From IMG/VR virus record IMGVR_UViG_3300049810_001563, positions 1 through 23,207 of that record: a stretch of 23,207 bases of DNA; one strand, given 5' to 3'. Positions 1 through 23,207 of the stretch are shown here, one piece after another; position 1 is the first letter of the stretch, and each line of letters starts with the position of its first letter. A program made the translations under genes and the position numbers. The notes beneath the pieces are model-generated. The model did no database searches, had not been told where the DNA came from, and saw nothing but the letters and a program-made list of their open reading frames with translations. The stretch is from a virus.

Positions 1-75
1 AAGATTCCTTCCCACATTCTGGAGAAAAGAAATACTCTAGGTGAAAAGCAATTTAGATTGAAAGAAAACAAATAA
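1..75 (+). CDS. C-terminal end of upstream gene, probably capsid scaffold (partial)
   Basis: Frame 1 is open from the window edge for 24 codons and stops with TAA at 73-75. The tail is charged and helical-looking, ending RLKENK. The other two plus frames close sooner. Podovirus genomes usually place the scaffolding or assembly protein just before the major capsid gene, so this is the most likely identity, but 24 residues cannot prove it. The stop lies only 6 bases before a TTGACA box, so the capsid gene appears to have its own promoter. Confidence 0.5.
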   Translation, partial: KIPSHILEKRNTLGEKQFRLKENK

Positions 76-81
76 AAAGAC

Positions 82-115
82 TTGACATAAAATTATAATA
101 TGTTAAAGGTATATG
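82..115 (+). promoter_or_regulatory. Promoter-like site before the capsid gene
   Basis: A perfect TTGACA lies at 82-87. A perfect TATAAT at 94-99 is only 6 bases away, too close to pair with it as a normal sigma70 promoter. Weaker -10 options are TTAAAG (103-108, 15-base spacer) and TATATG (110-115, 22-base spacer). The placement between a stop codon and a structured leader, and similar TTGACA boxes at 11955 and 18956, support a promoter, but the exact -10 is uncertain. Confidence 0.5.
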
Positions 116-190
116 CAACGAAGGGTGGACAATCGCAAGACCCACCTAAGTTGCCGTCCAACCAGACGTTAAATGGTAGGCAAGACCTCC
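115..190 (+). promoter_or_regulatory. Structured 5' leader of the capsid mRNA (three hairpins)
   Basis: Three consecutive hairpins can be drawn. Hairpin 1 has an outer stem GCAAC 115-119 / GTTGC 150-154 and an inner stem GGTGG 124-128 / CCACC 142-146. Hairpin 2 is CGTC 155-158 / GACG 165-168 with a 6-base loop. Hairpin 3 is GG-AGG 175-180 / CCTCC 186-190 with one bulge. GGAC 127-130 could also pair with GTCC 156-159, which allows an alternative fold. It may stabilise the capsid mRNA or regulate it. I do not recognise a known RNA family, and the rest of the leader to 249 is AT-rich and featureless. Confidence 0.45.
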
Positions 191-261
191 TTGTGAGATA
201 ATCAGAGCCGATTAGTGTATTATTAATTAATTGAGCCTAAACTTAAAACAAGGAGATTATA

Positions 262-1212
262 ATGGCTTTTTTGAATGGAATTGATACTGCGTTTGTTAAT
301 CAGTATGGCAAGACTCTTGATCTTGTTGCTGAAACAAAAGGCGGTAAGTTTACTGGTATGTCTCTTGAAGACACCGTAACTGGTGAAGATGCATACTACG
401 ATCAGTTGGGATCTGTATTTGCTACAGCAGTAGTTGATTCAGGATCAGACACAGATTCACCTAGCGATAGCATTTCACACTTGCGTCGTAAGTTGGACTT
501 AACTAACTATGAAGTTGGTTTGTTGCTTGACCGTTTCGATAAGGTTCAGACACTCATCAACCCTGAGTCTGAGTATGTTATGCGTCAGGTTTCTTCTTTG
601 ATGCGTAAGAAAGACATTGAGTTCATCAAGGGTGCATTAGGTACTGCTTCTACAGGTAAAGCTGGTGCTGGTTCTGCTGACTTAGCTGCTGGCAACAAAA
701 TCTTGCAAGCAAACGCAGGTCTTACAATCGACAAGATTCGTGAAGCTCGTGCTATCTTGCAGAAGAATGGCGTTGACCTAGACGACCCACTAAACGAAGC
801 ATACTTGGCAGTTACTCCTACACAGATCGAAGATTTGTTGGGTGCTGAAAAGGCTACATCTGCTGACTTTATGAATGTTAAAGCATTGGTTTCTGGTGCT
901 ATTGACACATTCTATGGTTTCAAGATTGTTGTTTCTAACTTGCTTCCTTTCGTAAACTCTGCTGATAATGTAGCAAACCTAAGCTGGTCTGCTTCTGACG
1001 TTCCTTCAGTATCTGCTAGTGACGACAACGTTCGTGCTAACTTTGCTTGGGTCAAGTCTGGTATCCGCACAGGTGTTGGAATCAACATTGAAACTGATGT
1101 TGCGAAACGTGCTGACAAACGCTTCAACTACTACGCTTACTCTGCAATGCGTTGCGGGTCTGTTCGTATGGAAGAAGACAAAGTTGTTCAGATTCAAGTT
1201 TCTGAAGCATAA
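262..1212 (+). CDS. Major capsid protein
   Basis: This 316-aa protein is probably the shell subunit with the HK97 fold. Its length, its position directly before the adaptor and nozzle genes, and the absence of any other capsid candidate in the window support this. It has an acidic N-terminal third, a helical stretch rich in charged residues (about 75-125), an Ala/Gly-rich loop around 125-145 and a beta-rich C-terminal half, similar to capsid proteins of marine podoviruses. The start at 262 has a strong ribosome site AAGGAG at 250-255. Base composition is richer in G+C than the internal virion genes, as expected for a very highly expressed gene. It has its own promoter region, structured leader and terminator, so it can be made in excess over the minor virion proteins. 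Confidence 0.85.
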   Translation: MAFLNGIDTAFVNQYGKTLDLVAETKGGKFTGMSLEDTVTGEDAYYDQLGSVFATAVVDSGSDTDSPSDSISHLRRKLDLTNYEVGLLLDRFDKVQTLINPESEYVMRQVSSLMRKKDIEFIKGALGTASTGKAGAGSADLAAGNKILQANAGLTIDKIREARAILQKNGVDLDDPLNEAYLAVTPTQIEDLLGAEKATSADFMNVKALVSGAIDTFYGFKIVVSNLLPFVNSADNVANLSWSASDVPSVSASDDNVRANFAWVKSGIRTGVGINIETDVAKRADKRFNYYAYSAMRCGSVRMEEDKVVQIQVSEA

Positions 1213-1220
1213 TTAAACTT

Positions 1221-1273
1221 GGGGGCTTTCAGCAACCTTCTCTGCTGATGTAAGCCCTCCATTTTATTTTTTT
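1221..1273 (+). terminator. Hairpin terminator after the capsid gene
   Basis: An outer stem GGGGGCTT 1221-1228 pairs with AAGCCCTC 1252-1259 (one G-U pair). An inner stem CAGCA 1230-1234 pairs with TGCTG 1243-1247. A T-rich tract at 1262-1273 follows directly. It should end most capsid transcripts and let a fraction read through to the adaptor gene, whose ribosome site GGAGGT at 1274-1279 abuts the T-tract. Confidence 0.85.
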
Positions 1274-1282
1274 GGAGGTAGT

Positions 1283-1897
1283 ATGACTAAAGTAGAGATA
1301 TGTAACCACGCCCTGCTTAAGATTGGAGCAGACACCATTGCCTCCCTTGACATCAATCAAAACGACCAAGAAGCGGTTGTTCAGAGTGCAAAGCTCTGTA
1401 ATATCTTTTTTAACCAAGCACTAGAAGAAGTATTAAGAACCTATCGGTGGAATAGTGCATTAAAACGTGCTGAACTAACCCGGTTAACGGAAGTACCAGC
1501 ATTTAAGTTTGAATATAAATACCAGCTGCCTAACGACTGCGTTCGGGTTGTTAATGTATATGAGGATAAGGAAGCCTACGATGATCGCACAGAATGGGTC
1601 GTAGAAGGGCGTACAATCCTTTGTAACTACGAAACTGTTTATTTATGCTATGTACACCTACCTGAAGATGTAAACACGTTAGACGCATTCCTAACGCAAG
1701 CTGTAGTGCAGAACCTAGCTATTAAGCTATCAGTTCCTATGCAGCTCGATCAAGTAATGCAAAACAATTTGATTTCAGAATACAACAACGTAATACTTCC
1801 ACAAGCCCGAAGCGTTGATACATTAGAAAACAAGTATTGGGAAATGGAAGAAAGCGACTTTTTACTTTCACGGTTTCATCAAGATACTAGATTCTAA
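1283..1897 (+). CDS. Head-to-tail adaptor, tail tubular protein A-like
   Basis: This 204-aa protein resembles the T7 gp11 adaptor family, which forms the ring joining the portal to the tail nozzle. The start resembles the family pattern: ICNHALLKIGA at about 6-16, then a helix with YRWN at about 54-57. A conserved block YQLPNDCVRVVNV around 79-91 leads into WVVEGRTILCNY at about 109-120. The C-terminal third is helical. The size matches the family (about 200 aa). The start has a strong GGAGGT ribosome site. The stop TAA overlaps the ATG of the nozzle gene by one base (TAATG), so the two are translationally coupled. Confidence 0.85.
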   Translation: MTKVEICNHALLKIGADTIASLDINQNDQEAVVQSAKLCNIFFNQALEEVLRTYRWNSALKRAELTRLTEVPAFKFEYKYQLPNDCVRVVNVYEDKEAYDDRTEWVVEGRTILCNYETVYLCYVHLPEDVNTLDAFLTQAVVQNLAIKLSVPMQLDQVMQNNLISEYNNVILPQARSVDTLENKYWEMEESDFLLSRFHQDTRF

Positions 1898-4770
1898 TGG
1901 CTATTAATTACACACAGGCGTTCAATGCGGGTGAAATATCTCGGAAGATGGATGGTCGTAATGACCTAGAGGTTTACAAAACTGGTTGTCGTGATCTTGA
2001 CAACTTTTTTGTATTACCACAGGGCGGTGTAGAACGTAGAGCGGGTACAGAGTTTATCCAGTTTGCGGGTTCTGGAAATACACCAGACGGCACTAATCCA
2101 GCTCGTATGATTGAGTTTGATTTTTCTAGTGACATTCGTTTTGTTATAGAGCTAGGTACAAGTTACGCTAAAGTACATTACACAGATGACTCAGGTGTTG
2201 ACCAAGTAGTTAATGTAACAGGAACCGTACCTGCTTATACTAGTACAGAACTACGACAGATTCAGTTTAACCGCAAGTACGATACATTAATTCTTACTTG
2301 TCCTACAAAAGAAACTCAAGTCTTAAAAAGAGCAACCATTACTCCTACATTTACTATTGAAGAAATTTCTTTTGTTTATCCTCCTTTGCAAGAAGTAAAC
2401 ATTACATCTACCACTATTGATGTTTCTACTTTAAATTCTGGAAATCAATATTCTGGTGTTGTAACTTTAACTCCAAGTTCAGAAATATTTTTTGCAGGTC
2501 ACGTTGATTCACATTGGGCTATCGATCATATTCGTGCGGCAGATAAAAAAGAAATTACACTAAGCTCAAATGGAACAGCACAAAGTGACCCATTAGATGT
2601 TAGTTTTTCTAATTGGTCTTTTGAAACAGATGAAACTTGGAAAGGTTCTGTTGTTATACAAAGACGAATAGATGGTGGTAGTTTTATAGATTATGTTGTT
2701 ATAGGTGATACTACTGGAGGTGTAGCAAGAAATTTTAAATATGCTTCTGATACACCAGAAGGTGCTAATACAGAAATAAGAATAAGTGTTGTAATAGCTA
2801 CAAATACTATAAGTGCAAGTATAGAAGCAGAAAATGTTTATCATAAAGGTATAGTAAAAATTACAGCAGTAGATGAATCTGCAAATCCAAATACTGCAAC
2901 AGCTACAATAGTATCACAAATACAAGGAGGTCAAGCTGACCCTGATGCTACCCTGCATTGGTCTGAAGGTGCTTTTTCTACCTATCGTGGGTTTTGCCCT
3001 GCTACAGAATTTTTTGAAAACAGACTATGGATGGCAGGTTCTAAAGATCAACCAGCAGATATTTTTGCTTCTGTGTTTGGTGAAATATTTAACTTCCTAT
3101 CCGGTACACTATCAACTGATGCAATCAAGCGTACAATCGATTCACCAGAAGAACCGAAGTGGTTGGAAAGCAAACGATATTTATTCTTGGGTACAGCGGG
3201 TACAGCAGTATCTATTCGTTCGGCAGACCGTGACTCTTTAATTACACAAAACAACATTACTACGTTAGTAGAAAACGCATACGGCTCTGCTGCATTGCAA
3301 GCTGAAGTAGCTAACGATGTTATTGTATATGTGCAACGTGACGGACTAAAGGTGCGTGAGTTGGTTTATTCGCAGGGTGAAGATACCTTTGTTGGTAACG
3401 ATCTTAACTTGATTAGTGAGGACATTACTGAGTCTGGTATTGTTGAAATGTTTGTTCAAAAGCAACCTAACCAGTTTATTTGGTGCATAAAAGAAAACGG
3501 TGACGCTTGTGTGCTAACCTATGAGCGTGGGCAAAATGTTCGTGGGTGGGCAAGAATCGATACAGATGGTGAGTATTACAGTGCAGCATCTATTCACAAT
3601 GGTGGCGAAGATATTGTATGGGCTTGTATAAAACGAGATAGCAAGTACTGCATTGAGAAGTTTCATCCCCGCAAAGATTTAGATTGGTATGTAGATTCTG
3701 GTAAAAAACTGGACAGCGGTACAGCTAAATCTATTAGCTCTTCTGATATTACTACTGATATTGTTATAACAAGCAACTCACACGGATTTTCAGATGGTAA
3801 CTTTGTAGAGCTTAGTGGGACTATATCTAGCCAGCTAAATGAAACACCATATAGAGTATCTGATAGTACTACTAACACATTTAAAATAAAAGCAACAGAT
3901 AACTCTGCATACATTCGATATAATACTCCTCAAAATATTATTGCAGATGGCTCAAGCATATACTCTGGAACTTGGGAGTTAGTTGATGAAGGTATACAAT
4001 CTTGGCAAGAAGAAGTTATGGGAAATCCTGTAGGAGATGTTGTAAAATATCGTAGCTATAAATGGGTATTAAAAGATTCTGCTGAGGGATCTGAAATAAT
4101 ATTATCTACAACTGATGGTCAAAATTACCATTGGGATTTATTAGAAGGACAAACTGGCAATCAATACACTTTAAGCAGTAGTGTTTTAAATCCTTTAAAT
4201 ACGATTAATGTTCCGTGGTGGGAGGGGTCTCTTGGCTCAACAGTACTTAATGGTTATAACTTTAGCTTTGGCTCTGGTGCAACAGTACAAGCTGTTTACA
4301 ATGAGATTACAGGGTTAAATCACCTTGAAGGAAAAACGGTTCAAGTTGTTGGAGATGGTTCGTTTATAGAAGAGGCTACAGTATCCAGCAATAAAATTAC
4401 AACAACAGATTATTATAGTACTTTACTTGTTGGGTTGCCTTACACTTCTACGTTGCGTCCTATGCCTATCGAGCCAACTCTTGTTGCTAAACTATCACAA
4501 AGCCGGGTTAAAGCTGTAGCTAAAATTATTGTGCGGTTCTTTAAGACTAAGGGTGCTAAGGTTGGCGAGTCTGGTAGACAGCTAACAACATTCCCTGTAG
4601 CGGATACACAAGACCCATCCGGGCAAGTAATTGATTTAAAAACTGGACAACAGAGATTCTTTGTGGGGTCAGATTATGAGCGTGAAAAATTAATAGAAGT
4701 GCGGCAGGACTTACCATACCCGATGACGGTACTAAGCATAGCAACGCACGTTAATGCGGAGGGTGCGTAA
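1897..4770 (+). CDS. Tail nozzle, tail tubular protein B-like
   Basis: This 957-aa protein is the likely nozzle subunit (T7 gp12 role). Its N-terminus has the usual podovirus nozzle signature: a GEISRKMDGR element at about 12-21, then a Gly-Gly-Val-Glu-Arg-Arg-Ala-Gly-Thr segment near 43-51. The middle (FCPATEFFENRLWMAGS, about 366-382) and the C-terminal beta-rich part are also typical. Two segments look like insertions. One, at about 170-350, is a beta-rich Ig-like stretch. The other, near 615-670, has the HGFSDGNFVEL pattern often seen as a small beta domain in phage structural proteins. Both are much more AT-rich than the rest. The gene is coupled to both neighbours by TAATG overlaps. It is larger than T7 gp12 (about 790 aa), which the insertions explain. 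Confidence 0.85.
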   Translation: MAINYTQAFNAGEISRKMDGRNDLEVYKTGCRDLDNFFVLPQGGVERRAGTEFIQFAGSGNTPDGTNPARMIEFDFSSDIRFVIELGTSYAKVHYTDDSGVDQVVNVTGTVPAYTSTELRQIQFNRKYDTLILTCPTKETQVLKRATITPTFTIEEISFVYPPLQEVNITSTTIDVSTLNSGNQYSGVVTLTPSSEIFFAGHVDSHWAIDHIRAADKKEITLSSNGTAQSDPLDVSFSNWSFETDETWKGSVVIQRRIDGGSFIDYVVIGDTTGGVARNFKYASDTPEGANTEIRISVVIATNTISASIEAENVYHKGIVKITAVDESANPNTATATIVSQIQGGQADPDATLHWSEGAFSTYRGFCPATEFFENRLWMAGSKDQPADIFASVFGEIFNFLSGTLSTDAIKRTIDSPEEPKWLESKRYLFLGTAGTAVSIRSADRDSLITQNNITTLVENAYGSAALQAEVANDVIVYVQRDGLKVRELVYSQGEDTFVGNDLNLISEDITESGIVEMFVQKQPNQFIWCIKENGDACVLTYERGQNVRGWARIDTDGEYYSAASIHNGGEDIVWACIKRDSKYCIEKFHPRKDLDWYVDSGKKLDSGTAKSISSSDITTDIVITSNSHGFSDGNFVELSGTISSQLNETPYRVSDSTTNTFKIKATDNSAYIRYNTPQNIIADGSSIYSGTWELVDEGIQSWQEEVMGNPVGDVVKYRSYKWVLKDSAEGSEIILSTTDGQNYHWDLLEGQTGNQYTLSSSVLNPLNTINVPWWEGSLGSTVLNGYNFSFGSGATVQAVYNEITGLNHLEGKTVQVVGDGSFIEEATVSSNKITTTDYYSTLLVGLPYTSTLRPMPIEPTLVAKLSQSRVKAVAKIIVRFFKTKGAKVGESGRQLTTFPVADTQDPSGQVIDLKTGQQRFFVGSDYEREKLIEVRQDLPYPMTVLSIATHVNAEGA

Positions 4771-5333
4771 TGGCTTTACCACTTATAATGGCAGGAGCTA
4801 GTTTAGCTCAAGGTATAATGGGCAGTCGTTCTGCCCGTAAGCAAGCTAAAAAAGCCAGACAAATTGGCGAGTACAACGCTAAGGTTGCGATGATACAATC
4901 CGAGGCTGAACAGGCATCTATTGACTTTCAATCACGGCAGTTAGTTAAACAACAACGTGAGATCAAAGCACAGCAACGTATGAGCATTGCGGGTCGTGGC
5001 GGATTAGAAGCAGGTACGGACTTGCTAAGTCTTATTGAATCTGCTAAAAATATGCAACTTGATTTATTAGAGTTAGAACGTCAACAAGATATTGCACAGA
5101 TTAGCGGGGAAACACAGGCACAACAGGCTAGAATGGGAGCAGAGGCACAAGCATCAGCATATAAAGCACAAGGTCGTCAGGCTATGATTGGTGGCGTATT
5201 GGGTGCGGCAAGTGCGTTATCTAAAATGCCAACCAAAACTCCATCACCTGCACAGCCAAATTATTTAGCAATGAATACAAGAACACCATTTGGAGGTTCT
5301 TCATTTAATTTATCAGGGGATATGTACACATAA
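4770..5333 (+). CDS. Small internal virion protein (T7 gp14-like position)
   Basis: This 187-aa protein has a hydrophobic N-terminal stretch (about 3-18, rich in Ala, Leu and Gly), then a long Gln/Ala/Arg-rich helical region (about 25-140), and a second hydrophobic Gly/Ala stretch at about 137-153. The motif AGRGGLEAGTDLLSL around 70-84 occurs in my memory of podovirus core proteins. In T7-type phages the smallest core protein (gp14) precedes two larger ones and is ejected into the outer membrane; the order here is the same. Linkage by TAATG on both sides supports co-expression. Assignment rests on position and general character rather than a diagnostic motif. Confidence 0.7.
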   Translation: MALPLIMAGASLAQGIMGSRSARKQAKKARQIGEYNAKVAMIQSEAEQASIDFQSRQLVKQQREIKAQQRMSIAGRGGLEAGTDLLSLIESAKNMQLDLLELERQQDIAQISGETQAQQARMGAEAQASAYKAQGRQAMIGGVLGAASALSKMPTKTPSPAQPNYLAMNTRTPFGGSSFNLSGDMYT

Positions 5334-6847
5334 TGGCTATTTCACTTAAAAAATATGACAGACAAGTAGGGGTGTCGGCTGAAACAGGAACTCAAGCTAT
5401 TGGTGGTGGGTTGGCTAGTGCAATGATTCAAGAAGCTGGTGCTGATGCTCAAACTTTAGCAACGGTTGCTAATGCTCTTGGCGATGCTTCTGATGCTTTT
5501 TTTGAACACAAAGCTAAAGGTGAAGTAGCTAAATATGAAGCCTACAAGCAAGAGTGGGCAAACGAGTTAGAGGTTAAAAAACAGCAAGGTTTACTTGAAG
5601 GTGAATTAAAAGCAACAGATTTATATGACAAGGTTGTAATTCCAGAGCAAATGGCGTTTGAAAAGTGGGTATCAGATCAAGGTTTTTCTGCGTTAGCTAG
5701 ACAGCAAATTGACCTAGATGTAGTAAACTTTGGTAAAAAAGTAAATGTTTCTGAGCGTTTAAATCTTCTTAAACTTCAAACAGAAGAAAGTAATTATAAT
5801 GTAACCTTAAAAGGTCAAAATAATTTAATTTCTGGATTACAACAGTTGCAAAAATTAAGAGGAGTTAATCCTAAAGATTATACAGAAGAACAAAAACTTA
5901 TTTTTGATAATGCTCAATTAAAAATAAAAGAAGGTAATGACGATCTTAACTCTTTACAAGGTAAAACAAAACCGGGAGTTGTTGAATCATTAATAGAAGA
6001 TTCTTATAAAAAATATTATTTATCAGAAGTAAGATTTTTAAATGATGAATATGATAATCAAAATTTAAGTTTTTTTGATTTAAAACAAAATTATTTAGAT
6101 TTAAAAAAAGATATAGAAAAAGATGCTGAAGAAGGAATTATTAATAAATCATCTATTCAGGATATTAATTTAGAATTAGATGCAAAAATTCAAAATGCTG
6201 CAAAAAGAGAAAGAGCTTCTATTAAAACTGATATAAAAAATATATCTGATGGGTTATTTGATGATGAAAAATTTATTGATTTTAATAATGTTAGAAATCT
6301 ATATATTAAAAATGAAGCATTAGGTAGTTATATAGATAATAATATTATGAATAGTTTAGAAGATTATTCTTTAGTAAATGATAATGCTAAAAAAGCTATT
6401 GAACTTTTGGAAAAAGGTTCTAAAGAAGATGGAATTGCTTTTACAAAAATATTAAATGAGTTAAGTGGTTTAGGTGAAGTAGGCAATGTTACTATGATGT
6501 TAGCACTTAATTATGCAGAACAAAATTTAGATAATGATGAAGAATTTATTGCTTACACAACAGGACTTCGTAAAAAAACAGATGTAACAATATCAATTAC
6601 ACCTGAGTTTAAAGATTATTTTTCAACACTTAAATATTTTATATTAGATCAAAAACAAAGTAAATATGATAGTTTTGCTAGTCAAAAATTAAAAGAATTT
6701 GTTAAATGGCAATTAACAGATGAAGATTATAGCTCTTTTAGAAAAAAACAATTTGGTTCATTTGCTAAAGAAATAGCTTTAAAACAAAATATTTTTGAAG
6801 AACCTACAACAACAACAACAAAAACATTAATTTGGGATAATCTATAA
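5333..6847 (+). CDS. Medium internal virion protein (T7 gp15-like position)
   Basis: This 504-aa protein is almost entirely helical and highly charged, with no membrane segment. The first 150 residues (start SLKKYDRQVG, then Gly/Ala-rich helices and FFEHKAKGEVAKYEAYKQEW) look conserved and have moderate base composition. From about residue 145 on, the coding sequence turns sharply AT-rich with mostly A or T at third positions. It sits between the small and the giant core proteins exactly where T7 has gp15, a tube-forming ejection protein. TAATG overlaps join it to both neighbours. No catalytic motif is visible. Confidence 0.7.
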   Translation: MAISLKKYDRQVGVSAETGTQAIGGGLASAMIQEAGADAQTLATVANALGDASDAFFEHKAKGEVAKYEAYKQEWANELEVKKQQGLLEGELKATDLYDKVVIPEQMAFEKWVSDQGFSALARQQIDLDVVNFGKKVNVSERLNLLKLQTEESNYNVTLKGQNNLISGLQQLQKLRGVNPKDYTEEQKLIFDNAQLKIKEGNDDLNSLQGKTKPGVVESLIEDSYKKYYLSEVRFLNDEYDNQNLSFFDLKQNYLDLKKDIEKDAEEGIINKSSIQDINLELDAKIQNAAKRERASIKTDIKNISDGLFDDEKFIDFNNVRNLYIKNEALGSYIDNNIMNSLEDYSLVNDNAKKAIELLEKGSKEDGIAFTKILNELSGLGEVGNVTMMLALNYAEQNLDNDEEFIAYTTGLRKKTDVTISITPEFKDYFSTLKYFILDQKQSKYDSFASQKLKEFVKWQLTDEDYSSFRKKQFGSFAKEIALKQNIFEEPTTTTTKTLIWDNL

Positions 6848-9800
6848 TGAGTTTTAATGTTATTCTTCCAAATGGAACAACTATTAATAATATTCCAGAT
6901 GGTACAACAAAAGAACAAATAAAATTAAAAGCTATATCATCTGGTCTAGCTGTTGAATCTGATTTTGATTCTTCTAAATTAACTAATAAAAAAGAACCTA
7001 TTTTAAAAAATATTTTAACAAAAGAAGATGAAGAAGATTTAGTTGCACAATCTTTTTATAGTTCTAAATTAGGAACTAATGCACCACTTGCAGTAATAGA
7101 AGGTCAGTATAAATATGAATATGGAGATAATGCAACTGTATCTTATGTTAATTCACAAAATCAAAAACCAATTACTATAATAGATAGATTTAAACCTCAA
7201 AATCAACCAACACCTAGTGAATCTTGGACTTTATTTTCTCAAAACTTTAGACAAAATAATCCTTTAGGCGTTTCTGTTAAAAGAGGAGTTCTTACTGCTT
7301 CACAAATAGGCATTAAACCATTAGAAGAAAGACTTAAAACAGTAGAAGAATCTGGTGGAGATTTTAATAAAGCATTAGAAAAAGACCCTCAAGCTGCTTT
7401 TTTAATTGCAACAGGTATTAGTAAAGGAACAATATCTTCAGACATAACTAAAACACTTAATATTAATGAAGAAAAATTACAAAAACTTGCAAAAACTCAA
7501 GAGGATATTACAGAAAAAATATTAAGTGTACCTGAAAAAAAAAGAAAAAGTATTGGTGGTATGATTAGTACAGTAGCTTCTGAAATACCATCGATGGGTA
7601 TATATGCAATACCAGTTGTCGGAGTTGCTGCAGGTTATACATATAATTTGGCAAGATATTATGATTCAGGGTTTCAAGAATATTATGCTGCAGAAATATC
7701 AAAAGGTACTGACCCACAAAGAGCTTCTGAAATAGCATCTAATCGTGCAGCAGGTTACGCATCTTTATTTAGTGTAATAGGAACTGCTGTTGATAAAGTT
7801 ACTTTAGGTGTAGGTAAAGGAATTAAACCTAAACCAGAAAATATTGGTAAACTATTTAAAAAAGATACTCAGTTAAAAATTTTGTTAGATGCTCAAAAAC
7901 CTGCTGTGGGAGAAATGTTTACAGAAATGGGTGAATCTTTTTATTTACAAATAGGAACAAGAGATCAAATAAATTGGAATGAAGTAATAGAAAATGGTGC
8001 ATACGGATATTTAGGTGGTAAATTAGCAGGTGGAACCTTTGGTCAAATAAATGTTTTACAACAAAACAGAATAAAAAATGCTTTTATAAGAGAGGGTATA
8101 GATAATAAAACTGCTGGTGAAATTGTTCAAGCTAAAAATAATAAAGAAGCAGTAGATATATTTACAAAGTTTTTTGACAAACAAGTTGAAACATTAGGAC
8201 AAGAATTAAAAGAAAGTCAAGCTGCTGAAAAAAATGCATTATTAGAAAGTTCTATACTTACTCTTGGTGATGTTAATATAATTAGAAAGCAATATTCTAA
8301 TGAAGAACTTGTAGAAAAAATAAAATCTGATCCTGTATTTGGTGAAACAAAAGAAACAATTAATTTAGCTCAAGATGTTTTTTTAAATGGTTCTGAAAAA
8401 TCATTAGATGTTTTAAATACAAAAATTGCAGAACAATTTCAATCTCAAGAAGATGTATCTATTACACCTGAACCTGAAGTTACACCTACAGAAGAAGTAG
8501 TTACAGAGCAAGTAGCAGAACCAGAAACTGTAGCTGAACCTACAGTAGAGCCTGAATCTGAACTTATGAAGGTTATTCCATCATCATTAAGCATTGATAA
8601 AAGTGGTGCAGCGAAATTTCTTGATTCAAATGGAAAAGAAATATTAGTTGATCGTGATGTAAATTTGTTGGCTTTTAATGCTGTAACGCAAGCTCAAAAA
8701 CTTTTAAATAGCGAACAAAGAAGTGCAAATTTTCTTGGAAAACAATTAATAGATAATAATTTATCTTTAGAAAACGCAGAATATAATAATTTTATAAAAG
8801 CTATAGTTGTTAAAGATGGTAAAAATGATTTTAATAAAATTGAAAACTTAGTAAAAAACTTTGATGAAAAGATAGTTTTTATTCCTAGAAAAAAAATAAA
8901 TAAAGATGGAACTTATAAATTATCTGATGCGTTAATAGTAGAAGAAAGTTTATTAGATACAGTTAGCTTGTTAAAAAATGAAAGTTATATAATTAATAAC
9001 ATTCCTAATAATGCCTCAGGAACACTTGAAGTTGTTGTAAGCGGTGAAACGGTAGGAAAAACAGATGGAAGTGTAGGTTATTATGCTAGAAATCAAAAAG
9101 AATTAGCTAAACCAACACCTTTAGCTGAACCAGCAATCGCAGAAGATGAAAAAATTGCGATGCTTGAAAAACAAAAAAAAGAAATGTTGTATAAACGAGA
9201 AAATGTAAAAACTGTTTATCAAGGAAGAGGTTTTACAAAAGATGAAATATATACTAGCACACAAACCCCTGCTGCTGGTGAAGGTCAATATTATGCTTTT
9301 ACTAAAAATGAAGCATCTAATTATGGAGATAAAATTACAAAATCTGAAATAGATATTTCTAATTTATATCAACTTGATGGCAACTCATTTGATGTTTTAT
9401 TAAAAGAATTAAAAGAAAACAACCCAAATTTATTACCAGATATAGTAAATAATGATGATAGAACTAATTTATCTTTATCCTTTCGTTATAGGGAACAATT
9501 AGATCAAAGTCCTGAAATAGCACAAAAATTAAAAGAACTAATTATTAGTAAAGGATATAATGGATTTATTATACGAGGGATTCAAAATGAACTTATAAAT
9601 CCTAAATCTTTTAGAAATTTATTTGGTTCAAACCAAATTGTTGTTTACCCAGAAGCTACACCTGTAGTTGAACTAACACCTGTAGATGCAGAAGTAAATG
9701 CAGAAAGAGTTGCGTCTGCTAGTGAAATTTTATTACCAAATGAAATAGAAGAAACGCAACCTAAACGTGGTCAACCTAAAAAAATTGGTTTATCTAAAAA

Positions 9801-11946
9801 ATTAAATGCTCAAGTAAGAGAATTAGATGATCAAGGCATTATTCCTACAGAAGAAAATTATGCTAAAGCTGCCGAACAACAATTAGATATTTCTTATGAA
9901 GATATAATAACAAAAATTAATAATGGTGAATCTATTGATAAAATAGATGTTGCTGCTTTAACAATGGCTGTAGCAAATATTTCTAACGAAATAGATTTAT
10001 TACAAGATAAAATTGATGCAGGAATTAATGTTAAAGATAATGCTACTTTAAGAGATTTAAAAGAAAATGAAGCATTATCTATAAGAGAAGCTGCAGGAAA
10101 AGCATCTGCTGAAGTTGCTAGAACTTTACAAATGTTTAGTACAGTTATCGATAGAAATAGATATAGTAGAGATAATTTATTTAAAAAAGCAGAAAAAGTT
10201 AGATCAGAAGATATTACTGATGCTGAGTTTAAAAAAACAAAAGATGATCTTAGAGCAATAGCTAAAGAAATAAAAAAACAAGAAACACAAGCTGACGAAA
10301 TTAATGAAATGTCATCTTTAGAAAAAATTCTTTATGAAGTAGAAAATGCTGTAAGAATAATAAAAACAAAACCTACAAGTAAACGTGAAAAAAATTCTGC
10401 ATCAAGATTAATAAAAAGAAGGCAAGATAAAATATTTAATTTAATATCAGAAATTAATGGAGTGCTTCCTATATCTAAAAGAATTAAAAAAATTCAAATA
10501 GAAGATTCTTCTGGTTATTTAGCAATGATTCAAAGTTTACAAACAGAAGTATCTAAAATAAGAAAATCTAAAAAGTTAGATAAACGAATTAGTGATCTAC
10601 AAGAGGAATTATCTATTATAAGACAAATAAAAAAATTAAAAATTGAAATTAAAAAACGTAAAAATGTTAAACAAAATACTATTTTATTAGAAAAATTAAA
10701 TAAAAAAATTAAAAAACCTTCTAAAAGAAAACCTGAAACTGATCCACTTATTATTGAAAAACAAGCTACTGTAAGACGTTTAAAAAGAGAGGCTAATAGA
10801 CAAATAGAATTACTAAATACTCCTGATGGATTAGTTAGGGCAAGACAATATTGGGATACATTTAGAAGTTTAAAATTAACTTTTGATGTTGGTCATTTAT
10901 TTAGACAAGGCGGTTTTGTTATTAGCAATCCAAGACTAGCTTTTAGTAAAAATGGAATGACATTTTTTAAAGAATCATTTAGAGCATTTAATGAAGTCAA
11001 TGCTGATAGAGCAATGGCTACTATAGAATCTGACCCTGATTATCAAATGTTAATTGATGGTGGTTTAAGAATTGTTCAAGAAGGCGATGATTTTGGTCAA
11101 CGTGAAGAAATACTACAAAATAATCTTATTGAAAATAAAGTGTTTGATGGATTTGCTAGATCACAAGTAACAGGGACTAATTTAATTAGATTTTATGCTG
11201 CTAAAAGTTATTTAGAAAATATGCCAGACCCTAGTCCTGAAGAAGTAAAAGCAGTATGTAAAACAATAAATATTATGACTGGATATGGAAATGTTAAAGG
11301 ATTAAGTAAAGAAAATTATAGAATGGCAAATGTTATTTTAACATCTGCTAGATTTACTGCGTCAAGAATACAAGCTCCATTTCAATTATTAAGACCATCT
11401 GTTTTTAAAAATAAAGCATTACGAAATAGATTAATTCAAGATAGTTTGGCATTTTGGGGCTTAAGAATGGGATTAATGTTTGCTTTTGTTTTGTCTGTAG
11501 ATGATGAAGATAAAGTTTACATTGGTATGGATTATAAAAAATGGACTTTTGGAAGATTAGTTATTCGTTTAGATAATGGATACAGCAGAGTATATGACCC
11601 TTGGGCAGGAATACAAACTACTATAGATTTAGGATTAAGATTATTTGGCAGAAAAAGTCAAGGAACTTTTACTGAACTAGGTAATTTTCTTGATAAAAGA
11701 AAACATCCATCAGCAGGAGCTGTAAAAGCTATAGTCCTTGGAAAAGATTGGAGGGGTAAAGAATTTAGTAATGATCCTTTAACTTCTAGGGTTGAGGGAG
11801 CTTTAAGATCAATAACTCCTATTTCAGCAGAAGGGTTATTTGATTCTGTATATGAAGATTTAGGCGTTTTAGATGCAGTAACATCAGTAGCTACAGATGT
11901 AGTTGGTATTTCTAGTTTTTTAATAAAAACAAAAGATTTACCTTAA
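6847..11946 (+). CDS. Giant internal virion (ejection) protein with ADP-ribosyltransferase-like segment
   Basis: This 1,699-aa protein holds the T7 gp16 position. The start carries the short repeat-like motif NNIPDGTTKEQI (15-26) common in large phage ejection proteins. A membrane-like segment lies at about 237-262, and an acidic Pro/Glu/Thr linker at 538-573. Residues about 789-938 look like an ADP-ribosyltransferase of the polyvalent-protein type: VYQGRG 790-795, GEGQYYAF 811-818, SNYGDK 824-829 and GYNGFII 903-909. The expected late Glu is unclear, because the aligned strand reads QIVVYPE (930-936). A Lys-rich coiled coil spans about 1180-1310, and a conserved-looking C-terminal domain with a hydrophobic stretch (about 1532-1550) ends the protein. 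No lysozyme or transglycosylase motif was seen. The gene is strikingly AT-rich. Confidence 0.75.
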   Translation: MSFNVILPNGTTINNIPDGTTKEQIKLKAISSGLAVESDFDSSKLTNKKEPILKNILTKEDEEDLVAQSFYSSKLGTNAPLAVIEGQYKYEYGDNATVSYVNSQNQKPITIIDRFKPQNQPTPSESWTLFSQNFRQNNPLGVSVKRGVLTASQIGIKPLEERLKTVEESGGDFNKALEKDPQAAFLIATGISKGTISSDITKTLNINEEKLQKLAKTQEDITEKILSVPEKKRKSIGGMISTVASEIPSMGIYAIPVVGVAAGYTYNLARYYDSGFQEYYAAEISKGTDPQRASEIASNRAAGYASLFSVIGTAVDKVTLGVGKGIKPKPENIGKLFKKDTQLKILLDAQKPAVGEMFTEMGESFYLQIGTRDQINWNEVIENGAYGYLGGKLAGGTFGQINVLQQNRIKNAFIREGIDNKTAGEIVQAKNNKEAVDIFTKFFDKQVETLGQELKESQAAEKNALLESSILTLGDVNIIRKQYSNEELVEKIKSDPVFGETKETINLAQDVFLNGSEKSLDVLNTKIAEQFQSQEDVSITPEPEVTPTEEVVTEQVAEPETVAEPTVEPESELMKVIPSSLSIDKSGAAKFLDSNGKEILVDRDVNLLAFNAVTQAQKLLNSEQRSANFLGKQLIDNNLSLENAEYNNFIKAIVVKDGKNDFNKIENLVKNFDEKIVFIPRKKINKDGTYKLSDALIVEESLLDTVSLLKNESYIINNIPNNASGTLEVVVSGETVGKTDGSVGYYARNQKELAKPTPLAEPAIAEDEKIAMLEKQKKEMLYKRENVKTVYQGRGFTKDEIYTSTQTPAAGEGQYYAFTKNEASNYGDKITKSEIDISNLYQLDGNSFDVLLKELKENNPNLLPDIVNNDDRTNLSLSFRYREQLDQSPEIAQKLKELIISKGYNGFIIRGIQNELINPKSFRNLFGSNQIVVYPEATPVVELTPVDAEVNAERVASASEILLPNEIEETQPKRGQPKKIGLSKKLNAQVRELDDQGIIPTEENYAKAAEQQLDISYEDIITKINNGESIDKIDVAALTMAVANISNEIDLLQDKIDAGINVKDNATLRDLKENEALSIREAAGKASAEVARTLQMFSTVIDRNRYSRDNLFKKAEKVRSEDITDAEFKKTKDDLRAIAKEIKKQETQADEINEMSSLEKILYEVENAVRIIKTKPTSKREKNSASRLIKRRQDKIFNLISEINGVLPISKRIKKIQIEDSSGYLAMIQSLQTEVSKIRKSKKLDKRISDLQEELSIIRQIKKLKIEIKKRKNVKQNTILLEKLNKKIKKPSKRKPETDPLIIEKQATVRRLKREANRQIELLNTPDGLVRARQYWDTFRSLKLTFDVGHLFRQGGFVISNPRLAFSKNGMTFFKESFRAFNEVNADRAMATIESDPDYQMLIDGGLRIVQEGDDFGQREEILQNNLIENKVFDGFARSQVTGTNLIRFYAAKSYLENMPDPSPEEVKAVCKTINIMTGYGNVKGLSKENYRMANVILTSARFTASRIQAPFQLLRPSVFKNKALRNRLIQDSLAFWGLRMGLMFAFVLSVDDEDKVYIGMDYKKWTFGRLVIRLDNGYSRVYDPWAGIQTTIDLGLRLFGRKSQGTFTELGNFLDKRKHPSAGAVKAIVLGKDWRGKEFSNDPLTSRVEGALRSITPISAEGLFDSVYEDLGVLDAVTSVATDVVGISSFLIKTKDLP

Positions 11947-11954
11947 TAATTTTC

Positions 11955-11984
11955 TTGACATTAATATAAAGAGTTTAATATAAC
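11955..11984 (+). promoter_or_regulatory. Sigma70-like promoter before the tail fibre genes
   Basis: TTGACA at 11955-11960 and TATAAC at 11979-11984 are separated by 18 bases. They lie in the only gap between the giant virion gene (stop at 11946) and the tail fibre gene. This suggests that host RNA polymerase starts a second late transcript for the fibre genes. Base composition also changes abruptly at this point. Confidence 0.7.
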
Positions 11985-12002
11985 AACAAGCGAGGTTTGG
12001 TT

Positions 12003-13229
12003 ATGGCATTGTCTGGTACAACAAATAAAGTTAGTTTTTCCCCAGCAGCGGGAACAACATCTTTGACATCTAGTTTACCCTTTTTCGATACAGTTCTGGC
12101 TGGTGATTCGGGTACAACTAAGAAGTTTGGTGACATCAAGGTTGCCAGAGAAACATCTGCTGGTGTGATCACACAGCTTACTCCCACATCAGGCGTGGTC
12201 GGTGCTGATAACTTTAAGATCGCTGCAACCAATGGTGACCCGGCACAGGGTTGCACAGTAACAATCGCTAGTTCTACTGCTGGTGACAAGTACACAGTCG
12301 AGCGTGACGTTGCATACACTCAAGAGTACGACCTACAGGAAGGTGCAACCATCGACCCCACAGCGTTGAACAAAGCGTTTGACCGGGTTGTAGCACAGAA
12401 CCAACAGCAGAATGACGAGTTCAGTCGCTCAATTACATTCCCTGTAACTGATGCGGATACTGTCACATACAACGTGGACACATCTGCTACAGATCGTGCT
12501 GGTAAGATTTTAGGATTTGACTCCAATGGTAGCATAACAGAGCTTGCACAGATTCAAGGCTCTGCATCCGTTGATACTAGCCGTGGCTTGCAACTTGTTA
12601 ACAACCAAGTAGGCGTTAAGGATGATGGTATTACCAACTCTCTTATAGCTGATGATGCGGTAGATACAGCACAGATTGCTAATGACGCTGTTGAACAAGC
12701 CCAGATTGCAGACAATGCAGTAGGTACAGCACAGGTTAATAATAGTGCTATTACTTTAGCTAAAATGCAAAACATAAATAACCTGCGTGTATTAGGTAAC
12801 ACAAGTGGCTCTACTACAGCACCGCAACAAGTTACTGTTTTTGATGAAGATGATTTGGTTTCTGATGATGCAACTGCTCTTGCTACACAGCAATCAATTA
12901 AAGCGTATGTAGATAGTCAAATAGCTAGTTTAATTTCAGGTTTTGCAACAGATGGAACTGGCTCTGGAACACGCACATCTAATGGTAAAATTTTAACTTT
13001 AACTACAGGAACAGATACATTAATTATTAAAACTTTTAACGCAACATCAAGTATAGATAATACTGAAAGCTTTACATTCCCAACTGCATTTCCAAATAAT
13101 TGTTTTGCAGTTACTTATGGAGGAATGTCAGGGAATACAACTAATTTAACTACAAGTGGATTTGATTTTAATAGACTTGATGATTTTGGCGGTGTTTTTA
13201 CAACCACTTGTATAGCAATAGGGAATTAA
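12003..13229 (+). CDS. Tail fibre protein with T7-type N-terminal domain
   Basis: Starting at ATG 12003 this encodes 408 aa. That start has GCGAGG 7 bases upstream; a TTG two codons earlier is in frame but lies too close to the ribosome site. Residues about 90-145 match the T7 gp17 N-terminal anchor in style: YTQEYDLQEGATIDP, then a helix ALNKAFDRVVAQNQQQ and a Ser-Arg-Ser. Three imperfect 10-residue repeats, (D/N)(D/N)AVxxAQ(I/V)x, occupy about 217-246 and predict a repetitive fibre shaft. The ATALATQQSIKAYVDSQI helix (about 296-313) is typical of fibre trimer regions. A beta-rich C-terminus (from about 318) probably forms the tip. The protein would attach to the tail and contribute to host recognition. 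Confidence 0.85.
   Translation: MALSGTTNKVSFSPAAGTTSLTSSLPFFDTVLAGDSGTTKKFGDIKVARETSAGVITQLTPTSGVVGADNFKIAATNGDPAQGCTVTIASSTAGDKYTVERDVAYTQEYDLQEGATIDPTALNKAFDRVVAQNQQQNDEFSRSITFPVTDADTVTYNVDTSATDRAGKILGFDSNGSITELAQIQGSASVDTSRGLQLVNNQVGVKDDGITNSLIADDAVDTAQIANDAVEQAQIADNAVGTAQVNNSAITLAKMQNINNLRVLGNTSGSTTAPQQVTVFDEDDLVSDDATALATQQSIKAYVDSQIASLISGFATDGTGSGTRTSNGKILTLTTGTDTLIIKTFNATSSIDNTESFTFPTAFPNNCFAVTYGGMSGNTTNLTTSGFDFNRLDDFGGVFTTTCIAIGN
12651..12740 (+). repeat. Three degenerate 30-bp repeats in the tail fibre shaft
   Basis: Units at 12651-12680, 12681-12710 and 12711-12740 each encode a 10-residue motif of the form (D/N)(D/N)AVxxAQ(I/V)x. A fourth, more diverged copy follows. The amino acid pattern is better preserved than the DNA, so this is a structural protein repeat rather than a recent DNA duplication. 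Confidence 0.75.
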
Positions 13230-13252
13230 CATAAAGGTAAGGTAGGTAAAGT

Positions 13253-13582
13253 ATGATAGATATAATGTTAGCACAAGACAGATACAATAATAATATGCAG
13301 TATGCACATTTGAATGCATCACAAGCACAAAACTTAGCAGCTGCATCTACAACTGTATGGGATTCAGGTAGCGATCGTCACGTTGTAATCACACCAACAG
13401 CAGCAGATGCGTATGTATCAGTAACACCTAATGGGACATCTACTGTTCCTGATGGGACTGGGACTGGATACACGCTCGGCAAGCTGATTACATTTGGGAG
13501 TTCTTACACTACTATTGTTCGTGCAGGTGAGCGTATTGCTACCTCTGCGATAATTAATGTGGTGTCAATCGGAGAAGTGTAA
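13253..13582 (+). CDS. Small virion-associated protein, possibly fibre or tail accessory
   Basis: This 109-aa protein has a helical N-terminus rich in Asn and Gln (to about 32), then a beta-rich region with Thr, Val and Gly. It is soluble, with no signal or membrane segment. Ribosome-site options upstream of ATG 13253 are AAGGTAAGG-type; a second ATG at 13265 is possible. It sits between the tail fibre and the LamG protein and joins the latter by a TAATG overlap, so a tail or decoration role is likely. I do not recognise the family. Confidence 0.7.
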   Translation: MIDIMLAQDRYNNNMQYAHLNASQAQNLAAASTTVWDSGSDRHVVITPTAADAYVSVTPNGTSTVPDGTGTGYTLGKLITFGSSYTTIVRAGERIATSAIINVVSIGEV

Positions 13583-15726
13583 TGAACTTTGGTTCGTTTG
13601 GAGCGGGCTTCGGTTCATTCGGTGCTGGTGTTGGAGGGTTGTTGCCTTCCTTCACCAACATAACGTCTTGGCTTAAAGCACCTACGGCAGATGGCAAAAC
13701 GCTTGCAAACAGCAAGGGTACGGATGCCACGCTTACTGGTATTAACTGCCTTGATTTTGATGGCTCCGGAGATAGAGTAGAAGTTGACTCAGCGGGTGGA
13801 GTAGATTTAACAACAGATGCTGCAAATAATTTGGGCTCTTGTGTCATTACAGCAACCTTTCTACAGGATTTAGCGGGAACACAAGTTATTCACTCAGTTG
13901 GCAATTCAAGTTATAGGTTATTTACGCAAAATAATTTTTTAAAGGTAAACGCTGTTGCAACGGAATTATTTGCTATAGAGTTAAATAAAGTTTATCGAAG
14001 CACAATAACTTATGCTGCAAACGGTGGTGTAACAAATTTTGTTTTAGAAAATTTAACAGATGGAACAACACAAACAGACTCAACTACAAGAAATGCAGGT
14101 GCTCACGGAGGGGCTAATGGATTTCAAATCGGTGCTAGGGGAACTGGATTAGTTTGGAGAGGTAAAATATCTAATGTTTCTGTATCTAATTCTTCTGTAG
14201 GTGCAAACCTTCATTTACCATTAGTAGAAGGCTCTGGCTCTGTAGCTTATGATGTAAGCGGTAATGGAGCTAATGGCAATATAGTCGGGGCAACTTGGGC
14301 TACGCTTGATGGCATTGAGTCTTGGAATCACCAGTATGGATTTACACCTGCTGTCCGTAGTACTGCTAATGATGGTTCGGTAGATACAGGTATTAGAATT
14401 GACTCAGCTAACATTGTTTTAAAAGCAAGGTTTTTATGGCGGGGCGACAACCAAGATTATTTATTTGGGATTTACAACGCAACTGCGTCTCAAAGATTTT
14501 TGTTTTATCAAAACAACACTCAAATGAGGCTTGTTACACCAAATGGTGGACACGATTTAGCAACGACAGCTAGTATACAAGATAAATTTGTAGACCTTGA
14601 AATTACTTCTACTTCCGCTACATTGAATGGAACGACAACATCTATTGATTTAACTGGTGTAAGTCAAACTGCTGACTTGCGTATATTTAGTAATAATGTT
14701 GGAACAGCTAATGCTGATTGTGACATCCAAAGTTTTAGTATTGTTAAAGATGGAACACTAGTTATTGATTATGTTTCCGCTCAAGCAGGTAAGTTTTACG
14801 ATAGAGTTTCTAATAGTCTTGTTTCTGGTACAGGAACATTGGTTACTAATAACATCCCCGCACTCAACACCAAGACTACACAGGTTGCTACCTTTGATGG
14901 TGCGGCTGACCACATTGATTTAGCATCTGGATTTACACTCGGTACATCTTGGGAGTTTGAAACAACATTAGCTACCTCTAGTTCGGGAACTGGTGATGGC
15001 AGACCATTCGGTATGGTGGAAGGTAACGATATTTTTCAATTTAAGACTGTTGTTGGTGAATCGATTGATGTAACTCTTAGAGATAGTAACAATAACTTAA
15101 TTGTTCAAACTATAACGCCAACAGATAGGTCAGATTTTAATACATATAAAGTAGTTAGAGATGGGAATACAGTTAATTATTATATTAATGATTCTTCTGT
15201 AGCGACTCAAGATGCTTCTAGCTTAGGTAACATAGTTATAGCTAATCCGATTATAGGTGCAAGAAGTGGTGACTCTGAATTTTTTAATGGTCAATTTAAA
15301 ACTTGGAAGCTAACTATATCAGGTTCTGTTGCAGTCGAGTATGACTTTCAAAGCGACATTGGTACAACTACAGTACAGGACTTGTCTGCTAATAACAATG
15401 ACGGCACAGTTACAGTAGGCTCTGGTGGTACAGCAACCTTCTGGGGTACTCGTGTAGCAGACACAGCAGGTTCGCTTGTGAGTGCAGACTATGCTACAGG
15501 TAACCTAACTATTAGCAACCCCGGAGGGTTCGTTCACAACGGCTCTGAGTGCGGTGTAGCTATGGTTACTAACAGTTTAACCTCAGCACAGTTGTTTGCT
15601 ATCAACAATGCAACTGCAACAGAAACATTTGTTCGTAAAGACAATGGCAACATTGTTCAGATACTAGACTACTCTAGTGCATTAACAGGTGATGATTTAA
15701 CAAGGACTAGAAGTTATGTTGGATGA
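13582..15726 (+). CDS. LamG / concanavalin-like tail protein, likely receptor binding
   Basis: This 714-aa protein contains about three jelly-roll segments of the concanavalin/LamG type. The first (about 50-245) ends in the typical signature LPLVEGSGSVAYDVSGNG, the second spans about 255-420 and the third about 435-615 (VEYDFQSD, then DLSANNNDGT). Such domains bind carbohydrates and occur in phage tail fibres and spikes. The first 20 residues hold an exact tandem heptapeptide FGSFGAG (3-9 and 10-16), perhaps a flexible attachment tag. The C-terminus (about 640-714) is separate and beta-rich. The gene starts in a TAATG overlap and its last 11 bases overlap the next gene. The molecule is probably exposed on the virion and recognises surface glycans. 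Confidence 0.75.
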   Translation: MNFGSFGAGFGSFGAGVGGLLPSFTNITSWLKAPTADGKTLANSKGTDATLTGINCLDFDGSGDRVEVDSAGGVDLTTDAANNLGSCVITATFLQDLAGTQVIHSVGNSSYRLFTQNNFLKVNAVATELFAIELNKVYRSTITYAANGGVTNFVLENLTDGTTQTDSTTRNAGAHGGANGFQIGARGTGLVWRGKISNVSVSNSSVGANLHLPLVEGSGSVAYDVSGNGANGNIVGATWATLDGIESWNHQYGFTPAVRSTANDGSVDTGIRIDSANIVLKARFLWRGDNQDYLFGIYNATASQRFLFYQNNTQMRLVTPNGGHDLATTASIQDKFVDLEITSTSATLNGTTTSIDLTGVSQTADLRIFSNNVGTANADCDIQSFSIVKDGTLVIDYVSAQAGKFYDRVSNSLVSGTGTLVTNNIPALNTKTTQVATFDGAADHIDLASGFTLGTSWEFETTLATSSSGTGDGRPFGMVEGNDIFQFKTVVGESIDVTLRDSNNNLIVQTITPTDRSDFNTYKVVRDGNTVNYYINDSSVATQDASSLGNIVIANPIIGARSGDSEFFNGQFKTWKLTISGSVAVEYDFQSDIGTTTVQDLSANNNDGTVTVGSGGTATFWGTRVADTAGSLVSADYATGNLTISNPGGFVHNGSECGVAMVTNSLTSAQLFAINNATATETFVRKDNGNIVQILDYSSALTGDDLTRTRSYVG

Positions 15727-16123
15727 AGAAGTAGTTGAGCCACACAAGTACGATAAGTTTCTCCACACCAATGGGGTAGCTTACGCATTCCTAGAAGTAC
15801 CAGTAGATTTTCTCAATCAACAAATGCCTGACTATGCTAACTGGGCTGTAGAAGAAGTTGATGAGGAAGGCAACCCAACTGAGTACAAGACACTAGGTGA
15901 GTACACGATAGGTCAGGTTCTATCGATAGACGGCACTACAGTTGTTATTACACTTGCGGCAATGCAAGCGGCAACCTACCGCACACCCGCTATAACTTAT
16001 GATGATATGCAGGATTGGGAAGACTGGCTCGGATTACACGGATATACTATTGACGACTGGTTAACTATAGCAGAGCGAAACACTTTACTAGCTAGCGAGG
16101 CTTACGGATTAGGGGATGAGTGA
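15716..16123 (+). CDS. Uncharacterised acidic protein in the tail operon
   Basis: This 135-aa protein is acidic and soluble, with many Asp, Glu and Trp residues in the second half (YDDMQDWEDWLGLHGYTIDDW, about 105-125). It starts inside the end of the LamG gene (11-base overlap) and ends 8 bases into the next gene, so it is translated as part of the tail block. A role as a tail assembly factor or fibre chaperone would fit the position, since such small acidic proteins often follow fibre genes. There is no motif to prove it. Confidence 0.65.
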   Translation: MLDEEVVEPHKYDKFLHTNGVAYAFLEVPVDFLNQQMPDYANWAVEEVDEEGNPTEYKTLGEYTIGQVLSIDGTTVVITLAAMQAATYRTPAITYDDMQDWEDWLGLHGYTIDDWLTIAERNTLLASEAYGLGDE

Positions 16124-16640
16124 ATATTTTTCAGATGGTGAAGAAGTTATTATCAAAGGCACGATCACTAGGTCGGGTGCTAAGGGAGATGTTTATAGCT
16201 CTGATGAAAGCACTAGCAAGTCTTTCGATGTTCGTGACCACATTGCCACCGAATCGATAGCTAGGGAAACAGTAGTACAGTCTGTGGTAGCACAGGCTCA
16301 GAGTATAGGAATGAGTGGCTGTATAGCTATGAGTAGTGGAGTCTACTTCCAAGCTGATGCGGTCGCTGATAATTGGGTTGAGGCAGTCGAGGTTGCACAG
16401 CCATTGGTGAATGAGTTGGTGGAGACGGGTACTATTACACCACCGATAGGAAGTAAGTATGAAGGTGTGGCTATACCAACCACCACATCTTTCTTGGGAG
16501 TTAAGGTTGGCAAAGAAAGACAAATGCAGAAAGCATACGAAGCACTAACGCCTGAACAGAAAGAAGCAAGAGATGTCATTAAGCAATCCGTTCAAACACC
16601 AGACGCACGAGCCGAAGAAAGAGAAGCCAGCTCAATATGA
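16116..16640 (+). CDS. Uncharacterised protein in the tail operon
   Basis: This 174-aa protein shows a beta-rich N-terminal third (EEVIIKGTITRSG), a central helical part with small residues, and a strongly charged C-terminus (EREASSI). No signal peptide or membrane segment is seen. The start overlaps the previous gene by 8 bases. The stop TGA lies in an ATGA overlap with a small membrane ORF at 16637, and its last 68 bases also overlap the PEP-CTERM-like ORF. I do not recognise the family. The position suggests a tail or late accessory function. Confidence 0.65.
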   Translation: MSEYFSDGEEVIIKGTITRSGAKGDVYSSDESTSKSFDVRDHIATESIARETVVQSVVAQAQSIGMSGCIAMSSGVYFQADAVADNWVEAVEVAQPLVNELVETGTITPPIGSKYEGVAIPTTTSFLGVKVGKERQMQKAYEALTPEQKEARDVIKQSVQTPDARAEEREASSI

Positions 16641-16878
16641 TTTATTTAAAGATTATTTTAGAGGCGATAAAGGAAAACCTGATTGTGATTGGGATTGGGA
16701 TTCTTGGTATCCTGTCAATGGTAACTATGTTTTTACCAAAGGGAAGCAAGGTAAGGAAGTTTTTAAATTTTTTAACAAAGAAGTAACAGATTGCAATGTG
16801 CCTGAACCCGCTAGTATTAGCTTTGTTCTACTAGCATCCGTCACATTATTATTTATAAAGAGAAAGTTTGCATTATGA
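16573..16878 (+). CDS. Small protein with C-terminal PEP-CTERM-like sorting signal
   Basis: This 101-aa ORF ends in a tripartite tail seen in exosortase substrates: V-P-E-P-A at 76-80, a hydrophobic helix at about 81-95, and a basic cluster KRK at 96-98 near the very C-terminus. The middle is rich in Asp and Trp (DCDWDWDSW, 37-45). There is no N-terminal signal peptide, which real PEP-CTERM substrates have. So either the start is wrong, the N-terminus comes from another frame (see the nested ORF), or the tail serves only as a membrane anchor. Third codon positions are rich in A/T like its neighbours, supporting this frame. The stop overlaps the next ATG (ATGA at 16875). The 5' start codon is the weakest part of the model. 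Confidence 0.6.
   Translation: MSLSNPFKHQTHEPKKEKPAQYDLFKDYFRGDKGKPDCDWDWDSWYPVNGNYVFTKGKQGKEVFKFFNKEVTDCNVPEPASISFVLLASVTLLFIKRKFAL
16637..16786 (+). CDS. Nested 49-aa membrane ORF inside the PEP-CTERM-like gene
   Basis: In another frame, an ORF starts with the ATGA overlap at the end of the 174-aa gene, the same coupling used by most genes that follow. It encodes 49 residues: a short amphipathic start, one hydrophobic helix (about 15-33, rich in Ile, Leu and Gly), then a basic tail (KGSKVRKFL). Small holin-like or spanin-like proteins can look like this. Against it, third positions are G-rich, unlike neighbouring genes. The heptamer TTTAAAT at 16762-16768 is in the correct phase for a -1 shift into the PEP-CTERM frame, which would make a two-helix product of about 80 aa. 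Confidence 0.35.
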   Translation: MIYLKIILEAIKENLIVIGIGILGILSMVTMFLPKGSKVRKFLNFLTKK

Positions 16879-17075
16879 AACAAGACGGACAGTTTAGCAT
16901 AAGAGAGAAAGAGTGGGTGGAGACTGCATCTAAATATATAGAAAGCAAGCACCTTCCCATCTTGGGTCAGATACTAAAGATTGTAGATACAACCTCTTTG
17001 ATGATTGGTCGTGCGTTGTTTGTAGGGATAGTTCTGGCGGGCATAGCATTGTTGAGTGGAAAATTACTTAAATGA
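16875..17075 (+). CDS. Small one-helix membrane protein
   Basis: This 66-aa protein has a charged N-terminal half and one hydrophobic segment at about 41-61 (SLMIGRALFVGIVLAGIALL), followed by a basic end SGKLLK. It begins at the ATGA that closes the PEP-CTERM-like gene and ends in an ATGA with the next gene. A single membrane helix and the location after the tail genes make a lysis-related role (holin or spanin component) possible, but no family is recognised. Confidence 0.65.
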   Translation: MKQDGQFSIREKEWVETASKYIESKHLPILGQILKIVDTTSLMIGRALFVGIVLAGIALLSGKLLK

Positions 17076-17254
17076 AGAAGAAGTACACATCTAAAGTTAA
17101 TCAGGCTGGCAACTATACCAAGCCTACAATGCGTAAGCGTATGTTCCAAGCTATCAAGGCAGGAGGCAAAGGTGGTAGACCCGGACAATGGTCAGCTCGT
17201 AAGGCACAGTTATTAGCTATGAGATATAAGAAAGCAGGAGGAGGGTATCGATGA
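17072..17254 (+). CDS. Small basic protein with GGRPGQWSARKAQ motif
   Basis: This 60-aa, very basic protein has an N-terminal Lys-rich stretch and the block KGGRPGQWSARKAQLLAMRYK (about 33-53), which I remember from small proteins of marine phages and large algal viruses. The end is GGGYR. It is joined by ATGA overlaps on both sides. The net positive charge suggests contact with nucleic acid, for example as a packaged DNA-binding protein, but this is inference. Confidence 0.7.
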   Translation: MKKKYTSKVNQAGNYTKPTMRKRMFQAIKAGGKGGRPGQWSARKAQLLAMRYKKAGGGYR

Positions 17255-17484
17255 AGCCATCACAGAAGTCATTGAAGAAGTGGACAAAGCAGAAGTGGCG
17301 TACTAAATCTGGCAAGAAGTCTAGCGAGACAGGCGAGCGTTACTTACCTGAAGCTGCGATCAAAGCCCTCACACCTGCTGAGTATTCGGCTACATCCAAA
17401 GCCAAACGTGCAGGAACAAAGAAGGGTAAGCAGTTTGTTAAGCAACCCAAGAAGATTGCCAAAAAAACAGCGAGTTACAGATGA
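17251..17484 (+). CDS. Small basic protein, DUF5872-like
   Basis: This 77-aa protein is Lys-rich and has a clearly patterned sequence: SLKKWTKQKWRTKSGK near the start, GERYLPEAAIKALTPAEY in the middle, and KKGKQFVKQPKKIAKK near the end. I recall this pattern as a domain of unknown function (DUF5872-type) shared by phages, bacteria and giant viruses; this was not verified. The gene lies in ATGA overlaps with both neighbours. A virion or DNA-associated role is possible. Confidence 0.7.
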   Translation: MKPSQKSLKKWTKQKWRTKSGKKSSETGERYLPEAAIKALTPAEYSATSKAKRAGTKKGKQFVKQPKKIAKKTASYR

Positions 17485-17882
17485 AAAAAAATACACAATG
17501 GTCACATTTAGGTTACAGCGAACGCAAAAAACTTTATGAAGGTGAAGATAAATACTTTAAAACAAACCCAAATGTAACAGGTATGGCGGCTGAAGATGGT
17601 AAAGTTATAATGAATCCATACTCTACATTGACCGCACCAGAAAGAAATGCTGTTAAAAAAAATGAAGCATTTAGATTAAAACTGCGTGACTCAAATGTAA
17701 ACTTAGATTTTAATGTTACTCCAGAGCAAAAAGAATTTTTTGGAGGAACTGAATATTCCTCTAATGAAAATGCTATGCGTGAAACTATATTAGCTCGTAT
17801 TTATTCTGGCGACCCTTCGGCAAAAGCAACACAAGAACAAAAAAATATTTTACAACAAATTTTAAAAGGATTTAAAAAATGA
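17481..17882 (+). CDS. Uncharacterised AT-rich protein between basic genes
   Basis: This 133-aa soluble protein contains the segment GKVIMNPYSTLTAPERNAVKKN (about 40-61), which I recall from hypothetical proteins of marine phages. The rest is helical and charged, ending KGFKK. Its codons are distinctly richer in A and T than the basic genes on either side, suggesting later insertion or different selection. ATGA overlaps with both neighbours are intact, so if it was inserted it was fitted neatly into the operon. Function unknown. Confidence 0.65.
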   Translation: MKKNTQWSHLGYSERKKLYEGEDKYFKTNPNVTGMAAEDGKVIMNPYSTLTAPERNAVKKNEAFRLKLRDSNVNLDFNVTPEQKEFFGGTEYSSNENAMRETILARIYSGDPSAKATQEQKNILQQILKGFKK

Positions 17883-18160
17883 GCAAGTCATTACTAAAAC
17901 GTATAGGTGTTAGCGGTTACAACAAACCAAAGCGTACACCCGGTCATCCCAAGAAGTCGCACGTTGTTGTGGCTAAATCAGGTAGCAAGACAAAGACAAT
18001 TCGATTTGGAGAACAGGGAGCTTCTACTGCGGGCAAACCTAAAGCGGGTGAGTCAAAGCGTATGAAGATGAAACGTAAATCATTCAAGGCTCGGCATCGT
18101 AAGAACATTGCAAAGGGTGTAATGTCTGCGGCATACTGGGCGAATAAAGTTAAATGGTAA
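17879..18160 (+). CDS. Small basic protein with RIGVSGYNKPKRTP motif
   Basis: This 93-aa, strongly basic protein has a recognisable order of blocks: RIGVSGYNKPKRTPGHPKKS at 7-26, a short beta pair (HVVVAKSGSKTKTIRFG), a linker with GESKRMKMKRKSFKARH and a C-terminal MSAAYWANKVKW. I recall this pattern from phages, bacteria and large DNA viruses, with no assigned function. High Lys/Arg content suggests nucleic acid contact. The start overlaps the previous stop (ATGA). Confidence 0.7.
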   Translation: MSKSLLKRIGVSGYNKPKRTPGHPKKSHVVVAKSGSKTKTIRFGEQGASTAGKPKAGESKRMKMKRKSFKARHRKNIAKGVMSAAYWANKVKW

Positions 18161-18170
18161 GGAGATAGTT

Positions 18171-18281
18171 ATGCCAAAGGTAGGGAAGAAAGTATTTAAG
18201 TATACCAAGAAGGGTATGCAAGCAGCCAAGAAAGAAGCCAAGAAAACTGGCAAGAAAATGTCTATGAAAAAAGGCTACTAA
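18171..18281 (+). CDS. Very small Lys-rich protein (36 aa)
   Basis: Starting at ATG 18171 after a strong AAGGAG ribosome site (18159-18164), it encodes 36 residues of which over a third are Lys. The form PKVGKKVFKYTKKG followed by KKTGKKMSMKKGY resembles tiny basic proteins I remember next to the other basic proteins in marine phages. The stop TAA overlaps the next ATG (TAATG at 18279-18283). It may be a packaged or DNA-binding peptide. Confidence 0.65.
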   Translation: MPKVGKKVFKYTKKGMQAAKKEAKKTGKKMSMKKGY

Positions 18282-18706
18282 TGTCTGTTGAATTAATCGC
18301 AATGTTAGGTGGCTCACTATCTGGTTTCGTTATGAAACTAATCGCAGCCCAAGCTCAATCCCAGTCAGCTCAACTAGAGTCTATGCTCAAGAAGCAAGGG
18401 GTAGCTGATGATTCTGCTGATCGTGCGGCTAGTCGTGATGGGGTGGCAGGTGCAGTTGTCCGTAGAACGATTGCGTTGTGTACTTTGTTTGCTGTGATTT
18501 TTGCACCATTCGTTCTTGCGTTTTTCAACGAGCCAGTTACTATCGAAGCTAACGCATCAAGCGGTCTATTTGGATTCCTGTTTGGGAACTTATTCGATAA
18601 AGGAAATGGCTGGATTGAATTGCAAGGATACGTTTTATTACCAGAGGTTCGGCAAACGATGCTTGCTCTGGTCGGGTTTTACTTCGGTAGTTCTCAGGTT
18701 AAGTAG
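18281..18706 (+). CDS. Holin-like membrane protein
   Basis: This 141-aa protein has an N-terminal amphipathic or weakly hydrophobic stretch (3-22), a charged helical region with Gln and Ser (25-60), a strong membrane helix at about 63-82 and a second hydrophobic segment at about 118-136 ending in FYFGSSQVK. The end pattern FYFGSS followed by Lys occurs in small phage membrane proteins near lysis genes. It is the last gene before a terminator. A holin role is plausible from topology and position, but no endolysin is visible beside it. Confidence 0.5.
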   Translation: MSVELIAMLGGSLSGFVMKLIAAQAQSQSAQLESMLKKQGVADDSADRAASRDGVAGAVVRRTIALCTLFAVIFAPFVLAFFNEPVTIEANASSGLFGFLFGNLFDKGNGWIELQGYVLLPEVRQTMLALVGFYFGSSQVK

Positions 18707-18711
18707 TTCCC

Positions 18712-18739
18712 AAGAAGGGTTTATTCATTTCCCCTTCTT
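18712..18739 (+). terminator. Hairpin after the holin-like gene (no T-tract)
   Basis: AAGAAGGG 18712-18719 pairs perfectly with CCCTTCTT 18732-18739 around a 12-base loop. No T-tract follows, so it may slow polymerase or protect the mRNA 3' end, acting with the true terminator just downstream. Confidence 0.5.
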
Positions 18740-18749
18740 CTTGCGGTGC

Positions 18750-18787
18750 AGGACACATCGTTAAAACTACTGTTGTCCTTTTTTTTT
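18750..18787 (+). terminator. Rho-independent terminator ending the late operon
   Basis: AGGACA 18750-18755 pairs with TGTCCT 18774-18779, and the stem can extend with CA/TG across one bulged base. A run of nine T (18779-18787) follows directly. It should end late transcription after the holin-like gene. Confidence 0.75.
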
Positions 18788-18806
18788 AACCATTAACGGA
18801 GGACGT

Positions 18807-18959
18807 ATGTCTATGTATAAAATTGTCGACTGGAAGGGCAACGAAGCGGTAGTAGAATCAGGTAAGTATAATAGAAGTGAAGTATTACAGTTGGCGTGGG
18901 AAAAGAATCCTAGCATAGAAAAGAATGGCACATTCCAAATCTTAGTATTAAAGTCTTGA
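18807..18959 (+). CDS. Small hypothetical protein (50 aa)
   Basis: ATG 18807 follows a GGAGG ribosome site (18798-18802) and opens a 50-codon frame ending TGA 18957-18959. The protein starts MSMYKIVDWKGNE and ends QILVLKS. It is soluble and mixed alpha/beta. It lies between a strong terminator and the riboswitch promoter, and no separate promoter is obvious, so it may depend on readthrough. Its stop codon overlaps the TTGACA of the next promoter. Not recognised. Confidence 0.6.
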   Translation: MSMYKIVDWKGNEAVVESGKYNRSEVLQLAWEKNPSIEKNGTFQILVLKS

Positions 18960-18983
18960 CAATGAATTTAATATTTATATATT
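18956..18983 (+). promoter_or_regulatory. Sigma70-like promoter for the riboswitch transcript
   Basis: TTGACA 18956-18961 and TATATT 18978-18983 are separated by 16 bases. Expected initiation around 18990 would place the transcript start right at the first stem of the riboswitch (CGTTC at 18995). Confidence 0.7.
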
Positions 18984-18991
18984 GGTATTAA

Positions 18992-19090
18992 GATCGTTCA
19001 AGCTGTCCAACGTGTGAAGGGTTTAATTTTGACCCTTACCTGCGGTGACGCTCGGAAGTAACTCATAGTGAGCGAAGGAACGCACTAACA
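18992..19090 (+). ncRNA. Glutamine riboswitch, downstream-peptide / glnA class
   Basis: The conserved core of the glutamine riboswitch can be read by eye. ATCGTTCA at 18993-19000 opens P1, and GAACG at 19078-19082 closes it with CGTTC 18995-18999. The key strand GGAAGTA lies at 19054-19060, then a small hairpin CTCA 19062-19065 / TGAG 19069-19072, then CGAAGGAACGC from 19073. Between P1 and the core a further hairpin AAGGGT / ACCCTT (about 19017-19036) forms. The order and the distinctive GGAAGTA and CGAAGGAACG elements match the downstream-peptide and glnA RNAs, which bind glutamine and control nitrogen genes in cyanobacteria and some phages. The short YRG peptide just downstream fits the downstream-peptide subtype. 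Confidence 0.82.
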
Positions 19091-19103
19091 TTGGAGGTTT
19101 ACA

Positions 19104-19166
19104 ATGGAAGTGACTCTCAACTATCGGGGTTCAACTTACGTTAAAGTAATTAAGTTGGATAAATAA
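19104..19166 (+). CDS. Downstream peptide of the glutamine riboswitch (20 aa)
   Basis: ATG 19104 follows a strong GGAGG (19093-19097) 6 bases away and encodes 20 residues ending TAA 19164-19166. The peptide has the motif NYRGSTY at 6-12, like the YRG-containing short peptides that follow downstream-peptide RNAs and like the start of the cyanobacterial DUF4278 family (recalled, not searched). Its translation is probably regulated by glutamine through the RNA just upstream. In cyanobacteria, related short peptides influence nitrogen metabolism; here its target is unknown. Confidence 0.72.
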   Translation: MEVTLNYRGSTYVKVIKLDK

Positions 19167-19169
19167 AAA

Positions 19170-19186
19170 AGGGGCGACTAGCCCCT
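19170..19186. terminator. Convergent terminator between the two operons
   Basis: AGGGGC 19170-19175 and GCCCCT 19181-19186 form a perfect 6-bp stem with a 5-base loop. Read on the minus strand it is followed by TTTTTATTT, so it is a good terminator for the replication operon. On the plus strand the downstream tract is only CTTAT, so it is weaker there, though it would still end the riboswitch transcript. Confidence 0.75.
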
Positions 19187-19200
19187 CTTATGTGGTATAG

Positions 19201-19286
19201 ATTCTAGACTGGTACAGATTCTAGACTGGTACAGATTCTAGACTGGTACAGATTCTAGACTGGTACAGATTCTAGACCAGTTACAG
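19201..19286. repeat. Tandem array of 17-bp direct repeats
   Basis: Four exact copies of ATTCTAGACTGGTACAG start at 19201, 19218, 19235 and 19252. A degenerate fifth copy (19269-19286) has CCAGTTACAG instead, and a partial copy (GGTATAG) precedes the first. Each unit contains the palindrome TCTAGA. In the last copy the changed bases create CTGGT/ACCAG dyad symmetry across the unit boundary. The array touches the stop codon of the last minus-strand gene. It could be an iteron-like binding site, a replication origin element or a recombination hotspot. It is not a CRISPR array because there are no spacers. Confidence 0.9.
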
Positions 19287-19493
19287 TCCATCAATCTCTC
19301 GTTCTTCTAAGGGTTCGATACCCTCGCAGTAAATGTTATCATCCTCTGCTTCTTCGTATAACAACAGGTCGATGGTATAACCATACAAAAAAGACATACC
19401 AGATGCTGCTAGTTCTACGCAGTCATCAACCGAATCACTGTCTATTCTCTTTGTCACAGATACATCGTTTAGTCTAACCGTTACTTCAAGCAT
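19281..19493 (-). CDS. Small acidic hypothetical protein at the end of the replication operon
   Basis: This 70-aa protein is strongly acidic, with the C-terminal run EEAEDDNIYCEGIEPLEERE (46-65). Its ATG follows a good GAGGA ribosome site inside the end of the 47-aa helix-turn-helix-like gene (13-base overlap). The stop codon lies inside the last repeat of the tandem array. Small acidic phage proteins sometimes mimic DNA or inhibit host factors, but nothing here shows this directly. Confidence 0.6.
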   Translation of the reverse strand: MLEVTVRLNDVSVTKRIDSDSVDDCVELAASGMSFLYGYTIDLLLYEEAEDDNIYCEGIEPLEEREIDGL

Positions 19494-19624
19494 ACGTTCC
19501 TCGCATATCTTATAGCTCGTTTAACACTCTCAACTGTTATCTCTAACCCATCCGCTACTGTTTCAAGGTCGTACAGCTTTACTAGCTGCTCGATCATTAC
19601 TGCTTTACGCTTACTATATGCCAT
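19481..19624 (-). CDS. 47-aa helix-turn-helix-like protein
   Basis: The start ATG at 19624-19622 has AAAGG about 8 bases upstream, and the frame runs to TAA at 19483-19481. The protein begins MAYSKRKAVM and contains VKLYDLETVADGLEITVESV (15-34) followed by KRAIRYAR, a spacing like a helix-turn-helix with a Ser/Val-Lys recognition helix. It overlaps the nuclease gene upstream by 11 bases and the 70-aa gene downstream by 13, consistent with a coupled operon. A small DNA-binding regulator is likely. The nearby repeat array is a possible target. Confidence 0.6.
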   Translation of the reverse strand: MAYSKRKAVMIEQLVKLYDLETVADGLEITVESVKRAIRYARNVCLK

Positions 19625-20030
19625 TTAACTTTACCTTTCTTGCTGAGTTTTTGTCTAAAAATCCTACCTCTTTCTCTACCCAGTTGCATCGATTGAACTC
19701 GGTGGTTTCGGGCAGTCGCTTCATTTGCCACTTGAACTCATAGTTATTCTCTACCAACTTGTTGACGTTGTAGATGTAACCAATACCACCATACTCCGTG
19801 AGGTACAGGAAGTCTTTGTTCATATCTCTGGACAACACAAGATTCTTATCGAACTTAACTTTCTCTATCAACCAGTCCGGGTAGTCTGCATCCCTAGCTT
19901 TGACCTCGATGATATACAGCTTGCACTCAAAGTCATACGGGCTGTACTGGTTGTCTGGCTCTATCATCTCACCCAATACTGGATAGAGTTCAGCCAAACT
20001 CTTAGCAATCTTGCGTTCCTTTTCTTTCAT
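19614..20030 (-). CDS. PD-(D/E)XK-type nuclease (putative)
   Basis: This 138-aa protein has a helical N-terminus and then the pattern YDFE (32-35, Asp33) followed by YIIEVKAR (39-46, Glu42 and Lys44). This matches the D-x(n)-E-x-K core of restriction-like or resolvase-like nucleases. The length fits small phage recombination endonucleases. The start ATG at 20030-20028 has GGGAG 4 bases upstream and overlaps the preceding gene by 29 bases. It could process recombination intermediates or degrade host DNA. The substrate cannot be told from sequence. Confidence 0.6.
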   Translation of the reverse strand: MKEKERKIAKSLAELYPVLGEMIEPDNQYSPYDFECKLYIIEVKARDADYPDWLIEKVKFDKNLVLSRDMNKDFLYLTEYGGIGYIYNVNKLVENNYEFKWQMKRLPETTEFNRCNWVEKEVGFLDKNSARKVKLNGI

Positions 20031-20280
20031 CGCACTCCCTTTGCAGGTTAGCCATTGCCCGCCAAGCCACCGCAGCCCAGTCCCCTTCTAGCAAATGACG
20101 CATTAGTGAATCTAGTTCGTCTTTCGATTTGCTTTTATCCCACCACACCTCGTCTCCGTGATGTTGCTTGCTACCTGATGCTGATTGTTTTGTGACCTCA
20201 ATGATAGCATCGGGAAAGTATTTAATGAAGCCTGTGTAGACTGGTATATTCTTACGCTCTTGTGCGTCTGTTGGTAACAT
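20002..20280 (-). CDS. dATP/dGTP diphosphohydrolase-like protein
   Basis: This 92-aa protein matches my memory of the small phage domain annotated as dATP/dGTP diphosphohydrolase N-terminal (formerly DUF5664). It has PVYTGFIKYFPDAI at 13-26, the His pair 40-41, WWDKSKSKDELD at 46-57, RHLLEGD at 61-67 and AWRA at 72-75. The His, Asp and Glu residues of these blocks would be the active-site candidates. Such enzymes remove or recycle purine dNTPs, shaping the nucleotide pool for phage DNA. Its start overlaps the stop of the 30-aa membrane peptide (TAATG). The exact activity is inferred from family memory. Confidence 0.65.
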   Translation of the reverse strand: MLPTDAQERKNIPVYTGFIKYFPDAIIEVTKQSASGSKQHHGDEVWWDKSKSKDELDSLMRHLLEGDWAAVAWRAMANLQRECDERKGTQDC

Positions 20281-20372
20281 TAAAAGTACTTCTTTAGTTC
20301 AAGGAACAAACAAGCAAAGGTTAAACCTATAAGTGCTGCACCGATCAGTTCGTAATAAAATTCTTTATCCAT
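20280..20372 (-). CDS. 30-aa single-helix membrane peptide
   Basis: ATG at 20372-20370 has AGGAG about 8 bases upstream, and TAA at 20282-20280 overlaps the next ATG. The peptide is MDKEFYYEL, a membrane helix (about 9-26, Ile/Gly/Ala/Leu-rich) and a Lys-containing end. Good coupling on both sides (it overlaps the nuclease gene upstream by 8 bases) supports a real gene. Function unknown. Confidence 0.55.
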   Translation of the reverse strand: MDKEFYYELIGAALIGLTFACLFLELKKYF

Positions 20373-20787
20373 TTATCATCTCCTGTATCATTGTGTAATA
20401 CGCTTGCCCATAGTCAGAACCATCAGCTTTTGTTGTCTCGTGCAGCTCGGCTAGGGTTACTGTTGGTATCTTACATTTAAGTTTCGCCATCATCATTAGA
20501 TACTCGTAACGATCTGGGAACTTATCTTTGAACCACTCGGTAGAGTGTAGTACATCCTTGTGCCACCAATGCAGGTGGTAGTAGGAAGATAGAACCTTCA
20601 TATTGGTAGGGTCTAGCTCCATACACTTGTGAGTTCCCACATTCAGAACGTGGCTTGCGTGGCAGTTAGAACCTGATACAACTTGTCCGCTGTACTGGCA
20701 GGTATAATCATCACGCAACTTGACACACCGCTTCGCCTTCTCAACGAGCTTCTTGGTGTACCACGTTCTGTTGTGGGGAAGTTTCAT
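20365..20787 (-). CDS. HNH / NinG-like recombination endonuclease (putative)
   Basis: This 140-aa protein has Cys30 and Cys42 flanking a short loop, then CHASHVLN (42-49), a conserved Asn at 62 and His residues at 71, 73 and 76. The Cys-His-Ala-Ser-His block followed by an Asn and further His is typical of the phage NinG/Rap and HNH endonuclease group. Such enzymes cut recombination or replication intermediates. The usual second zinc Cys pair is incomplete (QYSG follows Cys30), so metal binding may differ. It lies between the SSB-like gene and the membrane peptide. Confidence 0.65.
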   Translation of the reverse strand: MKLPHNRTWYTKKLVEKAKRCVKLRDDYTCQYSGQVVSGSNCHASHVLNVGTHKCMELDPTNMKVLSSYYHLHWWHKDVLHSTEWFKDKFPDRYEYLMMMAKLKCKIPTVTLAELHETTKADGSDYGQAYYTMIQEMING

Positions 20788-20801
20788 TATAATAACTTCG
20801 T

Positions 20802-21377
20802 TTAGAAGGGAACGTCAGAGGTTTCCAACTTGGATGAGAAGTCCATAGCTACTTCGTACAGGAAGTTCTCTTGCTCTTCCCAGTCCCATACTTCCTTGCC
20901 CTTCACAGTTTTCTTGGTTGGTTCAGGCAGTCCGTTGGGGTTGTCTTTGGTATAAGCCATAGATACCTTCTCTTCACCCTGTCGTGCATAAAGGAAGTTA
21001 CGACCTCGCTCACGATCATACCCTAGCCCTAAGAATAAAGGCTTGGCTGCATCGATGTTAGGCATACGCTTCGTATACTGACCGAAGAACTGCGAGTCGA
21101 GTGCTATCTGCAGTTTGAATCTTGCACCCTCATCATCAATAAGTTCGGTGATGAAGTTTGCACCATAGTCTGACTCGTCTACATAACACCGCTCGATTGT
21201 ACCCTCGATGCCTGTGTACTGTAGTTCTTTTACGATCTTACCTGCGTTGACACCCATAGTAAGCTCACGCTCTACTGCTTTGGGGTTGTCGCTGTCGTCT
21301 GGTAAACGGATAGTGAATTTACCTTTGACGATTGTTACTATCTTGCTGTTACTTGTTTCGCTGTTAGTTAGTCCCAT
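20802..21377 (-). CDS. SSB-like single-stranded DNA-binding protein
   Basis: Starting at ATG 21377 (AGGAG ribosome site upstream) this encodes 191 aa. A longer frame begins 16 codons earlier but lacks a good ribosome site. The protein is beta-rich in the first 120 residues (KIVTIVKGKFTIRLP, IEGTIERCYVDE) and ends in an acidic tip ETSDVPF, resembling the DDxPF tip by which SSB proteins recruit repair enzymes. Similar proteins occur in podovirus replication blocks. The position between the methyltransferase and nuclease genes fits. No diagnostic fold motif is certain by eye. Confidence 0.6.
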   Translation of the reverse strand: MGLTNSETSNSKIVTIVKGKFTIRLPDDSDNPKAVERELTMGVNAGKIVKELQYTGIEGTIERCYVDESDYGANFITELIDDEGARFKLQIALDSQFFGQYTKRMPNIDAAKPLFLGLGYDRERGRNFLYARQGEEKVSMAYTKDNPNGLPEPTKKTVKGKEVWDWEEQENFLYEVAMDFSSKLETSDVPF

Positions 21378-21394
21378 TGTGTTACTCCTATTAG

Positions 21395-21559
21395 TTAGTC
21401 TCTTGTTATAAACAAACCCAACCACTCGGTGTGTCTGTTTTTATTTATCCATTCATAATATGGATCTAGTTGCTTGTAGTCAATACCTTTTCGTGAACTT
21501 TTGTAAGGAAACTCCTTGACCTTGCGGACTCCATCCTCTCTGTAAACATATTTAATCAA
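21395..21559 (-). CDS. 54-aa hypothetical protein with TTG start
   Basis: The frame begins at TTG 21559-21557, 7 bases after GGGAG, inside the last codons of the methyltransferase, and ends at TAA 21397-21395. The protein is basic and aromatic: IKYVYREDGVRKVKEF, then YKQLDPYYEWI and a C-terminal HTEWLGLFITRD. It fills the gap between the methyltransferase and the SSB-like gene. An ATG frame nearby is shorter and less protein-like. Function unknown. Confidence 0.5.
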   Translation of the reverse strand: MIKYVYREDGVRKVKEFPYKSSRKGIDYKQLDPYYEWINKNRHTEWLGLFITRD

Positions 21560-22511
21560 TGAGTCTCCCTATAAGAGTTTTAAAAGCTACTGCTGCTGTG
21601 TCTGGCACGACTCCGTTCCCCAAGAGCCTAAGTCTGTCCACCCTACAGGAAGCCCCATTAGCTGTTCTACCCAATCTGGGTTTAGTGCGTGGTTCTTCCC
21701 ACTCGTATTGTGGTTCGTTTGGTCTTGCGACAGTTCTCCTCTCCTCGCTAATGCACTTAAACATCTGGCTGCCTGACTGTTTCCTTGCAGTCTGTAATTT
21801 TGTTCGTCTGACGCTGATGGTGTTGGAAATGTTAGAACCGCATCTCTTAACTTCGCTCCGTAACTCGTTCCGTTCTTTCTTGTTGCTTTGAATCCTGTTG
21901 GTGTCATCTCCACATTCTTCGCTACGCCTCCCTCTACGCAACCTACTACACTCGGTGTTGGAAAGTTCATCGTGTCGGGAGTAGCCCAAGATAAAGACTC
22001 TCTTTCTCTGGTGAGGTTCGCCAACTTCAGACGCTGAGAATATTCCTGCCGTTGCCCGGTAACCCATTTCTTCCAAGTCGCTGAGGACATACTTGAGAAC
22101 TGATTCTCCGTCTTCTGTTTTGCTTGAGATGATTCCTTCAACGTTTTCGAGGAAAACAATTCTAGGTTTGCACTCTCTGATTCCTCTGCTGATGTAGGGA
22201 TAGAGATGGCGAGAGTCTTCAACACCCTTTTTAACTCCAGCATTACTGAAGGGTTGACAAGGGAATCCTCCTGATAAGATGTCCACTCTTCCACAAAACT
22301 CTTTGTATGGGAAGGTCTTAACGTCCGTGTATATAGGAGCTGCATAAATTTGTTCCGACTCCATCTTCGACACCAAGTTCGCCACTGCGAAGGCTTCGAT
22401 CTCCACATAAGCGATTTCTCGCAGGTTTGGCAGAACTCTCTTAAGTCCGAGTCCGATTCCGTCATAACCCGCACAGAGGCTAAGGTGTGTAATTGTTTTG
22501 GTAGTATCCAC
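21552..22511 (-). CDS. C5-cytosine DNA methyltransferase
   Basis: This 319-aa protein has the ordered motifs of the Dcm family: motif I at 11-22 (SLCAGYDGIGLG, AdoMet binding), motif IV at 81-89 (GGFPCQPFS, catalytic Cys85), motif VI at 122-124 (ENV), motif VIII at 168-172 (QRKRV) and motif X at 297-303 (LGNGVVP). The target-recognition region (about 180-285) is polar and unlike well-known specificities. The start is GTG 22511; AGGAG lies 7 bases upstream. No partner endonuclease is adjacent, so it is probably an orphan enzyme that protects phage DNA from host restriction. A second, long +1 frame (21587-22513) runs through the same DNA. Confidence 0.9.
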   Translation of the reverse strand: MDTTKTITHLSLCAGYDGIGLGLKRVLPNLREIAYVEIEAFAVANLVSKMESEQIYAAPIYTDVKTFPYKEFCGRVDILSGGFPCQPFSNAGVKKGVEDSRHLYPYISRGIRECKPRIVFLENVEGIISSKTEDGESVLKYVLSDLEEMGYRATAGIFSASEVGEPHQRKRVFILGYSRHDELSNTECSRLRRGRRSEECGDDTNRIQSNKKERNELRSEVKRCGSNISNTISVRRTKLQTARKQSGSQMFKCISEERRTVARPNEPQYEWEEPRTKPRLGRTANGASCRVDRLRLLGNGVVPDTAAVAFKTLIGRLID

Positions 22512-22513
22512 AT
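21587..22513 (-). CDS. Overlapping +1 frame of the methyltransferase gene, possible overprinted gene
   Basis: This frame stays open for 308 codons on the same strand as the methyltransferase, starting at ATG 22513, two bases before the methyltransferase GTG and with the same ribosome site (AGGAG 5 bases upstream). The sequence looks protein-like from about residue 115 on: SSKTLKE (121-127), TWKKWVTGQRQEYSQR (147-161), WATPDTMNFPTPS (176-188), FPTPSASD (229-236) and LNPDWVEQLMGLPVGWTDL (277-295). I remember this order of blocks from phage proteins annotated near or as methyltransferases. It could be a genuine overlapping gene or a conserved shadow of the methyltransferase frame. The true start may be internal. 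Confidence 0.4.
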   Translation of the reverse strand: MWILPKQLHTLASVRVMTESDSDLREFCQTCEKSLMWRSKPSQWRTWCRRWSRNKFMQLLYTRTLRPSHTKSFVEEWTSYQEDSLVNPSVMLELKRVLKTLAISIPTSAEESESANLELFSSKTLKESSQAKQKTENQFSSMSSATWKKWVTGQRQEYSQRLKLANLTRERESLSWATPDTMNFPTPSVVGCVEGGVAKNVEMTPTGFKATRKNGTSYGAKLRDAVLTFPTPSASDEQNYRLQGNSQAARCLSALARRGELSQDQTNHNTSGKNHALNPDWVEQLMGLPVGWTDLGSWGTESCQTQQQ

Positions 22514-22541
22514 TATATCTCCTATTTTTTTAATTTATTTT

Positions 22542-23207
22542 TTAGTGCCATTCTTTATGTTCAAAGGTTTGATATTGCTTGTTGAAGTGAAGGCTCGCTG
22601 TCGGGCTGATACCCTGTCGGTTCTTCTGGAACCTAGCGATAACGTGTCCGTCACCCTCGTGCTGTATGTTCTTTCCATTCACCTGCATACCCTCATAAGG
22701 TACATTCATTAGGAACAGAATCACATCGGCAAAGTTCTCTACATCTTTACTCCAAGCTACTTCGTTGTTCTGGTTCGGGTGTGCAAGGATGATGATAGGT
22801 ATAGCCAACTCGTCACGAAGGTCACGCAACTTTCGTATGAAGTGGTCATACATCAACGTCTTGCTGTCGAACTTCTTACCACCATCGTTAATCGATAGAA
22901 GGTTATCGATAAAGATAGCATCTGCACCATTCCTAGCTTCAGCGATAGCCCAACCTCGGATGTCCTCGATGCTCATACCCTTGTCACGAACACACAACTC
23001 AAGCACCTTGATCTCCTTGTTGGCAGAGCGTGACCGACCTATCTCGCTGTCGGTTGCGTAGCCTCTGGTTCTCATTGTGTAGGTGTTGACCTGCCCTGCG
23101 TGAGCGATCAGTCGTGGCATTAACTCTGGCTTCAGCATCTCAATCGAGGCAAGCGGTGTACGCATCTCGTTGCGGTGTGCATTGACAATCCATTGCAACA
23201 TAATCGC
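22542..23207 (-). CDS. DnaB-type replicative helicase, C-terminal RecA-like domain (partial)
   Basis: The frame is open from the window edge, so the 5' end, including Walker A, is missing. The visible 221 codons include a stretch equivalent to the helicase segment after Walker A (ASIEMLKPELMPRLIAHAG), Walker B GADAIFIDNLLSIN about residues 92-105 from the first visible Met, the sensor strand IPIIILAHPNQN, and the usual end with an Arg/Lys-rich ARFQKNRQGISPTASLHF. It unwinds DNA ahead of the replication fork. Use of a DnaB-type helicase differs from T7, which uses a primase-helicase. The following gene starts 28 bases beyond the stop. Confidence 0.8.
   Translation of the reverse strand, partial: AIMLQWIVNAHRNEMRTPLASIEMLKPELMPRLIAHAGQVNTYTMRTRGYATDSEIGRSRSANKEIKVLELCVRDKGMSIEDIRGWAIAEARNGADAIFIDNLLSINDGGKKFDSKTLMYDHFIRKLRDLRDELAIPIIILAHPNQNNEVAWSKDVENFADVILFLMNVPYEGMQVNGKNIQHEGDGHVIARFQKNRQGISPTASLHFNKQYQTFEHKEWH

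Follow-up and report, generated by a model that had tools for sequence, protein, structure and literature searches.

Why should a bacteriophage encode a protein that ends like a substrate of a bacterial exosortase? The question is raised by a 23,207-nucleotide stretch of viral DNA from IMG/VR (hereafter, the window). In it, an earlier note had described VPEPA, a hydrophobic helix and KRK at the exact end of a 101-aa ORF, and had proposed that the phage might exploit the exosortase of its host to place a protein at the cell surface, for example for superinfection exclusion or lysis. The features of the locus are as follows.

16116..16640 (+): 174-aa conserved protein, first gene of the cassette, found in the alignment of relatives
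16573..16878 (+): 101-aa overlapping ORF (the 'short form' PEP-CTERM ORF), which starts at the ATG at 16573 and is read in the -1 frame of the 49-aa gene
16637..16786 (+): 49-aa conserved single-TM protein (MIYLKIILEAIKENLIVIGIGILGILSMVTMFLPKGSKVRKFLNFLTKK), which every relative encodes ahead of its PEP-CTERM gene
16752..16774 (+): candidate -1 frameshift site: TAAGGA, a 10-nt spacer and the heptamer T TTT TTA, in phase with the 49-aa gene
16798..16866 (+): PEP-CTERM sorting signal, the sole TIGR02595 match in the record
16875..17075 (+): 66-aa protein whose membrane helix is C-terminal; its gene closes the cassette, was found by alignment and has an ATGA overlap with the PEP-CTERM ORF
18281..18706 (+): 141-aa membrane protein (phrog_38283) with a homologue in the Verrucomicrobia phage P8625

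The tail and its setting

The 101-aa ORF ends in ...TDCNVPEPASISFVLLASVTLLFIKRKFAL*. VPEP occupies residues 76-79 (16798-16809), with Pro-Glu-Pro itself at residues 77-79, and is followed by a hydrophobic stretch of 16 residues (80-95; 16810-16857), within a predicted helix spanning residues 79-100, and by a basic cluster, KRK (96-98; 16858-16866). All three parts of the tail are therefore as first described, except that KRK does not form the last residues, because FAL ends the ORF. When the whole protein was scored, it reached 13.9 bits with TIGR02595 (cut-off 16) and 14.7 with PF07589 (cut-off 20.7). When the 23-kb record was scanned in all six frames, TIGR02595 matched once, at 15.6 bits; this score rose to 16.1 bits (E 0.0012) with its frame neighbours and so passed the 16-bit cut-off. 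Judged from the window alone, this evidence would be borderline, and it is the relatives that decide.

The absence of an N-terminal signal peptide, which the earlier note had regarded as the main problem, was borne out by hydropathy: the first 60 residues contain no hydrophobic N-terminus (maximum KD19 of -0.85). A structure model of the protein is disordered except for the C-terminal helix. What had been overlooked is the 49-aa ORF, which lies in another frame under residues ~22-71 of the 101-aa ORF; the first ~22 codons of the latter overlap the 3' end of the 174-aa ORF. The 49-aa gene itself starts in an ATGA overlap with the 174-aa ORF. The order of the cassette is the 174-aa gene, the 49-aa TM gene, the PEP-CTERM gene and, in many records, the 66-aa TM gene. 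The cassette follows the tail-fibre genes on the late strand and lies amid genes for small membrane proteins.

Elsewhere in the window, a 1699-aa ORF (6847-11946) forms a compositional island amid the structural genes, with a G+C content of 22-31% compared with about 40% in the remainder. On the opposite strand are an HNH-type endonuclease gene (20365-20787; weak phrog match) and, about 750 bases away, a C-5 cytosine methyltransferase gene (21552-22511; PF00145).

Conservation of the tail in related phages

Relatives were gathered by scanning IMG/VR with the genes that neighbour the 101-aa ORF. A PEP-CTERM tail is present at the cassette locus in about 33 of the 34 assessable phage records, and no TIGR02595 match was found in related phages that do not have the cassette (0/17); we consider that the tail is for this reason not a chance occurrence. 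Nor did phages P8625 and C75C1 yield a match. A further 17 records had no PEP tail in the part of the locus examined; three of these gave a match elsewhere in the record, in each case adjoining a homologue of the 49-aa gene.

The earlier note had suggested an HMM scan and a search for homologues in other phages, and had held that homologues retaining the helix and losing the PEP motif would speak against a sorting signal. Both checks came out largely in favour of the signal: four short-form relatives exceed the TIGR02595 cut-off unaided (L006, 16.8; L007, 17.1; L034, 17.8; L081, 19.0 bits), as do most long-form relatives, and only one of the ~34 homologues, the long form L114, has lost the motif. 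In L114 (44-595), SIIPEAQ takes the place of SIIPEPQ and the helix and basic end are unchanged; the change of PEP to PEA may be a natural loss or a sequencing error. Taken together, the comparisons support the view that the window tail is a genuine PEP-CTERM signal, selectively kept across this group of marine phages.

Long-form relatives

In the majority of relatives, which we call long forms, the PEP-CTERM gene is separate and encodes about 180-230 aa, arranged as a signal-peptide-like N-terminus (called by eye and from hydropathy), a variable domain, (I/V)PEP, a helix and a basic end (RKR). As far as sequence features go, these phage proteins appear to possess every one that marks the exosortase substrate class. 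Their cargo domains are of at least three types, unrelated or too diverged to group (the A2 type; L041; L089 and L095), and only the tail is common to these types. The model of the A2-type domain is a beta-sandwich whose core strands are predicted with confidence; a fold search gave a single clear structural match, to a viral protein that lacks annotation (39% identity), and a search of the PDB with the long-form domain gave no match at E <= 0.001.

Two tail-fibre-like genes of close relatives (window 13582-15726 and L002:8404-9309) have a common N-terminus (FGSFGAGFGSFGAGVGGLLPS) and wholly different C-terminal parts, an apparent swapping that resembles the swapping of cargo in the PEP-CTERM slot. 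Directly 3' of the PEP-CTERM gene in L089 (4378-5547) and L095 (4816-5991) is a gene for a strand-rich protein of ~390 aa with a signal peptide, possibly an outer-membrane partner of the PEP-CTERM protein. Its identification as an exosortase-associated outer-membrane barrel was rejected, as neither copy matched a family over the cut-off, and the 113 genomes of the G001 class contained no convincing homologue.

A short form probably overprinted on a membrane-protein gene

Seven records carry the short form (the window, L005, L006, L007, L034, L081 and L082), and L001 and L012 carry fragments of it. They encode no separate signal-peptide protein, and the PEP tail ends an ORF of 98-114 aa that, in the -1 frame, covers the 3' end of the 174-aa gene and all of the 49-aa gene. 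Is this ORF a gene? First, 7/7 distinct short forms have an open -1 frame across the 49-aa gene, and in 8/8 long forms tested it is closed, in two of them (L008 and L010) by a single codon. Under reshuffling of synonymous codons, the probability of an open frame is 0.008-0.042 per short form. Under neutral synonymous change from an open ancestor, the probability that all five lineages would stay open is 5e-5, a value that assumes a star tree and uses the codon changes observed in the lineages; both statistics come from few, non-independent lineages and one codon table throughout. Second, the ATG occupies the same alignment position in 7/7 short forms; in L081, AGGAG lies seven bases before it. 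Third, the part of the gene that follows PEP has diverged greatly (40-56% nucleotide identity for nearly all pairs and 70% for the window and L005), and the five tails compared all retain PEP, an open frame and hydrophobicity; after 30-50% neutral change, the probability of this outcome would be about 0.001-0.03 for each lineage. The helices of these five share 17-50% of their amino acids, and PEP is invariant in 7/7. Because the frame is open, the ATG conserved and the PEP-helix-basic arrangement kept in diverged tails, we regard the 101-aa ORF as, in all probability, a genuine gene that arose by overprinting. It would be one without a signal peptide, since none was found in any of the seven.

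An internal GTG start that would yield a 26-aa PEP peptide was considered and rejected, because L007 (ATT) and L034 (GTT) have no start codon at that position. Read-through from an upstream start is favoured because, in the five short forms that were aligned, every indel after the 49-aa stop codon and before PEP has a length divisible by 3 and so stays in frame. The synonymous rate among short forms is 0-21% in the 174-aa overlap and 20-54% outside it; we gave this difference little weight because L005 and L034 share an identical block there, probably through recent recombination.

How might such a protein be exported? The residues that flank the C-terminal helix are neutral or acidic before it and basic after it; by the positive-inside rule, an N-out/C-in orientation is therefore predicted, with PEP at the periplasmic face. 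ProW of E. coli offers a precedent, in that its long N-terminal tail is translocated although the protein has no signal peptide, and by analogy such export of the short-form N-tail is possible.

Host and exosortase

Five genome bins, of which two are Verrucomicrobiota, contain homologues of the 141-aa gene, as does phage P8625, whose host belongs to the class Opitutae (PMC4642752). Both Verrucomicrobiota bins encode an exosortase (PF09721, E ~1e-42), which was not matched in the other three; in the order of the Opitutae bin, 37 of 52 genomes carry one. We consider Verrucomicrobiota a likely, not an established, host. The uncertainty arises because the capsid and tail genes of the window, which are nearest to those of pelagiphages and other phages (about 30-36% identity), are less like those of any Verrucomicrobia phage than like those of pelagiphages. 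Capsid homologues in the Verrucomicrobiota bins are just ~30% identical and thus uninformative. P8625, of known Verrucomicrobia host, is without the cassette, and a scan of genome contigs with a long-form protein gave no match. The exosortase that the earlier note had proposed to seek in predicted hosts was thus found in candidate hosts.

What might the cassette do?

In the model of Haft et al. 2006, a signal peptide takes the protein across the inner membrane, the C-terminal helix anchors it with PEP in the periplasm, and EpsH/exosortase acts on it; a signal peptide is present in 97% of cellular PEP-CTERM proteins (PMC1569441). By this model, the signal peptide of the long-form product would direct its export, the C-terminal helix would hold it in the inner membrane with PEP in the periplasm, and the host exosortase might then recognise it and deliver it to the outer cell surface. 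In the subgroup of the window, the exported domain and the signal peptide are missing, and the tail ends a putative protein of ~100 aa overprinted on the 49-aa gene, in which the N-out/C-in helix may set PEP at the periplasmic face unaided. The likely role would be a change of the host envelope late in infection, for example to exclude superinfecting phages, to mask receptors or to aid release.

With somewhat more confidence than doubt, we regard the product of this late-gene cassette as a phage-encoded exosortase substrate destined for the host envelope. Against this reading stand the missing signal peptide of the window copy, its whole-protein HMM scores below the cut-offs, the PEA of L114, the pelagiphage-like capsid and tail genes, the three bins with no exosortase match and the want of the cassette in P8625. 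That the tag has been retained in a shrunken, overlapping gene suggests that the phage may borrow the sorting machinery of its host. The comparisons show a conserved tail, long forms of complete architecture, an overlapping frame under selection and exosortases in putative hosts; from these we infer the export of the short form, its processing by exosortase, its biological role and its host. The earlier proposal of surface placement by the host exosortase gains from the genuine tail, from the complete long forms and from the exosortase in candidate Verrucomicrobiota, although nothing singles out superinfection exclusion or lysis; these and receptor masking look alike from sequence, and late envelope modification is the natural reading.

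Would a plain membrane anchor suffice? The short form might be a real overlapping gene whose tail merely anchors a component of a lysis or envelope module, PEP having been inherited from the long form. The want of a signal peptide (0/7 short forms) and the small membrane proteins nearby would fit this, and the module itself is supported by a phage lysozyme gene (PF00959, 6e-10; L006:3817-4434) inserted in the cassette region of L006, adjoining the PEP-CTERM ORF. However, a plain anchor needs no PEP, and PEP is the invariant part of tails whose helices have diverged almost freely. We thus judge this reading unlikely, though deserving of serious attention.

A more improbable idea is that the short form is a decoy, which would occupy the host exosortase and block the surface delivery of the host's own PEP-CTERM proteins. 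A decoy would suit the orientation predicted for the helix, N-out with PEP facing the periplasm, and the loss of the cargo domain, but the long forms do bear cargo, which suggests that sorting is the commoner use.

There is also a slim chance of programmed -1 frameshifting: a slip at T TTT TTA, close to the 3' end of the 49-aa gene, would join the N-terminal membrane helix of that protein to the PEP-CTERM tail and so supply membrane targeting. In the window, the canonical heptamer is in phase and a Shine-Dalgarno-like TAAGGA lies 10 nt upstream, and the heptamer also occurs in L001, L005, L006 and L012. However, it is absent from L007, L034, L081 and L082, which retain the same architecture, and because the site is not conserved beyond the nearest relatives, we keep this fusion as a minor rival only. 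Moreover, the long forms L008 and L010 carry an identical heptamer, after which the -1 frame soon ends; frameshifting would not need a -1 frame open upstream of the slip site; and the basic residues that follow the first helix would be expected to orient PEP the wrong way. Least credible is that the tail is a decayed remnant of a deleted long-form gene, or a chance match, in an ORF open by accident: low HMM scores in the window and extensive overlap with two better conserved genes would allow it, but seven diverged short forms retain frame, start and tail, and related phages gave zero background matches.

Relation to known systems

If the cassette product is an exosortase substrate, as we prefer, it belongs with the PEP-CTERM/EpsH system (TIGR02595, PF07589; exosortase PF09721), with which it shares the C-terminal PEP, the hydrophobic helix of ~16 residues and the basic end, in the long forms the N-terminal signal peptide too, and a weak family resemblance between proteins whose mature domain is variable and poorly conserved. 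Unlike the cellular proteins, those described here come from phages, whose late-gene cassette carries one per record, and the subgroup of the window has no signal peptide and an ORF overprinted on the 49-aa membrane-protein gene. LPXTG/sortase proteins of Gram-positive phages are likewise brought to the surface by a host C-terminal sorting signal, through an unrelated enzyme and motif, whereas the present case concerns a Gram-negative envelope. The spanin pair Rz/Rz1 of lambda likewise consists of late-module envelope proteins whose reading frames overlap; the short form has no visible lipobox or known periplasmic coiled coil, and the likeness is of genetic overlap only.

In the titles and abstracts searched, subscription papers and preprints excluded, we found none that links PEP-CTERM proteins to phages; homologous phage proteins are evidently already in databases, unannotated. 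The signal is thus a known one on a new carrier, with an unusual form that is overprinted and lacks a signal peptide. Tentatively, a bolder possibility is that a marine phage group encodes dedicated exosortase substrates that hijack PEP-CTERM sorting, one branch having been reduced to an overprinted protein without a signal peptide, possibly a decoy or a minimal surface anchor. The conserved cassette makes these proposals testable, as it combines one locus, swapped cargo and a constant tail. If they are true, phages exploit the exosortase pathway, and the cassette would provide a handle on what PEP-CTERM sorting is worth to the host and on how the phages of exosortase-bearing bacteria manage the envelope.

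Follow-up and report, generated by a model that had tools for sequence, protein, structure and literature searches.

Small basic proteins of marine phages as candidate halves of a DUF5872-like nucleic-acid-binding module

A chain of short genes in the structural module

The window, a 23,207-nucleotide stretch (positions 1–23,207 of IMG/VR record IMGVR_UViG_3300049810_001563), comes from a marine virus of bacteria and encodes, on its plus strand, a series of very small proteins with a strong positive charge. These are F1 (17072..17254; 60 aa, 28% Lys+Arg, net charge +17, phrog_17747), F2 (17251..17484; 77 aa, 31% Lys+Arg, net +20, phrog_14910), F3 (17879..18160; 93 aa, 29% Lys+Arg, net +25, phrog_7595), and the peptide F4 (18171..18281; 36 aa, 39% Lys+Arg, net +13, phrog_33179). 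Because each matches a PHROG family (E = 1.5e-31, 1.7e-37, 1.9e-40, and 7.1e-11, respectively), with matches extending over nearly the full length, the four basic families exceed chance; the PHROG entries themselves give no function, pairing, fusions, or cellular relatives. On the plus strand, the set is flanked by a 66-aa predicted membrane protein whose C-terminal half reads as hydrophobic (16875..17075, starting in ATGA), with relatives in 15 of the 58 loci retrieved with the 141-aa protein, and by that 141-aa protein itself (18281..18706; phrog_38283), also a putative membrane protein, which served as the family-independent anchor for this phage group. Upstream and outside the basic set lies a 101-aa protein (16573..16878, plus strand) with a PEP-CTERM-like C-terminus (VPEP, a hydrophobic stretch, and a basic end). 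Its scores are below cut-off for both Pfam PEP-CTERM (E = 0.034, 14.7 bits, cut-off 20.7) and TIGR02595 (13.9 bits, cut-off 16), and its motif is present in viral homologues too.

The first-pass annotation of this DNA had described a cassette of mostly basic proteins chained by ATGA overlaps, an observation that was partly confirmed. The starts at 16875, 17072, 17251, 17481, and 17879 do fall in ATGA, with five gaps of exactly −4, but F4, counted there as a member, starts 10 nt past the F3 stop with its own AGGAG ribosome site in front, and the gene after it begins in TAATG. Between 262 and 18706, the 18 successive junctions comprise 5 ATGA, 6 TAATG, 3 overlaps of greater length, and 4 gaps, so that overlapping starts (14/18) are the norm throughout the structural module and therefore do not mark a special cassette. 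The claim that four members plus the 36-aa gene are strongly basic holds for F1, F2, F3, and F4, but not for the 66-aa protein (14% Lys+Arg, net +3). The idea that the glycine-rich F1 end doubles as the F2 ribosome site was rejected, GGAGG-like sites being as frequent in adjacent as in separated F1-F2 pairs (42/84 versus 37/77, P = 0.87).

The 133-aa gene in the F2/F3 junction (17481..17882, plus strand), bounded by ATGA at either end, is AT-rich as claimed (GC 0.31, GC3 0.16, against GC3 of 0.39–0.51 in F1–F4). Judged by sequence comparison, it is a precise insertion at that ATGA junction: F2 joins F3 directly in five related loci (L243, L244, and L254–L256), and the sole relative of the 133-aa gene in the viral_contigs scan lies in locus L167 (47%).

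F1 and F2 form a near-obligate pair, with F3 and F4 as optional partners

Similar basic proteins were said to occur in marine phages, and the families are indeed common there, in phages of several types and with different hosts; isolates that have them include HMO-2011, CRP-13, HTVC034P, and MEP402. Among 50,697 phage records (E 1e-5, some genomes entered twice), F1, F2, and F3 were found in 17, 17, and 44, respectively, and IMG/VR holds at least 586–595 stretches for each. F1 lies upstream of F2 on the same strand in all 173 viral clusters having both, and the same order is found in 211/211 viral loci. Where 2 kb of flank was available, F2 was present downstream in 57/57 clusters fetched by F1, and F1 upstream in 40/40 fetched by F2. 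Among 21 clusters retrieved through the 141-aa protein instead, both occurred in 13, F1 alone in 0, F2 alone in 2, and neither in 6 (Fisher P = 5e-4). F2 without F1 was seen in 3 of 27 well-flanked loci (L286, L293, and L297) and in 5 of 48 F3-fetched loci of at least 8 kb. More than 300 bp separate the two domains in 50/173 clusters, and the two are fused into one chain in 12/290 viral loci, F2 and F3 in 3/290. The co-occurrence proposed for the basic set is thus non-random for F1 and F2, but was not significant for F1 and F3 (P = 0.20) among the clusters retrieved without recourse to these families.

Basic too, F3 and F4 are optional companions of F1-F2. F3 precedes F2 about as often as it follows it (68 versus 70), and it forms the C-terminal end of a 1,781-aa protein in locus L229 and of a 1,022-aa protein in L181. 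PHROGs near the latter include a head maturation protease, whereas those near the former name nothing structural; a virion role for the 1,781-aa protein may be proposed from its size and position only. Its BLASTP similarity to the window's own 1,699-aa protein was not significant, and homology between the two was rejected. F4 had no tblastn match in the phage records even at E 0.05, and since its short, Lys-rich profile, despite the PHROG match, may yield false hits, F4 counts are weak.

Cellular relatives join F1 and F2 in one protein

Fused F1-F2 copies occur in 8/398 Pseudomonadota genomes, the chosen centre genome counted, and a viral fusion (L191) retrieves them with E-values of 1.6e-32 to 4.2e-37. 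By reading, a Rho_N-like stretch follows F1-F2 in eight of eight bacterial proteins, although in the four scanned the Rho_N match stayed below cut-off (best 24.0 versus 24.9 bits). This stretch, which recalls Rho_N/SAP-like DNA- or RNA-binding domains, is absent from the window's phage genes and from the SAR11 protein scanned. The Pfam profile DUF5872 (PF19197; cut-off 27.5 bits) covers the F1 half and the F2 half together. Two of the four cellular fusions scanned just exceed this cut-off (L359, 27.7 bits; L361, 27.6 bits), one lies below it (L360), and one has no match (L363); of six viral fusions, five score below it (12.5–24.6 bits, E 3.9e-5 to 0.23) and the sixth has no match. The window differs in that its halves are two separate overlapping genes rather than one chain, and neither F1 nor F2 has any Pfam match at E 1. 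Their connection to DUF5872 runs through intermediates, from L191 to the cellular fusions, two of which pass the cut-off. Searching with the DUF5872 profile matched 2/200 Pseudomonadota genomes (one over cut-off) and 0 of 14 control genomes. Among the 25 plasmid relatives listed, RefSeq names one DUF5872 protein and one Rho-termination-factor-N protein, 11 fall under aspartate-semialdehyde dehydrogenase genes, 9 are hypothetical proteins, and 3 coincide with no gene.

The reverse fusion, F2-F1, was found in 26/57 loci of the genome_contigs set, all titled Pelagibacteraceae, and as a single open frame in 12/118 Pelagibacteraceae genomes, centre counted. Thus permuted relative to DUF5872, the scanned SAR11 protein matches neither that profile nor Rho_N. 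Its gene lies downstream of a short-chain dehydrogenase in 6/6 fetched regions and upstream of a TspO-like gene in 4/6; in the one region scanned (L378), genes for CFA-synthase, DUF1365, and DUF3833 lie close by. In a careful tree, the SAR11 rows form one clade (100/99) that groups with pelagiphage Lederberg and viral contig L257 (99/88, 12 rows); a constraint uniting all 21 cellular rows was not rejected (AU P = 0.35). An earlier quick tree had scored worse than its own constrained tree. On this phylogeny, a phage origin of the SAR11 protein is probable.

Late position and the preferred reading

In the phages examined, these genes lie in late structural, packaging, or lysis regions. Among 121 plus-strand neighbour ORFs, the terminase large subunit is the named family seen most often (7); F1-F2 directly precede it in phage MEP402, where the order is F1-F2-TerL-portal-one small gene-scaffold-capsid. 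Structure models reached pLDDT 84.8 and 90.9; the F1-F2 model had a pTM of 0.55, and its interface therefore gains no support from the model. A PDB sequence search returned no relatives, Foldseek on the F1-F2 and F3 models returned none at E 0.001 (best Z 2.7 and 2.4), and neither the PDB nor the fold searches gave a match to HU, H-NS, histones, or other known DNA-binding proteins.

Taken together, the families themselves, the fixed F1-to-F2 order, the near-obligate co-occurrence, the fusions in both orders, and the late-region position are observed. The pairing in constant order and the fusions suggest that F1 and F2 together correspond to a single protein that handles DNA or RNA, each supplying one half. 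We tentatively favour, as an explanation with somewhat less than an even chance, that F1 and F2 are the halves of one small, strongly basic, predicted nucleic-acid-binding module of the DUF5872 kind, carried as two overlapping late genes. F1 would be the N-terminal and F2 the C-terminal half of a module that other phages and bacteria join in one chain and SAR11 joins in the opposite order; the two proteins may work jointly in a complex that binds DNA or RNA, and may coat or condense phage DNA around packaging or ejection. The likeliest putative role is DNA condensation or packaging: nucleic-acid binding and virion packaging are plausible because of the charge, the late position, the Rho_N-like ends of the cellular relatives, and the fusions of F3 to large late proteins. 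The first-pass interpretation, which offered a packaged nucleic-acid-binding set or a mobile cassette, was partly supported: the families are common in marine phages and F1 and F2 co-occur non-randomly, a packaged nucleic-acid-binding set is plausible, and movement as a unit gained no support.

Alternative explanations

An unlikely though credible competitor is that F1 and F2 are directed at the host: late in infection they would bind the nucleoid, RNA polymerase, or RNA of the cell, and their task would be to silence or protect nucleic acid, not to package the phage genome. Related fusions are encoded by bacteria themselves, the four scanned ending in Rho_N-like stretches, and together with the gene context of the SAR11 copy (dehydrogenase, TspO-like, CFA-synthase, DUF1365, and DUF3833 genes) they indicate that the module can be of use to cells with no virion involved. 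However, early takeover genes are unexpected in late structural, packaging, and lysis regions, and no host partner is known.

The terminase neighbourhood and the MEP402 order could also point to a packaging accessory, with small-terminase-like DNA recognition or loading, but this is improbable: CRP-13 has F1 and F2 plus a separate annotated small terminase, HTVC034P has no annotated packaging gene within the 10 kb inspected around F1-F2, and no terminase was noticed, by reading, beside the cellular copies.

The proposal that the set moves between viruses as a unit fared worse and is very improbable. It accords with the spread of the families over phage types and hosts and with the contiguous F1-F2-F3-F4-141-aa gene order in L243 and L244. 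In Mantel tests of sequence distances (up to 90 clusters per test), F3 and F4 did correlate (r = 0.34, P = 0.006, 29 clusters), but F1-F2 barely did (r = 0.13, P = 0.066), and F2-F3 (r = −0.06, no significant correlation) and F1-F3 (r = −0.07) did not. Against the 141-aa protein, distances correlated for F3 (r = 0.73, 16 clusters) and F2 (r = 0.36, 27 clusters), with F1 at r = 0.26 (P = 0.088, 23 clusters). The placement of F3 on either side of F2, its non-significant association with F1, and the frequent wide spacing between F1 and F2 further oppose joint transfer. Membrane-active or lysis-related basic peptides that form part of the adjacent lysis region are hardly credible. The neighbouring genes at 16875 and 18281 do read as hydrophobic, and phages have lysozyme, endolysin, or amidase genes nearby, but inspection of F1–F3 revealed neither a signal nor a membrane segment, and the fused bacterial relatives bear Rho_N-like ends.

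Relation to viral nucleoproteins and implications

Literature searches on phage proteomes and on basic or DNA-condensing phage proteins listed no proteome of a family-carrying phage; P-SS2, which has a proteome according to the portion of its report available (PMC2784084), is not among the 50 phage records with F3, and the accessible text of an HMO-2011-type phage paper (PMC9038755) was not found to name these genes. The suggested link to large DNA viruses of algae holds only indirectly, in that Chrysochromulina parva virus lists a "DUF5872 protein" in the available part of its report (PMC12085832) and two cellular F1-F2 fusions just reach that profile. The dinoflagellate/viral nucleoprotein DVNP, a basic viral protein (pI 10.7) detected by mass spectrometry in a haptophyte virus virion and also adopted by dinoflagellates, as stated in the portion available (PMC11953307), resembles the present system in protein type and in virus–cell sharing, by analogy only. 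It differs in that the hosts here are bacteria. A Pfam scan, in a library whose DVNP model is unconfirmed, gave no match for F1–F3 and a chance-level one for F4, with no nucleoprotein match seen for any of the four.

A broader and rather doubtful possibility is that F1 and F2, with F3 and F4, constitute a widespread bacteriophage nucleoprotein system, the counterpart of algal-virus DVNP, from which SAR11 would have taken the pair from pelagiphages into its chromosomes as one reversed-order protein, often beside an apparent light/oxidative-stress gene cluster. F1–F4 are common, nameless proteins of marine phages, and the halves are also fused in culturable bacteria (Azospirillum and Phaeobacter, where P. 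inhibens DSM 17395 has the fused gene PGA1_RS18440), so that small viral ORFs otherwise hard to test become tractable by knocking out a bacterial gene and purifying a single-chain form. If virion DNA binding proves true, tailed phages would possess a nucleoprotein on a par with the one in giant algal viruses.

Small basic genes at the end of a T7-like structural module

The window, 23,207 bases long, is an IMG/VR virus record carrying a T7-like phage structural module, recognized through PHROG matches to a major head protein (E 1.5e-62), a tail protein (E 1.1e-43, with a tail tubular family at E 5.8e-18), and an internal virion protein (E 4.5e-8). A chain of small genes is placed at the end of this module, after which minus-strand genes begin at about 19.3 kb. 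The chain consists of a 66-aa gene (16875-17075, +; 14% Lys+Arg), F1 (60 aa, 17072-17254, +; 28%), F2 (77 aa, 17251-17484, +; 31%), a 133-aa gene (17481-17882, +; 17%), F3 (93 aa, 17879-18160, +; 29%), and F4 (36 aa, 18171-18281, +; 39%), followed by a gene for a 141-aa protein (18281-18706, +). All five ATGA overlaps claimed for the chain in the first-pass annotation are exact. Overlapping junctions are ordinary here: counted between 262 and 18706, 14 of 18 junctions overlap (ATGA 5, TAATG 6, longer overlaps 3), and 4 are gaps.

Several other features of the window were recorded. The structural genes for 504-aa and 1699-aa proteins (5333-11946, +) have a GC content of about 0.22-0.31, against 0.36-0.47 in most of the window. 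The 50-aa gene at 18807-18959 (+) has its own ribosome site, and its relatives occur in 23 of the 58 loci retrieved with the 141-aa protein. A 101-aa phage protein (16573-16878, +) has a terminal PEP-CTERM-like sorting signal that scores below threshold in both Pfam and NCBIfam and might point to a host with an exosortase; the PEP, hydrophobic, and basic end recurs in viral homologues L240, L241, L247, L250, L282, and L285, and is missing from the frames that matched in L245 and L249. Our literature search found no paper devoted to phage PEP-CTERM proteins. Overlapping this gene in another frame is a 49-aa hydrophobic ORF (16637-16786, +), possibly a nested membrane protein.

Families and their distribution

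F1, F2, F3, and F4 correspond to phrog_17747, phrog_14910, phrog_7595, and phrog_33179, all of unknown function, and gave no meaningful match in Pfam. Among 50,697 phage records, in which some genomes are entered twice, searches at E 1e-5 found 17 with F1, 17 with F2, and 44 with F3. The phages with F1 and F2 infect Pelagibacter, Rhodobacteraceae, Puniceispirillum, and Methylophilales, with F1 additionally in one Synechococcus phage, while F3 belongs mainly to roseophages and cyanophages. IMG/VR holds at least 586-595 relatives of each of F1, F2, and F3, of which 80 loci per family were kept for analysis. All four families are present on a 33-kb Candidatus Poseidoniales single-cell contig of archaeal assignment (L299), which is either a virus of that archaeal cell or a co-sorted phage, and a split phage-like F3-F1-F2 arrangement, possibly a provirus, lies on a 399-kb genome contig of Pelagibacteraceae AG-892-J03 (L308).

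F1 and F2 keep a fixed order and near-obligate pairing

Iterative profiles built from the window proteins were run on all frames of 298 sequences, 290 of them viral-contig loci. All 211 loci having both families placed F2 downstream of F1 on one strand (median gap, 24 bp), and the order was retained in 173 of 173 clusters after loci with identical shared DNA were merged (290 loci to 235 clusters). The domains were separated by at most 60 bp in 97 clusters, by 60-300 bp in 26, by 300-1000 bp in 35, and by over 1 kb in 15. With start codons picked by rule, 81 of 84 adjacent pairs overlapped, chiefly through TAATG (51) or ATGA (22). Given 2 kb of flank, F2 accompanied F1 in all 57 F1-fetched clusters and F1 accompanied F2 in all 40 F2-fetched clusters.

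The fairest test of co-occurrence is provided by loci fetched by the 141-aa protein, where 21 clusters had enough flank: 13 held both F1 and F2, none F1 alone, 2 F2 alone, and 6 neither (Fisher P = 5e-4). The same test gave P = 0.046 for F2-F3, 0.20 for F1-F3, and 0.18 for F3-F4. Among 48 F3-fetched loci of at least 8 kb, both F1 and F2 were found in 22, neither in 21, and F2 alone in 5; F3 followed F2 in 70 loci and preceded it in 68.

Other genes enter between these families. Across 87 loci examined, 36 ORFs of at least 70 aa were inserted between F1 and F2, including an oxygenase identified by reading in L018. In phage HMO-2011, F1 (in gp63) and F2 (in gp59) are separated by gp61, which is annotated as methanesulfonate monooxygenase. 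A further small basic family (GTGKKPKGSGRRLYTDENPKDTVSIKFAT...) occupies this position in seven loci (L120:8325-8618, L252:12818-13120, and five others), and the L120 member had no Pfam match. In relatives L243, L244, L254, L255, and L256, F2 runs straight into F3, its stop sharing an ATGA with the F3 start. Since window segments 17078-17484 and 17879-18187 align with adjoining stretches of L256 (2941-3347 and 3344-3651), the 133-aa gene lies precisely at the F2/F3 junction, flanked by ATGA at each end; the viral scan gave it a single relative (L167, 47%), which is placed differently, among head genes by reading.

Fusions in viral and cellular loci

Of the 290 viral loci, 12 encode F1-F2 as a single chain and 3 encode F2-F3 in this way. 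F3 also forms the end of two large proteins, of 1781 aa in L229 and 1022 aa in L181, whose size and position suggest late virion-type proteins and which had no match giving function. Five of six viral F1-F2 fusions scanned matched DUF5872 below cut-off (E 3.9e-5, 4.2e-4, 0.001, 0.013, and 0.23); no match was found in viral fusion L092, genome-contig fusion L340, or F2-F3 fusion L090.

Relatives were found at 57 genome-contig loci, 26 of which, all titled Pelagibacteraceae, carry the reverse order F2-F1 in one frame, on contigs reaching 522 kb and among housekeeping genes recognized from sequence. A match was present in 13 of 118 Pelagibacteraceae genomes (centre included), forming a single open frame in 12 and broken in two in the other. 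By reading, the gene just upstream of the fusion, on its strand, is short-chain-dehydrogenase-like in six of six fetched SAR11 regions, and the gene just downstream is TspO-like in four of six; L350 is without a same-strand dehydrogenase. Pfam confirmed TspO, CFA synthase, DUF1365, DUF3833, dehydrogenases, and an FAD amine oxidase in the one SAR11 region scanned (L378). Genes of these kinds may often accompany photolyase or light-stress clusters.

The F1-F2 fusion was found in 8 of 398 Pseudomonadota genomes (centre included), which may be a lower bound because scoring covered the best nine candidates per genome. In all four of these fusions scanned, a Rho_N match follows F1-F2, always below cut-off (best, 24.0 versus 24.9 bits), while two passed the DUF5872 cut-off (27.7 and 27.6 versus 27.5 bits), one fell below it, and one had no DUF5872 match. 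The DUF5872 profile matched 2 of 200 Pseudomonadota genomes, a single one of them above cut-off, and had no match in the 14 control genomes. Plasmid relatives numbered 54 among 72,556 records (Phaeobacter 47, Azospirillum 7), and the 25 listed were annotated as aspartate-semialdehyde dehydrogenase (11), hypothetical (9), nothing (3), DUF5872 (1), or Rho termination factor N-terminal (1). A DUF3140 gene (L369:8211-8597, -; E 6.8e-32) lies next to the end of the fusion in one bacterial genome.

A careful tree of joined F1+F2 sequences (72 rows thinned from 279; 133 columns) left many forks unresolved and required at least four architecture changes. The SAR11 fusions form one clade (100/99) beside pelagiphage Lederberg and viral contig L257 (99/88), and constraining all 21 cellular rows together was not rejected (AU P = 0.35). 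These tree results suggest that fusion likely arose separately in both orders and that the F1-F2 module was probably transferred from phage to SAR11.

A putative nucleic-acid module

The natural F1-F2 fusion of L191 was modelled as helices (mean pLDDT 84.8) whose relative placement is uncertain given a pTM of 0.55, and F3 as a beta hairpin with helices (pLDDT 90.9, pTM 0.79); structure searches with both models returned no resemblance to solved structures. Neighboring ORFs were sampled at random (148 from 665 of 90-600 aa), and among the 121 plus-strand ORFs scanned, with 27 on the minus strand left out, the commonest named family was the terminase large subunit (7/121), with endolysin and tail families next (3 each).

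Because their order never varies, they almost always occur as a pair, and they are fused in either order, F1 and F2 very probably work as one module. Their charge and the Rho_N-like ends of relatives make nucleic acid a somewhat favored target, while a role specifically in packaging or condensation is a more tentative suggestion. DVNP, a basic viral protein found in the virion (PMC11953307), sets a precedent. Their place in late regions, close to terminase, suggests that F1 and F2 may handle DNA around packaging.
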